Made by a program: the position numbers and the translations under genes
Shown: piece by piece, positions 1-64,000 of the stretch
How positions within the stretch are numbered: position 1 is the first letter of the stretch
Layout: each line of letters begins with the position of its first letter
The notes under the pieces: model-generated
The model's input: only the letters and a program-made list of their open reading frames with translations
Databases searched by the model: none
What the model was told of the DNA's origin: nothing
From: Pirellula sp.
GTDB taxonomy: Bacteria > Planctomycetota > Planctomycetia > Pirellulales > Lacipirellulaceae
Reading direction: 5' to 3'
Assembly: GCA_013822725.1 (NCBI GenBank)
Contig: PNKX01000017.1
Span: forward strand, 1 to 64,000
Length of the DNA: 64,000 nucleotides

Positions 1-160
1 ACAGTGGTTGAGGGTTGGCGCGTTACTGTCGCCCCGTCGGGGCTAAAGATGCTTCATGCGTCCCCTTCCAGGGGCTGTCGCCCCTGGCTATTAACTGTCA
101 GCCCTTCGGGGCTGATATTACCCAATAAATTTCCTGAAGAACCTTTATTAGCGATCATCA
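1..160. repeat. cluster of short GC-rich palindromes
   Basis: Three small hairpin-forming palindromes lie close together: GCCCCGTCGGGGC near 31-43, CCCCTTCCAGGGG with a following GCCCCTGGC near 63-90, and AGCCCTTCGGGGCT near 100-113. They resemble the other intergenic palindromes of this window in sequence and position but are not full copies of the 85-bp element. No gene is supported upstream of position 252. Confidence 0.5.
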
Positions 161-251
161 GCGTTTATTAGCGGTGAAGTCTTTCGTATTTTTTCTGCTT
201 CGTGTGTTTCGTGGTAAAAACCATTTCCCGTCGGAGTCAAAGGTACGCCTC

Positions 252-437
252 ATGCCAGCGTCGCCGCAAGATATCCTGCAGGCGTTCGATACGCTCCCCC
301 AGTCTGAACAGCAATTAGTCGCGGACGAGATCATCCGTCGAGTAGCACCGTGGGGCGTCGACTCCATCGACGATGCCGAACTTTTGTTCCTGACCGCTGA
401 GCGATTCCGCTCACTTGATGCAGAGGAATTATCGTAG
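252..437 (+). CDS. small antitoxin-like protein, orphan
   Basis: A 61-residue acidic protein starting MPASPQDILQAFDTLP. An N-terminal amphipathic stretch with LPQSEQQLVADEIIRR is followed by an acidic tail ending LDAEELS. The pattern resembles the short putative addiction-module (antitoxin-like) proteins of planctomycetes and cyanobacteria, which usually precede a small toxin gene. No toxin follows: the next gene is a cation antiporter. The start at 252 was preferred over the upstream ATG at 174 because the extra residues translate an intergenic repeat. Function is inferred from overall look only; it may simply be an unclassified small protein. Confidence 0.5.
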   Translation: MPASPQDILQAFDTLPQSEQQLVADEIIRRVAPWGVDSIDDAELLFLTAERFRSLDAEELS

Positions 438-587
438 CCGCTGCGGTTGTCCGCTTCGCCGCCGATTTCCTTTGTTTCCCGGCTGATATTGACTCCCGCG
501 ACGCTTTGGGGCATGACAAGGATTGCCCGCACGCTCCGTCCGACCGTAGGATGGTTTGCCGCGGCATCCTTTGAGTTCAGGCGTCCT

Positions 588-2024
588 ATGAACAGCAATG
601 CATCGGCCTTCGAGTCTGGCTCGGGCCATGGCGGATCCTCCTGGCGGCTCGCCCTCGGCTACGGTCTGATGGTCGCCGGCACGGTCGGCCTGTTCATGCT
701 GGTGCAACACTTCGGCGAACAGCTTTCGCCGCTCGCCGACGCCACGGCAAACGCCTCCGCCGCGAAGGCCCCCGCCGCCGGCAGCCACGCGATGATGCAT
801 GTGCTGCTAGCACTCGTCGCCGTCATTATCTCCGGTCGACTGCTCGGCCAGGTCTTCCGCCACTTCGGCCAACCGCGCGTCATCGGCGAGATGGTCGCCG
901 GCATCATGCTCGGCCCATCGCTGCTGGGACGAATCTCGCCGGAGGCGATGCAGTTCGTCCTGCCGCCAGAAGTCGGCCCCTACCTCGGCATCATCGCGCA
1001 GCTCGGCGTCATCCTTTACATGTTCCTCGTCGGCCTGGAGTTGAACTCCGGCCTGCTGCGCGCTCACGCTCACGCGACGGTGGCGATTTCGCACGCCAGC
1101 ATCGTGGCGCCATTCTGCCTCGGCTCGATCATCGCTCTCTTTCTCTACCGCGGCCTCGCGCCGGCGGGGGTGCCGTTCACCAGCTTCGCGCTCTTTATGG
1201 GCGTGGCGATGTCGATCACCGCGTTCCCCGTCCTCGCGCGGATCCTCACCGATCGCAAGATGGACAAGACCGACCTCGGCGTCGTCGCCCTCAGCTGCGC
1301 CGCGACCGACGACGTCACCGCGTGGTGCTTACTGGCGTTCGTCGTCGGCATCGCTCAATCGGAAGTCGGCGGCGCCGTGCAAACGGTCATTCTCGCGCTG
1401 GCCTACATCGCCCTGATGTTCATCGTCGTCCGGCCACTCGCTGTGCGGTTCCTCGGTCAGAACACTGGCAAGCAACCGAAGCAGCGTCTCGCCGTCTGGG
1501 TGCTGGTGGCGCTGCTGCTGTCGGCCCTCGCCGCCGAGTGGATCGGCATCCACGCCATCTTCGGCGCCTTCCTCCTCGGCGCCATCATCCCGCATGAAAG
1601 CGACGTCGCCCGCGACTTTCAGCACAAGCTCGAAGACATCGTCAAAATCTTGCTGCTTCCTGCGTTCTTCGCCTACACCGGCATGCGGACCGAGATCGGC
1701 CTCGTGAGCGGCTGGAACGACTGGCTCATCTGCGGCTTGATCATCATCGTGGCGACGCTCGGCAAGTTCGGCGGCACCCTCGTCGCGGCGAAACTCACGG
1801 GCCTCGACTGGAAGATGTCCTCGGCCCTCGGCATCCTGATGAACACCCGCGGCCTAATGGAACTGGTCGTCCTCAACATCGGCCTGCAGATGGGCGTCAT
1901 CTCGCCGACGCTGTTTGCGATGATGGTGATCATGGCCCTCGTGACGACAATCGCCACGACGCCGATCCTCCACATGATCACCGGCGGTAAATACGACATG
2001 CTGCCGAAGGCGGCGACGGCCTAA
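588..2024 (+). CDS. CPA2-family cation:proton antiporter
   Basis: A 478-residue polytopic membrane protein of the Na+/H+ exchanger (CPA2, KefB/NhaS-like) family, expected to exchange Na+ or K+ for protons across the inner membrane. One N-terminal hydrophobic segment lies near residues 25-45. A variable linker follows, then about twelve transmembrane segments. The family signature FGQPRVIGEMVAGIMLGPSL is present, and DDVTAW is the expected ion-binding region. No C-terminal TrkA-N or TrkA-C regulatory domain is seen; the protein ends soon after the last helix. The ATG at 588 was chosen because the ORF upstream of it has no family match. Substrate cannot be told from sequence alone. Confidence 0.88.
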   Translation: MNSNASAFESGSGHGGSSWRLALGYGLMVAGTVGLFMLVQHFGEQLSPLADATANASAAKAPAAGSHAMMHVLLALVAVIISGRLLGQVFRHFGQPRVIGEMVAGIMLGPSLLGRISPEAMQFVLPPEVGPYLGIIAQLGVILYMFLVGLELNSGLLRAHAHATVAISHASIVAPFCLGSIIALFLYRGLAPAGVPFTSFALFMGVAMSITAFPVLARILTDRKMDKTDLGVVALSCAATDDVTAWCLLAFVVGIAQSEVGGAVQTVILALAYIALMFIVVRPLAVRFLGQNTGKQPKQRLAVWVLVALLLSALAAEWIGIHAIFGAFLLGAIIPHESDVARDFQHKLEDIVKILLLPAFFAYTGMRTEIGLVSGWNDWLICGLIIIVATLGKFGGTLVAAKLTGLDWKMSSALGILMNTRGLMELVVLNIGLQMGVISPTLFAMMVIMALVTTIATTPILHMITGGKYDMLPKAATA

Positions 2025-2142
2025 CAATATTGCATGCGAATGGGTGGCATGCCCTTCGGTAGTCCGATGGGCATGTCGAGCGTTCACTGAAAGAATTGAA
2101 CCGCCAAGGACGCCAAGAGCGCCAAGGAAATGCGGGGAGATT

Positions 2143-2231
2143 TACCACGAAACACACAAAGCACACCAAAGAAAGAGAATGAGCGCTGCAATGCCTTCTC
2201 ACTTTTTGTGTGCTTCGTATGTTTCGTGGTA
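2143..2231. repeat. long imperfect hairpin between convergent genes
   Basis: An inverted repeat with arms beginning TACCACGAAACACACAAAG and ending TGTTTCGTGGTA, loop near 2185-2195. It is preceded by a 9-nt-periodic run (CGCCAAGGA type) at about 2100-2129. It sits between the antiporter and the convergent mtnA, where it could serve as a bidirectional terminator. Confidence 0.7.
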
Positions 2232-2253
2232 AAAAACTCTTCCCCCCGCCAGA

Positions 2254-3270
2254 TCACTGCGGCTTGAACACCCCGCGCTCCGTGACAATCGCCCGAATCA
2301 ACCGATACGGCGTCACGTCAAACGCCGGGTTGTAGACCTTCACGCCAGCCGGCGCCGTGCGGCGGCCGAAGCCTTCGGTCACTTCTTCTGCAGCGCGCTC
2401 TTCGATCGGAATCTCGTCGCCCGTGGCGAGCGTCATGTCGATCGTGCTCGTCGGCGCCACGACGTAAAGGGGAATGCCATGCGCCCCGGTCAACACCGCG
2501 ACGCCGTAGGTGCCGATCTTGTTCGCCGCGTCGCCGTTGGCGGCGATCCGATCGGCGCCAACGAACACCGCTTGAATCTTCCCGGAACGCATCACCGTCG
2601 CCGCCATCGAATCGCAAATGAGCGTGCAGTCGATGCCGCGCTGCATCAACTCCCATGCCGTCAGCCGCGCGCCTTGCAGCAACGGCCGCGTCTCGTCGAC
2701 CCACACATGCGGCCGTTTGCCGCGACGGGCGAGTTCGAACACCGGCGACAAACCACTGCCATCGCCGCCGGTTGCCAGCGCCCCGGCATTGCAGTGCGTC
2801 AGAATCCCGGCGCCCTCCGGCAAGTCCGCGAGTAAGTCAGCCCCATGCCGACCCATCGCCGCGCACATTTGGCGATCTTCCTCGTGAATCGCCCGAGCTT
2901 CCGCCAGCAACGCCTCCGCCAGGGCCGGGCCGCTCGTTGAGGTCGCCGCTTCGGCGACGCGCCGCATCCGCGACAACGCCCAGAACAAGTTCACCGCCGT
3001 GGGTCGACTCGTCGCAAGATACCGGCAAGCCTCTACGACATCATAGACGGCAGCCTCGCCGTTCTTAATGCTCAAGCAGACGGCATATCCCGCGGCGACG
3101 CCGATCGCAGGCGCCCCGCGCACGACGAGCCGTTTGATCGCGTCCCAAGCCTCCTCCACCGTACGGCAGGGGATCTCGACCACCTCCAGCGGCAAGCGAG
3201 TCTGGTCGAGCAGCATCAAATGGCCGTCGACTCCGCCTTCCCAGCGCAGCGTGGCAGGAACTTCACTCAT
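2254..3270 (-). CDS. mtnA: S-methyl-5-thioribose-1-phosphate isomerase
   Basis: This 338-residue protein converts 5-methylthioribose-1-phosphate to 5-methylthioribulose-1-phosphate in the methionine salvage pathway (cytosolic; eIF2B-related fold). The start MSEVPATLRWEGG matches the normal family N-terminus. RGAPAIG begins at residue 51. The catalytic pair is present as Cys160 in THCNAG and Asp240 in GADRIAANGD, the same numbering as the Bacillus subtilis enzyme. The upstream in-frame extension to 3660 was rejected because it translates a repeat. The gene lies downstream of ald on the same strand, separated by an 85-bp repeat element. No other methionine salvage gene is nearby. Confidence 0.95.
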   Translation of the reverse strand: MSEVPATLRWEGGVDGHLMLLDQTRLPLEVVEIPCRTVEEAWDAIKRLVVRGAPAIGVAAGYAVCLSIKNGEAAVYDVVEACRYLATSRPTAVNLFWALSRMRRVAEAATSTSGPALAEALLAEARAIHEEDRQMCAAMGRHGADLLADLPEGAGILTHCNAGALATGGDGSGLSPVFELARRGKRPHVWVDETRPLLQGARLTAWELMQRGIDCTLICDSMAATVMRSGKIQAVFVGADRIAANGDAANKIGTYGVAVLTGAHGIPLYVVAPTSTIDMTLATGDEIPIEERAAEEVTEGFGRRTAPAGVKVYNPAFDVTPYRLIRAIVTERGVFKPQ

Positions 3271-3369
3271 GGGCTTTGCACCAAGGAACTGCGGGAGGGG
3301 GCGTTGCCCCCAAAACGACGATTGTACCGCTACCACGCGGATCGGTCGCGGCGCGCAACGTCGCGTTGT

Positions 3370-3456
3370 AGCCCCGGGCTCCGCCCGGGGGTTGCACCAC
3401 GCGCGACGATGCTTACCGGAATGGCGACCGACCCCCGGGCGGAGCCCGGGGCTGCA
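3370..3456 (-). repeat. family A nested-palindrome element, copy 1
   Basis: An approximately 86-bp element. Each end is a GC-rich palindrome (GCCCCGGGCTCCGCCCGGGG type) and the two ends are reverse complements of each other. The central part, read on the minus strand, contains GGTCGCCATTCCGGT, matching the centre of the other copies. It lies between ald and mtnA. Confidence 0.88.
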
Positions 3457-3488
3457 ATTGGGGGCGAACACCGAATCCAACGGCAACC

Positions 3489-4598
3489 CTACGGCAAAAA
3501 CCGGTTGCTGTAGGGAATCGCAAACGTCTCCGCCACCGGCCGGTTCGTCACCTCGCCCGCAAACATGTTCACCGCCCGCGCAATCGGCCGCAGCGAGTTC
3601 GCGGCGTCTTCGATCCCGCGCTGGGCAATCTCGATCACCCACGGCAACGTCACGTTGCACAACGCAAACGTGCTCGTCCGCCCCACGGCGCCCGGCATGT
3701 TCGTCACGCAGTAGTGGACCACGTCGTCAATAATGTAGGTCGGCTCGCTGTGAGTCGTCGGCCGGCTCGTGGCGATGCAGCCCCCCTGGTCGATGGCGAC
3801 GTCGATAATCACGCTGCCATGCTTCATATCTTTCAGCTGCTCGCGTTCGATCAGCCGCGGCGCCTTCGCCCCGGGAATGAGCACGGCGCCGATCACCAGG
3901 TCAGCCAACCGCAGCTGTTCGCGAATGATGTGGCGATCGCTGAACAGCACGTCGACGTTCGGCGGCATGACGTCCGAGAGATACCGCAGCCGATCCATGT
4001 TGATGTCGAGAATTGCCACGTTGGCGTTGAAGCCCGCGGCAATCTTCGCAGCGTTGGCCCCGACGATGCCGCCGCCCAGAATGAGAATGTTGGCCGGGGC
4101 GACGCCAGGAACGCCGCCAAGCAGAATGCCGCGGCCTTGTTGCGGGCGCTCCAAATACTTGGCGCCTTCCTGCACGCTCATCCGACCGGCGACTTCGCTC
4201 ATCGGCGTCAGCAGCGGCAGCCGCCCTTGGTCGTCGGCCAACGTCTCGTACGCCACGGCGGCAGCGCCCGAGTTGATCATCGCGTCGGTCAGATCGCGAT
4301 CGGCGGCAAAGTGGAAGTAGGTGAAGACCGTCTGCCCCTTGCGGATCATCGGCCATTCGCTCGCCTGCGGTTCCTTCACCTTTACGATCATGTCGGCGCG
4401 GGCGAAGATCTCCGCCGCTTCCATCACCAGCTCGGCGCCCGCGGCGGCGTACTCGGTGTCGGGCAGGCCCGAGCCCGTGCCGGCGCCAACTTCGATCAGC
4501 ACCTTGTGCCCGCGACGAGTCAGTTCCTCAACGCCGACCGGCAGCATGGCGACGCGGTACTCATCCAACTTCACTTCTTTCGGGACGCCGATAATCAT
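3489..4598 (-). CDS. ald: alanine dehydrogenase
   Basis: A 369-residue enzyme for NAD-dependent oxidative deamination of L-alanine to pyruvate and ammonium, close to the usual family length of about 371. MIIGVPKE opens the N-terminal catalytic domain. Lys75 (VKVKEP) and His96 (TYFHFA) are the expected substrate-binding and catalytic residues. The Rossmann motif GGGIVG lies at 175-180, with the acidic Asp198 that favours NAD. The start is unambiguous. It is transcribed toward mtnA but separated by a 218-bp gap holding a repeat element, so co-transcription is uncertain. Confidence 0.96.
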   Translation of the reverse strand: MIIGVPKEVKLDEYRVAMLPVGVEELTRRGHKVLIEVGAGTGSGLPDTEYAAAGAELVMEAAEIFARADMIVKVKEPQASEWPMIRKGQTVFTYFHFAADRDLTDAMINSGAAAVAYETLADDQGRLPLLTPMSEVAGRMSVQEGAKYLERPQQGRGILLGGVPGVAPANILILGGGIVGANAAKIAAGFNANVAILDINMDRLRYLSDVMPPNVDVLFSDRHIIREQLRLADLVIGAVLIPGAKAPRLIEREQLKDMKHGSVIIDVAIDQGGCIATSRPTTHSEPTYIIDDVVHYCVTNMPGAVGRTSTFALCNVTLPWVIEIAQRGIEDAANSLRPIARAVNMFAGEVTNRPVAETFAIPYSNRFLP

Positions 4599-4677
4599 CT
4601 CAACTCAGCCTTGGCATTAAGCGGTACAGGAAGGGGCGGGAATGCGATAGAATCGAGCCGGCGGACCGCTCTTGTTC

Positions 4678-4765
4678 AGCCCCCGGCTCCGCCGGGGGGT
4701 CGGTCACCATGCCGGTTGGCGTGATCCTACGGTGTGCTACCCCCTGGCGGAGCCAGGGGCTGCAA
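4678..4765 (+). repeat. family A nested-palindrome element, copy 2
   Basis: Starts AGCCCCCGGCTCCGCC and ends GGCGGAGCCAGGGGCTGCAA; the centre reads GGTCACCATGCCGGTTGG. The two terminal hairpins have different stem sequences (CCCCCGGC and CCCCTGGC), which suggests exchange between copies or independent drift. It lies upstream of ald. Confidence 0.88.
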
Positions 4766-4914
4766 TGGCGACGACGTCAACAGCCAACTCATCTCAGCCG
4801 AGTGTACTCTGAGGGCCTGACCCCTTAAATCTCGAATTGCGCAGCCGTTTAACGAATTGGCGCTTTTGCGCTGACCGTCGGCAGCTCGAACGCCCCGCTC
4901 GCGACTCCTCCCGC

Positions 4915-5124
4915 ATGCAACACGAACCCACCAACCGCCGACTCCTGTGGTATATCGTCGCCGGCCTAGTCGCATGGGGCCTGCTGCTCGGCCTGGGGGC
5001 CTACCTCGGCCTCGACCCCCAAACCCCGGACCGCGACTACCGCCGCCTCTGGGTCGTCGCCGCCACGACCGGCGGATTCCTCACCCTTTGGCTCGGGGCG
5101 CTCCTCGTCCGCGGCCGAAAATAA
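4915..5124 (+). CDS. small two-helix membrane protein
   Basis: A 69-residue protein starting MQHEPTNRRLLWYIVAG. Two hydrophobic segments (about 11-32 and 46-64) are separated by a short charged loop (DPQTPDRDYRR), and the tail is basic (RGRK). No named family is recognised. It precedes rplM by about 220 nt in the same direction but is unlikely to be functionally tied to the ribosomal operon. Two membrane segments with consistent positive flanks support a real gene. Confidence 0.6.
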   Translation: MQHEPTNRRLLWYIVAGLVAWGLLLGLGAYLGLDPQTPDRDYRRLWVVAATTGGFLTLWLGALLVRGRK

Positions 5125-5230
5125 TGCGCCGGCGAGCCAGGAACGTCAAATCCCGGGTTCCCGCTCCCGGCTCGCCCCCCCCGTTAACCGCGCCGCGCAG
5201 CGAAGCGCGTTCCCCAAAAAATTGCTCCAC

Positions 5231-5259
5231 TTGTCCCCCCGCCAAGCCGCTGGTAAATT
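5231..5259 (+). promoter_or_regulatory. candidate sigma70-type promoter for rplM-rpsI
   Basis: TTGTCC at 5231-5236, a 17-nt spacer, and TAAATT at 5254-5259, about 85 nt ahead of the rplM start. Each hexamer matches four of six consensus bases, so this is a by-eye candidate only. Confidence 0.4.
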
Positions 5260-5344
5260 GAGCGATTCTCCAAAGTCGCTGCGCCCCAGTCATGGCGCCT
5301 CGAACGACCGTTTTCGACCCGTTATTGCTGAAAGTATTCGTCGC

Positions 5345-5782
5345 ATGACCACCTACATGGCCAAAGCTGGCACGTTCGAGCAGAAGTGGCTGCTGGTCGA
5401 CGCCACCGACAAGATCGTGGGCCGTCTGGCCAGCGAGATCGCCGTCATCCTGATGGGCAAGCACCGCCCGACCTACACCCCGCACGTCGACACCGGCGAT
5501 TTCATCGTCGTCGTCAACTGCGAGAAGGTCCACTTCACCGGCAAGAAGTGGGATCAAAAGAAGTACGCCTGGTACACCGGCTATACCCGCCAACGGACCA
5601 TCAGCGCCGGCGACCGCCTGGAAAAGAGCCCCGAGCTCATCCTCCAGGAAGCCGTCCGCCGCATGCTCCCCAAGAACAAGCTCGGCGCCGCGATGCTGTC
5701 GAAGCTCAAGATCTACAAGGGCGCCGACCACCCGCACCAAGCGCAACAGCCCGAACCGACCGAACTCGCGTCGATCGCCTAA
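5345..5782 (+). CDS. rplM: 50S ribosomal protein L13
   Basis: A 145-residue large-subunit protein L13. Family hallmarks are WLLVDATDKIVGRLASEIA near the N-terminus, the GDFIVVVNCEK and FTGKKWDQKKY strands, and the RRMLPKNKLGAAMLSKLKIY region. The start MTTYMAKAGTF gives the usual length; MAKAGTF at 5357 is an alternative. rpsI follows after 73 nt, the standard bacterial rplM-rpsI order. A hairpin-forming repeat (5804-5830) lies between the two genes, unusual inside a ribosomal operon. Confidence 0.95.
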   Translation: MTTYMAKAGTFEQKWLLVDATDKIVGRLASEIAVILMGKHRPTYTPHVDTGDFIVVVNCEKVHFTGKKWDQKKYAWYTGYTRQRTISAGDRLEKSPELILQEAVRRMLPKNKLGAAMLSKLKIYKGADHPHQAQQPEPTELASIA

Positions 5783-5803
5783 TCGCGATCCACCCCATAC
5801 AGA

Positions 5804-5830
5804 CCATTTAGCCGCGGGCGCTAGCCCGCG
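5804..5830 (+). repeat. CCATTTAG-type half element inside the ribosomal operon
   Basis: CCATTTAGC followed by the hairpin CGCGGGC-GCTA-GCCCGCG (5813-5830). It matches the left half of the twin-hairpin element at 34577. It lies between rplM and rpsI, just ahead of the rpsI ribosome-binding region (AAAGAGGAA). Confidence 0.7.
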
Positions 5831-5855
5831 ATGACCAAAAAGAGGAACCTCCTCC

Positions 5856-6257
5856 ATGTCAGCAGTCGCCACGCTAGAAGCCCTCGGCACTGGCCGTCGC
5901 AAGACCTCCGTCGCCCGCGTCCGCATCAAGCCGGGCAGCGGCAAGATCACCGTCAATGGCCGCGAACTCACTGAGTTCTTCCGGATCGTTCAGGATCAGA
6001 ACGCCGTCACCGGCCCGCTGGACCACTGCGAGCTCCGCGACAAGGTCGACGTGAGAATCCGCGTCGCCGGCGGCGGCACCACCGGCCAAGGCGGCGCCTG
6101 CACCCAGGGCATCGCCCGCGCCCTGCTGAAGCACGACAGCGACCTCATCGAGAAGCTCCGCGAGAAGAACTACATGTCGCGCGATTCCCGCATGAAGGAA
6201 CGCAAAAAGTACGGCCTCCACGGCGCCCGCCGCGGCACGCAGTTCTCGAAGCGTTAA
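5856..6257 (+). CDS. rpsI: 30S ribosomal protein S9
   Basis: A 133-residue small-subunit protein S9. TGRRKTSVARVRIKPGSGKI is the conserved N-terminal strand. GGTTGQGGACTQGIARALL follows in the middle. The C-terminus KKYGLHGARRGTQFSKR carries the universal basic tail (SKR) that reaches the P-site tRNA. A purine-rich ribosome-binding site (AGAGGAA) precedes the ATG. It is the last gene of the operon and is followed by a strong intrinsic terminator. Confidence 0.96.
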   Translation: MSAVATLEALGTGRRKTSVARVRIKPGSGKITVNGRELTEFFRIVQDQNAVTGPLDHCELRDKVDVRIRVAGGGTTGQGGACTQGIARALLKHDSDLIEKLREKNYMSRDSRMKERKKYGLHGARRGTQFSKR

Positions 6258-6283
6258 TCGCCTTCGCGACAACCAGAACCACG

Positions 6284-6319
6284 AAAAGCCGCCTTCCCCC
6301 TGGAAGGCGGCTTTTTTTT
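6284..6319 (+). terminator. intrinsic terminator of rplM-rpsI
   Basis: A 14-bp stem formed by 6284-6297 and 6302-6315 (core AAGCCGCCTTCC / GGAAGGCGGCTT) with a CCCT loop, running into eight T residues at 6312-6319. It lies 27 nt after the rpsI stop and is the clearest rho-independent terminator in the window. Confidence 0.95.
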
Positions 6320-6338
6320 CGTTGCTGCTTAAGCGAAA

Positions 6339-6369
6339 TGTCATTCTGAGCACAGCGAAGAATCTCGCG
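6339..6369. repeat. half copy of the TGTCATTCTGAG repeat
   Basis: TGTCATTCTGAGCACAGCGA and the next ten bases match one arm of the complete hairpin at 38627-38698 with few differences. The second arm is missing. Confidence 0.7.
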
Positions 6370-6509
6370 CCTAAATACCTGCTGACGAAGGGGTTCCCGC
6401 TGCATTTCCTTCCCGTCTCGATGACGCCAATTTTCTAGCATCGCCATCAGCTTTACGCTAACCTGGAACAAATCCTCATCAGGCCTTATCCCATTTCAGA
6501 ACAGACCCA

Positions 6510-7190
6510 ATGAATCCGAAATTTCGGCATTGCACATCGGCCGCAACTGTTCTCGCAACGTTATTGCTTTGCCAGAGCGATCTGCAAGCAGCCTTGACTC
6601 GATTCGCCTCGCGCAGCGAATGGAACGCGGCCGTGGGAGCCCATCAAACGGAAGACTTTGAGTCATTCACCGACTTCACCCCGCTTCCGTTCACGGGCGG
6701 AACCTTCTCTACCTCGGCGTTTAACATCCTCGTCGACGCCAATCACGGCGGCATCGGTCCGACGAATAACGCAGGACCTCAATACAGAGCGCCTTATCTG
6801 AACGGCGTTTACTTTGTCGGCGACGTTCATTCCCCCGAAACGTCTCACCCTCATTTCAACACGATCGTCTTCTCGACCCCAATCACCGCCTTCGCAGCAA
6901 CCTTTTCGGCCCTCGACGACCACGGCATCGACGACGTCCGCATCGCGGGCGAATCGATGAAATTGGTCCCGACGCCTAGCCGCGACGGTCTATGGAGCTT
7001 CCTGGGCGTCGTGTCGACGACGCCCTTCACGACCATCGACATTCGCAACGCGAATGGCAAGCTGGAACGCTACGGCATGGACGACGTAGGCTTCGCGCCC
7101 GTCCCAGAACCCGCAGCGATCACGACCCTCGCATTCTTAGCGCCGGCGCTGGCGATTCGACGCCGAGCGTCACTGGCATCTTGCCAGTGA
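6510..7190 (+). CDS. PEP-CTERM sorted exported protein
   Basis: A 226-residue protein with an N-terminal signal peptide (hydrophobic stretch about 10-28, SDLQAAL cleavage region). A soluble beta-rich body follows, then a C-terminal PEP-CTERM signal: VPEPAAITTLAFLAPALA and a basic RRRAS cluster. Such proteins are recognised and processed by an exosortase at the membrane. The body (DFESF..., FSTPITAFAATFSALDD) looks like the carbohydrate- or matrix-binding-like folds common among PEP-CTERM proteins, but no named domain is certain. The last residues SLASCQ are translated from a palindromic repeat (7171-7189), so the C-terminus appears to have been extended by repeat insertion. No exosortase gene is in the window; a candidate accessory protease is at 40561. 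Confidence 0.85.
   Translation: MNPKFRHCTSAATVLATLLLCQSDLQAALTRFASRSEWNAAVGAHQTEDFESFTDFTPLPFTGGTFSTSAFNILVDANHGGIGPTNNAGPQYRAPYLNGVYFVGDVHSPETSHPHFNTIVFSTPITAFAATFSALDDHGIDDVRIAGESMKLVPTPSRDGLWSFLGVVSTTPFTTIDIRNANGKLERYGMDDVGFAPVPEPAAITTLAFLAPALAIRRRASLASCQ
7171..7189. repeat. family C palindrome overlapping a gene end
   Basis: CACTGGCA-TCT-TGCCAGTG, a perfect 8-bp stem. It overlaps the final codons and stop of the PEP-CTERM gene. The same palindrome, diverged, starts the longer family C copies at 7278 and 9240. Confidence 0.75.
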
Positions 7191-7277
7191 GAAACGGGTA
7201 GCCCTGGTTGGCGTACTGGCCTACCAGGGCGGCGCAGCCGCAAGAGGCCGCACCAACGCCTGTACTACGCCGTGTGC

Positions 7278-7363
7278 CACTCGCCATGGCGAGTGAGAAG
7301 CGCCGCAGCGACATCGTCGCCGTTTGGCTCGCAAGCAGCCTGAAGAACAGGGCAACCTGCGGC
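7278..7363 (+). repeat. family C repeat, copy 1
   Basis: Begins with the palindrome CACTCGCCATGGCGAGTG, then GAGAAGCGCCGCAGCGACAT, and continues with TTGGCTCGCAAGCAGCC and CAACCTGCGGC. The order and most bases match the copy at 9240-9323. Confidence 0.7.
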
Positions 7364-7413
7364 TTGAGATCGAAGCGGTTCTTGCTACCTTTTCTTCTCC
7401 ATTCAACATTGAA

Positions 7414-8844
7414 TTAGAATTCGACGCCGTACTTCTGCGTCATCTTGCGACGGATGTCGGCCGTGCCGTCTTCTATAAGCTTCAATCCGGTAACCCGTGT
7501 ATCTTGCGCCGTGCCAAGTTCCTGTTGCGTGATAGTGGACCGCTCATCAAGGCCGGAGTATCCAGAGCCGTAGTAACCAACTCCTGAGCTTTCCGACTTC
7601 CGAACGCGTCCACGGATGCCTGACTGGCTTTTTGATAGCGCCATCACTCTCAGTGTCTCGGCCACCTTGTCTCCATAGTTTACCAATTCTTCGTCAACGC
7701 TCAGTACCGGCAGTTCGTCGATGCTGCGAGCGCAGCGTTCCATCAGGGCAACTGACGCAGGTTTCAAATCCTTTAAGTTATTGCGCACATCCTTCACTCG
7801 CACCTGCGTCGCGGCGAAGTAGGTCAGCGATCTCTCGCGGATTTCGCTTTCGCTCGACGCCTCGCCTGGGGACGATTCGTCGGCGCTCAGCTTAGCGGCA
7901 GGCAGTTCAATGACGCTAAACACCCGCCGCTGGAGTTCTGGCGTTAACACGCCTTTCATATGGATCGAACGCGAACCCAGCGAAACATCCCATTTCGACA
8001 GTTCTTCTGTCTGAAATCCCAAGTTACCCAAGGCATGGAGCACGAGCGGCTTGGCAGATTCGCCAAGCGTAGTCACGTCTGAGTCAAAGTCGATTTCCAA
8101 TTGCCCCTGGCAGTCCTTACCGACTGCGATGCGCAGCACGGCGCCGCGTAGCTTCCCGAGCACTGCAGCAATCGCGGCGAGATCCGACTTGTTCTTAACG
8201 AGCCATTCTACTTCAGCGAGTTTTGCTTCGATGTCATGTGGACCTAAAACATCCGTCAGATCGACGGCCAGCAGCATTTGCACACGGTCATTCACCTTGG
8301 GTAGCGCCGACTGCAGATAGTCGCTTAACACTGAGCCCGAATTGTTTTGTGCGAAGGAAATCCAACGGGACAGGAATTGACGGTCTGCCGGACGCGCGGC
8401 CGCTAACACTCCGTTGCCGAGATCAACGAAAGCAGCGTCATTGGGCGTAAAGGCAGTCGCTAGGCCATTCACTTGTTCAACGTATCCTGACTCGCTCCTA
8501 GCGATGGAGCGCACAGCGACGGGTTCCATCAGTTCCATCACAGCGACCTCCCATTTGCCAAGAAATTCATGGTTGGGCTGCAACGCAGCGCCTAGGACAA
8601 GCTTCTTAGCCTCCGGAGGAAGAAAAATAGGCCGTTCCACATAGGCGGCCTCAAGAGTGCGCGACCAACCCTGGTCTCGTGCCAAGGGAGTCGTCATCAT
8701 TTGCCCCACATCGATGAGCACCAAAGCATTCGCACCGGCGGGAATACGCCGAGCCAATTCGTCGAAACTCTCCGCGATTACGTGAGGAATACAGAACCCT
8801 AAGAGAAAACAGGATGTTACCAGACATTTTACCGGCTTGTTCAT
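7414..8844 (-). CDS. secreted protein of unknown function
   Basis: A 476-residue protein with a clear signal peptide (about residues 8-24, ending HVIAES). The mature part begins SFDELARRIPAGANALVLID, a pattern of planctomycete secreted proteins that open with a short phrase on ANALVLIDVG. No catalytic motif or named domain was recognised. The middle alternates hydrophobic and charged strands; the C-terminal third carries many Ser, Gly and charged residues (SSGVGYYGSGYSGLD). It stands alone between repeat-rich intergenic regions. Its base composition is a little less GC-rich than its neighbours, judging by its many A/T-ending codons. Function unknown; a periplasmic or surface role is inferred only from the signal peptide. 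Confidence 0.75.
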   Translation of the reverse strand: MNKPVKCLVTSCFLLGFCIPHVIAESFDELARRIPAGANALVLIDVGQMMTTPLARDQGWSRTLEAAYVERPIFLPPEAKKLVLGAALQPNHEFLGKWEVAVMELMEPVAVRSIARSESGYVEQVNGLATAFTPNDAAFVDLGNGVLAAARPADRQFLSRWISFAQNNSGSVLSDYLQSALPKVNDRVQMLLAVDLTDVLGPHDIEAKLAEVEWLVKNKSDLAAIAAVLGKLRGAVLRIAVGKDCQGQLEIDFDSDVTTLGESAKPLVLHALGNLGFQTEELSKWDVSLGSRSIHMKGVLTPELQRRVFSVIELPAAKLSADESSPGEASSESEIRERSLTYFAATQVRVKDVRNNLKDLKPASVALMERCARSIDELPVLSVDEELVNYGDKVAETLRVMALSKSQSGIRGRVRKSESSGVGYYGSGYSGLDERSTITQQELGTAQDTRVTGLKLIEDGTADIRRKMTQKYGVEF

Positions 8845-9239
8845 CTTCGATGCCTCTCGTGGTGGGGGTCGCCGTCAACTCAGGCAATTGGCGAAACGAA
8901 AATCGGCCTACATCTCCGGCGCGCTCGCAAACGAACGAGCAGTTCAGTGCCCGACATCAGTATTTGACAGGAAGAACGCATATTTTCTATCGGCCAGCAT
9001 TGATGCGCATGATGATCTTGCGCCCGATGGCCATTACATGGACGTGATGCGTGTGCACTGCCTCAAGAGTCACCGGATGACACATCGAGAGCAAGATTAT
9101 GCGATTCTTAAGGATCGCGAGATCAAGGGGAAAAGTTAGAGATTCGAGAGAGAAGAGGAATAAAATTCTAATTGTGGGAGTAATAATTGTAAAGACGCAG
9201 CACAGTCACGACGTATTCGGGCACGCAGCCGTCGGGGCC

Positions 9240-9323
9240 CACTGGCATTCTGCTAGTGAGAAGAACCGCAGTGGCATCGCCGCTTGGCTCGCAAGCAGCC
9301 CGAAGGATAGGGGAACCTTCGGC
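9240..9323 (+). repeat. family C repeat, copy 2
   Basis: Starts CACTGGCATTCTGCTAGTG and continues GAGAAGAACCGCAGTGGCAT, then CTTGGCTCGCAAGCAGCCCG and AACCTTCGGC. It aligns along its length with 7278-7363. Confidence 0.7.
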
Positions 9324-9753
9324 TGGCGACGAAGCCCTACGCCCAGGCCCCACGGGCGACGCGCTAGTGACACCCTGTCGCCACACATGCCGACGCTCCG
9401 CGAGGGCATGCCACCCAAATTCATCTCTCTCCTCGCTCTTCTTCGCGACTCTTGCGCCTCTTCGCGGCCGCCAAAAAATCTCTAACCTTCCCTATTGAAA
9501 TCGGCCGCGCTTAGCGATAGTGTACGCCTGAATACACTCTGCTCTTTGACATCTCAAACTTCTAACTCCTACCCGGCCGCCACGTCTTACTTGCAGCCGG
9601 CCCGGAACCAATGCGCGCCGAGGTCGCTCGATTTTGTCCGTTTTGTCCGCGCTCACCTTCGAACACCATGGTGAAGGCGGTGCTCTCAATGATCTCGGTG
9701 GACTCGCGATTGGCTCGCAGCATTCCTCCACCGGGGGGTTCAACCTGTCAATT

Positions 9754-9877
9754 CGCCAAGTCGGCCAAAAACACTTGGCAGACTTGGCAGACTTGGCGGA
9801 CATGGCCGCCTCGACGAATTCCCGGCCGTTTTTACGTCTCTGCCAAGTCGGCCACTTGGCCGACTTGGCCACCTCGG
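9754..9877. repeat. 9-nt-periodic inverted repeat (GCCAAGTCG / CGACTTGGC)
   Basis: The left part reads GCCAAGTCGGCC then ACTTGGCAG repeated with a 9-nt period. The right part reads TGCCAAGTCGGCCACTTGGC and CGACTTGGCC. The two halves can pair in several registers. The region lies 260-390 nt upstream of the DUF1549 gene. Confidence 0.75.
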
Positions 9878-10141
9878 CACGCCGTCTGCCTTCCCAAACA
9901 GACCGTCGCCAGTAGACGTTTCCGGCCGAAAGACTTTCCGCCGAAACTCCCCGCGAAACCCCGGTGTTCAATCATCGGAACCGGCAGCGCGGAGATTTGC
10001 CGCCAGCGGATATGCTGGAAGCAAGCGGCGTCTGCCAGCAGATTTGCCAAACCAGATCCGGTCACGGACAGCAGGGCGCCACTGGCGCCCAAAAGTCGAT
10101 TTCCATTTCGAACTTCGTCAATCGAAAAGACAACTCGCCAT

Positions 10142-11773
10142 ATGCAACGGTTTCGCTCAACGCTCGTCGCGATCCTTGCCGGCACGCTTGCCGTCGCTAC
10201 CGTAGCCCATGCCGGCCCCCGGCAAGAGTCGCCAGCCGTCGCCAAGCAGGTCGACGCTTCGCTCGCGGCGGAACTGTTCGCATCGCAAACTGAAGTCGCT
10301 CCCCAGTGCGACGACGCCACCTTCCTCCGCCGCGTCTGGCTCGACGTCGTCGGCGACATCCCGGCCCCCGAGCATGTGATCGCCTTCTCGCTCGATCCTT
10401 CGCCCGACAAACGGGAACGGCTCGTCCGCGAGTTGCTGGCCGATCCGCAGTACGGCGTTAACTGGGCTCGCTACTGGCGCGACGTTATCTTCTACCGTCG
10501 GATCGAAGACCGTGCTCTGATCGCATCGAACGCCCTGGAGGCCGACCTCAGCCAGCAACTGAACGAGAACGTCCCTTGGGATAAGATTGCCGCCGGGTTC
10601 ATCACCGCCACGGGCGACGTTCGCGACAACGGCTCGACCGCGATCATCATGGCCCAGGAAGGGCGCACCGAAGAGACGACCGCCGAAGTCGCCCGCATCT
10701 TCCTCGGCGTGCAGATCCAGTGCGCCCAGTGTCACGACCACCCCTACGATCGCTGGAAGCGCGGACAGTTCCATGAGCTCGCCGCGTTCTTCCCCCGCAT
10801 CGGCGTGCGACCCGTCCGCACGCCGACGTCGCGTTCGTTTCAAGTCGTCGCCAGCGATCGGCAGCTGCGGATCGCCAAGAACGACGACGGCAATCGTCCG
10901 ACGCCCGAACACTTCATGCCTGATCTGGAAGATCCCTCGGCCAAGGGAACGCAGATGCAGCCGAAGTTCTTCCTAACCAGCGCGAAGCTGGACGTCGGCA
11001 CGCCCGATGCGAAGCGTCGCGAGATGCTCTCCAAATACCTTACCCGCAACGAATGGTTCGCCGTCGCCGCCGTGAATCGGATGTGGTCGGAACTCGTTGG
11101 CGCGGGCTTCTACGAACCAGTCGACGACGTCGGCCCCGATCGCACGGCTCGGGCGCCGAAGACGATGGAGATTCTGTCTCAAGGCTTTCGCGACAGCGAT
11201 TACGACGTGAAGTGGCTCATCGAAACGATCGCCGCCACCGACGCCTATCAGCGGCAGTCACGCCCCCGCGAAACCGAAGCCGACCATATCCCCTTCGCCG
11301 CGAACGTGCCGCAACCGCTGCGGGCCGACCAGTTGTACAACGCGTTGCTCTCCGCCCTCGACCTTCCTGAAACGACGCCCAATCGTCCCGGCCGCGGCGG
11401 GGCAGGGGGGGGCTTCCGCCAGCAGCAGCGCGACCCGCGGACGCAGTTCAACCTCACCTTCGGCTTCGATCCGAGCGAGCCGCGCGAAACGATCAGCGGA
11501 TCGATCCCGCAGTCGCTCGCGATGATGAACTCCGCCCAAGTCGCCGGCGGCCTGCGAGCCAACCGCGGCGTCCTCAGCGGCTTACTTGAAGAAATCAACG
11601 ACAACGACGAAATGTTCACCGAGCTTTACCTACGCACGCTCAGTCGGCAGCCGACTGAAGATGAACTGGCGCGAGCCGGGGCGTACCTCGACGAAGTCGG
11701 CAATCGCAAGCAAGCGATTGAGGACCTGGCCTGGGTGCTGGTGAACTCGGCGGAGTTTCGACATCGGCGATAA
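10142..11773 (+). CDS. DUF1549/DUF1553 domain exported protein
   Basis: A 543-residue protein with a signal peptide (MQRFRSTLVAILAGTLAVAT, cleavage after AHA). It contains DUF1549 (about 45-230) and DUF1553 (about 290-540), which are typical of planctomycetes and verrucomicrobia. A CAQCH motif at 194-198 resembles a haem c attachment site but is part of the normal DUF1549 pattern, so haem binding is unproven. The usual separate N-terminal PSCyt1 cytochrome domain is absent, making this the short form. The next gene is a DUF1501 protein; the two are commonly paired and probably act together in the periplasm, function unknown. The start was set at 10142 because upstream codons translate repeats. 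Confidence 0.9.
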   Translation: MQRFRSTLVAILAGTLAVATVAHAGPRQESPAVAKQVDASLAAELFASQTEVAPQCDDATFLRRVWLDVVGDIPAPEHVIAFSLDPSPDKRERLVRELLADPQYGVNWARYWRDVIFYRRIEDRALIASNALEADLSQQLNENVPWDKIAAGFITATGDVRDNGSTAIIMAQEGRTEETTAEVARIFLGVQIQCAQCHDHPYDRWKRGQFHELAAFFPRIGVRPVRTPTSRSFQVVASDRQLRIAKNDDGNRPTPEHFMPDLEDPSAKGTQMQPKFFLTSAKLDVGTPDAKRREMLSKYLTRNEWFAVAAVNRMWSELVGAGFYEPVDDVGPDRTARAPKTMEILSQGFRDSDYDVKWLIETIAATDAYQRQSRPRETEADHIPFAANVPQPLRADQLYNALLSALDLPETTPNRPGRGGAGGGFRQQQRDPRTQFNLTFGFDPSEPRETISGSIPQSLAMMNSAQVAGGLRANRGVLSGLLEEINDNDEMFTELYLRTLSRQPTEDELARAGAYLDEVGNRKQAIEDLAWVLVNSAEFRHRR

Positions 11774-11782
11774 ATGCATTTT

Positions 11783-11875
11783 TAACCGCGAATCACGCGA
11801 ATCTTCGCGAATAAGAACTAACGCGAGTTTCCAAAACAGACCTTCATTCGCGCCAATTCGCGTGATTCGCGGTTT
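11783..11875. repeat. long imperfect hairpin (AACCGCGAATCACGCGAAT type)
   Basis: Arms AACCGCGAATCACGCGAAT and ATTCGCGTGATTCGCGGTT enclose a loop of about 50 nt. It lies between the DUF1549 and DUF1501 genes. The same arm sequence recurs at 48779-48935. Confidence 0.8.
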
Positions 11876-11900
11876 GCATTTTTAATTTTGAGAATTGTCT

Positions 11901-13202
11901 ATGTTCGCACCGCTACAACATCACACGCATGTTTCACTCCGCGGCAGCCGCGTCGTGCGCCGGCGCGACTTCCTCAAGGCCTCCGCCGCTGGCGGCTTAG
12001 CAGCCAGTGCGTTGAGTTGGACAGACGTGTTAGCCGCGCGGGCCGACGAACTGCGCGACCGCGGCATGGCGTGCATCCTCCTCTGGATGAGCGGCGGCCC
12101 GTCGCAGTTCGAAACCTTCAGCCCCAAGCCGGGCCACGCCAACGGCGGCGAGACGAAGGCGATCGACACCAGCGTCGCCGGCATCCAGATCGCCGATAAC
12201 CTCCCTCACATGGCAAAGGTCGCCAACGAGCTGGCCATCATCCGCTCGATGACGAGCAAAGAGGGGAACCACCAACGGGCGACCTACTTGCTTCACCACG
12301 GCTACTTGCCGATGGCGAGCGTGAAGCATCCGACGCTCGGCGCCAACGTCGCTGACCAAATCGGCAATGCCGCGAGCGAACTCCCGAGCTTCGTCCAGAT
12401 CGGCGGCCGCTTGCCGAATTCCGGCGGCGGCGGGTTCCTCGGCGTCGACTACGATCCGCTCATTATCCAATCCGCGACCAAGCCGCCGCAGAATACGACC
12501 CCGTCGGCCGAGGCGAACCGCTTTGCCCGCCGCATGCGGTTGCTCGAATCGATGCAGGGCGACTTCGCCGCGATGGGGGGCGCCCAGGTCGTCGCCGATC
12601 AACAGAAGGTCGCCAAGCGAGCGACCGACATGATCCACAGCCCGAAGATGGAGGTCTTCGATATCGAACGCGAGCCGGCCGCGGTTCGCGAAGCGTACGG
12701 CAGCGGGGAGTTCGCCGCCGGGTGCCTGATGGCCCGCCGACTCGTGGAGCAAGGAGTGACGTTCGTCGAAGTCCACAGCCGCGGGTGGGACACCCATCAG
12801 GACAATTTTAATTCCGTGCGGAACCTCTGCGGCAACGTCGACCAGCCGGGAGCACGACTGATCGCCGACTTAAAAGAGCGCGGCATGCTCGACCGGACGC
12901 TCGTCATTTGGATGGGCGAGTTCGGCCGGACGCCGCAGATCAATCCCCGCGGCGGCCGCGATCACTTCCCGAAAGCGTTCAACGTCGCCCTCGCCGGCGG
13001 CGGCGTTCGCGGCGGGCAAGTGATCGGCGCCACGAGTGACTCCGGAACCGAAGTGACCGATCGGCCGGTGACGATCCCCGACCTCTTCCGCTCGGTCTAC
13101 CACACGCTCGGCATCGACCCCGAGTACGAAAACATGAGCGGCGGCGGCCGGCCAATCAAAATCGTTGACGGCGGGGAAGTGGTGGAGGAACTTTTTAGTT
13201 AG
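11901..13202 (+). CDS. DUF1501 domain protein, Tat-exported
   Basis: A 433-residue DUF1501 protein. A twin-arginine signal is present (RRRDFLKASAAGG, arginines at 20-22, hydrophobic stretch to about residue 40), so folded export through Tat is expected. The body shows the family motifs CILLWMSGGPSQFETFSPKPG, SMTSKEGNHQRA, HSRGWDTHQDN and GEFGRTP, all of the alkaline phosphatase/sulfatase-like superfamily fold. It follows the DUF1549/DUF1553 gene by 127 nt and probably belongs to the same transcription unit. An upstream TTG at 11895 is possible; ATG at 11901 is preferred. The stop codon lies in the following inverted repeat. Enzymatic function is not established for the family. Confidence 0.92.
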   Translation: MFAPLQHHTHVSLRGSRVVRRRDFLKASAAGGLAASALSWTDVLAARADELRDRGMACILLWMSGGPSQFETFSPKPGHANGGETKAIDTSVAGIQIADNLPHMAKVANELAIIRSMTSKEGNHQRATYLLHHGYLPMASVKHPTLGANVADQIGNAASELPSFVQIGGRLPNSGGGGFLGVDYDPLIIQSATKPPQNTTPSAEANRFARRMRLLESMQGDFAAMGGAQVVADQQKVAKRATDMIHSPKMEVFDIEREPAAVREAYGSGEFAAGCLMARRLVEQGVTFVEVHSRGWDTHQDNFNSVRNLCGNVDQPGARLIADLKERGMLDRTLVIWMGEFGRTPQINPRGGRDHFPKAFNVALAGGGVRGGQVIGATSDSGTEVTDRPVTIPDLFRSVYHTLGIDPEYENMSGGGRPIKIVDGGEVVEELFS

Positions 13203-13280
13203 CCGCGAGAAGGCACAAAAGACGTAAAAAATAAAATGCGATTGTCTTTATTTTTGCGTCTTCTGCGCCACTTCGCGGCT
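13201..13280. repeat. long hairpin between convergent genes
   Basis: Arms starting AGCCGCGAGAAGGCACAAAAG and ending CACTTCGCGGCT, with an AT-rich centre. It fills the whole gap between the convergent DUF1501 and S66 genes and overlaps the DUF1501 stop codon, so a bidirectional terminator role is plausible. Confidence 0.75.
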
Positions 13281-13285
13281 AATAG

Positions 13286-14323
13286 CTAAGGGGCAAGGAT
13301 CTTCAGCGTCTTCGCATCGGCGTCGATTTCCACTTCGCCCCCCAGCGGCACGGTGCAGTTTTGCGGGTAGTGGCCGATTGGGTAGTTCACCAGCACCGGC
13401 ACGCCGAGATTCTCGAAGTATTGCCGCAAAACGCCGGTCGTGTCGAACCGTTTGTCATCTGTCAGCTTGTCTTCACGCACAAAATCTTCGGTAAATTTCC
13501 CGAGCACGACGCCCTTAATGCCATCGAGTTTCCCCGCCAGCTTGAGTTGCTGCACCATCCGATCGATCCGGTACGGCGCCTCGTTGACGTCTTCGATCAT
13601 CAAGATCGCATCCTGCGTATCAATCGCGTAGGGCGTTCCCTCGAGAGCCGAAATAAGCGAGAGATTCCCGCCGACGAGCCGCCCAGTCGCCTTGCCTTTG
13701 CCGAAGGACGCAACCTGGGACACGCTCTCCGACACCTCAACCGTGTACGGCCCCGCCGACGTTTCCACCGCGCGAACGACGTACTTCGCCGTGAAGTCGG
13801 TCGGCCCCTCTTCACTCCCCAGTCCCGACGCCGGGCCCGGTCCGTGGAAGCTAACGATCCCCGCCTTATTCATCCCCGCGTGCAGGGCCGTAATATCGCT
13901 GAAGCCCAGCAGCAGCTTGGGGTTCTTCTTCACCGCCTCCCAATCGACTAGCGGCATCATCCGCATGCAGCCGTAGCCGCCGCGAACGCACAGGACGCCG
14001 TCGACGTCAGGATCGGCGAACGCTTCGTTGAATTCGTCTGCCCGCCGCTGGTCGCTGCCGGCGAGATACCCTTCGACATCGAACATATCGTCGCGCAGTT
14101 TCACCTTGTAGCCGCGCTGTTCGATGTGGTTCTTGAACCGCATCACCTGCTCGCGATCAGGCGGCCCGGCCGGGGCAATAAGCGCGATCGTATCGCCAGG
14201 CGACAACCGCTTCGGCCAGACCATCTTCGGCGCCTCGGCGGCCTGGACGACAGCGTTCCAACACGCCCCGACGAGAATCGCAATGCCACAGGAAAACAGA
14301 AACGCGGAATGGGACTTAGTCAT
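13286..14323 (-). CDS. LD-carboxypeptidase, peptidase family S66
   Basis: A 345-residue S66 serine peptidase with an N-terminal signal peptide (hydrophobic to about residue 28, VVQAAEA). Family members remove the terminal D-alanine from murein tetrapeptides during peptidoglycan recycling, usually in the cytosol. The signal peptide therefore suggests an exported variant. Motifs: PGDTIALIAPAGPPD at the N-terminus, VRGGYGCMRMMPLVDW, and LLLGFSDITALH carrying the nucleophile serine. The C-terminal LMIEDVNEAPYRIDRMV holds the expected glutamate, and PIGHYPQN near the end holds the histidine. All three catalytic positions therefore seem present. It is convergent with the DUF1501 gene. Confidence 0.92.
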   Translation of the reverse strand: MTKSHSAFLFSCGIAILVGACWNAVVQAAEAPKMVWPKRLSPGDTIALIAPAGPPDREQVMRFKNHIEQRGYKVKLRDDMFDVEGYLAGSDQRRADEFNEAFADPDVDGVLCVRGGYGCMRMMPLVDWEAVKKNPKLLLGFSDITALHAGMNKAGIVSFHGPGPASGLGSEEGPTDFTAKYVVRAVETSAGPYTVEVSESVSQVASFGKGKATGRLVGGNLSLISALEGTPYAIDTQDAILMIEDVNEAPYRIDRMVQQLKLAGKLDGIKGVVLGKFTEDFVREDKLTDDKRFDTTGVLRQYFENLGVPVLVNYPIGHYPQNCTVPLGGEVEIDADAKTLKILAP

Positions 14324-14497
14324 TGCGAGTGACGTCTCGATTGATGAAGTTTGAATGTCGGCAGAGAATGCAACACCGCTAATGAACGCTTATCAGACGC
14401 AAATCAATTCGGGATGAATACACCCCTATTATTAGCGGCCCATCAGCATCAATCAGCGGTGATCGCTCGCAGGCGGAGCTAGATCGCTTGCTCCACC

Positions 14498-16306
14498 TTA
14501 CTCCGCACGAAGTTCGCTGGGCAACTCGCTTTCCAACTTCATGCGCGAAGCCTCGGAATCCTTGCGCGTTTCGGAGAGGCCAACCCCGACGGCAATTTCT
14601 TCGGCCAGCCGCTCAGCCAGTTGCCGGCGCGGAATCGCCGTCGCCAGCGTGTGGCGAGCGCCGCTCCGTTCCAAAAGCTCCACCTTCCAGTACGTCGTGG
14701 CGCCGGAACTCACCCCCGACTTGGCCGCCGTGACGCTGGCGATCTCTTCAGAAGCCACCGCGCGCTCGCTCCCGAACCCTGCAATCCGCCGCGTGTACTT
14801 CACGCCCCTGGAACCAAACTCCAACCGCGTCCGTTCGAGGACCGTTACCACGGCAATCGGCAGCAAGATCACGGCAATGCCGCTGAATAACCAAGCAAGG
14901 AAGCGCGGAGCGTCGCTGTAAAACAGCCCAACGCAGACGCCAATCCAGATGAGGGTGAAAAACGTGATGCCAAACGACAGCCCCCGTTGACGAGCCATCG
15001 GAAAATCGAGCCGCTTGCGATCGGGCAGGTCCTCCTCCAACACGGCCGATGCCCCCTTGGCAATCGACTGCAGCGTGATGGGGGCGAAGAGCTTGCCGTC
15101 GTCGATCTCAACTATCGACGGCGTTGGCGAGCTGGATTCCGTTTTGAAGACTGGAACATCGAATTCCGACTGGTAATTAATGCCAGTGGTTTTCGCTGCG
15201 GCCGAGAGCTTCCAAGTCACCTCCTTGACGTCACTATCGGGCAAGTCGTAGGGAATCACGAACTGGACCGGGATCAGCGTCCCGGCGCCGCCAGGCGTGG
15301 AGAGGTTGCGGACAATTGTGCGATCTTCTTCCCAGAGCGTCGTCACCTTCGTATGTTCGCCGTCGCTCTTACTTTCGACGCAGGCCAGTCGGATGACGAT
15401 TCCCTCCGGCGCCTCGATCGACCGCGGAACATGAATCACGCCAGCCAAAGGACCGCCCAGCACTCCCGGGACGGCGGCCATTTCGAACTCCGAGACGCCC
15501 CACTTCCAATGCAGCAGCCACAAGTAGCAGGTCCCAGCGATTAGTGCGACGCCGACCAACGGGAAGATACCGACGACGAGGAGGGTGTACCACTCGACGT
15601 CGCCGTCCGTCGCGGCCAGGTAGAAGACCGGCATACTGATCAGATTCCAGAGGCCGGCCATGATCAGAGCGCCCCAAGCAGGCGCGGCGCTGGTACGGAT
15701 TCGCCCTGTTCGCCAAGCATCCTTCGCAAGCCAGGGCTCGGGCAACGGCCCTTGAGTCTCCTGCTTCTTCCCGCCCCACCCGAACGCCGCCATGGTGGCG
15801 CCACCGATGATGCCAAATCCAATGGCGCTAAACACTAACGCGAACGTTGCTTTGAACGCCAGCATCCCCGGACGCAAATCCCGAAAGAGGATCGCCTCAG
15901 TCGGATTGACGGGATTCACGTACGCCGTGACCGGCTTCCCTTCTTTGAGCAGCCGCTCCAGTTCCTCGCCACGTTCACGCTGAAACCCGCCGATGTTATC
16001 GGACATGTCATGAAGGGCGACGCGATCGTTCTCGTAACTCTTGCCGTCGACCTCGTATCGATACCGTGCAGTGGCCCGCAATGAGGATCGCTTGCGACCT
16101 CGCTCCCCCTCGAGCTTAGCCCCCAACAGCGTAGCCGGCGTCGCGTCCCAGGACTGGATCGTGCTGTAGGTCCACAAGTCGCGGATGACCCAACCGGACA
16201 TGAACACGCCGACGCCCGCAAAGGGGATCGCAATCAGGAAGACGAAGATCGACTGCATCCACTGCTTAGCGCCCGTGGCGTTCTCAATGCTGACAAGCGA
16301 CTTCAT
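14498..16306 (-). CDS. DUF3592 multi-pass membrane protein
   Basis: A 602-residue protein starting MKSLVSIENATGAKQW. A first transmembrane segment (about 18-40) is followed by a DUF3592-like region with the typical phrase ATARYRYEVDGKSYENDRVA and VTAYVNPVNPTEAIL. Four to five more hydrophobic segments follow, including a pair around residues 120-150 and another pair near 185-235, then a pair near 440-480. Soluble beta-rich segments lie between them. DUF3592 proteins have no known function. The start 16306 is preferred over upstream codons that translate a repeat; 16312 is an alternative. Confidence 0.82.
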   Translation of the reverse strand: MKSLVSIENATGAKQWMQSIFVFLIAIPFAGVGVFMSGWVIRDLWTYSTIQSWDATPATLLGAKLEGERGRKRSSLRATARYRYEVDGKSYENDRVALHDMSDNIGGFQRERGEELERLLKEGKPVTAYVNPVNPTEAILFRDLRPGMLAFKATFALVFSAIGFGIIGGATMAAFGWGGKKQETQGPLPEPWLAKDAWRTGRIRTSAAPAWGALIMAGLWNLISMPVFYLAATDGDVEWYTLLVVGIFPLVGVALIAGTCYLWLLHWKWGVSEFEMAAVPGVLGGPLAGVIHVPRSIEAPEGIVIRLACVESKSDGEHTKVTTLWEEDRTIVRNLSTPGGAGTLIPVQFVIPYDLPDSDVKEVTWKLSAAAKTTGINYQSEFDVPVFKTESSSPTPSIVEIDDGKLFAPITLQSIAKGASAVLEEDLPDRKRLDFPMARQRGLSFGITFFTLIWIGVCVGLFYSDAPRFLAWLFSGIAVILLPIAVVTVLERTRLEFGSRGVKYTRRIAGFGSERAVASEEIASVTAAKSGVSSGATTYWKVELLERSGARHTLATAIPRRQLAERLAEEIAVGVGLSETRKDSEASRMKLESELPSELRAE

Positions 16307-16445
16307 TCGCATGGGCGTCGACTGCTCACGATGCTTGCCGTAGAAATGTCTCTCGCAGAGGCGCGGAGACGCAGAGGGCATTTCACAGAGAAATGATACC
16401 TCATGCGCATGCGGCGAGCCCGCCGTCAATTCGTTGGAGCACTTT

Positions 16446-16529
16446 AGCCCCGGGCGCCGCCCGGGGGTCGCTATCCATTCCGATGGGCATCGCCGCGCGT
16501 CGTGCCACCCCGGGCGGAGCCCGGGGCAA
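16446..16529 (+). repeat. family A nested-palindrome element, copy 3
   Basis: Starts AGCCCCGGGCGCCGCCCGGG and ends GGGCGGAGCCCGGGGCAA; the centre reads GTCGCTATCCATTCCGATGG. It lies just downstream of ychF on the minus strand and upstream of the DUF3592 gene. Confidence 0.85.
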
Positions 16530-16536
16530 TACCGAT

Positions 16537-17628
16537 CTAGACGTTAAACAAGAAGTGACAAACGTCGCTGTCCTGCATCACGTAGTTCTTCCCCTCGACG
16601 CGCATCTTGCCCGCTTCGCGGATCGCCTTCTCGCTTTTGTATTGCTCCAGGTCGGCGACCGAGTAGGTTTCGCAGCGGATGAAGCCCCGTTCGAAGTCGG
16701 TGTGGATGACGCCGGCCGCTTGCGGGGCGGTGGCGCCGACGGGGATCGTCCAGGCTCGCACCTCTTTCTCGCCGGCGGTGAAGTAGCTCTGCAGGCCGAG
16801 GAGCTTGTAGGCAGCGCGAGCGAGCGCAGCGAGGGCCGGTTCGGCGAGGCCCATGCTTTCGAGCATTTCCTGGCGTTCGGCGTCGTCGAGTTCGACGAGC
16901 TCCGATTCGAGTCGCGCACAAACCGGGACGACCGTTCCCCCTTCGGCCGCCGCGCGCTCGCGCAGCTTCGTCACGTGCGGGCTCTTGCCGTCGAGGTCGT
17001 CTTCGTTGACGTTCGCCACGTAGAGGACCGGCTTCGTGGTGAGGAGTTGCAACTCGGCCAGTGCCTTCGCTCGGACTTCATCGTCGTAGACCAGCCCGCG
17101 CACCGGCTTGCCGGCGGCTAGGAGGGCGTTGCACTCTTCCAGAATCTCGACGCGTTGCTTCGCATCCTTGTCACCGGTGCGGGCCGTCCGCTTCGCGCGG
17201 TCAAGCATCGTTTCGACCGACTGCAGATCGGCGAGCATCAATTCGGTGTCAATCGTCTCGACGTCGCGGATGGGATCAACGCTTCCCTCGACGTGGACGA
17301 CGTCGCCATCTTCGAAGCAGCGGACGACGTGCAAGATCGCGTCAACGGTGCGGATGTGCGACAAGAATTTGTTGCCGAGGCCTTCGCCCTCTGACGCCCC
17401 GCGGACGATGCCCGCGATGTCGACCAGCCGGAGCATCGCGGGGATGATCTTCTGCGTTTTGATCAGCGAGCTGATCCGCCCCAACCGTGGGTCGGGCACG
17501 GCGACGGCGCCGACGTTCGGCTCGATCGTGCAGAAGGGATAGTTTTCGCTGGCGATCCCCGCCGCGGTGAGGGCGTTGAACAGCGTGCTTTTGCCGACGT
17601 TGGGGAGCCCGACGATGCCTGCTTCCAT
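16537..17628 (-). CDS. ychF: redox-regulated GTPase/ATPase YchF
   Basis: A 363-residue YchF (Obg-like ATPase family) protein, a conserved ribosome-associated P-loop NTPase that usually prefers ATP. The P-loop GLPNVGKS is at 7-14 and the switch II region is [20 protein letters not shown]. The NxxE-type specificity motif that replaces NKxD in this family is seen in ANVNEDD. The C-terminal TGS-like domain carries [13 protein letters not shown]-type sequence (here [15 protein letters not shown]) and ends FLFNV. Length matches the family. It stands alone on its strand. Confidence 0.96.
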
Positions 17629-17768
17629 TGAACTAAAATCCTGACGCAGTAATCCTGACGCGATGGTTCCGGCGCGATGCCTGCCGGGCCCGAGTTAGGC
17701 TGGCGAAACTCAGAATTCTAGCTGTTTCGGCAGCTGGGCGACAGCGGGCCAAGCCTTCGCGATGGTTG

Positions 17769-17854
17769 CAGCCCCTGGCTCCGCCAGGGGGTAGCACTAC
17801 GCACGACACTGCCGACCGGTATGGCAACCGACCCCCTGGCGGAGCCAGGGGCTG
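17769..17854 (-). repeat. family A nested-palindrome element, copy 4
   Basis: Bounded by GCAGCCCCTGGCTCCGCC and GGCGGAGCCAGGGGCTG. Read on the minus strand, the centre gives GGTTGCCATACCGGTCGG, aligning with other copies. It lies between mscS and ychF. Confidence 0.88.
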
Positions 17855-17889
17855 GAAGCGGGACGGCACACGGAGTGTGCCTGCTACTT

Positions 17890-18900
17890 TCAGGTATTCG
17901 AAATCTTCGGCGCCCACCGGACTGGTTCCGGCGGCGGCGCGGGCGTGGGGGCCGGCTCCGGTCCCGGCGGGTCGAGGTGGAGATCGAGCTGCGGGAAGGG
18001 AATCGAGATTCGCGCCGCGTCGAGTTCCATCTTCACGGCCCGAATGATCGCCTGCTTAGCGTCGCCGAACGATTCTTTCTTCGCCCAGCCGCGGACCTGC
18101 CAATTGACGCTCGAGGCGCCGAGGTCGGTGAGGATCACTTCCGGCGCGGGGGCCGGAACAACGAGGACCACGCTGCGGACAGCCTTGTCGAGGATCGCGC
18201 GCGTCTGGTCGATGTCGGCGGAGTAGGCGGTGCCGACGTTGACGTCGGCCCGACGGACAGCGTGATAGGTGATGTTCTCGATCACGGCGCCGAAGATCGA
18301 GCTGTTCGGCACGATGATCCGACGGTTATCTGAGGTGTCGATGGCGGTGGTGAAGAGCTCGATCTCGGCCACCTTGCCGGTGTAGCTGGCGACGTTCACC
18401 GTGTCGCCGACCTTGTAGGGGCGGAAGATCAGGAGCATCGCCCCGGCGGCGAAATTGGAGAGCGTTCCCTGAAATGCCAAGCCAATCGCTAAGCCGGCGG
18501 CGCCGATCAATGCCGCAAAGCTGGTGGTTTGGACGCCGAAGTAGCTGAGGCACGAGAGTGCGGCCAGCATCAAGATTGTCCAGCGGACGAGCGTCGACAT
18601 GAAAAGAGTCAGAGTCTCATCAAACTTCACTCTGGTCAGGGCGGCGCGGACGATCGACGCGGCCCAGCTCGACAACGTCCACGCCAGAGTCAGCAGCACT
18701 AGGACGTAGACGGCGCGCAAGCCAAGCTGGTAGGCAGCGTATTCCCATTCCGCAGGGTCCATTTGGCTGAATTGCAGCGTGAATAGCTCGTTCAGCGCAT
18801 TGCCCTTCCATTGCGGCGTCCCGACCGGATAGTCGATTTTCGCTGGTGGAGGGGTAGCGGCTGCGGCGTCGGCAGCTTGGGCGAGCAAGGGGATGAACAT
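17890..18900 (-). CDS. mechanosensitive channel of the MscS family
   Basis: A 336-residue small-conductance mechanosensitive channel that releases solutes on hypo-osmotic shock. The N-terminus is weakly signal-like (MFIPLLAQAADAAAA) and is followed by transmembrane helices near 58-82 and 105-125. The pore helix region is SFAALIGAAGLAIGLAFQGT followed by LSNFAAG. The beta domain follows with FRPYKVGDTV and VPNSSIFGAVIENITYH, then the alpha/beta vestibule domain. The tail is Pro-rich (PGPEPAPTPAPPPEP). Length is close to E. coli MscS with an extended tail. It is divergently arranged with the AcpH-like gene. Confidence 0.93.
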   Translation of the reverse strand: MFIPLLAQAADAAAATPPPAKIDYPVGTPQWKGNALNELFTLQFSQMDPAEWEYAAYQLGLRAVYVLVLLTLAWTLSSWAASIVRAALTRVKFDETLTLFMSTLVRWTILMLAALSCLSYFGVQTTSFAALIGAAGLAIGLAFQGTLSNFAAGAMLLIFRPYKVGDTVNVASYTGKVAEIELFTTAIDTSDNRRIIVPNSSIFGAVIENITYHAVRRADVNVGTAYSADIDQTRAILDKAVRSVVLVVPAPAPEVILTDLGASSVNWQVRGWAKKESFGDAKQAIIRAVKMELDAARISIPFPQLDLHLDPPGPEPAPTPAPPPEPVRWAPKISNT

Positions 18901-19090
18901 GACGTTACCGAAGGAGTCGCAGGAGGCGTCTGTGGGACGCGGAACGGAGTTGCCCGATCGTGGAGCAACGGGTATCTACCTAAGAGGCGGCGATGGTGTC
19001 GAGGGCAGCGCGGGCTGTCGGCGCGCGGCTAAATGGGTCAAACGATTTGTGCTAGCGGTTTGGCGGGTTGAACCGCGAGGTTGTTGGGGA

Positions 19091-19774
19091 ATGAATTACC
19101 TCGCTCATGCGATTGATTGCCTCGACGATCCCTACCAAGTGGCGGGGGCGGCGACGCCTGATTGGCTCTGCATGACGCGGCCGCGGTTGCGTTGCCGGTC
19201 GCGGCAGGCGGCGCCCTTTGTCGACGCCGACGACCCGCAGCTAGCGTCGTATGCCCGCGGCGTGATGCGACATCATGCCGACGACGATTGGTTCCATGAG
19301 ACGGGCGCCTTTGGCGATCTCTCGATGGAGCTCGCCCGCCGCGTCCGTTGGGCCACCGGCGATCGCGACGGCATGCGGCCCGGGTTTCTCGGGCATATCC
19401 TGGTGGAGTTGCTGCTCGATGCGGCCCTGATCGCCGAGGATCGCCGCGGCGTTGACGCCTATTACGCCGCTCTCGCCGCGGTCGACGCCGAGTTCGTCGC
19501 CGCCGCGATCGGCCAAATGAACGGCTGCGACGCGAGCGGCGTCGCGGGGCTGATCACGCGATTCGTCGAGATTCGTTTTCTCTACGACTATATGGAAGAC
19601 GACACGCTGCTGTTTCGTTTGAATCAAGTGATGCGGCGCGTTCGACTGCCGGAATTGCCGGCGAAGATGGCGGAGATCTTGCCGGGCGCTCGGCAACTCA
19701 TTGCCGAGCACCTCGTCGCGCTGCTCACGCCACGGCCGGTGGAATCGCCGCTGCTAGCAACGATTGCTACGTAG
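19091..19774 (+). CDS. AcpH-like protein (ACP phosphodiesterase family)
   Basis: A 227-residue protein starting MNYLAHAIDCLDDPYQVAGA, which matches the MNxLAH opening of acyl-carrier-protein phosphodiesterase-like proteins. A conserved YARGVMRHHADDDWFHETGA segment supplies the histidine and aspartate residues of an HD-like metal site, and FLGHILVELLLDAALI follows. Family members remove the 4-phosphopantetheine arm from ACP, but many homologues are only similar in fold, so the substrate is uncertain. The start at 19091 was chosen over 18893, because the longer version has an unrelated basic leader. Confidence 0.72.
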   Translation: MNYLAHAIDCLDDPYQVAGAATPDWLCMTRPRLRCRSRQAAPFVDADDPQLASYARGVMRHHADDDWFHETGAFGDLSMELARRVRWATGDRDGMRPGFLGHILVELLLDAALIAEDRRGVDAYYAALAAVDAEFVAAAIGQMNGCDASGVAGLITRFVEIRFLYDYMEDDTLLFRLNQVMRRVRLPELPAKMAEILPGARQLIAEHLVALLTPRPVESPLLATIAT

Positions 19775-19800
19775 AACAGTTTCGAGTTCACGTCTTTTGC

Positions 19801-19885
19801 AGCCCCCGGCTCTGCCGGGGGGTCGGTCAACACGCCGGAAGGCGTCGTCCTGGGTAAGGCTACCCCCCGGCGGAGCCGGGGGCTG
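19801..19885 (+). repeat. family A nested-palindrome element, copy 5
   Basis: Starts AGCCCCCGGCTCTGCCGGGG and ends CGGCGGAGCCGGGGGCTG; the centre reads GTCGGTCAACACGCCGGAAG. It lies between the AcpH-like gene and scpB. Confidence 0.87.
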
Positions 19886-19951
19886 AAAGAGGCGGAGCCC
19901 GAAATAGCCGCCTTGTGACGGCGCCTCGCGCGGCGATATCATTCGGCCGCC

Positions 19952-20692
19952 ATGGATCCCCCCCGCGACGCCAACGACGACATTCTCCCTTTTCGCGCCG
20001 CCGCCCCGACGGCGGTCCCGCCGAATCAGCGATTCTCCCTCGAACGTCTCTCTTCTGCATTCGCCCGCCTGATGGGCGCCCCCGCGACTTCGTCCGCCAA
20101 GACAGCGGTCGCGAAGCCGCAGATCGCCCTGGAACCCGATGAAGCGCCTGAAGAAGATGACTCGCTCCCCGTGACGCCGCGGATGATCGTCGAAGGGATG
20201 CTCTTCGTTGGCAACGCCGAGGGAAAGGCGCTCGCGGCGACGAAAATCGCCAGCCACATCCGCAATGTCTCCGCCGAAGAGGTCGACCAGATCGTCGGCG
20301 AGCTCAACGCCGCCTACCGTCAGGACGAAACGGCCTACGAAATCGTCGGCGATGCCGCCGGCTACCGCCTCCAGCTGCGCAGCGACCTCGGCATCCTTCG
20401 CGACCAATTCCGTGGTCAGCAGCGAGCCGCCAAGCTGACCCCCGCGGCGATCGAGGTCCTCAGCATCGTCGCCTACCGCCAAGGGGTAAGCGGCGAGGAA
20501 CTGAACAAGCTGCGCGGTTCGCAGAGCCACGCCATCCTCGCTCAGTTGGTGCGAAGACACTTGGTGAGGGTCGAACGAGCCAAAGAAGGGGCCCGCGTGG
20601 CCCGGTATCACACAACTTCGAGGTTCAATCAGCTCTTCGGCGTCAGTTCCCCGGCCGACCTGCCGCGGAGCGAGGATCTCGATGATTCATGA
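19952..20692 (+). CDS. scpB: segregation and condensation protein B
   Basis: A 246-residue ScpB, the winged-helix (kleisin-associated) subunit that with ScpA and SMC forms the condensin-like complex for chromosome segregation. The N-terminal 70 residues are a low-complexity extension rich in Ala and Pro. The conserved part begins VTPRMIVEGMLFVGNAEGKA. It contains TPAAIEVLSIVAYRQGVSGE and ELNKLRGSQSHAILAQLVRR, the two winged-helix signatures of the family, and ends with the YHTTSRFNQLFGVSS motif. scpA is not in the window, so the usual pair is split here. Confidence 0.92.
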   Translation: MDPPRDANDDILPFRAAAPTAVPPNQRFSLERLSSAFARLMGAPATSSAKTAVAKPQIALEPDEAPEEDDSLPVTPRMIVEGMLFVGNAEGKALAATKIASHIRNVSAEEVDQIVGELNAAYRQDETAYEIVGDAAGYRLQLRSDLGILRDQFRGQQRAAKLTPAAIEVLSIVAYRQGVSGEELNKLRGSQSHAILAQLVRRHLVRVERAKEGARVARYHTTSRFNQLFGVSSPADLPRSEDLDDS

Positions 20693-21000
20693 AATCTGCA
20701 GGCGTCGCGTGGAAAGTCCGAGAAATCAAAAACGGCGGTAAGTCCTTTATCAAAAATGGTTTACAGCAATGACACGGGAAACCGCTCTAGTAGTTGGGAC
20801 CGCGGTGAGTAGAATCAGCGCGGCGACTTCGACAACGCCGGCCGCCCTTGCGGCCCATGATCCTGCGAGGCGACTGAACGCGATTCAGTCGTTACCGATT
20901 CGATCGACGCCGCGCGACCTCACAGCGGCCATTCCCTCCTGAACCCCATTTCTGGGTCACTAGCTCCAGCGGTATGTCTTGCCGTGGAGCGACAGCCGAT
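20693..21000. other. intergenic region scpB-rpe with small hairpins
   Basis: 308 nt without a gene. It contains GGCCGCCCTTGCGGCC near 20841-20856, and the hairpin GACTGAA-CGCGA-TTCAGTC near 20873-20891. A TAGAAT (-10-like) at 20810-20815 has no clear -35. A GGAAAGTCCG at 20711-20720 recalls RNase P RNA, but the rest of that RNA is absent. A structured leader for rpe is possible. Confidence 0.4.
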
Positions 21001-21699
21001 ATGCCGCGCCGCCGCATTCTTGATGAACTTCGCAACCCACCGCCGGTGGTGCTGCCGTCGTTGCTACTCTGCGACTTCGGCAACCTCGCCGCCGAGGTGA
21101 AAGCGGTCGAAGCAGCTGGCGCCAGGGCCCTCCACCTCGACGTGATGGACGGCAACTTCGTCCCGAATATCACCTACGGCATGCCGATCGTCGCAGCAGT
21201 TCGCCGCGTGACCGACCTGCCGATCGACGTCCATATGATGGTCTCGAAGCCGGCGGCGTTCGTGGACGAAATCATCGAGGCGGGGGCAGACATCGTCACC
21301 ATCCACGCCGAGGCGACCGACGATCCGCGGCCGATTCTCGAACAAATCCGCAGCCGCGGCGCCTGCGCCTCGCTGGCCATCAACCCACCGACGCCGATCG
21401 AAGCGATCGCCGAGGCGCTGCCGCTGTGCGACATGGTCCTGTGCATGAGCGTCATGCCGGGATTTGGCGCCCAAGCGTTCGAAAGCGTCGCCCTCGACAA
21501 GTTGCGGGCGCTCAAGGCGCTTCGCGGCGATTCGCTGTTGCTGGAAATCGACGGCGGCGTGAACGCCAAGACAATTGCCCAATGCACGGCCGCCGGCGCG
21601 CAGATGCTCGTCGTCGGCTCCGCCATTTTTAAGAGTCAGCACCCTTACGCGGAAAGTCTGGCCGAGCTAACTCGGCTGGCCGCGAGCGGGACCCAATAG
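21001..21699 (+). CDS. rpe: ribulose-phosphate 3-epimerase
   Basis: A 232-residue TIM-barrel enzyme that interconverts ribulose 5-phosphate and xylulose 5-phosphate in the pentose phosphate pathway. Conserved segments are VLPSLLLCDFGNL, HLDVMDGNFVPNITYG with the metal-binding and catalytic residues, and PIDVHMMVSKP. CMSVMPGFGAQAFE carries the phosphate-side glycine loop, and EIDGGVNAKT the second metal-site aspartate. The start MPRRRILDEL at 21001 gives a normal length; 20974 is an alternative that adds nine residues. Confidence 0.95.
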   Translation: MPRRRILDELRNPPPVVLPSLLLCDFGNLAAEVKAVEAAGARALHLDVMDGNFVPNITYGMPIVAAVRRVTDLPIDVHMMVSKPAAFVDEIIEAGADIVTIHAEATDDPRPILEQIRSRGACASLAINPPTPIEAIAEALPLCDMVLCMSVMPGFGAQAFESVALDKLRALKALRGDSLLLEIDGGVNAKTIAQCTAAGAQMLVVGSAIFKSQHPYAESLAELTRLAASGTQ

Positions 21700-21800
21700 C
21701 GTCGCGACCGCCGGGCGACGACGCCCACGCCCGCCGACGCACGAGAGACATGTCATTTACATTTCACGTTGTACCGAGAGATTCAGAGGTTGTTCACTCG

Positions 21801-22379
21801 ATGTTAACGATCTTGTTAGTCCGCTCCGGGCTGACCGAATACGACTGCCAGGGTCGCATCCAGGGGACGCTTGACGTTCCGCTGAGCGGCGAAGGTCGTC
21901 AGCAGGCCAGCGCGACGGCTGAAGAGCTAGCCGCCCGCGGCACGGCGATCGACGCCCTCTACGCCGGTCCCTGCCTCGGCGCGCAGCAAACGGCCGAGGT
22001 GCTGGCCAACAAGCTGAAGCTCAAGCCGAAGACGCTTAAGACGCTCCACAACCTCAACCAAGGTCTGTGGCAGGGGATGCTGTTCGACGACGTAAAGTCG
22101 AAGCAACCGCGGGTCTTCCGCCAGTGGCAAGAGCGCCCTGACACCGTCTGCCCCCCCGAAGGTGAAACGCTTCGCGAGGCGACTGACCGGCTGAAGGCGG
22201 CGATCGCGAAGCTGACGAAAAAGCATAAATCGGGGACCATCGCCCTGGTCCTGTCACAACCGCTCGCCAGCGTCCTGCGCTGCATGCTGCAGACGGGGGG
22301 CCAGCCGCCGACGCTGTGCCAGTCGGCTTGCGTCGGCAAGCCGCTCTGGGAGCCCATCGAACTTGCATCCGCCATTTAG
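21801..22379 (+). CDS. histidine phosphatase superfamily protein with missing catalytic residues
   Basis: A 192-residue protein with the phosphoglycerate mutase-like fold: LLVRSGLTEYDCQGRIQGTL at the N-terminus, DVPLSGEGRQQA, and AQQTAEVLA. The family nucleophile histidine (RHG) is replaced by serine at residue 9 (R8-S9-G10). The second catalytic histidine (usually SHG) is replaced by Gln153 in LVLSQPLASVLR. The arginine of the usual SPLxRAxQTA motif is also absent (GPCLGAQQTA). It is therefore probably not an active phosphatase and may act by binding a ligand or partner. The start is ATG at 21801. The TAG stop lies within a family A repeat (TTTAGCCCC). It lies between rpe and accD. Confidence 0.88.
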   Translation: MLTILLVRSGLTEYDCQGRIQGTLDVPLSGEGRQQASATAEELAARGTAIDALYAGPCLGAQQTAEVLANKLKLKPKTLKTLHNLNQGLWQGMLFDDVKSKQPRVFRQWQERPDTVCPPEGETLREATDRLKAAIAKLTKKHKSGTIALVLSQPLASVLRCMLQTGGQPPTLCQSACVGKPLWEPIELASAI

Positions 22380-22462
22380 CCCCTGGCTCCGCCAGGGGGT
22401 CGAACGGCGTACCCTACCGTTGCGGCAGGCAGCGCGACCCCCCGGCGGAGCCGGGGGCCGCA
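22378..22462 (+). repeat. family A nested-palindrome element, copy 6
   Basis: Starts AGCCCCTGGCTCCGCCAGGG and ends CCCGGCGGAGCCGGGGGCC. The centre (CGAACGGCGTACCCTACCGT) is the most diverged of the full copies. Its first bases supply the stop codon of the pseudo-phosphatase gene. Confidence 0.82.
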
Positions 22463-22539
22463 GAACGCCGACCGGCATGGTTGGCCGCCCAGCACGCTGA
22501 TATACTGCCAGACGGCGAAATCACCCCAGCAGCCGCCAG

Positions 22540-23427
22540 ATGTCGACCATCGTTTCCCATTCGACCCAAGCTATGTCGTCCAGCGAAATCGAAGCTCCCG
22601 GCGGGCAGGGCAAGCCGCCGCGCGAAAAGCGCGGGGTCCCCAGCGGCCTGTGGATGCGCTGCGACAAGTGCGGCGAAATGCACTTCCGCAAGGCGGTCGA
22701 GCAGAACTTCAATGTCTGCGCGAAGTGCGACAACCACATGTACCTCAGCGCCCAGGGCCGCATCGCGTCGGTCTTGGACGAAGGGACGTTCGAGGAGTGG
22801 GATAGCAATCTCACCTCGGTCGACCCGCTGGGGTTCAACGACAAGAAGTCGTACCCCGACCGGATCAAGTCGGAACAACTGCGGACCGGCCTCCGCGACG
22901 CCGTCGTCACTGGCACGGGGATGATTCGCGCCCGCCGCGTGGCGTTTGGCGTCACCGACTCGGCCTTCATCATGGGAAGCATGGGGTCGGTCGTCGGCGA
23001 ACGGCTCACGCGCCTCATCGAACGGGCGACGGAGCAAGGCCTGCCGTTGATCATCGTCAGCGGCTCCGGCGGCGGGGCTCGGATGCACGAGGGGATATTC
23101 TCCCTCATGCAGATGGCCAAGGTTTCGGCCGCGCTGGCCCGCTACGACCAAGCGGGCGGCCTGTTTATCTCGGTACTGACCAATCCCACCATGGGGGGCG
23201 TCGCCGCCAGCTTCGCGTCGCTGGGCGACATCATTTTCGCCGAACCGAAAGCCCTGATCGGCTTCGCCGGCCCGCGGACGATCAAGGCGACCATCCGGAT
23301 CGAACTGCCCGAAGGCTTCCAAACCAGCGAATTTCTGCTGGCGCACGGCTATATCGACCGCATCATCCGCCGGCATGAAATGAAGAGCGAACTGGCCCGC
23401 GTCATCGACTATTGCGGCAAGCGCTAG
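22540..23427 (+). CDS. accD: acetyl-CoA carboxylase carboxyltransferase subunit beta
   Basis: A 295-residue AccD that with AccA transfers the carboxyl group from carboxybiotin to acetyl-CoA, the first step of fatty acid synthesis. The N-terminal zinc ribbon carries Cys41, Cys44, Cys60 and Cys63 (CDKCGEMHF and [10 protein letters not shown]). The crotonase-fold core includes [12 protein letters not shown], the oxyanion region [18 protein letters not shown], and IGFAGPRTI. An alternative start is [11 protein letters not shown] at 22573. A TATACT (-10-like) at 22501-22506 lies upstream without a well-spaced -35. accA is not nearby. Confidence 0.96.
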
Positions 23428-23530
23428 ACGCCCGAAGTCGCGGTCGCGTCCTGAGCCGTTCCTTGCCCGCCAACTCCCTTCCTTGCCCGCACTCCCCGGC
23501 CCATCTAAATTGGAATGGTGGCCGTTGCGG

Positions 23531-23584
23531 CCATTTAGCCCCGCCGCTCGCGGCGGGAGGCGGGCTCCGCCCGCCGCTAAATGG
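23531..23584. repeat. family B twin-hairpin element bounded by CCATTTAGC
   Basis: Outer inverted ends CCATTTAGC and GCTAAATGG enclose two separate hairpins, CCCGCCGC-TC-GCGGCGGG and GGCGGGC-TCC-GCCCGCC. It lies between accD and the kinase gene. Confidence 0.82.
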
Positions 23585-23639
23585 GCGTATTGATCTGGCG
23601 GCCTCCTCAACACCTCTCATTCAACAAACGCGGCAACTC

Positions 23640-24515
23640 ATGGGCATCGGCGGCTTCTTCAAATCGCTGATCGAGGGGGGCAAGGTCGACGTCGCCAAGC
23701 GCTACGAAGTCCTCCGCGAAGCCGTCTCCGGCACCATGAGCAGCTTCCAAGCGGTTCGCGATCGGCAAACCGATCAGATCGTCGGCCTCAAGGTCCTCGA
23801 CAAGGACAAGACCGAACAACTGGAGATGCGCTTCCGCGGCCTCAACAAGCCGAGCGAAGGAGAAATCGCCTCGCTCTTCAATCACCCCCGCATCGTCCGC
23901 ACGCTGGGCTACGGCCTCACGACGAAAGGGGAGCAGTTCGTCGTGATGGAATATCTCGACGGGCCAGGCCTCAACTCGCTGATCATCGGCAAGAGCAAAC
24001 TGCTCGACGGCAATCGGCTCGCGCTGATGACGCAGGCCGCCGAGGCCCTCCAAACGGTCCACGACGCTGGCTTTATCCATCGCGACATTTGTCCCCGCAA
24101 CTTCGTTTGCACCAAGGATGCGAAGTCGCTCAAACTGATCGATTTCGGCCTGACCGTCCCCTCGCGTAAAGAATTCCAACAACCCGGCATCCGCACCGGC
24201 ACGCCGAACTACATGGCCCCCGAGGTGGTTCGCCGCAAGCCGACCGACCATCGGCTCGATATCTTCGCGTTCGGCGTGTCGATGTACGAAATGTTCTCGT
24301 TCGAACTCCCCTGGCAGCGGGGGAGCGGCGACGGTCTGGCCGCCATGGGCAATGGCCAATCGGCCCCGACGCCCATCGAAAAGCACTGCCCGAAGATCAA
24401 TCCCGCCATTCGGGACGCGATCCACAAGTGCCTCGAACCAGAGGCCGAAAAGCGGTTCCAGTCGATGAAACTGCTGCTGAACGCGATTCGTAACGCGAAA
24501 AGCGAGTCGGCGTGA
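23640..24515 (+). CDS. serine/threonine protein kinase, short soluble form
   Basis: A 291-residue Hanks-type kinase. The ATP lysine lies in QIVGLKVLD. The catalytic loop reads HDAGFIHRDICPRNF (HRD present; the usual LKPxN is ICPRN). The metal motif is DFG in LIDFGLTVPS, and MAPEVVRRKPTD holds the APE motif. The core catalytic residues are therefore intact. The glycine-rich loop (SGTMSSF) is weak. The protein contains only the kinase domain with no transmembrane helix or sensor domain, unlike most large planctomycete kinases, so it is probably cytosolic with an unknown partner. The start MGIGGFFKSL at 23640 is the first ATG after an upstream repeat. Confidence 0.92.
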   Translation: MGIGGFFKSLIEGGKVDVAKRYEVLREAVSGTMSSFQAVRDRQTDQIVGLKVLDKDKTEQLEMRFRGLNKPSEGEIASLFNHPRIVRTLGYGLTTKGEQFVVMEYLDGPGLNSLIIGKSKLLDGNRLALMTQAAEALQTVHDAGFIHRDICPRNFVCTKDAKSLKLIDFGLTVPSRKEFQQPGIRTGTPNYMAPEVVRRKPTDHRLDIFAFGVSMYEMFSFELPWQRGSGDGLAAMGNGQSAPTPIEKHCPKINPAIRDAIHKCLEPEAEKRFQSMKLLLNAIRNAKSESA

Positions 24516-24691
24516 TCTTGCCCCCCGGTCGCTGACCGGGGGTTAAATCTGGCCCCATGGCACGCATTGCGGCCTCCGCCCCTGACCGCTAAAATGCCGA
24601 ATTCTGTAATTTCCGCGGCGGCTCGCTTGGTGAGTCCGCCCTCGACGATACCCCTCTCACGACCGATCCGCCCGCTGGGCGGGAGCTTCCC

Positions 24692-24943
24692 ATGACCATC
24701 GACAAGAGCCTGAAAGTCCGTCGCGGCGCCACGAGTACCCGAAGCGTTCTCACCCGCGCCGAGCGTCTGGAGCGTCTCAAAGAGAACGATCGCTGGAGCG
24801 AAGGGATGTCGCCGATCGGGCTCCCCAAGGTGCGCGTTAAGAAGCTGTCGCTGAAGAAGAAAAAGAAGACGAAGAAGGAAGAGGATGAAGCGGCGCCCGC
24901 CAAGGGTGGCAAGGCTGCTCCGGCCAAGGGCGGCAAGAAGTAG
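24692..24943 (+). CDS. small basic protein typical of the PVC group
   Basis: An 83-residue, strongly basic protein starting MTIDKSLKVRRG. It contains VLTRAERLERLKENDRWSEG and GLPKVRVKKL followed by a lysine run. These features match the conserved small basic protein of planctomycetes, verrucomicrobia and chlamydiae, thought to be ribosome- or RNA-related. The C-terminal tail has two near-identical APAKGGK units. A stable UUCG-capped hairpin follows at 24981-25004. Function is not established; basic character suggests nucleic acid binding. Confidence 0.88.
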   Translation: MTIDKSLKVRRGATSTRSVLTRAERLERLKENDRWSEGMSPIGLPKVRVKKLSLKKKKKTKKEEDEAAPAKGGKAAPAKGGKK

Positions 24944-24980
24944 TTCGCTGCGGCCGCTTCGATCGATCACTGCACGCCAA

Positions 24981-25004
24981 AGACCAAGCCTTCGGGCTTG
25001 GTCT
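24981..25004 (+). terminator. stable UUCG hairpin after the small basic protein gene
   Basis: A perfect 10-bp stem AGACCAAGCC / GGCTTGGTCT capped by TTCG. An outer GCAC/GTGC pair can extend it. No T-tract follows, so it may act as a 3' stabiliser or processing point rather than a classic terminator. Confidence 0.65.
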
Positions 25005-25032
25005 GTGCATTGCCGGACTGACTCGTCCGTTT

Positions 25033-25515
25033 CTAAATGCTCCACGACTCCGCGGTTTCCATCTCACCCCGTCGATTGCGCACAAGCCGCGACGCTTTGC
25101 GCGACTCGTAGTCGGAAACCACCGCTAGACGGCCGTCCAACGACGTTTGCAGCGAGGCCAGCAGCTGACCCTGCAAGTCGTACAACTGCCAGATCTCGCA
25201 TCCCATTCGACTGTCGCCTTCACTGCCGCTGGCTAGTCGCACGGCGACCCGATCGCAGTGAAGTTCGCGTACTTCGGCGATGCGTCGCTGCGCGGACGCC
25301 GTCAACGTTCGCCAGCGACCAATGCGGACGCTCATGACGTCCCCGCGTCCGTTACGCTCGACGTCGACGCTCGACGCCGTCCGACGAGAGGCGTGAATTG
25401 TCCCTATTTCTCGGCGTTTTTCGAGTTCGCCGCGGTTAATCAACGTTGAAACGGAGACGTTGTCGCAAGACGGGCGAGGGGTCGGTTGTCGACGTGTGGA
25501 ATTAAAGGCGACCAT
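25033..25515 (-). CDS. hypothetical protein
   Basis: A 160-residue basic protein with no recognised domain. The C-terminal part (about 60-150) reads like a small beta-rich domain: EVRELHCDRVAVRLAS, GCEIWQLYDLQGQLLASLQT, and DGRLAVVSDY. The N-terminal 60 residues are Arg- and Ser-rich and may be untranslated; an internal ATG at 25335 (MSVRIGRWRTL) is a possible start. It is convergent with the small basic protein and divergent from the Rrf2 regulator. Coding status is moderately supported. Confidence 0.5.
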   Translation of the reverse strand: MVAFNSTRRQPTPRPSCDNVSVSTLINRGELEKRREIGTIHASRRTASSVDVERNGRGDVMSVRIGRWRTLTASAQRRIAEVRELHCDRVAVRLASGSEGDSRMGCEIWQLYDLQGQLLASLQTSLDGRLAVVSDYESRKASRLVRNRRGEMETAESWSI

Positions 25516-25795
25516 AAGACGAAAGACTCAGCTTGAGAGCAACTTGTACAGGCGAAGGGCCTTACAGGTTCGTAAGCGAAAAAGGTCAAGCCCCGTTACA
25601 GAGGGGGAAATACCCTTTGATAATTTTCCGTTTTGGCGAGTATCGGACCTGCGAATCGTTGTTATCCGCAAAATTTGACATACCTCCTATCTTTAAGTCG
25701 CAAAGCTGCTTAAAAACGAGACTGCGGAACGCTAATGAAAGGCGTTCCATCACCATTCCGGGCGCACTTGCGCCACCCGCCAGATGAGGTAGAAC

Positions 25796-26233
25796 ATGTT
25801 TTCACAAACCGTCGAATACGCCTTGCGAGCCATGGTGCAGCTGGCGGCCGACTCGTCGGGAGCCGCCACGACCAAGGATATTGCCGCGAAGGCAAAGGTG
25901 CCGAGCGCCTACTTGGCCAAGGTGCTCCAGTCGATGCGCCGCGGCGGATTGATCCACTCCCGTCGCGGAGTCGGCGGCGGCGTCACGCTCGCCAAGCCGG
26001 CCGGCAAGATCACCCTGCTCGACGTCATCGACGCCGTCGAGCCGCTGAAGCGGACCCCCGGCAAGAAGGTTCCGGCCGCCGCCCAACTCCAAAAGGCGAT
26101 GGACACGGCCGTCGATCAGCTCCGCTCGAAGTTCGCTTCGGAGTCGCTGGCCGACATGCTGCCGAAGGGGAAGACCGTCAAGGCTGCCGCTCGCGGCGCC
26201 GTGGCGAAGCGCCCCGTTGCCAAGAAGCGCTAA
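25796..26233 (+). CDS. Rrf2 family transcriptional regulator, cysteine-free
   Basis: A 145-residue winged-helix regulator of the Rrf2 family: FSQTVEYALRAMVQLA, VPSAYLAKVLQSMRRGGLI and HSRRGVGGGVTLAKPA are the signature segments. Many Rrf2 proteins (IscR, NsrR, RsrR) hold an iron-sulfur cluster on three cysteines. This one has no cysteine at all, so it resembles the cluster-free members such as CymR. The C-terminal 25 residues are a Lys/Ala/Arg-rich tail. An AT-rich stretch (about 25600-25740) upstream may hold its own operator. Confidence 0.9.
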   Translation: MFSQTVEYALRAMVQLAADSSGAATTKDIAAKAKVPSAYLAKVLQSMRRGGLIHSRRGVGGGVTLAKPAGKITLLDVIDAVEPLKRTPGKKVPAAAQLQKAMDTAVDQLRSKFASESLADMLPKGKTVKAAARGAVAKRPVAKKR

Positions 26234-26580
26234 GCTTCCGCTGGCCAACGCTTCTGCTGGCCAATAACGTCTCAGCGCGGGGAGCGCAGCTTCGGCTTCT
26301 TAGCCGAGTCTGCCTCCCCGCTGCCGACGTTCTCTTCTTGTCTAAGCGTCCCCTGATTGCCTAAGCATCCCTGGCGCCTTCTTGCAACTGATTCTTGGCA
26401 ATTCCCGCTTCGGCGCGGCGAATGCCCTCTTACTCAGTTGAACCATCCTCTCCAGTTTGTAGGGGGCGATGCGCGACGCGAAAAGCAGTCGTCGCCGCGA
26501 TTTCCTTTCCGCACCTTGCTGCATGGCGTATAATTCGCGCTGTTGCACTAAGCTGTTGCTATCGGTCGACTTAACGCCAG
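26234..26580. other. intergenic region with hairpin and promoter-like -10
   Basis: 347 nt. A long imperfect hairpin lies at 26273-26324 (outer CAGCGCGGGGAG with CTCCCCGCTG, inner TCGGCT-TCTT-AGCCGA), probably ending the Rrf2 transcript. A TATAAT at 26529-26534 lies 46 nt ahead of the NfeD gene. Nothing else was recognised. Confidence 0.55.
26529..26534 (+). promoter_or_regulatory. candidate -10 box for the NfeD-FloA cluster
   Basis: A consensus TATAAT, 46 nt ahead of the ATG at 26581. The best-spaced -35 position reads TTTCCG, which is a poor match, so an activator may be needed or this may not be a promoter. Confidence 0.4.
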
Positions 26581-28917
26581 ATGCACCGCATGACCAAGTC
26601 GAACGTCAGGAACGTCGCTCAAGCCTCTTGGTGGCGGGTGCTCCTGCTGCAGTTCGCGCTCGCCTGCCTGGCGACGGAACTTACGCAGGCGCAAGATCAC
26701 CCGGCTGGCGGCGCCGAAGCAGCCGCCCCGCCTGCTGACGCCAAGCAGGGCCTCGCCACGCTCGTCGAAGTGAAGCTTCCTCTGGGCAGCGGCGGCGAAG
26801 CGCCTCTCAAGCAGATCATCACCCGCGCCCGCGAACGGTTGATCGCCGAAGCCCGCCTGCGCGGCGACGGCCGACGCCCGATCCTGGTTCTCGATTTTGT
26901 TCCCACCGGCGGCGCTGAAGGGACCGGCAGCCAATTCGAAACCGTTTTGTCGCTCGCGCGATTCCTCGAAAGCCGCGAGATGTCCGACGTGAAGACCGTC
27001 GCCTGGATTCCGCGCACCATTCGCGGCCACGGCGTGTTGGCCGCCATCGCCTGCGAAGAAATCGTGATGGCCGCCGACGCCGAACTCGGCGACGCGAGCG
27101 CCGACGAACCGGCCGACCAGGCCGTGAGTCGCACCGTGGTGGAAGCCTATCGCGAAATCGCCGACGCCAAGCGGACGATCCCCGTCGCGCTGGCGGTCGG
27201 CATGATCGACCCTGCCGTCGAAGTGGTGCAAATCGAAAGCGAAGAGGGAGTCCGCTTCCTCCTCCGCGACGAGGTGGAGGCGTTCCGGGCCGACAACGAG
27301 GTGATTAACGAATCGATCCTTGTTCCCGCCGGCTCGGTGGCGCGATTCACAGGACGCGAGGGCCGGCAGTTCGGCTTTGTGAAGTATCTCGGCGCCGAGA
27401 AGCCTGACGTCGCCAAGGCGTTGTCGACGCCGGTCGAATCGCTGGAAGTCAATCAATCGCTGCTGGCCGATTGGGAGCCGGTGATGATCACCGTCCGCGG
27501 CGAGATCACCCCCGGCGTCGTCAGCCAATTGTCGACGCTGCTCAACGACAACGTCGCCGGCGGCGCCAACTGGATCGGCGTCCGCGTCGATAGCGTCGGC
27601 GGCGATCTCGACGCTTGCATCACGCTGGCGAATCAATTGGCTGAACTCGACCCCAATGCCGTACGCACCGTCGCCTACGTACCGGTCGAAGCGAAAGGGG
27701 GCGCCGCGCTCATCGCGCTGGCATGCGATCAACTGGTGATGGCGCCCGACGCCGCGATCGGCATCGGCCCGTATCTCGCCGAAGTCGGTCGCGACGACAA
27801 TCGAAATCTCCCGCCGCAACCGCGCCGACGCCGCGGCTTCAAGCCAAACGACGAAGAAGACCCCGCGGCGCTGAGAGCGTCGGTCGCCTCGGCGGAGATT
27901 AGTCTTCGCAGTTCGCTTGCCGCGAAGACCGATCGCAGTTGGTCGCTCCTCGCGGCGATGATCGACCCGAAGATCGAGCTCTTCCAATATCGCCACAAAG
28001 AGTCCGGCGAAACCCGGTGGATGAGTCCGGAAGAAGCAAGCGAGTTGCGCGACGCCGGCAACTGGACGCAGGGCGCTGCGTTGCACGCCGGCAACGAACC
28101 GCTCGTATTGCGCGGAACTGAAGCATTAGATGCGGGCATCGCCTTTCAAACGGTCGACGGCTTCGACCAGCTCGAACGCCTTTACGGCTTGAATCAAGTC
28201 GCCTTCGTCGAACCGAACTGGGCGATGAAACTCGTCCACGCCCTCGCCTCGCCGGGACTGGCTACGTTCCTGCTGATGCTCGGCTTGGTCGGCATGTACA
28301 TCGAGATGAAGACTCCCGGCGTCGGCGTCGGCGGGGTCGTGGCGGCGCTCGCGTTCCTGCTCTTCTTCTGGAGCAAGTCGCTCGAAGGGACCGCCACCTC
28401 GCTCGAAATTGTGATGTTCATTGGCGGACTGGTGCTGATGTTGATCGAAATCTTCGTCGTCCCCGGCGTCGGCGTCTTCGGACTCACCGGCGGGCTGATG
28501 GTTATCTTCTCGCTCGTGCTGGCGAGCCAGACGTTCACCTTCCCCCGCAGCGGCGCCGAGATGGACGAAATGCGGCGGTCGATGTCGGTCGTCGTCGGCG
28601 CGGGAATCGGGGTCATCGGGCTGGCGATCGCGCTGCGCCGATTTCTTCCCAAAGCGCCGCTGTTCAATCGCCTCGTCCTCGAACCACCGCCGCCGGAAGA
28701 ACGGATCACGCTCTCCCATCGCGAGGCGCTCGCCGACTACTCCCACCTCGTCGGCGTCACCGGCGAAGCGATGACCGACCTCCGCCCCGGCGGTCGGGCG
28801 CTGGTCGGCGGCCAGCTGCTCGACGTCATCGCCGAGGGAATTCCGCTCGATCGCGGGACCTCCGTGATCGTCGTCGAGGCTCACGCCAACCGCGTGCTCG
28901 TCCGCGCGGCGACGTGA
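26581..28917 (+). CDS. long NfeD-like membrane protein with two degenerate ClpP-like domains
   Basis: A 778-residue protein. A signal or first membrane segment (about 17-38) is followed by two tandem ClpP-class serine-protease-like domains (about 50-250 and 295-545). Four membrane segments follow (about 555-690) and then a C-terminal NfeD OB-fold domain (about 715-778, LVGVTGEAMTDLRPGGRALV). In both protease-like domains the by-eye alignment puts Gly where the family has its nucleophile Ser: Gly149 in TIRGHGVLAAIACEEIVMA, and Gly373 in AKGGAALIALACDQLVMA. Peptidase activity is therefore doubtful. NfeD proteins pair with flotillin-like FloA; short NfeD and FloA follow on the same strand. Start is 26581 or 26590. 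Confidence 0.88.
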   Translation: MHRMTKSNVRNVAQASWWRVLLLQFALACLATELTQAQDHPAGGAEAAAPPADAKQGLATLVEVKLPLGSGGEAPLKQIITRARERLIAEARLRGDGRRPILVLDFVPTGGAEGTGSQFETVLSLARFLESREMSDVKTVAWIPRTIRGHGVLAAIACEEIVMAADAELGDASADEPADQAVSRTVVEAYREIADAKRTIPVALAVGMIDPAVEVVQIESEEGVRFLLRDEVEAFRADNEVINESILVPAGSVARFTGREGRQFGFVKYLGAEKPDVAKALSTPVESLEVNQSLLADWEPVMITVRGEITPGVVSQLSTLLNDNVAGGANWIGVRVDSVGGDLDACITLANQLAELDPNAVRTVAYVPVEAKGGAALIALACDQLVMAPDAAIGIGPYLAEVGRDDNRNLPPQPRRRRGFKPNDEEDPAALRASVASAEISLRSSLAAKTDRSWSLLAAMIDPKIELFQYRHKESGETRWMSPEEASELRDAGNWTQGAALHAGNEPLVLRGTEALDAGIAFQTVDGFDQLERLYGLNQVAFVEPNWAMKLVHALASPGLATFLLMLGLVGMYIEMKTPGVGVGGVVAALAFLLFFWSKSLEGTATSLEIVMFIGGLVLMLIEIFVVPGVGVFGLTGGLMVIFSLVLASQTFTFPRSGAEMDEMRRSMSVVVGAGIGVIGLAIALRRFLPKAPLFNRLVLEPPPPEERITLSHREALADYSHLVGVTGEAMTDLRPGGRALVGGQLLDVIAEGIPLDRGTSVIVVEAHANRVLVRAAT

Positions 28918-28926
28918 AGAATGCTT

Positions 28927-29023
28927 CACCACGAAGGCACAAAGATTGAAAACGCCAGGATTCGCTACGGCTTATTTCATGGCAATTTCTTGGTGCTTCC
29001 TGAGTGCCTTGGTGTCTTGGTGG
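28927..29023. repeat. long imperfect hairpin (CACCACGAAGGCACAAAG type)
   Basis: Arms CACCACGAAGGCAC and GTGCCTTGGTGTCTTGGTG are separated by about 60 nt. It lies between the two NfeD genes and may cause partial termination or mRNA processing within the cluster. Confidence 0.6.
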
Positions 29024-29152
29024 CGATCGCTTTCTCTTGGCATCCTTGGCAGTTCAATTAGAAGCGACTTTCTGCCGCCGCGTGCCCGAACGTGGTAGAA
29101 TGCCCCGCGTCGGGAGAGGGGCAACGTCAGTCGTCAGAGAACAGCCTGCACT

Positions 29153-29734
29153 ATGAATCTGCTCGATCCAATCGGCTGGGCCATCGTGCTGCTGGTGGTC
29201 GGCTGCGGTTTGTTAGTCTTGGAAGTCTTCGTCCCTTCCGGCGGACTTCTGAGCTTTTTGGCCTTCGTCGCCCTCGTGGCGAGCATGGTCGTCGCGTTCA
29301 ATCGCAACGTCACGACCGGGCTCAGCTTCACGGCGATCGCCGTTTTGGCCGTGCCGCTCGCGATCGGACTCGCGTTCAAACTTTGGCCCAAGACTCCCAT
29401 GGGCAAGGCCATCCTGGGCGAACTCCCCAGCGAGGAAGAAACTCGGCCCGACGAGCCCCGACGAACGCTGGTCGGCCGCGTTGGCGTCGCCCAATCGCTG
29501 ATGCTCCCGAGCGGCGCCGTCCTCATCGACGGCAAACTGTTCGACGCCGTGAGCCAAGGAATCGCGATCGACCCTGGCCACCCGGTCGTCGTGGTGGAAG
29601 TGAAGGGAAATCGGGTCATGGTGCGCCCCGCCGGCGCCGCGGAGGCCCAAGCCGCCGCCTTCGAGCCCGACGACGTCCTCTCGCGGCCAATCGAAGATTT
29701 CGGCTTCGATTCCCTGGAAGATCCGCTCGCGTAA
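29153..29734 (+). CDS. short NfeD-like membrane protein
   Basis: A 193-residue NfeD without a protease domain. Two to three membrane segments lie at about 8-30, 34-52 and 58-78 (GWAIVLLVVGCGLLVLEVFV, LLSFLAFVALVASMVV). A soluble OB-fold domain follows at about 100-160 (LVGRVGVAQSLMLPSGAVLI, GKLFDAVSQGIAI). Such truncated NfeDs commonly sit next to floA and help organise membrane microdomains. The tail ends with acidic FGFDSLEDPLA. The preceding long NfeD is 235 nt upstream across a hairpin repeat, and floA follows after 114 nt. Confidence 0.88.
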   Translation: MNLLDPIGWAIVLLVVGCGLLVLEVFVPSGGLLSFLAFVALVASMVVAFNRNVTTGLSFTAIAVLAVPLAIGLAFKLWPKTPMGKAILGELPSEEETRPDEPRRTLVGRVGVAQSLMLPSGAVLIDGKLFDAVSQGIAIDPGHPVVVVEVKGNRVMVRPAGAAEAQAAAFEPDDVLSRPIEDFGFDSLEDPLA

Positions 29735-29848
29735 AACGATATCCCCGTAGGCTGGGGCGTCGGTACAGTTCTACGCCGCCCTCGTTTCCGCTATATTCAA
29801 CTGAATCTAAGTCCCTGACTCCCTTCCCGTTGCGCGGAGCGCCGACAG

Positions 29849-30889
29849 ATGGCAGACATTCTTAACTCCAGCGCGCTATGGCTTGTCGTGGGGTTTGTCG
29901 CGCTCATCATCGCCGCGGTCTTTCTCGCCGTGTTCGCGCGGTTCGCGCGGCTCTGGGTCCAATCGGTGATGACTGGCGCCGGCGTCGGCATGTTCGACCT
30001 GATGCGGATGTGGTTTCGCAAGGTGAACCCCACCGTCATCACCCGTACGAAGATCATGGCGGTGCAGGCCGGCCTCGACGACGATGAAGAGCTCACGACC
30101 AAGGCGCTCGAAGCCCATTACATGGCCGGCGGCAATGTGCCCCTGGTGATCCGCTCGATGATCGCCGCCCGTAAGGCGAAAATCATCGAACTATCCTTCC
30201 GCCGCGCCACCGCGATCGACCTGGCCGGCCGGAATATCCTCGAAGCAGTCCAAACCAGCGTTTACCCCCGCGTTATCGACTGCCCGCCCCAAACCGGCAA
30301 ACGGCTGACGCTCGACGCGGTCGCTAAGAACGGCATCCAGCTGAAAGTGAAGGCTCGCGTCACCGTCCGCGCCAACCTCGACCAACTCATCGGCGGCGCC
30401 ACCGAGGAAACGATCGTCGCCCGCGTCGGCGAGGGGATTGTCAGCGCCATCGGCTCGGCGGAAACCCACGCCGAGGTCCTGGCCAACCCCGATCGCATCT
30501 CCCGCGCGGTGCTGGCCCGCAAGCTCGATTCGCAAACTGCGTTCGAAATCGTTTCGATCGACATCGCCGACATCGACGTCGGCGACAACATCGGCGCCCG
30601 CCTGCAGGCCGATCAGGCCGAAGCCGACACCCGCGTCGCCCGCGCCCAGGCCGAAGGCCGCCGGGCCATGGCCGTCTCGCAGGAGCAGGAATATCTGGCC
30701 GGCATCGAAGAAAATCGTGCCAAGCTGGTCGAGGCCGAGGCCGAAATCCCCAAGGCGATGGCCGACGCCTTCCGCACCGGCAAGCTCGGCATTCTTGATT
30801 ACTATCGCCTGAAGAACGTGCAAGCCGATACTGATATGCGTGAGTCAATCGCCGGCACCGGCACCGTCCGGGCGGCGACCGTCAATTAA
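29849..30889 (+). CDS. floA: flotillin-like protein FloA, copy 1
   Basis: A 346-residue FloA of the bacterial flotillin family (formerly UPF0365). An N-terminal hydrophobic hairpin (about 9-32) inserts into the inner leaflet. The PHB-like domain follows: [58 protein letters not shown], and [20 protein letters not shown]. An EA-rich coiled region ([20 protein letters not shown]) then mediates oligomerisation. FloA scaffolds functional membrane microdomains. It sits downstream of two NfeD genes and is followed after 14 nt by a Pro-rich anchored protein. A paralogue is at 55040. Confidence 0.95.
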
Positions 30890-30903
30890 CAACGCTCTTC
30901 CAG

Positions 30904-31731
30904 ATGTTGATCATTCGCCAACTCCCGCTCGCCGATCTCGCGGACACGCTCCGCGTGGTGATGCCGATCATCTTCGTGGTGATCTACGGCGTCGCTCACC
31001 TTGTCGGCGCCCTGCAGCAGGAAAAGAAGAAGCGCGTCCAGCGACCGCCGCAGCGCGATCCCGTTGAGTTGGATCTAGATCGTCCCGTACGCGCGGATCG
31101 CCCCGGCGCGGATCGCGGCCAACTGGGCCGCGGAGAACCAGGCCGCGGCGATCCGGGGCTTGGTAAACCAGTCAGCTTGGAAGAAACGCTCCGTCGTGAA
31201 GTCGAAGAGTTCCTCAAGCGAGCCCAAGGCGAACCCAAAACTCCGCCACAGACCGCACGCCCCGTTGGCCCGCCGCGACAACGTCCCACCGGGCCGCCGC
31301 AGAAGTCGCGCCCGCAGCAACCCGTCGAGCCTCCGACGCGCCGCTTGGTCGACGATCCGCAATCGGTCACCGGTCGCAAACAAGCGGAACCGGTCCTAGA
31401 GGTCGTCCGCTCGAGCGCCCCCACCGGCGCCGCGGTCGACGCCTACGTCACCGAGCAGATGCGCGGCGTCGCCGCCATCGGCCGGCATGCCCAACGACTC
31501 GGCGAAGAAGTGGCCCTCGCCGACGATCGGATGGAGGCCCAGCTCCAACAGAAGTTTGACCACCGCGTCGGCACGCTCGCGCCCAGTTCGGCCTCCACGA
31601 TCTCGCAGCAGGACACCATTCCCGGCAGCAGCGCCGCCCGTGAGTTCCGCGAACTGCTCGCCCGCCCGGGCGGCATGCGGCAAATGGTCATCGCCAACGA
31701 AATCCTCCGCCGTCCCGAAGAACGCTGGTAA
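30904..31731 (+). CDS. membrane-anchored Pro/Arg-rich protein of unknown function
   Basis: A 275-residue protein with one N-terminal transmembrane segment (about 15-37, VVMPIIFVVIYGVAHLVGAL). A long Pro/Arg/Gln-rich, probably disordered region follows (about 40-165). A C-terminal helical part contains LARPGGMRQMVIANEILRRP. The ending resembles short planctomycete motifs in which a helix terminates with ILRRPxxRW. It begins 14 nt after floA and ends 11 nt before the FmdB gene, so it belongs to the same operon and may be a FloA/NfeD-associated adaptor. No named family is recognised. Confidence 0.72.
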   Translation: MLIIRQLPLADLADTLRVVMPIIFVVIYGVAHLVGALQQEKKKRVQRPPQRDPVELDLDRPVRADRPGADRGQLGRGEPGRGDPGLGKPVSLEETLRREVEEFLKRAQGEPKTPPQTARPVGPPRQRPTGPPQKSRPQQPVEPPTRRLVDDPQSVTGRKQAEPVLEVVRSSAPTGAAVDAYVTEQMRGVAAIGRHAQRLGEEVALADDRMEAQLQQKFDHRVGTLAPSSASTISQQDTIPGSSAAREFRELLARPGGMRQMVIANEILRRPEERW

Positions 31732-31742
31732 CCAATCGAACT

Positions 31743-31961
31743 ATGCCACTCTACGAATTCGTCTGCCGCGACTGCCAGCAGGAACAAGAACTCCTCGTCC
31801 GAGGTGACGAAACCCCGGCGTGCCAATCGTGCGGCGGGGTCCACCTGTCGAAGCTGCTGAGCGTCCCCGCCGCCCACCTGGCCGGCGAGGCGGGCTCCCG
31901 CCCCATGGCGGGCCCCTCCGGCGGCGGTTGCGGCACGGGTTGCGGTTGCCACCCCCACTAG
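31743..31961 (+). CDS. FmdB-type zinc ribbon protein
   Basis: A 72-residue protein with the FmdB regulatory-type zinc ribbon: MPLYEFVCRDCQQEQELLV, then PACQSCGGVHLSKLLSV. The metal site is formed by CxxC pairs (Cys8, Cys11, and the ACQSC pair). The C-terminal tail GGGCGTGCGCHPH has four more Cys plus His residues and could bind metal. The role of these small proteins is not well known; some regulate amidase/formamidase genes. It is the last gene of the FloA cluster, 11 nt downstream of its neighbour. Confidence 0.85.
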   Translation: MPLYEFVCRDCQQEQELLVRGDETPACQSCGGVHLSKLLSVPAAHLAGEAGSRPMAGPSGGGCGTGCGCHPH

Positions 31962-31980
31962 CACGCTCCTCCACCAATTC

Positions 31981-32069
31981 AGCCCCTGGCTCCGCCAGGG
32001 GGTCGGTTACCACACCAATAGGCGTTGTCCCGCGTAGTGCTCTACCCCCCGGCGGAGCCGGGGGCTGCA
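31981..32069 (+). repeat. family A nested-palindrome element, copy 7
   Basis: Starts AGCCCCTGGCTCCGCCAGGG and ends GGCGGAGCCGGGGGCTGCA; the centre reads GTCGGTTACCACACCAATAG. It lies directly after the FmdB gene and may mark the end of the FloA cluster. Confidence 0.87.
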
Positions 32070-32474
32070 TGTGGCTTCCCCGCCACCCGCCTGTGGCAAA
32101 ACCTCGCCGCACCGCCGCGGCCCGCCGCCGTATAATCCCTAAGACTGGTCGCCCGCACGGCTGGCAACCACGGGCCGTGGGCCGGCAAAGTTTGACACCC
32201 TTTTCGGGCCCTGATTATACTGCGGTACTACAGGGGATATCTCCTGTCCTGACAGTGATTTGCAGCAAGAGCAGCCGGCGTTCTCTCGTTGGCTCGGAAC
32301 GCTCTTTGCACAAGTTGCCGTTCAGGGGGGATTTGACCGTCGCCACGGGACGGGGCATCGGATGCTCTGCGTGCCATTGGAGGCTTTTCGAGCGGTTTGG
32401 ATTGAACCGCCCGAAGGCGCGTTGGAGTCGTTGCGGGCGTCAGGCCGCGGCGCTCCTTATGGGAAAGTGCATCG
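32070..32474 (+). other. long leader region of the coiled-coil gene
   Basis: About 405 nt containing a good promoter (32192-32221) and then an approximately 245-nt untranslated leader. The leader starts with the near-palindrome ACAGGGGATATCTCCTGT (32230-32247), overlapped by the 15-base motif CTCCTGTCCTGACAG (32241-32255) that recurs in the leader of the 1492-residue TPR gene. A second TATAAT at 32131-32136 has no clear -35. No coding capacity is supported. Leader-mediated control is inferred only from its length and structure. Confidence 0.5.
32192..32221 (+). promoter_or_regulatory. sigma70-type promoter TTGACA-18-TATACT
   Basis: TTGACA at 32192-32197 (perfect), an 18-nt spacer and TATACT at 32216-32221 (5 of 6). 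The predicted start near 32228 lies about 245 nt ahead of the coiled-coil gene. It is the best promoter match seen in the window. Confidence 0.75.
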
Positions 32475-33305
32475 ATGAATCTGCTTGGCAAGATCTTCAC
32501 CGTCCTCATCCTCATCACGAGCATCGTGTTGATGGTCGTCGCGATGTTCGTTTATTCGACGCATCGCAATTGGCAAACGGCGTACAACACGCTGAACGCC
32601 AAGTTCCAGGCTGCTCAGACGGCGAACGCCAACGCCGAGACGCAGTACCTCGCGCAGATCACCCAGTTGAAGAGCGAGCAATCCGCCGCCGTTCAAGACG
32701 TCGCCAAGCTCGAAACCGAACGCAACGTCATCGTCAGCCAGAACCAGGCAATCCAAAAGGAAGTCGATCAACTCCGCCAGGAACAGGCTCAGAGCGTCGC
32801 CCTCGTCAAGGCGACCGAAGAGAACATCAATCGCCTGACCGTCGAAGTGACCGGTCTGCGCGATTCGATTCGCGTCGCCCAGCAGGAACGCGACGAGCAG
32901 TTCCACACGACGCTCAAGGCGACCTCGGAACTACACTCGGTCGGCGGTCAGCTCCAGCAACTTGAAGAGCGGAGCGCCCAGGTCGTCGCGCAGCTAGCCG
33001 ACGTCACGGCCAAGGCGACCGAAGGAGGGGTCGATCTCCAAGGCGAATTCGTCCCCCGCGTCCGCGGCAAAGTCAGCAAGTCGCGTCGCAGCACCGACGG
33101 ACAACTCATCGAAATCACCATCGGCGCCGACGACGGCGTCCGTCCTGGCCAGATGGTGGAAATCTTCCGCGGCGAACGCTATCTCGGTCGCGCGAAGATC
33201 CTCAGCGCCGATCCCGATCGCGCCGTCGGCCAAATCATTCGCGAATTCCAGCAAGGTCAGATCCAAGAGAACGACGATGTCGCAACCAAGCTTCGAGTCG
33301 GCTAG
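32475..33305 (+). CDS. membrane-anchored coiled-coil protein with a beta-rich C-terminal domain
   Basis: A 276-residue protein. One N-terminal transmembrane segment (about 7-27, IFTVLILITSIVLMVVAMFV) is followed by a long coiled coil (about 32-185, rich in Gln, Glu, Ala and Leu heptads). A C-terminal globular domain (about 195-275) contains KSRRSTDGQLIEITIGADDG and GQMVEIFRGERYLGRAKILS. The layout resembles MreC or other periplasmic scaffolds, but no mreB or mreD is near and no clear MreC signature is seen. It is preceded by a long leader and overlaps the next small membrane gene by 29 nt, indicating translational coupling. Role unknown; an envelope-organising protein is inferred. Confidence 0.75.
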   Translation: MNLLGKIFTVLILITSIVLMVVAMFVYSTHRNWQTAYNTLNAKFQAAQTANANAETQYLAQITQLKSEQSAAVQDVAKLETERNVIVSQNQAIQKEVDQLRQEQAQSVALVKATEENINRLTVEVTGLRDSIRVAQQERDEQFHTTLKATSELHSVGGQLQQLEERSAQVVAQLADVTAKATEGGVDLQGEFVPRVRGKVSKSRRSTDGQLIEITIGADDGVRPGQMVEIFRGERYLGRAKILSADPDRAVGQIIREFQQGQIQENDDVATKLRVG

Positions 33306-33507
33306 CCCCGCCCCGACCGTCCTGACGAAGAAGTCGGCCTGGAACATCTACACGGCCTTGCTGCTTATTTCGCTGGTCGCGTTGATGTTGGCCTCGCTCT
33401 TCTTCTACCTCGAAATCCGCGAATACGGCGGCTTCGGGAACGTGAAGGGACCGCTCAGCATGAGCGCGCCAGTCACGACCAGCGCTGTCGCTGCGATCTG
33501 GGCGTAG
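33277..33507 (+). CDS. small single-pass membrane protein overlapping the coiled-coil gene
   Basis: A 76-residue protein beginning MSQPSFESASPAPTVLTKKS. One transmembrane segment lies at about 27-47 (LLLISLVALMLASLFFYLEI), followed by a Gly/Pro-rich tail ending SAVAAIWA. It overlaps the previous gene by 29 nt in another frame, which supports tight translational coupling. It is rich in small residues outside the membrane. No family is recognised; a partner of the coiled-coil protein is plausible. Confidence 0.7.
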   Translation: MSQPSFESASPAPTVLTKKSAWNIYTALLLISLVALMLASLFFYLEIREYGGFGNVKGPLSMSAPVTTSAVAAIWA

Positions 33508-33517
33508 CGGTGCGCCT

Positions 33518-33603
33518 AGCCCCTGGCTCCGCCAGGGGGTCGGTCACCATGCCGGTAGGGCATCGCCGCACGTAACGCTACCCCCGGGCGAAGCCCGGGG
33601 CTG
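33518..33603 (+). repeat. family A nested-palindrome element, copy 8
   Basis: Starts AGCCCCTGGCTCCGCCAGGG and ends GGGCGAAGCCCGGGGCTG; the centre reads GGTCACCATGCCGGTAGGGC. It lies between the small membrane protein gene and the convergent ferritin gene. Confidence 0.88.
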
Positions 33604-33611
33604 AAAATCCG

Positions 33612-34121
33612 CTACGCGTCAGCGCTCGGCGCCGCCGCCCGTCCGCCTAGGTCGCGATCCAGATCCAACAAGGCCGACGGGTCGTCTTTGACCATCTTGA
33701 ACTTGTGGACCACCTCGCGGGAGGTCTTCTCTTCTTCGACCTGCTCGGTGATGAACCATTCTAGTTCCACCAGCGCCGCGAACGCCTTTTCAGTGAAAGC
33801 CAGTTCATAGAGGCGATCGATCTGCTCGGTCACCTTCATCTCTTGCTCCAGCGCCTTCTCGAAGACGCTCGCCACCGAGGCGAACTTCTGCTCGGGAGCC
33901 GCGATGGTCTTGAGCTTCACCGGCGCGTTGCGGGCCAGCAGAAAATCGTACAGCCGCATCGCATGGCCGTACTCTTCCTCGCTCTGGATTCGCAGCCACT
34001 TCGCGCAGCCGACGAATTGTTCGTGCTCGCACCACGCCGCCATCGACAGGTATTGGTACGACGAGAAAAGCTCGTAATTGATCTGCTCGTTGATGGCGTC
34101 TTGCACCACGGCGTTAAGCAT
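33612..34121 (-). CDS. ferritin-like iron storage protein
   Basis: A 169-residue non-haem ferritin. The four-helix bundle shows the ferroxidase residues in INEQINYELFSSYQYLSMAA (Glu, Tyr), EEEYGHAMRLYDFLLA (Glu, His) and WFITEQVEEEK (Glu, Gln). It oxidises and stores Fe(II) in a 24-mer. The start MLNAVVQDAINE at 34121 gives the usual length; an upstream extension of 57 residues does not belong to the family. It is transcribed convergently with the preceding small membrane gene and follows tRNA-Leu on the same strand after its terminator. Confidence 0.93.
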   Translation of the reverse strand: MLNAVVQDAINEQINYELFSSYQYLSMAAWCEHEQFVGCAKWLRIQSEEEYGHAMRLYDFLLARNAPVKLKTIAAPEQKFASVASVFEKALEQEMKVTEQIDRLYELAFTEKAFAALVELEWFITEQVEEEKTSREVVHKFKMVKDDPSALLDLDRDLGGRAAAPSADA

Positions 34122-34223
34122 GACTGAAATCTCCGCGGTTGGCGTAAGCATGGAAACGATAAACTGACGGCGCTTGAGGAATTGTAGTCGTTGTCGGACG
34201 TTTGACGACCGCCTCATGAGCGC

Positions 34224-34260
34224 AAAAAAAGAGGCTCGCCGTCTGCTGACAGCGAGCCTC
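34224..34260 (-). terminator. intrinsic terminator downstream of tRNA-Leu
   Basis: On the minus strand the hairpin GAGGCTCGC / GCGAGCCTC (34252-34260 with 34231-34239, loop 12 nt) runs into seven T residues (34230-34224). It lies 88 nt downstream of the tRNA-Leu gene and upstream of ferritin. Confidence 0.9.
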
Positions 34261-34348
34261 AATCTCAATAAGCCGGCGGCCAGCCCAAGCATGTCGAGGG
34301 CCGCGGCAAATTTCAGTGGAACGCGTTGGCGCCGCGTCCCTCACCAAG

Positions 34349-34432
34349 TGGGCCCGACTGGAGTCGAACCAGCACGCCCTTGCGGGCACAAGGCCCTCAA
34401 CCTTGCGCGTCTGCCAATTCCGCCACGAGCCC
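34349..34432 (-). tRNA. tRNA-Leu (anticodon GAG)
   Basis: An 84-nt tRNA that folds fully. The acceptor stem GGGCTCG pairs with CGGGCCC (with one T-G pair), and the discriminator base is A. The D-arm contains GGCGGAATTGGCAGACGC. The anticodon stem-loop is CAAGG-TTGAGGG-CCTTG, giving the anticodon GAG (leucine codon CUC). The variable arm is long (TGCCCGCAAGGGCG-type), as expected for leucine. The T-arm reads TGGTTCGACTCCA. The CCA end is not encoded. A terminator follows at 34224-34260. Confidence 0.96.
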
Positions 34433-34576
34433 TTGGAGTTCCGGCCGCCATAGGCAATTTCACCCAATCGCGGCCAGATTCGGTAGTCTACCTCGCTCCC
34501 CGCGAACGTCAACCCGTGGGCCGCGGCCCACGCCCCGCCGGAGCGCAGCGCAAACAAGCAACCACTCCAAACCAAC

Positions 34577-34632
34577 CCATTTAGCCGCGGGCGATAGCCC
34601 GCGCACCCGCCGCCAGCGGCGGGGCTAAATGG
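34577..34632. repeat. family B twin-hairpin element bounded by CCATTTAG
   Basis: Outer inverted ends CCATTTAG and CTAAATGG enclose the hairpins CGCGGGC-GATA-GCCCGCG and CCCGCCGC-CA-GCGGCGGG. Same plan as 23531-23584 but with different left stem sequence. It lies between tRNA-Leu and the TPR gene. Confidence 0.82.
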
Positions 34633-34703
34633 CCGTCGCGGAATGGGAATCGCATCAACGCTTCAGAAGAAATGATGCCTGAACGGCATTCCCCATTGGC
34701 CGC

Positions 34704-36461
34704 CTACTTCGCGTCCGCCGTTTCCGCAGCCGGCTGCGCCTCGTCGGCAGGCTTCTCTTCCGCCGATTCCTCGCTCTTTTTCTTCTCGGCCGCCGGCTGC
34801 TCATCTTCCAGCGTTTGCCGCTCGCGCCACGGCTTCTTCGCTTCGAAGCTCGCCAGTTCCTTTTGCAGTTCATCTGACAAGTCGTTGACCTTTTCCTGCT
34901 GGCCCGCTTCAATCGCCGCCGCCCGTTGTTTCTCGAACGTTTCGATCGCCTTCCGCGACCACTCGGTCGCCTTGTCGAAATCGCCCGCCTCGGCGTACGC
35001 CGCCGCGAGCGTGCTGAGGATGTGCGACTCCTCGTGATTCGTCTCTTCGCACGCCTTCGTCGCCAACTCAATCGCCAGCTTGCCGTCGCGCACGTTATCG
35101 TCAGGCGAGGTGGCCAGCACCCAGGCGTAGTTGTTCAATAAGCCCGATTCCGTCGGCTCGACTTCGAGCGCCTTCTTGAAGTCCGCCGCCGCGTTGGCAT
35201 GCTCGCCAATGTTCAAATAGGCGTCGGCGCGCCCGCGCAGCGCCGGGAAGTTGTCGTCATCTTCTTCGAGCAGTTCCGTATACGCCGCGATCGCTTCGCG
35301 CGGTTGCTTCGCGAACAAGTGATAGAGCGCCAGCTGCAGTTGGAACTCCGGCTGCGCCGTCTCATCGTCGGTCAGCTTCTTCAGTTCCTCGATTGCCTCC
35401 GGAAAGCGCTCCATGCTCGCCAGCGTCTGCGCCTTCAATCCATGGGCGACGGTCAGCTCTGGATTCGCCTTGATGACCGTCTCAATGTCAGCCAGCGCTT
35501 CGTCGTATTGCTTGTTGTTGAGATACGCTTCCGAACGATGGATGAGCGGCAAGACCAAGCCCGGCTGCATGTTCAGCACTTTGGTAAATTGCTCAATCGC
35601 CTGGGGAAAATCGCCCTTCATGCGGAGAAGTTCGCCGCGCTGCTGGTAGATCCCCGGGGCCGCCGGCGCCAGTTCGGCCGCTTTGTCGAGCGCCGCCAAC
35701 GCCTCGTCGAACTTCTCCTGCTCCCGCAGCAGCGTCGCCTTCACGAGGTACGAGCCCGCGACTTCAGGATGTTGCTCGATCACCGCATCGATGTCGGCCA
35801 CCGCCTCGTCGTACTTCTTCTGGCTGTTGTAAAAGTCGGCGCGAGCCAACAGATGCTCCGGGTTGTCGCCGTCGAGTTCGATCGCCTTGCTAAAGTCGGC
35901 CAGCGCCTTTTCCGGATCGGTCGGCGCCAACAGCTTGCCGCGTATCACCAGCGACTCCGCCCGCATCTTCGGCGGCAACGCATCAACAGCCTCATCGTCG
36001 AACACATCGTCCAACAGCCGCAGCGCTTCCTTCGGATCGCCGCCCGGCATCGTCAGCAGTTGCGCCAGCAACACCTTCGCCTGGGCCGGAGCGTTGTCGT
36101 ATTCCACCACTCGTTGCAGATCGGTCACCGCCAGGGCGCGCACCTTCTGTAGGTCGCCGTCGTCGAGCCGTCCCGGCGGGGCCGCCTGGATGACCGCCGC
36201 TAGCTGAGCCGCCCGCTGCATCAGCGATTCGACCAGCATCTCCTCGGCGAAGTCGTTGTTCTCGACGTCGAGCCCCTTCTCGATCGCCGACTCCAGCAGC
36301 TCGACCACCTTGTTCAGATCCCGCATATCCTCAGCGGTCACCTTCACCCGGAGCGCCTCGTCGAAATCGGCCTGGCCGTTCCCCTCCGCCCGAGCGGAGC
36401 CGACGGCGAGGGAGAGCGACGCGACAAGCGACATGGCCAGCAGCCACGGGCAACGAATCAT
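34704..36461 (-). CDS. secreted TPR-repeat protein
   Basis: A 585-residue protein with a signal peptide (cleavage near SARAEG, residue 25) and about a dozen tetratricopeptide repeats over residues 70-520. Examples are EKALADFSKAIELDGDNPEH, KKYDEAVADIDAVIEQHPEV and KQYDEALADIETVIKANPEL. One helix pair carries LLNNYAWVLATSPDDNVRDG, a phrase shared with the TPR protein at 38889 (LATCPDDTVRDAQ). The C-terminus (about 545-585) is a charged Glu/Lys/Ala-rich tail. TPR proteins scaffold other proteins; the partner is not known. It stands alone between a repeat and the cupin gene. Confidence 0.9.
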   Translation of the reverse strand: MIRCPWLLAMSLVASLSLAVGSARAEGNGQADFDEALRVKVTAEDMRDLNKVVELLESAIEKGLDVENNDFAEEMLVESLMQRAAQLAAVIQAAPPGRLDDGDLQKVRALAVTDLQRVVEYDNAPAQAKVLLAQLLTMPGGDPKEALRLLDDVFDDEAVDALPPKMRAESLVIRGKLLAPTDPEKALADFSKAIELDGDNPEHLLARADFYNSQKKYDEAVADIDAVIEQHPEVAGSYLVKATLLREQEKFDEALAALDKAAELAPAAPGIYQQRGELLRMKGDFPQAIEQFTKVLNMQPGLVLPLIHRSEAYLNNKQYDEALADIETVIKANPELTVAHGLKAQTLASMERFPEAIEELKKLTDDETAQPEFQLQLALYHLFAKQPREAIAAYTELLEEDDDNFPALRGRADAYLNIGEHANAAADFKKALEVEPTESGLLNNYAWVLATSPDDNVRDGKLAIELATKACEETNHEESHILSTLAAAYAEAGDFDKATEWSRKAIETFEKQRAAAIEAGQQEKVNDLSDELQKELASFEAKKPWRERQTLEDEQPAAEKKKSEESAEEKPADEAQPAAETADAK

Positions 36462-36586
36462 GGGAACCTCTTCGGCGAAATGTCATCTCCGGCGGTCGCG
36501 TCGAGCCGCGCCGCCAGCGGGGTTTTCAAGCTCCCCCCATTATTGCCGTTTCCTCGCCGTCTGGCCACGCGAGTCTCGCAGGGCAG

Positions 36587-36661
36587 GGGGTCGGGAGCCT
36601 TTTGCGACTGGAGGCCTGTCTATTCCGCAAGGGTCGCCAGTCGCAAAAGGCTCCCGACCCC
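36587..36661. repeat. perfect 25-bp-arm hairpin
   Basis: Arms 36587-36611 and 36637-36661 are exact reverse complements (starting GGGGTCGGGAGCCTTTTGCG) with a 25-nt loop. No T-tract. It lies between divergent genes (TPR and cupin), just ahead of the cupin gene, so it may be a mobile palindromic repeat rather than a terminator. Confidence 0.9.
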
Positions 36662-36697
36662 TTCCGCGCCTCCACCCCAGCGCGGCACAATACGCGC

Positions 36698-37069
36698 ATG
36701 GACGTGATCAACCTGACCGACGCTGTGCCCTTCACCACTAAAGACGGCTCCGAGATTCGCGAGCTGCTCGCCTATCGCAACTCGGGGATCCGCAACCAGA
36801 GCCTCGCCGAGGCCCGCCTCCAACCCGGCGGCGCCACGGCGCCCCATTTCCATCCCCAGGCTGAAGAAATTTACTACCTTCTCGAAGGCCGCGGCCGGAT
36901 GCAGATCGAGGCCGAGGTCTGCGAAGTCGGCCCCGGCGACGCCATCGCGATCCCCCCCGGCCTCCGCCACCAAATCACCGCGATCGGCCCAGAAACGCTC
37001 CGCTTCCTCTGCTGCTGCGCCCCCGCCTACGAAAACGACGACACGATCATGGTCGACAATTGGCCCTAG
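36698..37069 (+). CDS. cupin domain protein
   Basis: A 123-residue single-domain cupin. Motif 1 reads GGATAPHFHPQAEEIYYLLE followed by GRG (histidines and glutamate for metal binding), and motif 2 is GDAIAIPPGLRHQI. The C-terminal strand includes LRFLCCCAPAYENDD. Such small cupins bind a metal and are often isomerases or regulators; the substrate cannot be predicted. The start MDVINLTDAVPF at 36698 is used because upstream codons lie in a repeat hairpin. fumC follows after 125 nt. Confidence 0.88.
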   Translation: MDVINLTDAVPFTTKDGSEIRELLAYRNSGIRNQSLAEARLQPGGATAPHFHPQAEEIYYLLEGRGRMQIEAEVCEVGPGDAIAIPPGLRHQITAIGPETLRFLCCCAPAYENDDTIMVDNWP

Positions 37070-37075
37070 CATCGC

Positions 37076-37141
37076 AAAAAGCGAGCCGCGGGGTTCATCC
37101 CCGCGGTCTTCCACGCCGCGGTCGAGACGCCCCGGCTCGCT
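37076..37141. repeat. hairpin element with AGCGAGCCG ends
   Basis: Outer arms AGCGAGCCG and CGGCTCGCT enclose the stem CCGCGGGG-TTCAT-CCCCGCGG. Its first 27 bases match the fusA terminator region (44188-44214) exactly. It lies between the cupin gene and fumC. Confidence 0.75.
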
Positions 37142-37194
37142 CACATCAGAAATCTCAAATTTCATATTTCAAATCATAGATCCCGGAGCCTCTC

Positions 37195-38604
<1,410 letters not shown>

Positions 38605-38626
38605 GAGATCACGTTTTTACATGTGC

Positions 38627-38698
38627 TGTCATTCTGAGCGAAGCGAAGAATCTGGAGCCCGGTTTAACGCCAGATTCTTCGCTCCGCTCAGAATGACA
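38627..38698. repeat. TGTCATTCTGAGCG hairpin, 29-nt arms
   Basis: Arms 38627-38655 and 38670-38698 are near-perfect reverse complements with a 14-nt loop, starting TGTCATTCTGAGCGAAGCGA. Position just after fumC fits a terminator-like or mRNA-stabilising role. A half copy is at 6339-6369. Confidence 0.88.
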
Positions 38699-38888
38699 CC
38701 CCGTCACGGGCGCCAGCACGCACGGAAATCCAGGCAACCTGCGCCGCCCTTTCCGATTTTTCTCGCAATTTCGATTACGGCGACTTTCTGCCGCGACCGA
38801 TACAGACTCAACGCGAACTCGGCGCACTAGCGCGCCCGGTTCCGCGTTGGCTTCTCAATTCGTCGCACTCTTCGCGGACTGGCCGAAC

Positions 38889-40415
38889 ATGAAATTCCAC
38901 GACGCTGCCCGTTTCGCCCGCACTTGCGGGGCGTTGCTAGCACTCGGAGTCGCCGCCCCCGGCGCGCTGGCCGACGAAACGAACATTTCGTTCGTCACCG
39001 CCTCCGACGACGGCGTTGAAATCCAGGAACCGGCCGGCGACGCCGCCGGCGCGAGCGATCTCGTCTTCGCCGACGACAGCACGCCGGCGACGGCCTCCAT
39101 CGCCGTCCAGTCGACAGCCGCGGCGCCCGCGCCATCCGCTCAGGGAACCCTCTCGGTCGTCGCCAACAGCGGCCGCCAAGCCCCGCTGAAGCCGATGGTC
39201 GAGGACGCCTCGGTCGTGCCTGCCGCGCACAATCGCGGACCAGTCTTCACCGGCCGCGGTGGGCGCGGCAGCAGCGTTGCCGCACCGTCGCGCCAGCAAC
39301 CTCGACAACAATCGCGTCCGCAGGGAACCCGGCAACAGTTCAGCACGACGAGCGATCGCCAAGCCCCGCCGACGCCCGCGCCGAAGCAGGCCCAACGCAT
39401 CGCCGCCACTGCGCCGAACGCCCAAACTACCTCCGCCGACGACGCTCTCGTCCGCGCTTATGAACTTTCGCTCTCTGCCCAGAGCGAAGCCGAATACTCC
39501 GCCATCATCCGCGACTGTGCCACCGCGATGCGGGCCGGCGTCAAAGAGGAGAACCGCAAGTTCGGCAACGAACTTTCCGCTTGGGCTCTGAACCGCCGCG
39601 GCCAGGCCCGCGCTGACCAGGGCCAGTTCGAACTCGCGCTCGCCGACTTCCGCGCCGCGCTGGAATTCGATCCTAACTGCTGGCGCGCCTACCACAACCG
39701 CGGCGTCAGCCTCGCCCAAGCCGGCCAGTTCGCCGAGGCCTTCGACGATATCTGCCGCTGCGTCACGATCAACCCGAACTTCGCCAAGGCCTATTCAAAC
39801 CGCGCCACCCTGTACGTCCAAGCCGGCGACGTGGAGCGAGCCGTCGCCGACTACGAGTCGGCGATCCGCCTTGAGCCAAAGCTAACGCAAGCCCTCGTCG
39901 GCTACGGGCGTCTCTGCCACATGACCGGGCGACTTGACGACGCCCTCACGCATCTCAACGCGGCGATGGAGCAGAGTGAGATCACCGCCGAAGTCGCCTG
40001 CAGCCGCGGCGATCTGCTCGTCGACCTCGGCCGCTACCGCGAGGCGCTGCAAGATTACGCCAAGGCGATCGATCTCGATCCGCAGTTCGAACACGCCTAC
40101 CGCAACGGCGCGTGGCTGCTCGCCACCTGCCCCGACGACACGGTCCGCGACGCGCAGGCGGCCCTCGCCGGCGCCAAGAAGGCTCTCGAATGCGGCTACG
40201 GCGATCGCTGCGCCGCCCTCGACACCCTCGCCGCCGCCCAGGCCAACGCCGGCCAATACCAGGAAGCGATCGCGACGATCAACCAGGCGATCCAAATCGC
40301 CCCGGAAGAGGCCCGCGGCGCCTACGAAGAACGCCGCACGATGTACCAGTCGAGCCAACCCTTCCGCACCGAACCGGTGTCGGAAGTGCAAACGGCTGAC
40401 TTCGTCGAAGGCTAA
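38889..40415 (+). CDS. secreted TPR-repeat protein with low-complexity N-terminal region
   Basis: A 508-residue protein. The signal peptide starts MKFHDAARFARTCGALLALG and ends near ALA-DE. Residues 45-190 are low-complexity (Ala, Pro, Gln, Thr, Arg) and probably disordered. TPR-like helices follow in residues 195-480, such as GQFELALADFRAALEFDPNC, AGDVERAVADYESAIRLEPK and GRYREALQDYAKAIDLDPQF. The phrase LATCPDDTVRDAQAALAGAK resembles one in the TPR protein at 34704, suggesting a shared ancestor. The stop is close to a repeat and the convergent CPBP gene. Confidence 0.88.
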   Translation: MKFHDAARFARTCGALLALGVAAPGALADETNISFVTASDDGVEIQEPAGDAAGASDLVFADDSTPATASIAVQSTAAAPAPSAQGTLSVVANSGRQAPLKPMVEDASVVPAAHNRGPVFTGRGGRGSSVAAPSRQQPRQQSRPQGTRQQFSTTSDRQAPPTPAPKQAQRIAATAPNAQTTSADDALVRAYELSLSAQSEAEYSAIIRDCATAMRAGVKEENRKFGNELSAWALNRRGQARADQGQFELALADFRAALEFDPNCWRAYHNRGVSLAQAGQFAEAFDDICRCVTINPNFAKAYSNRATLYVQAGDVERAVADYESAIRLEPKLTQALVGYGRLCHMTGRLDDALTHLNAAMEQSEITAEVACSRGDLLVDLGRYREALQDYAKAIDLDPQFEHAYRNGAWLLATCPDDTVRDAQAALAGAKKALECGYGDRCAALDTLAAAQANAGQYQEAIATINQAIQIAPEEARGAYEERRTMYQSSQPFRTEPVSEVQTADFVEG

Positions 40416-40420
40416 TCTTC

Positions 40421-40513
40421 AGCGAGCCGGGGCGTCTCGCCCCCGGCGCGCGTCGGCTTCACTAACCGCGGCATCAATCTCACTACCGCCGGGGGCGAGG
40501 ACGCCCCGGCTCA
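40421..40513. repeat. GAGCCGGGGCGTCTCG hairpin between convergent genes
   Basis: Arms 40421-40448 (starting AGCGAGCCGGGGCGTCTCGC) and 40487-40513 are reverse complementary with few mismatches. It fills the gap between the convergent TPR and CPBP genes and can act as a shared terminator. Confidence 0.8.
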
Positions 40514-40560
40514 CGCCGTGTTGTGAGATGATCCGTACGGTAGCAGCGCGACCGCCGCCC

Positions 40561-41505
40561 CTACATAAACTGCCACTCGCCCGACCAAAGCACATACGCC
40601 CCCAACAGCCCGTTGGTCACGGCGTGGGCGGCGACGCAGTCCCAGATGTTCCGCGTCTTCAACATCAGCCACGTCACCAGGCTGAACCAGACGAACGCCG
40701 CGAACAACTCGCCCGGGTGCATCAGCATCGGGAACGCCACCGACGTGATCAGCCCCAGCTTGTCGACTTTGCCGAAGGGGATCTTGAACCAGTCGACGTC
40801 CATGACGAAGCGGATCAAGAACCCGCGGAGGAAGAACTCCTCGATAATCGGCACGATGATCGCGAGCCCAAACAGTCGGATCGCCAGAAACTGGTAAGCC
40901 CAGGTCGGGTCGTCTTTCAATTGCTCCAGCGGATTGAATCCCGTACGGGCCCCCATCCCCACGATGCTCCCGAGCCCCATCGGCACGAGCAACCGCTGCT
41001 CCAACTGCAACTTGCAGATCCCGATCCACAGCACGACGCCGACGACGCCCACCGCGATCCCGATCCAGTTGAGCCGAAACGGAAAGGACAAGTATCCCGG
41101 GAACACCAGAATCATCGCCACCACGGTCGCGATGATCTTGATCGAGTAAACCTTGGGGTAGTAGGAGTAGGGCATCTGCACGTAGCCCTTCTCGTCGAGT
41201 TCGACATGCTCGTCGATGGGATGACCGTCGGCGTCGCGTCGCAGGCCGTCTTCTCCGACGATGCCAATCGGTTGGCCCGTTTTGCCAACCTTGGCCGTCT
41301 CGCCCGGCTTGGCCGCTTCGAACTTCTTCGGCGGCCCCGGCTCGAACATTCCCACGAGCATGTAGACCGCGAACGGCAGGACGAACGTCAGCGCCGGCCA
41401 ACGCCCCCAAATCCCGCGCGGCAGCGGCGGAGCGTCGCCCTCGAACAGCCAGCGCTTCGATTCTGGGACGCCTTCCGGAATGCCGTTGTCAGCCGCTGCT
41501 TCCAT
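40561..41505 (-). CDS. CPBP intramembrane protease, PEP-CTERM-associated type
   Basis: A 314-residue polytopic protein of the CPBP (CAAX protease and bacteriocin-processing) family. Seven or eight membrane segments are visible after a 35-residue cytosolic N-terminus. The first catalytic motif is EEFFLRGFL. The last motif lies in AAHAVTNGLLGAYVLWSGEW. This ending, together with DVDWFKIPFGKVD, resembles the CAAX-protease-related proteins found with PEP-CTERM/exosortase systems, and a PEP-CTERM substrate is at 6510. An insertion (about 80-125) between helices 1 and 2 is charged and gives a longer protein than usual. The start 41505 is the first ATG giving a sensible N-terminus. Confidence 0.85.
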   Translation of the reverse strand: MEAAADNGIPEGVPESKRWLFEGDAPPLPRGIWGRWPALTFVLPFAVYMLVGMFEPGPPKKFEAAKPGETAKVGKTGQPIGIVGEDGLRRDADGHPIDEHVELDEKGYVQMPYSYYPKVYSIKIIATVVAMILVFPGYLSFPFRLNWIGIAVGVVGVVLWIGICKLQLEQRLLVPMGLGSIVGMGARTGFNPLEQLKDDPTWAYQFLAIRLFGLAIIVPIIEEFFLRGFLIRFVMDVDWFKIPFGKVDKLGLITSVAFPMLMHPGELFAAFVWFSLVTWLMLKTRNIWDCVAAHAVTNGLLGAYVLWSGEWQFM

Positions 41506-42014
41506 AGAAATCTGTTCTCGAAAAGGGGGAATCGGCGCTCGCACCCGGTACGATCGCCCGCCAACGAGAGGGCCAGGCTCCCGCCAAGCCGAACCCTCCA
41601 TCGATCAATTCCGTCTTAAGACTCAGCAAGTCCGCCGATTAGGCGCCGCCTGAGCCCTTCAGTGTAGTCAAAATCGACCTTTGCGATTTACGCCCGGCGG
41701 CTTAATCTGTGACCGCAGCCAAACGCCCAAACTCGCGACCGCCCCAGCCCCGAAAACCGGTAAAAACCACCCCGGGGGACTAGTCGCGGCCGCAGCCGTC
41801 CGTAAAAATGTAGGATCGTACCCGCCCCGGACGGGCAGCGCTATAGCAAGCGTCGCCCGGCTCTTTGATCGTTCGTGCCCCCCGGCGACCTGTTCAGAGT
41901 CGCAGCAAACGTCGCGGGGCAAACCAACCACGGCTCCACCCGCGTCGCATTGCGCACGCGGCCGAGGGGCCGGACCGACAACTCTACTTTACTGCCTTCA
42001 CCGGCGCCTCGACT
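41506..42014. other. intergenic region between CPBP gene and fusA
   Basis: 509 nt between divergent genes. It contains a hairpin formed by CCGTCCG and CGGACGG (near 41798-41835) about 180 nt ahead of fusA, and CTATAG near 41842. No clear promoter pair or ORF is supported. The segment presumably holds the promoters of both genes and a leader of fusA. Confidence 0.4.
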
Positions 42015-44111
<2,097 letters not shown>

Positions 44112-44191
44112 GGGTAGCCGCAGGTCAACGACCCGCCGGAGCGGCGCTTCAACGACGCTCCAACCACGGCGAGCGCATCAAACGAAAAGCG

Positions 44192-44222
44192 AGCCGCGGG
44201 GTTCATCCCCGCGGCTTTCTTT
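44192..44222 (+). terminator. terminator-like hairpin after fusA
   Basis: Perfect 10-bp stem AGCCGCGGGG / CCCCGCGGCT with a TTCAT loop, followed by TTCTTT (44217-44222). It lies in the gap between convergent fusA and the DUF1559 gene. The same hairpin sequence occurs at 37080-37106. Confidence 0.8.
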
Positions 44223-45255
44223 ATGCGCGCCGCCACATCCGCACGCCAGGCCAAAGCGCCACCCCCACAAACGCCAAGAGCGCATAAACGCGGTCGTAGT
44301 GAACTACCGTCACGATCCGTGATTTTGCCTCTGCTCCCGTCCACTCGCCGGCGTCATCATCGACCTCGTCGCCCCCGGCGATCGTCAATATCCCTCGCGC
44401 GGCGGCTTTAGAGAGGCCACCCGGCAAGTAAGCGGACCGCCCATCGCCGAAGCCGGCCAATCGTGCACGCTGCGAGAACGTCGTGGTGAAAAAGTTCTCG
44501 GTGACGTTGATATGCCCCTTCGCCCCGGCAGCCGTCAACTCCGCGAGCGCCTCGGCATACGTCAAATCGACCGGTGCCGTCCACGGCGTCGTCATGCCGG
44601 AATACTCCATGACCTGCAGCGTCTCTGACGGGCCAGCGGGGAGCAAGTCCGACCACTTCCGTTGCCGGCCCGCCGGCCAAGCAGTCTCCTCTCCGACGAC
44701 CGCGACATAGCTCGATGCATACCGTGGCGTCTCTCCGAATGGTTTCGCCTTGAGCCTCCGGCACTGCTCGCAGCCGGGGCAGGCGTAAAAACTCGGCATC
44801 TGGTCCCAAAGCTTCAGATTGTTCGGCCCGTCCCACGGCTCGTCAAAACGATATTTGTTGTAGAGCGCCTTCTCTTCCGCATACGGCAAGATCAACACGC
44901 GCCAACTATGTATCGGCTTCCCGTCCGCGTCGGCGACATAAGGCGGCGGAAACGCGCCATTGGCGCTTTCATAGTTATGCAGGGCGAGGCAAATACATTT
45001 GAGATTGTGCGCACACCGTTGTCGCGACCTCGCCATGCGAGCATCGCCCATCGCCGACACGAGCGTAAGACCCACGACGCAGGCCAACAGACTCGTCGCC
45101 AATATTCCTACCGCCCGCGCCGGCTTCGCGTGAAGCATCATCCAAACGCCCGCCACCCATGCAGCTGACAACGCCCCGCCTGCCGCGCCAAACGTCGCCA
45201 TCCCCGCCGCCAGCAGCGCAAACACATACGCGATCGTCCCCAACCGAAACTTCAT
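44221..45255 (-). CDS. DUF1559-like membrane protein
   Basis: A 344-residue protein with two or three N-terminal transmembrane segments (about 8-70), a DUF1559-like body and one C-terminal membrane segment (about 320-338). Body signatures: CAHNLKCICLALHNYESANG, SWRVLILPYAEEKALYNKYR and DEPWDGPNNLKL. Most DUF1559 proteins begin with a type IV pilin-like signal (GFTLIELL). Here that segment is replaced by ordinary helices, so this is a membrane-embedded variant. A cysteine-rich CPGCEQCRRLKAK segment is an unusual insertion. The function of the family is unknown. It is convergent with fusA. Confidence 0.82.
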   Translation of the reverse strand: MKFRLGTIAYVFALLAAGMATFGAAGGALSAAWVAGVWMMLHAKPARAVGILATSLLACVVGLTLVSAMGDARMARSRQRCAHNLKCICLALHNYESANGAFPPPYVADADGKPIHSWRVLILPYAEEKALYNKYRFDEPWDGPNNLKLWDQMPSFYACPGCEQCRRLKAKPFGETPRYASSYVAVVGEETAWPAGRQRKWSDLLPAGPSETLQVMEYSGMTTPWTAPVDLTYAEALAELTAAGAKGHINVTENFFTTTFSQRARLAGFGDGRSAYLPGGLSKAAARGILTIAGGDEVDDDAGEWTGAEAKSRIVTVVHYDRVYALLAFVGVALWPGVRMWRRA

Positions 45256-45374
45256 CCGTTCGCCCCCTTAGCCCCCGGTTCTTCAAACCGGAGGCCGAAC
45301 CGCCACACCACTCCCCACCCCGCAACGCCAATTTAGCCTCGGCCATCGGCCGGGTAAAAAAATCTCGCATCCCA

Positions 45375-46040
45375 TCAATCCAACCATGCCGGCAATCCCT
45401 TCCGCATCGCCTTCGTCGTCTTCGCAACGTCGAACTCATCGGGATCGTACTCCTCTCCTACCCATTCGATGTAGTGCTCATGCTCCGGATGCTTCGGGTT
45501 CTCAATCGCCTCCAGCATCGCCGCATATCCCCAGACGCCCCCCACGTCTTCTGGCGGGCACGCGCCGGCGCCTTCAATGCAGCATGGATACTTCACCCCA
45601 GGCTCTGCCGCGCGAAGTTCCTCAAAATCGATTTCATGCTCCCACCCGTCGCCGAAGTCATACTCGTAGTGCATCGTCCGCGACGGTCGAGTTCCCCCGA
45701 ATAGATCGCGCAGCGTGACCTGCGCCGAATCGAGCGCCTTCTCATCCTCATCGAGCCAATCCTCGTTCAGGTGAGCGGGAATGCCGTAATGACGGTCACC
45801 CCTTTTGAACTGGTGAAGATGTGAGTTGGTCCATCCCATGGCCGTCTGAATATGCTCGTGGAGATCGACCAGCGTCCCTTCCGGGACCAAGATCCGGCGC
45901 CAAATTAGCGGCTTCCATCCCAGAAGGGTGATCTTAAACTGATAGACGGCCGAGTCTGCCGTCTTCGCCGGCGCCTTCTTTTTCCGAGTCGACTTTGCGG
46001 CCGCGATCTTCTTGCTGACGGCCTTCTTCTTGGCAGCCAT
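45375..46040 (-). CDS. plasmid pRiA4b ORF-3 family protein
   Basis: A 221-residue protein. A Lys/Ala-rich N-terminal tail (residues 1-28, MAAKKKAVSKKIAAAK) precedes a pRiA4b ORF-3 domain: YQFKITLLGWKPLIWRRILV, LHEHIQTAMGWTNSHLHQFK, and YEYDFGDGWEHEI. The conserved PEDVGG and PCCIEGAGACPPEDVGG segment with cysteines also fits. The domain has no proven function and is widespread in bacteria and plasmids. The start 46040 gives the Lys-rich tail; a longer version is not better. Confidence 0.9.
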   Translation of the reverse strand: MAAKKKAVSKKIAAAKSTRKKKAPAKTADSAVYQFKITLLGWKPLIWRRILVPEGTLVDLHEHIQTAMGWTNSHLHQFKRGDRHYGIPAHLNEDWLDEDEKALDSAQVTLRDLFGGTRPSRTMHYEYDFGDGWEHEIDFEELRAAEPGVKYPCCIEGAGACPPEDVGGVWGYAAMLEAIENPKHPEHEHYIEWVGEEYDPDEFDVAKTTKAMRKGLPAWLD

Positions 46041-46716
46041 TGACGCACTCCTTCGCAACGCTTGAGGCAAAGACATGTGATAACGCTCTGGTCAAGTATC
46101 AACAATCGCCGCCGCGCCCGCAATCAATTCCAATGCACTCCTTCTACTCTGCCTCTCCAGATCGCGTAGTTACGGTGCGTCAAACGCGTCAATCGTCGCG
46201 GCGCCGCGTCAACCCCCAACTTTCAGCCACCCATCCCGACCAATAAATCCGCAAACGACCCTACAGATTTTGGCCGCGCGGTTCGCTAGGTTGGATCGTA
46301 CGTCGCACTCCGCAGGTCGGGCTTTCACCCGACAGAAGCGCCGCCACGGCATCCAATTTCCAACGATGTTTCATCGGACTGAACGTTCAATCTACAAGGC
46401 GACGGCAGCGACGGCGCGCGAGCGCAACAAGAGCCGACGCTTAACCGCAGGGAGATCAGTCGTGTCGCCAAAAATGCGTTTCGCGACACCAGGCGACAGC
46501 ACGCGACAAACCACCGCCGCGGGCTTTCAGTCCGACAGAGGCGCCGCAACGGCGACCGACGAGGCGACAAAGACGACAGCAGCGACAACGCGCAACCTTA
46601 ACAACAACCAAGACTTAGCCGCAGCGAGGCTCTTGATGTCGCCAATAATGCAACTCGCGACACAACGCGACAGCACACGACAACAGGGCGTCGTCCCTGC
46701 GTCGCCGACCGGCGAC
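46041..46716. other. intergenic region with a diverged tandem duplication
   Basis: 676 nt without a supported gene. It contains two related blocks, 46320-46510 and 46522-46686. It is rich in GCGACA-type motifs and low in T on the plus strand. The long plus-strand frame crossing this region is antisense to the next genes and is not called. Confidence 0.6.
46320..46686. repeat. diverged tandem duplication with CGACA-rich motifs
   Basis: Copy 1 (46320-46510) starts GGCTTTCACCCGACAGAAGC and copy 2 (46522-46686) starts GGCTTTCAGTCCGACAGAGG. Both later contain TTAACCGCAG/TTAGCCGCAG, GTGTCGCCA/GATGTCGCCA and a run such as GCGACAGCAC. Copy 1 carries about 36 extra bases. Ten CGACA units occur in 46480-46690. 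Confidence 0.7.
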
Positions 46717-47937
46717 TCAGTTGAACCAGACGGCAAACATCCCCAACTGTCCGCCGAACACGCGCTGCACGCGGTTCCACATTACTGGGCTCGTCGATGG
46801 ACCCTCTTCCAGATAAGGAACCGCCGCGCTGCCTTGGATCCACAACACCAGATCAAACGTCTGCGGTTCGAAGAAGACCCGCTTGAGGTTCAGGTCGCGA
46901 TTGTCGCCAGGACGCCAGTAAGGGATCAGCTTTTCGCCCTGCAAGATCGCCTCGCCTTCGTCGAGCACGGCCTGCCACTCGCCGATCATCTCGCGCGAGA
47001 CCGTGACTCCCGGGATGGCGCAATTCTGCTGGTTGGAGTTGGGGATCCACTCGCGGTCGTCGTCGGTCTCCGCCTTAATGGCCGCCCAACTCAGCCGGCT
47101 CTGAGCGATGACTTCCAGCAGGTGAGCATGCGACGCCTTCATCCGCTCCACGTCACTCACCGGCAGTTGGATCATGTGAATGAACGCAATCGCATCGGCG
47201 ATCGAATCCCACCAATCGTCCCCCTTCGCGAGGACGACCGGATACTTCACCTGCGCCGTGGGAAAGAAAAACTGGGCGGTGCGGTCATGGAGGTTCTGCG
47301 TGTCGTGCGCAAGGAAGAACTCGCAGAACGCCTGCAGCAAATGACAATAACCGCGCAGCCAGTGGACGTCGCCCGCGTCGAACGCGATGACGAACCCCTG
47401 GGCCTCCTCCTCGCCGATCGGCGCCCCCATCGTTTGTCCGAAGATGCCCCAGAACGACTCCGATTCGTCGGCCGTCCCGTCGCCGTTGACGTCGATCCGA
47501 TACGTCCCAATCGCCAGCGGCAGTTTGACGTCGGCCGACTTGATCGGGGCCAGCGTCGCTTCAGCCTCGGCGAGCTGTGCGGCGAAGTCGCTCACGAGCT
47601 TGCGAAAGTCGGCGTTCGTCAGCGGCGTCGGCTGCGGGTTTTCCGGGATCGGCAACCGAATCATCGGCAAGCTCGTCCGCCACTCGGGGTCGAGCCCGTA
47701 ACGATAAAAACCCTGCACAAGTCCTTCGAAGGCTCGCAACGCCTGGACCGTCCCGAGGGCGAACCGCGCGTTGTCGTCCTTCGGATCAGCGGCGACGGCT
47801 CCTGCAAGCTGCTTCTCCGCCTCAGCCCACTTCCCGGCGACAAGCAACGGCTCGAACGAGGAAACCTCAATCGCCTTCACCGACGACGCCACCAGAGCCA
47901 TCACGGCGAGAACACCCAACAACACGCGCAGCTTCAT
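46717..47937 (-). CDS. secreted protein of unknown function
   Basis: A 406-residue protein with a signal peptide (MKLRVLLGVLAVMALVASSV, cleavage near VKA). Residues 25-65 read like one TPR-type repeat (LLVAGKWAEAEKQLAGAVAA, DPKDDNARFALG). A calcium-loop-like DVNGDGTADE lies near residue 150. The rest is a helical and Trp-rich domain (HWLRGYCHLLQAFCEFFLAH; WWDSIADAIAFIHM) with no named family. It ends FGGQLGMFAVWFN. It precedes an unrelated Ala/Pro-rich gene on the same strand. Function unknown. Confidence 0.78.
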   Translation of the reverse strand: MKLRVLLGVLAVMALVASSVKAIEVSSFEPLLVAGKWAEAEKQLAGAVAADPKDDNARFALGTVQALRAFEGLVQGFYRYGLDPEWRTSLPMIRLPIPENPQPTPLTNADFRKLVSDFAAQLAEAEATLAPIKSADVKLPLAIGTYRIDVNGDGTADESESFWGIFGQTMGAPIGEEEAQGFVIAFDAGDVHWLRGYCHLLQAFCEFFLAHDTQNLHDRTAQFFFPTAQVKYPVVLAKGDDWWDSIADAIAFIHMIQLPVSDVERMKASHAHLLEVIAQSRLSWAAIKAETDDDREWIPNSNQQNCAIPGVTVSREMIGEWQAVLDEGEAILQGEKLIPYWRPGDNRDLNLKRVFFEPQTFDLVLWIQGSAAVPYLEEGPSTSPVMWNRVQRVFGGQLGMFAVWFN

Positions 47938-47956
47938 TGCAGTTCTCTCAATAGCA

Positions 47957-47984
47957 GCCGCGGGTCAACGACCCGCCGGAGCGA
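47957..47984. repeat. CCGCGGGTCAACGACCCGCCGGAG repeat, second copy
   Basis: Matches 44116-44143 except for one base (GCAGGTCAACGACCCGCC there, GCGGGTCAACGACCCGCC here). It forms a short hairpin GCGGGTC-AAC-GACCCGC. It lies upstream of the 406-residue protein gene. Confidence 0.7.
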
Positions 47985-48006
47985 ATCAACACAAACGTCG
48001 CCGGCA

Positions 48007-48639
48007 TCACCCAGCACGATTCGCATCATGCTCGCGGCAGTACGCAATCATCTGGTCGATTGTCATCGTCGACTTGTCGACCGGCCGGATCTTTCCATCG
48101 GCGGCAGCCGGCTTCGGCGCAGCGGGGGCGGGCTTGGGCTTCTCCGCCTTCGGTTCCGCCGGCGTCGCGGCGGCGGCCGGTTTGGCGCCAGCGCGAGCGG
48201 CGGACAAGATATCGGCCACCGATTGCTTCCCCCCGCCGCTTGCCGGCTTAGCGGGTGCAGCAGCGCCCGCCGCCTTTTGCGCCCCTTGCTGGCGAGCCAT
48301 CTCCAGCGGCGAGAGCTTCTTCCCGCCAGCGGCGGCGGCAGCCGGCTTCGCGGCAGCAGGGGCAGCAGGGGCGACGGCCCGTTTGGCTTCGGCCTTCGCC
48401 TTCGACTCTTCGGTCGGCTTGTCGACGACGGTCAGGGCGGTCAAATCGATGTCGAACCAACCGATGTTCAGGTGGTAGTCGAGGAACTCCACCAGCGCCC
48501 GGCCGCTCATGTTGACGGTCTTCACCTGACCGACGTAATGCTCGAATCGAGCCAACTCCGGCCGGCCCGGATCGACCACGACATACTTGTCGGTGTACTG
48601 CTGCTTGAGCGCTTCGACAGATTCGGTGAACGTCAGCAT
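48007..48639 (-). CDS. hypothetical protein with Ala/Pro/Lys-rich linker
   Basis: A 210-residue protein. The N-terminal 75 residues form a compact domain: MLTFTESVEALKQQYTDKYV, VDPGRPELARFEHYVGQVKT, NMSGRALVEFLDYHLNIGWF. A long Ala/Pro/Lys/Gly linker follows (about 80-185). The C-terminus DKSTMTIDQMIAYCREHDAN forms a short helix. The N-terminal domain looks like a conserved planctomycete unit, but no family can be named. It lies upstream of the 406-residue protein gene in the same direction (about 70 nt apart), so the two may share a transcript. Confidence 0.72.
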   Translation of the reverse strand: MLTFTESVEALKQQYTDKYVVVDPGRPELARFEHYVGQVKTVNMSGRALVEFLDYHLNIGWFDIDLTALTVVDKPTEESKAKAEAKRAVAPAAPAAAKPAAAAAGGKKLSPLEMARQQGAQKAAGAAAPAKPASGGGKQSVADILSAARAGAKPAAAATPAEPKAEKPKPAPAAPKPAAADGKIRPVDKSTMTIDQMIAYCREHDANRAG

Positions 48640-49069
48640 CCGCTTGCTCCGCAAGACCAAGTGACCGCCACGGCGACGAAAGAAAAGACCCGGCAGCCGT
48701 CGCCCGGCGGCAGGTCATCGATTCTCCCCGAAACGGGCCCGCCGTTCAAGCGAACCACGCCATCAGGGAAAAGACAAAGCCCGCGAATCACGCGAATAAG
48801 AACGAAGACTGGACAGGATCACAGGATCGCAACGGATCGACCGGATGGGGAAAACAAAAATTCAATCCTGTTGATCCCCCCGTATCCTGTAATCCTGTCC
48901 AGCTTCATTCGCGCCGATTCGCGTGTTTCGCGGGCTGCTCCTCGTTTTTTTTGATGCTTGGAAGTTCATTGCCCCCAGCAGCCCTCCCACTCATAATCGG
49001 CCCCAGCCGCGGGAACGCGGGTTACTCCACCAGGCAAAGCATTCACCACGCAATTCACGAGGAATCGAC
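48640..49069. other. intergenic region with a giant inverted repeat
   Basis: 430 nt between divergent genes, dominated by the 157-nt inverted repeat at 48779-48935. Nothing else is recognised apart from the ribosome-binding site (ACGAGGAA) ahead of the DUF1080 gene. Confidence 0.6.
48779..48935. repeat. giant 157-nt inverted repeat
   Basis: Nested arms pair in order: GCCCGCGAATCACGCGAAT with its partner near 48915-48935; GGACAGGAT with ATCCTGTCC; ACAGGAT with ATCCTGT; and GGATGGGG with CCCCC(CG)TATCC. Loop near 48850-48870. The outer arm sequence is shared with the repeat at 11783-11875. Confidence 0.88.
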
Positions 49070-49861
49070 ATGATCAAGCAAGTCTCAGCCGTTGGGGCGC
49101 TGCTCCTCTCGCTCGCGGCGTCAACGAGCCACGCCGAGGAATACCTCACCGGTATCGAGTGGCAGGAACCGCCGATCGTCACCCCCGGCGAGAAGCCGAG
49201 CGACGCCCCGTCCGACGCCGTCGTCCTCTTCGACGGCAAGGACCTCTCCGCCTGGAAGGGCGCCGAGGGCTGGAAGCTCGAAGACGGCGCCATGGTCGTC
49301 GGCAAAGAAATGATCGAATCGAAAGACGCCTTCGGCGATTGCCAGCTCCACATCGAATGGTCGGCGCCGACGCCCGCCGTCGGCGAGAGCCAAGGCCGAG
49401 GCAACAGCGGCGTCTTCTTCGGCCCCTACGAACTGCAGGTGCTCGACTCCTACGACAACAAGACCTACTACGACGGCCAGGCCGCCTCGATTTACAAGCA
49501 AGCCCCGCCGCTGGCCAACGCCATGAAGGCCCCCGGCGACTGGAACGTCTACGACATCGCCTGGACGGCGCCGCGGTTCAAGACAGACGGCTCGCTCGAA
49601 TCGCCCGCCTACATCACCGTCTTCCACAACGGCGTCCTCGTGCAGAACCACTTCGAGCTCCTCGGCAACACGCCCTTCAGCGACCCGCCGAGCTACAACA
49701 AGCACGACGTGAAGCAACCGATCCGCCTGCAAGACCACGGCAACCCGGTGAAGTTCCGCAACATCTGGGTTCGCGAGACAAAGCCGGCCGTTGGCAAGCG
49801 GACGCGCGAGCCGTTCCGCCGGGATGGCGATAAGGAGACGCCGATCACGGCGGCGAAGTGA
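49070..49861 (+). CDS. DUF1080 (3-keto-disaccharide hydrolase-like) secreted protein
   Basis: A 263-residue protein with a signal peptide (MIKQVSAVGALLLSLAAS, cleavage near SHAEE). The DUF1080 (concanavalin-like beta-sandwich) domain begins at about residue 45 with VVLFDGKDLSAWKG and continues GWKLEDGAMVVG and FGDCQLHIEWSAP. It then runs through RGNSGVFFGPYELQVLDSYD and PIRLQDHGNPVKFRNIWVRE. These are typical planctomycete exported proteins linked with sugar breakdown. An active-site assignment is not possible here. The start follows a good ribosome-binding site (GAGGAA). The divergent 210-residue gene lies on the other side of the giant inverted repeat. Confidence 0.9.
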   Translation: MIKQVSAVGALLLSLAASTSHAEEYLTGIEWQEPPIVTPGEKPSDAPSDAVVLFDGKDLSAWKGAEGWKLEDGAMVVGKEMIESKDAFGDCQLHIEWSAPTPAVGESQGRGNSGVFFGPYELQVLDSYDNKTYYDGQAASIYKQAPPLANAMKAPGDWNVYDIAWTAPRFKTDGSLESPAYITVFHNGVLVQNHFELLGNTPFSDPPSYNKHDVKQPIRLQDHGNPVKFRNIWVRETKPAVGKRTREPFRRDGDKETPITAAK

Positions 49862-49894
49862 GAGGATCGAACGATGTCCGGCCGCAACGGTCGA

Positions 49895-50461
49895 TCAACC
49901 AATCAGCTCAATGGCGTAGCGCCAACGCACGGTCGTTGGCGCTACGTCGGCGGGCATGATCTCGCGAACGATCGCGATCTGGTCGCCGATCTCCTCGATC
50001 CGCGGCAAGGCCGATTGATCGCTCAGCTGAAGCAGTTCCACACGAAACCGCCCGGCGCGTACCGCTTCAGCGATCCGCGCATACCGGCTCACGATCCGCA
50101 TGAGCCCATCCCGTTTGATTCGACACGCCGCGTCGAAGATCAAGCGGGGAGTCTTCGCATCGGCGTCGGGCTCCACAATTAGCGACCAGTGGTTCGCCCC
50201 CGACATACCAACTAGCGCAGCTAACTGCCCCTCTCGATCGGCCAGCGGCTGCACATGCACCGACTGCAGCGCTGGCGCTTCGGGCGAATCCTCGTCAGCC
50301 GTTAATTCAAGCGTGCGAACAAGCACCACTTCGCCGCCGTCTGCGTCTACGGCCAGCACGCGATGCCCATAGCGATCGCCCTGCTGGAGAAACTCCACCC
50401 GCAACCGACGCCCGTCGACGGCGTGAGATTCAATCTGCGCGATTGGCGACTTCTCTTCCAT
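49895..50461 (-). CDS. hypothetical protein
   Basis: A 188-residue protein starting MEEKSPIAQIESHAVDGRRL. It has two similar beta-rich halves of about 85 residues. The first contains LRVEFLQQGDRYGHRVLAVD and the second FRVELLQLSDQSALPRIEEI. Both begin with an R-x-E-L/F-L-Q phrase, so an internal duplication is possible. No family is recognised. It is convergent with the DUF1080 gene and lies downstream of prfB. Confidence 0.6.
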   Translation of the reverse strand: MEEKSPIAQIESHAVDGRRLRVEFLQQGDRYGHRVLAVDADGGEVVLVRTLELTADEDSPEAPALQSVHVQPLADREGQLAALVGMSGANHWSLIVEPDADAKTPRLIFDAACRIKRDGLMRIVSRYARIAEAVRAGRFRVELLQLSDQSALPRIEEIGDQIAIVREIMPADVAPTTVRWRYAIELIG

Positions 50462-50475
50462 GGTCAGCTAAGAAG

Positions 50476-50552
50476 TCTCTCGCAGAGGCGCAGAGGATGT
50501 AGCTACTGACTTCTCTCGTATTTACTCTGCGCCTTTGCGCCTCTGCGAGAGA
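50476..50552. repeat. TCTCTCGCAGAGGCGCAGAG hairpin
   Basis: Arms TCTCTCGCAGAGGCGCAGAG (50476-50495) and the matching sequence ending CTCTGCGAGAGA (50525-50552), loop about 30 nt. A half copy occurs near 16353-16380 (TCTCTCGCAGAGGCGCGGAG). It lies downstream of prfB. Confidence 0.85.
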
Positions 50553-50575
50553 TCCGTATTCACGAAGGTCAAGGA

Positions 50576-51695
50576 TCAATCGTCATCCTCTTCCACCGGC
50601 TGCCCAGCGCGCCAGCGGAGCACCGCGTCGAGGAACCCCTGAATATCGCCATCCATCACGGCGTGGAAGTTCCCCTGACCATACTTCGTCCGGGCATCCT
50701 TCACCCGCTGATCGGGATGGAGGAAGTAGTTACGAATCTGCGAGCCAAAACCCGTCTTCGCCTGTTGCTGGTACTTCGCCGCTTCGGCCGCTTCGCGCTT
50801 CTCTTCTTCCATCCGCGCCATGCGGGCCCGCAGCATCTTCCACGCGGTCGCGCGGTTCTTGTGCTGCGAGCGTTCGCTCTGGCACTGGACGACGATGCCC
50901 GTCGGGAAGTGGGTCAGCCGAATGGCGCTAGAAGTCTTATTAACGTGCTGCCCGCCGGCGCCGCTCGCGCGGAACGTATCTTCGCGGATGTCATTCGGGT
51001 CGATTTCGATCTCGACCGAGTCGGAGATCTCCGGCGACACGTCGACCGCGGCGAAGCTCGTTTGCCGTTTGCCTTCGCTGTTGAAGGGGCTGATCCGCAC
51101 CAGGCGGTGCATACCCGTTTCGCCCCTGAGATAGCCGTAGGCCATCGGCCCGCGGATAGCGACCGAGGCGTGGTTAATGCCCGCCTCTTCATTGTCATGG
51201 CGGTCGATCAGTTCGACCGAGTAGTCGTTCTTCTCCGCCCACATGAGGTACATGCGCAGCAGCATCTCGGCCCAGTCGTTGGCGTCGGTGCCGCCGTCGC
51301 GGGCGTTGATCGTGAGAATCGCTCCCGCGGCGTCGTAGCGGCCGTTGAGAAGCGCCTTTAGCTTGAGATCTTCGAGCAACGCCTCGATCCGCTCGATCTC
51401 CGGCGGCACCTCCGCGGCAAACGACTCGTCCTCCTCGGCCATCTCGATCATCGCAGCGAGGTCGTCGCTCGACTTGAGCGCCTCGTCGAGCGGTTTGACG
51501 ATGCCGATCAGCCCCTTGCGCTCGGCGACGCGCTCCTGAGCCTTCTCCTGGTTGTCCCAGAAACTGGCGTCCGCCATCTCGCCGTCGATTTCAGTGATGC
51601 GCGACTGCTTCGTCGCACAGTCAAAGAGAGTCCCGCAGCTGGACAATCGTCTGGCGGATCGCTTCGGCGCGGTCGTACCACTGGCTGTCCAACAT
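50576..51695 (-). CDS. prfB: peptide chain release factor 2 with programmed +1 frameshift
   Basis: RF2 recognises UGA and UAA and triggers peptide release. Translation starts at ATG 51695 (MLDSQWYDRAEAIRQTIVQL) and meets an in-frame TGA at 51623-51621, after 24 codons. A +1 shift at CTT TGA C continues with DCATKQSRITEIDGEM. The joined product is 372 residues, close to the family's 365. The GGQ motif (GAGGQHVNK) is at about 247-249, and SPF (ISPFNSEG), the stop-codon reader of RF2, is present. The frameshift gives autoregulation: high RF2 favours termination. mnmA is divergent, 94 nt away. Confidence 0.96.
51620..51626 (-). promoter_or_regulatory. RF2 programmed frameshift site CTTTGAC
   Basis: Minus-strand CTT TGA C at 51626-51620, the same slippery site as in other bacterial prfB genes, preceded by a G-rich stretch (CTGCGGGACT) that may act as an internal Shine-Dalgarno. 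The zero-frame reading before it ends at the TGA. Confidence 0.96.
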
Positions 51696-51789
51696 TGTTG
51701 CGAGACCTCGAGAGAGGGCGGAAACGGGGTGAGAGCCCGCCATTCTACGGCACGTCGACGCAGGGCACGAGGGGGCCTAGACTTGGTGT

Positions 51790-52932
51790 ATGGCACGCGT
51801 GGTTCTGGCAATGTCCGGAGGAGTCGATTCGAGCGTCGCGGCCCATCTGCTGTTGGAGCAGGGGCACGAGGTGATCGGCGTCTTCATGCGCCACGGGCAG
51901 GCTTCGCCGGTCGCGTGTGCGGTCGACGAACCTCAAGCGGGTCGACTCGCGGCGACGTTGCCCGTCGTCAATCGGCTCGATCACAAGCAAGGCTGCTGCA
52001 CCGCCTCCGACGCCGAGGACGCCCGCCGCGTCGCTGATCGCCTCGCGATTCCATTTTACGCATTGAACCTCGACGCCGAGTTCACGCGGATCATCGACTA
52101 CTTCGTCGACGAGTACGCCGCCGGCCGCACGCCGAATCCCTGCGTCCAGTGCAACAACTGGATCAAGTTCGGCAAGCTGTTCGACTACGCCGACAGCGTC
52201 GACGCCGAGTTCGTAGCCACCGGGCACTACGCCCGGATGGCAACCGCTGCGAATGGCGAGGCGACGCTCCTCCGCGGACGGGACGATTCGAAAGACCAGT
52301 CGTACGTCTTGTTCGGGATTAAGCAGCGATTCCTCTCGCGGATGCTCTTGCCGGTGGGGGACTACGAGAAGTCTGAGATCCGTCGGCTCGCCGCGGGCGT
52401 GGGGCTGAACGTCGCGACGAAGAAGGACAGCCAAGAGATCTGCTTCGTCACGCAGGGCCATTACCATGAGTTCATCAAGGATCGTCAGGCGCGACGCGGT
52501 GACCTTGTCGCTGGCGAGACGAGCGGCGGCGAGTTCGTCCTCACTTCGGGCGAAGTCGTCGGACAGCATGATGGCATTGAGGGCTTTACGATCGGCCAAC
52601 GCAAGGGACTAGGCATCGCCTTCGGCGACCGCAAGTTCGTCGTGCGGATCGAACCCGAGACGCGCCGCGTGGTGCTCGGCGATCGTGAGGAACTTGGCCG
52701 CAGCGAGTTGACCGCGAAGGACTGTAACTGGTTGATCGACCCGACGATGCTACCGGCGCGTGGCTTGGCACAGATTCGCTACAACGCGACGCCGGCTTGG
52801 GCGGAGTTTGATCTCGACGCCGACGGACGACTGCATGTGCAATTCGATGAGCCCCGCTACGGCGTGGCGCCAGGGCAGGCGGTCGTTTGCTACGACGGCG
52901 AGCGCGTCCTCGGCGGCGGTTGGATTGAGTGA
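51790..52932 (+). CDS. mnmA: tRNA-specific 2-thiouridylase MnmA
   Basis: A 380-residue enzyme that puts sulfur on the wobble uridine 34 of tRNA-Lys, -Glu and -Gln. The PP-loop SGGVDSS is at 9-15. The first catalytic cysteine is Cys118 in NPCVQCN and the second is Cys218 in SQEICFV. The GRDDSKDQSYVLFGIKQ and GQHDGIEGFTIGQRKGLGIA segments follow. The C-terminal beta-barrel domain ends with the RYGVAPGQAVVCYDGERVLG motif. Start and length are normal. Confidence 0.96.
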   Translation: MARVVLAMSGGVDSSVAAHLLLEQGHEVIGVFMRHGQASPVACAVDEPQAGRLAATLPVVNRLDHKQGCCTASDAEDARRVADRLAIPFYALNLDAEFTRIIDYFVDEYAAGRTPNPCVQCNNWIKFGKLFDYADSVDAEFVATGHYARMATAANGEATLLRGRDDSKDQSYVLFGIKQRFLSRMLLPVGDYEKSEIRRLAAGVGLNVATKKDSQEICFVTQGHYHEFIKDRQARRGDLVAGETSGGEFVLTSGEVVGQHDGIEGFTIGQRKGLGIAFGDRKFVVRIEPETRRVVLGDREELGRSELTAKDCNWLIDPTMLPARGLAQIRYNATPAWAEFDLDADGRLHVQFDEPRYGVAPGQAVVCYDGERVLGGGWIE

Positions 52933-52939
52933 GGGGAGG

Positions 52940-53014
52940 TGAGTAGGTGCTTCAGCGAGTAAGTGAATGACAAGCGTAACCACTCACTTATTCACCTAAA
53001 CACCTACATACTCA
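52940..53014. repeat. AT-rich inverted repeat between convergent genes
   Basis: TGAGTAGGTG with CACCTACATACTCA and GAGTAAGTGAATG with CACTTATTCACC pair in nested fashion. It ends inside the 3' end of the 317-residue membrane protein gene, whose last codons (MSM and stop) are in the repeat. Confidence 0.7.
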
Positions 53015-53957
53015 TATACGGGTTCGCATCCGCTTCTTTTTGCTGCTGTCGTTGGCTCTCCACGAACTTGTAAGCGGCGTGACCGAACACAAGCGCCAAC
53101 GGGATCAAGCAGACGCTGCAGCGGAGTGCGATGCGGCCACGGGCGTTGAGCCCGATCCTATTGGGCAGATAAGCCGCAGAGAGCGTGATCGACGCCCAGA
53201 GCCCAGCCGCATGCCATGGCTGCAGCTGCGAGTAATGCGTCGCCAGCAGCAACAGCGAACCGGCTAAGAGGATGATCGGTCCCGCGGCGGCTTCGGGACC
53301 AGCTTTCACGCGCCAGAGCCAACCCGCGACAAAGCAGCCCCCGACTGAGGCGGCGAGCACGCCTATCGCCTGGGCGTAGACAAACGAACCGCTCATGCCG
53401 GCGACGGCGGCGGTGCAGCTGAGAACGATCGCCGCCAGCAGTCCGCGCGTACGCGGCTGGTCCGTTGGATCATTTGCTTCCCACAACCGCCACGCCAGTA
53501 GGATGGCGAACGCGACAACGCCGATCACCGCCACCGCTTCGCCTACTCCCCAGGCCTCTTTCGCAAAGCCAGTGGCACGAATCTCGGCACTTGGCAGATA
53601 CTTGCCGCCCCACATCAGCCAGAGCGGGGCGACGACGGCGAGCGCAACGCTCAGCAGCCAACGCCACTGGCGACGCTCGCCCAGCAGCGCCGCGGCGATC
53701 GCCGGCGTCATGGCGGCGACGCCGATCATCCAAGTCCATTGATGAGCGTCGTGCGGCGCTCCCATTTGCTTCAAGGCGGCCACGACTCCCACGCCGCCCG
53801 CCTCGACGGCGATCGTCCCGCCGAAGTAGCCTGCCAGTACGCCGGCCGACCAAGCTACGCTTGCGCGGCGTGAAAAAAACCAAGCAAGCGAGAACGCCGC
53901 GAGCGCGACAAGCATCGGCGCGATGCCGCCGAGTAGGAAATCTTTGGGACCGAGCAT
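53004..53957 (-). CDS. polytopic membrane protein of unknown function
   Basis: A 317-residue protein beginning MLGPKDFLLGGIAPMLVALA with about nine to ten hydrophobic segments spread evenly, and a short basic C-terminal end. Ala, Gly, Leu and Trp are abundant; charged loops are short. No transporter or enzyme motif was recognised. An upstream TTG at 53978 would add seven residues. Its last codons lie in the inverted repeat shared with mnmA's 3' end. Confidence 0.72.
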   Translation of the reverse strand: MLGPKDFLLGGIAPMLVALAAFSLAWFFSRRASVAWSAGVLAGYFGGTIAVEAGGVGVVAALKQMGAPHDAHQWTWMIGVAAMTPAIAAALLGERRQWRWLLSVALAVVAPLWLMWGGKYLPSAEIRATGFAKEAWGVGEAVAVIGVVAFAILLAWRLWEANDPTDQPRTRGLLAAIVLSCTAAVAGMSGSFVYAQAIGVLAASVGGCFVAGWLWRVKAGPEAAAGPIILLAGSLLLLATHYSQLQPWHAAGLWASITLSAAYLPNRIGLNARGRIALRCSVCLIPLALVFGHAAYKFVESQRQQQKEADANPYMSM

Positions 53958-53986
53958 GATGGTGTTGCCGTGATGCAAGAAAACCG

Positions 53987-54014
53987 TAGGCCAGATCGGG
54001 CGATCTGGCCTACG
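53987..54014. repeat. short hairpin GTAGGCCAGATC
   Basis: Inverted repeat GTAGGCCAGATC-GGGC-GATCTGGCCTAC upstream of the 317-residue membrane protein gene. It recalls the other planctomycete intergenic palindromes but is a single copy here. Confidence 0.75.
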
Positions 54015-54032
54015 GCGAGCAAACTAACCATG

Positions 54033-54111
54033 AAAGCCACCGGCTCCGCCGGTGGACGAACTGACAGGCGAGCCACCATCCAGCTGCGTCCACCGGCGGA
54101 GCCGGTGGCTT
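54033..54111. repeat. nested-palindrome element with AGCCACCGGC ends
   Basis: Ends AAAGCCACCGGCTCCGCCGG and TCCACCGGCGGAGCCGGTGG are inverted repeats, each itself palindromic, around a centre containing ACTGACAGGCGAGCCACC. Same design as family A but with a different stem sequence. It lies between YceI and the membrane protein. Confidence 0.78.
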
Positions 54112-54177
54112 TTATTGCAGCTGTCTCGATGGCCGTTTGGCAGGGCTGTCGGGGTGAAAGCCCAACCTACGCCCGGC

Positions 54178-54765
54178 CTATTTACGGACGCCTTCGAAGC
54201 TGATGGTGACGGCCACTTCGTCGCCAATATGGGGGACCATCTTCGTCATGCCCCATTCGCTGCGGTTGAGCTTCGTCTGGCAGTTGAAACCGGTGCGAAA
54301 ATCCTGACCGGTCGGGCCAGGGCCTTCGCCGAGCTTCTGCAGGTTGAGCGTCACTGGCTTCGTCTCGCCATGCATCGTCAACTCGCCGCTCACGACATAG
54401 ACGGTCGTCTCGCCTTCCTTTTTGACGTCGACCTTATTGCTCTTGAAGCTGATCACCGGGAACTCGCCGGTGTTCAGGAAGTCGGGGCCGCGGAGGTGGT
54501 CGTCGCGCTTGGCGTCGTTCGTGTCGATGCTGGCCGCATCGATGGCGAGCGTGAACGAAGCCGAATCGGGCTTCGCCGGATCGAGCGTGAAGTCGCCGCT
54601 CACTTTGTTGAAGCGGCCGTAGGTGAAGCTGTAGCCGAGATGGCTAATGCCGAAAATCACCGAGGTGTGGGAGGGTTCGACGACGTACTCGTCGGCGCGG
54701 ATGGAGCTTTGGAGGGAAGCGAAGCCGAGCGCCAAGGCGAGGGCGAGCTTTGCGGTGCGGGACAT
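54178..54765 (-). CDS. YceI family periplasmic protein
   Basis: A 195-residue YceI, a lipocalin-like protein that binds polyisoprenoid lipids, with a signal peptide (MSRTAKLALALALGFASL, cleavage near RADEY). Family segments: EPSHTSVIFGISHLGYSFTY, GRFNKVSGDFTLDPAKPD, DDHLRGPDFLNTGEFPVISF, and GELTMHGETKPVTL. The ATG at 54765 is preceded by GGAGAGTCCC. It is divergent from the second FloA gene and separated by 274 nt. Confidence 0.93.
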   Translation of the reverse strand: MSRTAKLALALALGFASLQSSIRADEYVVEPSHTSVIFGISHLGYSFTYGRFNKVSGDFTLDPAKPDSASFTLAIDAASIDTNDAKRDDHLRGPDFLNTGEFPVISFKSNKVDVKKEGETTVYVVSGELTMHGETKPVTLNLQKLGEGPGPTGQDFRTGFNCQTKLNRSEWGMTKMVPHIGDEVAVTISFEGVRK

Positions 54766-55039
54766 CAAGGGACTCTCCTACTGGTTCATCGTGACAGGCT
54801 GCCGCGGGGGCAGACGCCGTCATTCTAGGCGCCAGGCGCCATTTGGAAACTTGCCGGAGCCGGCTGAGTGCCCGCAGCCGATCGTCGCCAGGCGGGGGTG
54901 CGCGGCGACAAGTCTATGGGGGGCGGGGGCTTAGGCGAATTTGACGAACTTTGGCAAGTGTTCTCACGGCTCAGCGAATCGCCTATGATGACAGCGAGGT
55001 TTTCACGCTCACCCGAACTTTAGCGCGACGCTTTCCACT

Positions 55040-56035
55040 ATGGCAGTTGCACTTTTCCCGCTGGCGGCCCCTGACATGACGCAGGCGCTGCTGATCGGCG
55101 GCATTCTCATCGGCGTCGTCGGGCTGTTGGTCATCCTGGCGGTGATTCTCAACTTCGGCGGCTTGTGGATTCGCGCCTACACGTCGAACGCGCGGGTCAG
55201 CTTCTTCGAGTTGATCGGCATGAAGCTGCGGCAAGTGAACGCCAGCACGATCGTCGACGGCAAGATCATGGCGATGCAAGCTGGCGTGGGAACAGATCCT
55301 GAAACCGGCATTACGACCCGCCGGCTGGAAGCGCACTACCTCGCCGGCGGCGACGTGCCGCGGGTGATCAACGCGATCATTGCGGCGCAGCGGGCCGACA
55401 TCGACCTCGACTTCGATCGCGCCGCGGCGATCGATCTGGCCGGCCGAGACGTGCTGGACGCCGTGCGGACGAGCGTCTATCCCAAGGTGATCGACTGCCC
55501 CGACCCGGCCAAGTCGCCGCGGACGACGCTGAGCGCCGTGGCCCGCAATGGCGTTGAACTCAAGATTCGCGCCCGGGTGACGGTGCGGACCAATCTCGCA
55601 CAGCTGATTGGCGGCGCCACCGAGGACACGATCATCGCCCGGGTCGGCGAGGGAATCATCACATCGATCGGCTCGGCCGCCAATCACCTCGAAGTGATGG
55701 AAAACCCTGACCGCATTTCGAAGGCAGTGCTCCAACGCGGACTCGACGCCCACACGGCGTTCGAGATCGTGTCGATCGACATCGCCGACATCGACGTCGG
55801 CGAGAACATCGGCGCTCGCCTCCAGGCGGATCAGGCCGAGGCCGACACGCGAATGGCCCAAGCGCTCGCCGAACAACGGCGAGCGAACGCGATTGCCCTG
55901 GAGCAAGAGATGCGCGCTAACGTCGCGGCGAATCGCGCGGGCGTGCTATTGGCCCAAGCGGAAGTGCCGCGAGCGATGGCTGAGGCGTTCCGGCAAGGGA
56001 ACTTGGAGCGGAGCGGCTCGAATGGTTCGCAATGA
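55040..56035 (+). CDS. floA: flotillin-like protein FloA, copy 2
   Basis: A 331-residue FloA paralogue. Membrane segments lie at about 12-35 ([20 protein letters not shown]). It has [60 protein letters not shown] and [20 protein letters not shown], matching copy 1 at 29849 through most of the PHB-like domain. The C-terminus ends [12 protein letters not shown] and lacks the longer tail of copy 1. No NfeD gene is next to it, unlike copy 1. A start at 55076 (MTQALLIGG) is possible. The window thus holds two FloA genes about 25 kb apart. Confidence 0.94.
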
Positions 56036-56063
56036 CTCTAGAGCGATTCATTCCGCGTAACGG

Positions 56064-56115
56064 CTGCAGCCCGTCTATCGGAATGGCGACCTACCCCCTA
56101 GCGGAGCCAAGAGCT
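56064..56115 (-). repeat. partial family A element, copy 9
   Basis: Contains TGCAGCCCGTCTATCGGAAT then GGCGACCTACCCCCTAGCGG and AGCCAAGAGCTG. It keeps one terminal hairpin (degenerate) and part of the centre, but the other hairpin is lost. It lies just after the second floA gene. Confidence 0.65.
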
Positions 56116-56119
56116 GACG

Positions 56120-56698
56120 CTAGTTTGCGTCCAGCGCGTAGTCGAAGAGTATATACTCCATCGATGGAGATCCATCTTCCGTTTTCGACTGCAATTCTTC
56201 CACGAGCTTCCAGCGCTGACCGTCGTAGGAGAGCGGATACTCAACCACCTCGACCGATTTCTCGTCTTCGACGACGAGCGGCTTCCTAGTTTCGTCAGAC
56301 GGCTCTTCGCCGGACTCTTCGAGTTCCGCCGCGAACTTAGCCTGTGAGGCGTCGTTCATTGCTCGCGGAGCCAAAGCGCGCGTCGTCTCAATGAAGACCA
56401 CCGCCTCGGGCAACGCCGATCCAGCGGAAGCCGGCAGCAGCTTGTGGTAAGCGCGCCGCTCGGAAATGACGCCCGAACCCGACGCGGCTTGGGCCGTCTC
56501 GATTGCGGAATCAAGGCGTTGCATCACACGCGCCAGCTTCCCTTCCGGCGTGTCATTGGGGGGCAATGCCGGAACGGACGGAATGTTCGACGGCTTGCTG
56601 CAACCGATCTGCAGTGGAAGCGCCAGAGCCATGCAGACCGCCCCCGCGATCCCCACGCGTGCAACGACGCTACTCGCAAATGCGGTCGCCATACCCAT
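56120..56698 (-). CDS. putative lipoprotein of unknown function
   Basis: A 192-residue protein. Its signal peptide (about 8-35) ends LPLQIGCSKPS, a lipobox-like sequence with Cys at about residue 33; the -3 residue is Gln instead of the usual aliphatic one, so lipidation is uncertain. The mature part is acidic, with two regions: LPPNDTPEGKLARVMQRLDS, and SVEVVEYPLSYDGQRWKLVE near the C-terminus. No domain is recognised. It lies downstream of the DPF-motif gene on the same strand (99 nt apart) and convergent with floA copy 2. Confidence 0.65.
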   Translation of the reverse strand: MGMATAFASSVVARVGIAGAVCMALALPLQIGCSKPSNIPSVPALPPNDTPEGKLARVMQRLDSAIETAQAASGSGVISERRAYHKLLPASAGSALPEAVVFIETTRALAPRAMNDASQAKFAAELEESGEEPSDETRKPLVVEDEKSVEVVEYPLSYDGQRWKLVEELQSKTEDGSPSMEYILFDYALDAN

Positions 56699-56797
56699 CA
56701 AAGAATTCCTATACGAACGCGAGTACGTGAACACGACGCGCAGTCCGCTGGAAATCCAGGGCGGCATCGACTGGGAACGCGAAGCGATTGCTCGCTA

Positions 56798-58717
56798 CTA
56801 AAATCCGCCGAATGGATCTTCTTCTGTCTCGGCCGGAGCGTCTTCGGCAGGCTTCTCCTCTGCCGGCTTGTCTGCAGCGTCGGCGTCGGCGCCCTCTTCA
56901 GCAGGAGCCTCGTCTGCAGCACCTTCTGCGGCCGGTGCGGCGTCTTCAGTCGCGGGCTCTTCGGTCGCAGCTTCGCCAAACGGATCGTCTCCCGCTTCTG
57001 TCGCCGGTTCGGCAGCTTCAGCTGATTCCGCCGGAGCCTCCGCTGGGGCATCGCTCGCGGCTGTACCGAAGGGATCATCTTCAGTCGCCGGCGCCGTTTC
57101 GCCAAAGGGATCAGACTCGGCGGCCTCGGCGGGCGTCGACTCTTCAGCGGCCATCGGCTCTTCCGCAGTTGCAGAGTCGCCAAAAGGATCCGCTTCCGCA
57201 GCAGCGGGCTCTTCTGCAGTTGGTTCAGCGGTCGCGGCCGGTTCCGTCGCGGCGGCTTCAGCGGCAGGCGGCTCATCGGCGGGAATGCCCAGCGCCGGGT
57301 CTGCAGCGAAGGGGTCGCTAGGTTGTTGCTCTTCCTTCTCTTCGGCGGTCTCTTCCTCGAAGAGTTCATCGGTAGCGCTGGCGCCGCCGAGTTCGGTGGC
57401 AGTGTCCGCTTCGACTGGCTCAGCGGCAGGCTCGTCCGCGATCATCTCTTGCGGGGGCGTTTCGCCAAAGGGATTCGCGGCATCGACCGTGTCGCTGGGC
57501 GTCGTGGAGCCTTCAGCCGCAGCCGCTTCGTCGGCGGGGAGAGCGAAGGGATCGCCAGCGTCGCCGGCCGCTGGAGCAGCCGTTTCTGCCGGCGACTCGG
57601 TCGCGGCGTCGGGTGCGCCAAACAGGCTGTCAGCGGCAGCGGGCGCTTCTTCAGCGGGAGCCGCAGCCGGGGCGACCTCTTCAGTCATCGGAGCCGCTTC
57701 CGCACCAAAAGGATCGGCTTCCGCCGTCTCGGCTGGCGTCGCCGGTTCGATGGCGGCGGCGGGTTCGGTAGCCGCAGGAGTCTCCGCTGGCGTGCCGAAT
57801 GGGTCGGCCGAGGGATCAGCAGTCGTTTCCGCTGGCGTGGCAGGTTCAACGGCCGGAGCGGGGTCGGCTGCGGGAGTCCCTTCGGCGCCGAACGGATCGA
57901 CGTCTGACGCTGGCTCTACAGCGGGGGGCGTCGGTTCGACGACGACCGAAGTTTCAGCAGCAGGTTCTGCAGCGGCGCCAAACGGATCGCTGTCCGCCGG
58001 TGCGGCAGGGGGCTCGGCAGGCGCCGGTGCGGGAGTTTCGGCAGCGCCAAAAGGATCGCTTTCAGCGGCAGGGGCGACGGCGGGAGCGGCCGCCTCTTCA
58101 ACCAATGCGGGTTGCGGCGTCGACGGCGCGGCGGGGGCGGCCAAGGCTGGCGGCGACATGGCAGGAATCGCGGCTGCTGCCGGCGCGGCTGGCGGCGACG
58201 CTAACTTGCCGAGATCGGCCGGCGTTTCATTGCGAAGGACTTGCTGCTCGCGGCTCTGCAGTTGCTCGTAGCGAGTTTGCGTCAGCGAATGATTTTTTTG
58301 GGCCTGTTGAATACGGGCTTGGCGACGGTAGCGCTCGACAAGCTGTCGATTCGATCCCTGCACGCGGCTCAGGGCTTGGCCGACCGCCCCGGAAGCGCCC
58401 GGGTCGCGAGCTTCAAGCGAGGCTCCGACGGCGAGGTCTTGCTCGGCTTCCGTCTGGCGTCCTGCGCGGAGCCGGGCCAGAGCGCGATAGTAGTAAACGC
58501 GAGGGTCGGTCGAACCGGCGTCAATGACCTGCGAAAACTGATCGTCCGAGAGCCAAACCTGGCCGCCGAAATAGTTGTGGACTCCGCGACCGTAAATCTC
58601 AGTCAACTCAGGCGAGTCCTGAGCGACGGCCGGTCGCGACGACAGAGCGACGACCAGCAGGCCGCCTGCCAAAGAGAACGCAGAAACACGGAGCGAACGA
58701 GCGACGCAACGATTCAT
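56798..58717 (-). CDS. secreted protein with twelve DPF motifs and TPR-like N-terminal domain
   Basis: A 639-residue protein with a signal peptide (cleavage near AVAQD, residue 33). Residues 35-160 form a short helical TPR-like domain (DQFSQVIDAGSTDPRVYYYR, ALARLRAGRQTEAEQDLAVG). The rest is a low-complexity, acidic Ala/Glu/Pro region with ten DPFG motifs and two DPFA motifs, plus single NPFG and SLFG variants, spaced about 10-80 residues apart; the protein ends EEDPFGGF. Such regular Asp-Pro-Phe spacing is not random for this composition. It may be a binding array, but no partner is known. It precedes the putative lipoprotein gene. Confidence 0.85.
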   Translation of the reverse strand: MNRCVARSLRVSAFSLAGGLLVVALSSRPAVAQDSPELTEIYGRGVHNYFGGQVWLSDDQFSQVIDAGSTDPRVYYYRALARLRAGRQTEAEQDLAVGASLEARDPGASGAVGQALSRVQGSNRQLVERYRRQARIQQAQKNHSLTQTRYEQLQSREQQVLRNETPADLGKLASPPAAPAAAAIPAMSPPALAAPAAPSTPQPALVEEAAAPAVAPAAESDPFGAAETPAPAPAEPPAAPADSDPFGAAAEPAAETSVVVEPTPPAVEPASDVDPFGAEGTPAADPAPAVEPATPAETTADPSADPFGTPAETPAATEPAAAIEPATPAETAEADPFGAEAAPMTEEVAPAAAPAEEAPAAADSLFGAPDAATESPAETAAPAAGDAGDPFALPADEAAAAEGSTTPSDTVDAANPFGETPPQEMIADEPAAEPVEADTATELGGASATDELFEEETAEEKEEQQPSDPFAADPALGIPADEPPAAEAAATEPAATAEPTAEEPAAAEADPFGDSATAEEPMAAEESTPAEAAESDPFGETAPATEDDPFGTAASDAPAEAPAESAEAAEPATEAGDDPFGEAATEEPATEDAAPAAEGAADEAPAEEGADADAADKPAEEKPAEDAPAETEEDPFGGF

Positions 58718-58879
58718 ACTTGGAAACTCCGCCCTGAGGGCGCTACCGATGGATCCGGAAAGATGGCGGCAAAACGGCAGTGTTCCTCACTGCGCGGAGG
58801 GCCAAACATGCGACCGTGGACTATCGGAGTGAGCGTCCAAGCATTTCTCCAAGCTCGCATCTTAACGACGGGGTTCCGA

Positions 58880-58921
58880 GCGAACAATGTTTGCCCCGCA
58901 AACCGAGGGCCAATTGTTCGC
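58880..58921. repeat. hairpin GCGAACAAT / ATTGTTCGC
   Basis: 9-bp arms with a 24-nt loop, in the gap between the DPF gene and the 1492-residue gene (both minus strand). No T-tract follows, so its role (terminator or processing site) is uncertain. Confidence 0.7.
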
Positions 58922-58997
58922 CAGCGGGACTGTCGCGGCCGTTAGAACCCGCAAATCGACGCCAGCGAGGCTTTCCGGCCAGATCTCGGGAAGGGCA

Positions 58998-61900
58998 TCA
59001 CTGAGCCTGGGCGGTCGCCCCCGCGGCAGCGGCCTGTTCGATTTTCTTCGTGAACCCCTCCAAATCCTGCTGTTCTAGCTTCGAAACCGCATCCGGCCCG
59101 ATGCCCTCGGCCTGAGCCTGCTTCCAAGCGGCCGCCGCGCCCGCTGCGTCGCCGGCTCCTAATTGGGCTGCCGCCAAGTGATAGTGCTTGCTGGCCGTGG
59201 GGTTCATTTTGATCGCTTGTTTCATATCCTCAACGGCAAGGGGATATTGCTGCTGCTTGAGGTAAACGAGCGCGCGGGTGTCGAGGATGTCGGAAATTGG
59301 ACCGATCAGCTCAATCGCCTGATTCACGGAATTGAGAGCCAACTCCAGATCTTGGGGCGTCTTGCTCTTCAGCGCGAGGATGAACGCCAAATTGTTGAGC
59401 GCCGTGGCGCGCACCAACCCCGGAACGTCGTCGCGGGCGAGGAGCGTTTTGTAGGCGCTGATGCTTTCATCAAACTTCTCTTGAACCTCAAGCATCTCCG
59501 CTTCGAGCACCAAGCGACGGGCCGATTCTGGATCGTCGCGCAAGCCGCTGCGAACGATACGGTCGACTTCGGCGTCGAGCTTGGCTGGATCTTCGTCGCG
59601 ACGTTTGCGCAGCACTTCGACGGCAATCCGCATGGCATCGTCCATATTCTGCGGCGCCAACGAGCGCAGGCTCGCCAGCCCTTCATCGACGTTGCCGTAA
59701 AGGGCGTTCATCCGCGCCAACTCCAAACCGGCGTCGGGAGCGCGGCGTGCGTATTCTTGCAGAAGCGTCAGGGCATATTCATGGTCGCCTGCACCGTCCG
59801 CCGTTTGAGCCAGCCCGCGAATAAACTTCAGTTGGTCTTCGGTAAGGCGAGTGAAATCGGGCGTCATTGCTTTGAGCATGTTGCGCACTTCGTCTTTGTC
59901 GCCGCGGACCGAGGCGAGACGCAGCCGAAGTTCATTGATCGCCGGAGCTAATTCCGGTTTTCCCCCGAGCCGCGTAATGCGCAATTCGGCTTCATTAAAA
60001 TCCTTTCGACCGATCAGCATCGACGCATACGCCGTCTGCAGTCGGGCGTCATTAGGGAACTTTCCGATGGCGTCGAGCATCTGTTGCTTCGCCGCCTCCC
60101 ATTCGCCAAGGTCGTAAAGCAGGTGGCCCAGCTGCAGTTCGCGTTCAGGCGTCAGCCCGCCGCGCATCACTTTCACGTTCCGCAACGCATCAATTGCCCG
60201 CTGCCGTGATACGGGGTCGCCGCGGAGGCTCAGCAAGTCAACGAGCTGATCGAAGTCTTCAGGCGTGCCAGTTTTTCCCTCGACAGCAGCGCTCAGCAAT
60301 TGTTCGGCGCGGACCGAATCGCTCCGATCCCCCGTGGCGGCTAAGAGCTTGGCAGCTTGACGCCGGGCCCAAGGTCCGTTTGGATCGCCCTCTTTGAGCT
60401 TCCCTTCGTAGGAGGCTTTCAGCAGTTTATTCAAGTAGACGGCCGCTTTGCCGCGGTTATTCTCGTTGGCGGCAATCCACTGCAAATAGAACTCGGCGAG
60501 CCGCCGTGAAACGTTTGGATCGTCTTCTCGACCCGCATACGCGGACAGATAAATGTCCTCCGCTTCCTGCCAGCGCGACTGAAGCTCGTAGTACTTGCCC
60601 GTCAGTAGCGGCAGATACTCGTCATCGAGCGCGAGGAACGCTTCACGCAACGTACTCTCGACGTCATTAGGACGCTTTGCTTGAAGGTACAGCGTCACCA
60701 GCCGGGTCCACGCATCGGGATCCTCGGGGTTAATCGCAATCGCCTTCTTCATCGCCGCTTCCGCCGCCTCGGGCTTCTGCGCGCGCACGGCAATGTCGGC
60801 GAACCAGGTTTGAGCCGCGGGATCTTCGGGTTTCGATTTAGCGACCTTTTCAGCCTCGATAAACGCCTTATCGGTCTCGCCAACCGCCGCCAGCACGTCA
60901 GCAGCCGTGTTCCCTAGGACGGCCGACCAGTTGACCATCGGAATGCGTTCCATGCGCTGACGGGCTTCCTGCGCTCGTCCCCGCTCGGCCAACAGACGAA
61001 TCTGCAGCGCCAATGCATTAAGATTCGACGCGCCTAGCTCGAACGCTTTTTCGAAGCTCTTCAGCGCCTGGTCGACGTTGTTGTCGAGCACTAGCGCCAA
61101 CTGCCCTTGGGAAACCTGCAGTTCCGCCAACCCGGGCCGCTGCTTAATGGCCGCGTCGAGCATTTGGCGTCCCGCCTCAAGCTCCTCCTTCGAGATCTTA
61201 CTGTTCGCGAAACCGGAAATGCGTCGCTTTACTTCGGTCAGCACATAACCGGGATCGTTTTTGCTTTTGACGATCTCCAAGATCTTCTCTTGGGCGGCGA
61301 TCATGCCCGGATCATCGTTCTGCTTCAGGGCGAGTTCAAAGAGCGCATTTCGCGTCGGCAAACTGTTGGGAGACAACGCGACGGCCTGCTCCAGCGCGCG
61401 CCGCGCTTGAGAGACGTCTCCCAGCTGTTCGAACCGGGCGGCGACGGCCGACCAGACAAGCGCTTTCTGATTATCGGGAAACTCATCCATCCCATCCGTC
61501 GCGGCGCTCAACTGCGCCGGCAGCTGCTCGTCACGAATGGCGAAGAGCAGATCGATGCGCAACGTCCGAAACGCGGCGGAATCTTTCCCCTTCTTCACAA
61601 TCTTGTCGAGAAGTGCGAGCGCCTTCGCCGGACCACTGTCGGGCTCCTGGGCGAGCAAACGAATCGCCTGGATTTGCACCGTCGGATCGTTCGGGTCAAT
61701 CGCGTATGCCTTCGTGATAGCCTCGCGAGCTTGCGTGAACAGAGCCTTCTGCTCCGCCGGATCATTGGTTTCAACGGCCCGCATGGCGAACATTTGACCG
61801 CGCAGAAGTTCCTTGCGCGACGAGGCCCACGTCGTCGGCACCACCCGCTTCGACGCTTCCGCGTCAATGTAGGCGTCGATCTTCGAGCCAAGAGCGTCCC

Positions 61901-63476
61901 AGTTCTGTTCTGCCTTGGGCTTCGCGAGCATGTTCTTGATTTCGCGATCGAGCTCGAGCATGCCCTCTTCGGGTTGATCCTGACCCATCATGGCTGAAAT
62001 CTGCTCAAACCCCGACTTGGCTTGCGGCAAGTCGGGATTGATCGCCAGCGACGCTTTGTACGCTTCTAGCGCCAAGTCGAACTGGCCCAACTGCGTATGG
62101 CAGAAACCCTGAATCGCCGCCGCCAGGGCCTGCAGTTCGGAGAAGCCGAGCAAGCGCGGCCGTACGTTGCTGAGTTGAGCCGCCGCGTCGGCCCACTTCT
62201 CATCGACCGCAGACATCCGGGCCTGATGAAAGTCGGCCACGGCGTTGACGCGTTCATTATCCAATTCTCGCAGCGCCGCGATCTCTTTCTTAACGCCTTC
62301 AAAGTCTTTCTTGCTGATCAGGACTTCGACCTTAATATTGGAGAGCCCCAAGGCGGCGGGAAGCCCCAGACGGTCGTACTTGGTCTTCATGGGAAACGCC
62401 GCCAACCCCTTCTCGACGATGGCGAGGGCGTCCTCCGGCTTCTCCCGAAACGTCTCGATGCGCGCCGCACGTTCGAAGAAATCGATCCGCTCGGGATACT
62501 TCTCCATCCCCTCCGAAAAGTACTTGGCCGCTTCGGCCAAATGCTTTTTCGCATCCTCGCGAAGTTGATCTGCGTTGTCGCCCTTGGCGTCGGCGATCGC
62601 CAACTGGAAATCGGCAATCGCTTCCGCGCCCTTGGCGTTCAAGACGGAAGCGTCGTCCGCCTTCAAAGCGAACGCCTTATCGAGCGCCGCGCGAGCCTCT
62701 TCGTTCTTACCAGTAGTCTTCAGAAACTGATACTGCATCACATAGGCGTCGGTCGATTCCGGATTGGCGACAGTCATCTGATCGATGACCCGCCGCGCCA
62801 TCTCAGGCTCGTTCTCATTGAGGTACGAGGCCAACATGGCGTAAACCAGCGGTTTCTCAGGCGCCTCCGCCTTCGTAACGTCAAACGCATCGGTTTGCTG
62901 GTCATATCCAATCAGTTTGTAGGATTCACGCGCCGCCTCCGCCGGCTTTTGCGTTGCGAACAGGCATTGCGCATGCAGTGCCTTCAATTCAGGATCGCTG
63001 AAGCCTTGATCAATAAGCTGTTTGATGTTGCCAAGGGCTAGGTCAGGCGCACCGAACTTTGTCTGAATGTCGACCAGCTTCCGACGGAGCTTGGCGTTAG
63101 CTCCTCGCTGTTGCTTCGCAATCTCGGGATCGGTTTCGTCGATGTCGCCCGTATCGCGAACCACTGCCACCAAGGTCTGAAAAGCCTTGCCGCGAAGCTC
63201 GGGTTCCATATCCTCCTGTTCGGTCACTTTCACCGCGACTTCGCCCAGCCGCACGCGGGCGTCGAACTCATCGGACCGCAGCTGGACGTACTGCTGCAAA
63301 CTCTCGTATGCCTCTTCCAAGTTGCCCGAAGCTTCCGCCGCATCCGCTTTCGCGAGCAATCGAGAAGCGTTTCGATCGACCTGAAACCGCCACAGGAAAA
63401 AAGCAGCGACGGCGGCAATGGCGCCGCCGACGACCAACCCGAAAAGCAGTGGATAATTGACGCGGTAGCGTTGCAT
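58998..63476 (-). CDS. very large membrane-anchored TPR protein
   Basis: A 1492-residue protein. One N-terminal transmembrane segment (about 10-30, LLFGLVVGGAIAAVAAFFLW) is followed by TPR-like helical repeats over almost the whole length. Examples are NLEEAYESLQQYVQLRSDEF, QFDLALEAYKASLAINPDLP, DVSQARRALEQAVALSPNSL and QYPLAVEDMKQAIKMNPTAS. No enzymatic domain was found. The membrane anchor at the N-terminus and absence of a cleavable signal suggest a large periplasmic scaffold. The DPF-motif gene follows after 280 nt, so the two could be co-transcribed. A long leader (about 280 nt) with a promoter at 63761-63788 precedes it. Confidence 0.88.
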   Translation of the reverse strand: MQRYRVNYPLLFGLVVGGAIAAVAAFFLWRFQVDRNASRLLAKADAAEASGNLEEAYESLQQYVQLRSDEFDARVRLGEVAVKVTEQEDMEPELRGKAFQTLVAVVRDTGDIDETDPEIAKQQRGANAKLRRKLVDIQTKFGAPDLALGNIKQLIDQGFSDPELKALHAQCLFATQKPAEAARESYKLIGYDQQTDAFDVTKAEAPEKPLVYAMLASYLNENEPEMARRVIDQMTVANPESTDAYVMQYQFLKTTGKNEEARAALDKAFALKADDASVLNAKGAEAIADFQLAIADAKGDNADQLREDAKKHLAEAAKYFSEGMEKYPERIDFFERAARIETFREKPEDALAIVEKGLAAFPMKTKYDRLGLPAALGLSNIKVEVLISKKDFEGVKKEIAALRELDNERVNAVADFHQARMSAVDEKWADAAAQLSNVRPRLLGFSELQALAAAIQGFCHTQLGQFDLALEAYKASLAINPDLPQAKSGFEQISAMMGQDQPEEGMLELDREIKNMLAKPKAEQNWDALGSKIDAYIDAEASKRVVPTTWASSRKELLRGQMFAMRAVETNDPAEQKALFTQAREAITKAYAIDPNDPTVQIQAIRLLAQEPDSGPAKALALLDKIVKKGKDSAAFRTLRIDLLFAIRDEQLPAQLSAATDGMDEFPDNQKALVWSAVAARFEQLGDVSQARRALEQAVALSPNSLPTRNALFELALKQNDDPGMIAAQEKILEIVKSKNDPGYVLTEVKRRISGFANSKISKEELEAGRQMLDAAIKQRPGLAELQVSQGQLALVLDNNVDQALKSFEKAFELGASNLNALALQIRLLAERGRAQEARQRMERIPMVNWSAVLGNTAADVLAAVGETDKAFIEAEKVAKSKPEDPAAQTWFADIAVRAQKPEAAEAAMKKAIAINPEDPDAWTRLVTLYLQAKRPNDVESTLREAFLALDDEYLPLLTGKYYELQSRWQEAEDIYLSAYAGREDDPNVSRRLAEFYLQWIAANENNRGKAAVYLNKLLKASYEGKLKEGDPNGPWARRQAAKLLAATGDRSDSVRAEQLLSAAVEGKTGTPEDFDQLVDLLSLRGDPVSRQRAIDALRNVKVMRGGLTPERELQLGHLLYDLGEWEAAKQQMLDAIGKFPNDARLQTAYASMLIGRKDFNEAELRITRLGGKPELAPAINELRLRLASVRGDKDEVRNMLKAMTPDFTRLTEDQLKFIRGLAQTADGAGDHEYALTLLQEYARRAPDAGLELARMNALYGNVDEGLASLRSLAPQNMDDAMRIAVEVLRKRRDEDPAKLDAEVDRIVRSGLRDDPESARRLVLEAEMLEVQEKFDESISAYKTLLARDDVPGLVRATALNNLAFILALKSKTPQDLELALNSVNQAIELIGPISDILDTRALVYLKQQQYPLAVEDMKQAIKMNPTASKHYHLAAAQLGAGDAAGAAAAWKQAQAEGIGPDAVSKLEQQDLEGFTKKIEQAAAAGATAQAQ

Positions 63477-64000
63477 GGAAAGTTCGCTGCGTAAGTTATT
63501 GGCTAAGAATGCATTGTTTGATGAAGGGTCGGCCCGACGTCGCGGCTGATCCGCGATTCTGCTGCGTGCGACGAGCTGGCCTCTTCCGCCGATGAGGCAG
63601 AATGGAAACCAGACTGGAGTCGTGGCCCGTCGGTCTCCAGGAGCCGTTCCTCACCACGCCTCTGAACACCGGGAGGCGCCGCCCAAAGGAAGAGACGAGA
63701 CGCCGTCCAGACGAGTTCCTCAACGTGGCATTAGGGCCTGTCAGGACAGGAGTTAAGTTCATCGTATCCCCGGTCGGGAGCGTGTCAACGATGCCGTCGG
63801 CGGCGCATCCGGCATAGCCGTTGCGGTCCCTCCCAGAGACCCCAAAGCTCGCCTTTGCGACGCCTGGATGGTCCTACGAGCGGAACCGCCGGGACGTTCG
63901 GACAGATCGACGGCCGGGTCGGTTTGACCGTCCCCAGGAGGGGGTCGATACTTGAAATGTCGACCCCGCTGGCATCGTTTGGCGGGGCGACGCGACCGCC
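63477..64000. other. promoter and leader region at the window end
   Basis: 524 nt without a supported gene. It holds a promoter for the TPR gene (63761-63788, minus) with the motif CTCCTGTCCTGACAG (63752-63738, minus) just after it. It also holds the palindrome CCTGTC-AG-GACAGG (63737-63750), and a hairpin GGGGTCGA-11 nt-TCGACCCC (63941-63967). The rest could belong to an upstream gene or RNA beyond the window. Confidence 0.5.
63761..63788 (-). promoter_or_regulatory. sigma70-type promoter TTGACA-16-TACGAT for the TPR gene
   Basis: On the minus strand: TTGACA (63788-63783, perfect), a 16-nt spacer and TACGAT (63766-63761, 4 of 6). The start near 63754 is about 280 nt upstream of the ATG at 63476. 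The motif CTCCTGTCCTGACAG follows immediately. Confidence 0.6.

Follow-up and report, generated by a model that had tools for sequence, protein, structure and literature searches.

The endocytic proteins Eps15 and the epsins carry cytoplasmic arrays of DPF and NPF motifs, which are ligands of the AP2 appendage and the EH domain. FG-repeat nucleoporins hold spaced Phe-Gly motifs in disordered segments, with cohesive or low-charge spacers, and sit in a pore. The tip of SSB reads DDDIPF and is bound in a pocket. Recruitment of many partners by the SSB C-terminal tip has been described (PMC7145534). We analysed a window of 64,000 nucleotides (the whole stretch under study) from Pirellula sp., which encodes a protein with a disordered tail rich in DPF motifs, and compared this protein with the systems above.

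With the endocytic arrays the DPF-tail protein shares many DPF/NPF copies above chance and acidic disorder. However, those arrays are cytoplasmic, eukaryotic and have known readers, whereas the DPF-tail protein is bacterial and, judged by its sequence, exported. As in SSB, an acidic disordered tail carries a terminal P-F element (here ...EEDPFGGF). SSB, by contrast, binds DNA through an OB-fold in the cytoplasm and normally has one tip, while the carriers described here are a TPR protein and a propeller, both predicted to be exported, with 1 to ~20 copies; the head of the TPR protein has an all-helical TPR fold and not the OB-fold of SSB. Spaced Phe-Gly-containing motifs in a disordered tail are common to the DPF-tail protein and FG nucleoporins, which differ from it in that the DPF tail has a conserved D/N-P before F, strongly acidic spacers and a probable extracytoplasmic location. 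The head resembles the TPR domains of SGT, CHIP and Tah1, several of which bind acidic C-terminal peptides, and that of MamA, the likeness being one of fold only. The second carrier belongs to the fold family of BamB and other PQQ-like propellers (PF13360), and is set apart from BamB by its added DPF tail, which is not known from BamB.

Architecture of the DPF-tail protein and its locus

The DPF-tail gene (56798..58717, minus strand) encodes 639 residues and has relatives across nearly all Pirellulales. Residues 1-33 (58619..58717, minus strand) were judged by eye to be an N-terminal signal peptide, with a hydrophobic core followed by AVA|Q. Of 111 family members, 110 have a hydrophobic stretch upstream of the folded domain. 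The AVA|Q site and the conserved hydrophobic N-terminus suggest Sec export, in agreement with a preliminary description of this DNA that had called the protein exported.

That description captured the tail array but missed a folded, TPR-like head at about residues 34-165 (58223..58618, minus strand), which is supported by AlphaFold2, by matches to TPR folds and by invariant residues. The AlphaFold2 model, built from 54 sequences, has five helices and a long sixth one (mean pLDDT 90.4), with helical hairpins of the TPR kind. Its matches among solved structures are TPR domains, among them SGT, CHIP and Tah1 (PDB 2vyi, 3q47, 4cgu) and MamA (3asf), with Z of 11-12 over ~70-80 residues at ~16-20% identity; such Z values are common among helical repeats and indicate the fold alone, not the function. 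Pfam TPR families match the head of this member weakly, and one relative passes the cut-offs. A Pfam search with the whole 639-aa protein found no family, and an NCBIfam search with it gave a single very weak match below cut-off. As modelled, the head is thus an all-helical TPR fold. Residues D38, P39, R40, Y43, R45, D61, E69, L83, R85, Q87, G88, R91, E95 and R98 (domain numbering) are invariant among the 54 sequences, and Arg, Tyr and His positions are among those conserved in the head. Of 59 relatives at close or order level, 51 have a match to the head; the nearest named one is Lacipirellula limnantheis (head 89% identical). In a draw of 391 genomes from the phylum, strong head matches (E below ~1e–27) fall nearly all inside Pirellulales, and the weak ones outside the order resemble generic TPR matches.

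Residues 166-639 (56801..58222, minus strand) form the tail, which is rich in Ala, Pro and Glu (31% Ala) and acidic in nearly all blocks. Composition and charge thus bear out the long acidic disordered region reported before. On recount, the array is correct as first described, coordinates included, with 12 DPF (10 DPFG and 2 DPFA) and one NPFG, all on the minus strand. The DPFG copies are motif 1 at residue 221 (58049..58057), motif 2 at residue 244 (57980..57988), motif 3 at residue 274 (57890..57898), motif 4 at residue 305 (57797..57805), motif 5 at residue 335 (57707..57715), motif 8 at residue 510 (57182..57190), motif 9 at residue 536 (57104..57112), motif 10 at residue 548 (57068..57076), motif 11 at residue 578 (56978..56986) and the C-terminal motif 12 at residue 634 (56810..56818), which ends three residues short of the C-terminus (EEDPFGGF-COOH). 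The DPFA copies are motif 6 at residue 389 (57545..57553) and motif 7 at residue 468 (57308..57316), and between them lies NPFG at residue 415 (57467..57475). Motif spacing is regular, ~25-30 residues. [DN]PF holds 13 of the 16 Phe of the 479-aa tail, and the same tail has the near-variants DSLFG (F at 366) and DELF (F at 453). Shuffling, proposed earlier as a check on composition, was carried out on the tail 20,000 times: DPF is expected 0.21 times on average (maximum 4) against the 12 seen, and DPFG 0.012 times (maximum 1) against 10, so the count lies far beyond that of sequences of the same composition. The copies are written in unlike codons (GATCCTTTTGGC, GACCCATTCGGC, GATCCGTTCGGC and others), which rules out a recent DNA repeat as the origin of the array; hence, the array is kept at the protein level. 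In the source genome, DPF-coding sites cluster at this gene only, among the matches listed (the first 100 of 153). The array is not unique to the gene, since other carriers exist within Pirellulales.

In loci of the Lacipirellulaceae type, the gene of a 1492-aa TPR protein precedes the DPF-tail gene, which is followed by a gene for a small putative lipoprotein and, in convergent orientation, by FloA. In the window, the upstream neighbour is the 1492-aa protein (58998..63476, minus strand; Pfam TPR), membrane-anchored by an N-terminal segment and a candidate partner of the tail. Its best NCBIfam match is PrsT-like and far under cut-off. Downstream lie the gene of a 215-aa putative lipoprotein (56120..56767, minus strand; IGCSKPS, by eye) and the convergent flotillin-like FloA gene (55040..56035, plus strand; PF12127, E 2e–129). 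A lipoprotein-sized gene holds the same position in most Lacipirellulaceae-type loci, and a FloA gene is nearby in ~9 relatives. The neighbourhood is not maintained in other Pirellulales families and is therefore a lineage-specific lead to a partner at most. In those families, a ~760-970-aa protein of cluster c8 is often encoded 3' of the DPF-tail gene on the same strand; it follows the gene at eight loci (L073, L078, L090, L121, L125, L126, L127 and L137).

Motif selection in orthologues and on a second exported carrier

We compared the tails of 100 complete orthologues, a set that takes in a few remote members (97 are left at E below 1e–20). The tails contain 802 Phe, of which 549 lie within [DN]PF and 623 within [DN][PLAVI]F, whereas shuffles of the same tails give 19 and 45.7, respectively. 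[DN]-(P/L/A/V/I)-F thus accounts for about three quarters of the Phe in orthologue tails, a ~14-fold excess over shuffled tails. DPF is the commonest spelling (456), followed by NPF (73), DLF (48) and rarer ones. The motif is mostly followed by G, then by A, and the residue that precedes it tends to be Asp, Ala or Glu. Among three close species, identity is 67-92% at motif residues versus 33-60% in the remaining tail. The preliminary description had named, as evidence against its reading, orthologues of the same composition without DPF conservation; in the orthologues compared here the array is conserved. The [DN]PF motif is selected for in the tails of the TPR proteins.

Regular spacing of ~25-30 residues, the occurrence of up to ~20 copies and the F-G of many motifs could also be expected of stickers separated by spacers, with Phe motifs that cohere with one another or bind the envelope matrix in a condensed or gel-like layer, much as FG nucleoporins do, with no dedicated pocket. 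We consider this doubtful. Copies per orthologue range from 0 to ~20, but many relatives have a single motif or a pair, often at the extreme C-terminus, an arrangement better suited to a docking peptide than to a gel. Moreover, D/N-P is conserved about as well as the F of the motif in the three close species, and the strongly acidic spacers would repel each other.

A DNA pattern of two adjacent [DN]PFG units found more carriers in Pirellulales, while a reversed control pattern had almost no matches. The most widespread of these carriers is a BamB/PQQ-like beta-propeller, exported, present order-wide and unrelated to the TPR protein (PF13360, E 2.9e–24, 86.5 bits versus a cut-off of 27.6). Its tails end, for example, in ...DDNPFDTF, ...ENPFGF or ...MDNPFGN. 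In 32 propeller tails we found 85 motifs versus 3.9 expected from shuffles, and 30 of the 32 tails have at least one. Homologues outside Pirellulales mostly lack the motif (13 of 15; the other two each carry one NPF close to the end), which suggests that a propeller of older origin gained or retained the tail within the order. The TPR head is order-bound and motif tails are mostly so; hence, the two have nearly the same range. The propeller was not convincingly found in the source genome, which is 86% complete, and the pairing was therefore examined in relatives only.

Rarer carriers of [DN]PF arrays in Pirellulales include an STN/secretin-like protein (L197), another exported TPR protein (L193) and a membrane protein (L190). 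Outside the order, two kinase-like, apparently cytoplasmic proteins of planctomycete family f39 (L305, L306) have 27-32 near-tandem DPFG/DPFA copies. Proteins resembling outer-membrane porins, from planctomycete family f36 and its kin (L320, L323, L324, L325) have a DPF cluster directly after the signal peptide, as in EDPFADPFAEESSP...DDPFGDPFENP.

In 71 of 97 complete TPR relatives and in 28 of 32 propellers, a motif lies no more than 8 residues from the C-terminus. One could therefore expect a C-terminal sorting or assembly signal, recognized by machinery of export, of the outer membrane or of proteolysis, with the internal copies as spare duplicates. However, internal copies are also conserved, and some members have no terminal copy. 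The carriers are also few for a general signal. Among the 602 ORFs in 800 kb sampled from a genome of the same genus, such a tail occurs on the TPR protein and the propeller only; for this sample, exported proteins of the genus therefore do not generally carry the array. Around family loci, none of 882 non-family genes has at least three [DN]PF[GAS] and none ends in a motif, as compared with 42 of 64 family genes at the same loci that have such motif tails. A sorting signal of this kind is unlikely.

Covariation of the two tails

We compared the two proteins in 52 genomes where both are complete, with contrasts computed on a tree built from both folded domains. Motif number on the TPR protein follows that on the propeller (Spearman 0.64), also by independent contrasts (r = 0.46, P-value 6e–4; this and all P-values below are uncorrected for the number of tests). 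The correlation is weaker once tail length is controlled for: with GC and the lengths of both tails accounted for, r = 0.35 (P-value 0.014). Without the Blastopirellula-like family f15, r = 0.37 (P-value 0.013). The fraction of N versus D at the first motif position is correlated as well (r = 0.51, P-value 5e–4), and stays so after GC and the background N/D of the tails are accounted for (r = 0.49, P-value 0.0015). The D or N of the last motif is associated between the two proteins (table [[19,15],[1,8]], P-value 0.024). The spelling with L/I/V/A for P is marginal in this tree-controlled sample (r = 0.30, P-value 0.05); an earlier correlation of non-Pro spelling in 21 genomes had rested mainly on one genus. 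All three genomes with a motif-free TPR protein are motif-free on the propeller too (Fisher P-value 0.004). The genomes motif-free in both proteins are G038, G043 and G367 (L366/L365, L368/L367 and L157/L331). Six genomes have a propeller without the motif and a TPR protein with some, and in one (G057) the TPR protein has DAF and the propeller DPF.

We take covariation of this kind to mean that two unrelated proteins, both exported, are under a common selective pressure, of which a single reader would be the simplest source. It is possible that a lineage-level trait acts on both tails and that no reader exists, and motif number alone could track a genome-wide taste for disordered tails.

Composition bias, which the preliminary description had allowed as the cause of the array, is ruled out by the shuffles, by selective motif conservation in orthologues and by recurrence on an unrelated protein. 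If the motif had no function and arose from a biased low-complexity tail that evolves fast, the high Ala content and the strongly variable tail length would be accounted for; together with the covariation, however, the same three observations make this very unlikely. The array offers identical tripeptides in an acidic disordered region, but an eukaryote-type endocytic-adaptor array, in which DPF would bind an AP2-like appendage and NPF an EH-like domain, is extremely improbable, and the parallel drawn at first is not supported beyond its form: the protein is exported by sequence, the same tail occurs on another exported protein, Alpha_adaptin_C appendage (PF02296) and EH (PF12763) domains were found in 0 of 39 relatives' genomes (a weak result, since no control genome gave a match), and Boedeker et al. 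2017 present evidence inconsistent with endocytosis-like uptake in planctomycetes, with macromolecules in the periplasm (PMC5394234).

Probable docking tails in the envelope

The DPF tail is real, selected and shared, and undescribed as far as our searches reach. The open-access literature searched yielded no account of a DPF motif system in bacteria, and in a paper on nuclear pores in Gemmata we found no FG repeats.

We suggest that the tail is probably a set of multivalent short linear docking motifs on an exported TPR protein, recognized by a common reader outside the cytoplasm. The data thus favour the early suggestion of binding to a periplasmic or surface protein, the partner being a candidate only. 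The motif core would be [D/N]-P-F-[G/A/S] in an acidic context. Each Phe, with its flanking acids, would enter a pocket on one common extracytoplasmic reader, and several copies would add avidity, so that the carriers would be tethered into one envelope assembly. In the specific form that we hold most likely, the candidate reader is the Arg/Tyr-rich TPR head of the family itself, or the neighbouring TPR protein. The head resembles the peptide-binding TPR domains of SGT, CHIP and Tah1 with EEVD-type peptides, an analogy that makes it a candidate reader. A TPR reader would give a head-to-tail mesh that would capture the propeller too. The tail of a short orthologue modelled with AlphaFold2 is essentially undocked, with pLDDT 51-61, reaching 65-70 only at the end, where the last motif lies. 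More tentatively, the motifs could form an envelope-wide code, in which one periplasmic reader, possibly the TPR head, binds all co-evolving [DN]PF tails and builds a multivalent scaffold.

A short bait peptide (biotin-DAPAETEEDPFGGF) makes the docking idea cheaply testable, and a bacterial reading of the array replaces a loose eukaryotic analogy. To our knowledge, multivalent networks of short linear motifs have been described chiefly in the cytoplasm and nucleus of eukaryotes. If our reading is true, a co-evolving motif tail on unrelated exported proteins would constitute a docking system outside the cytoplasm across a whole bacterial order, in a phylum, the planctomycetes, whose unusual envelope is under debate.
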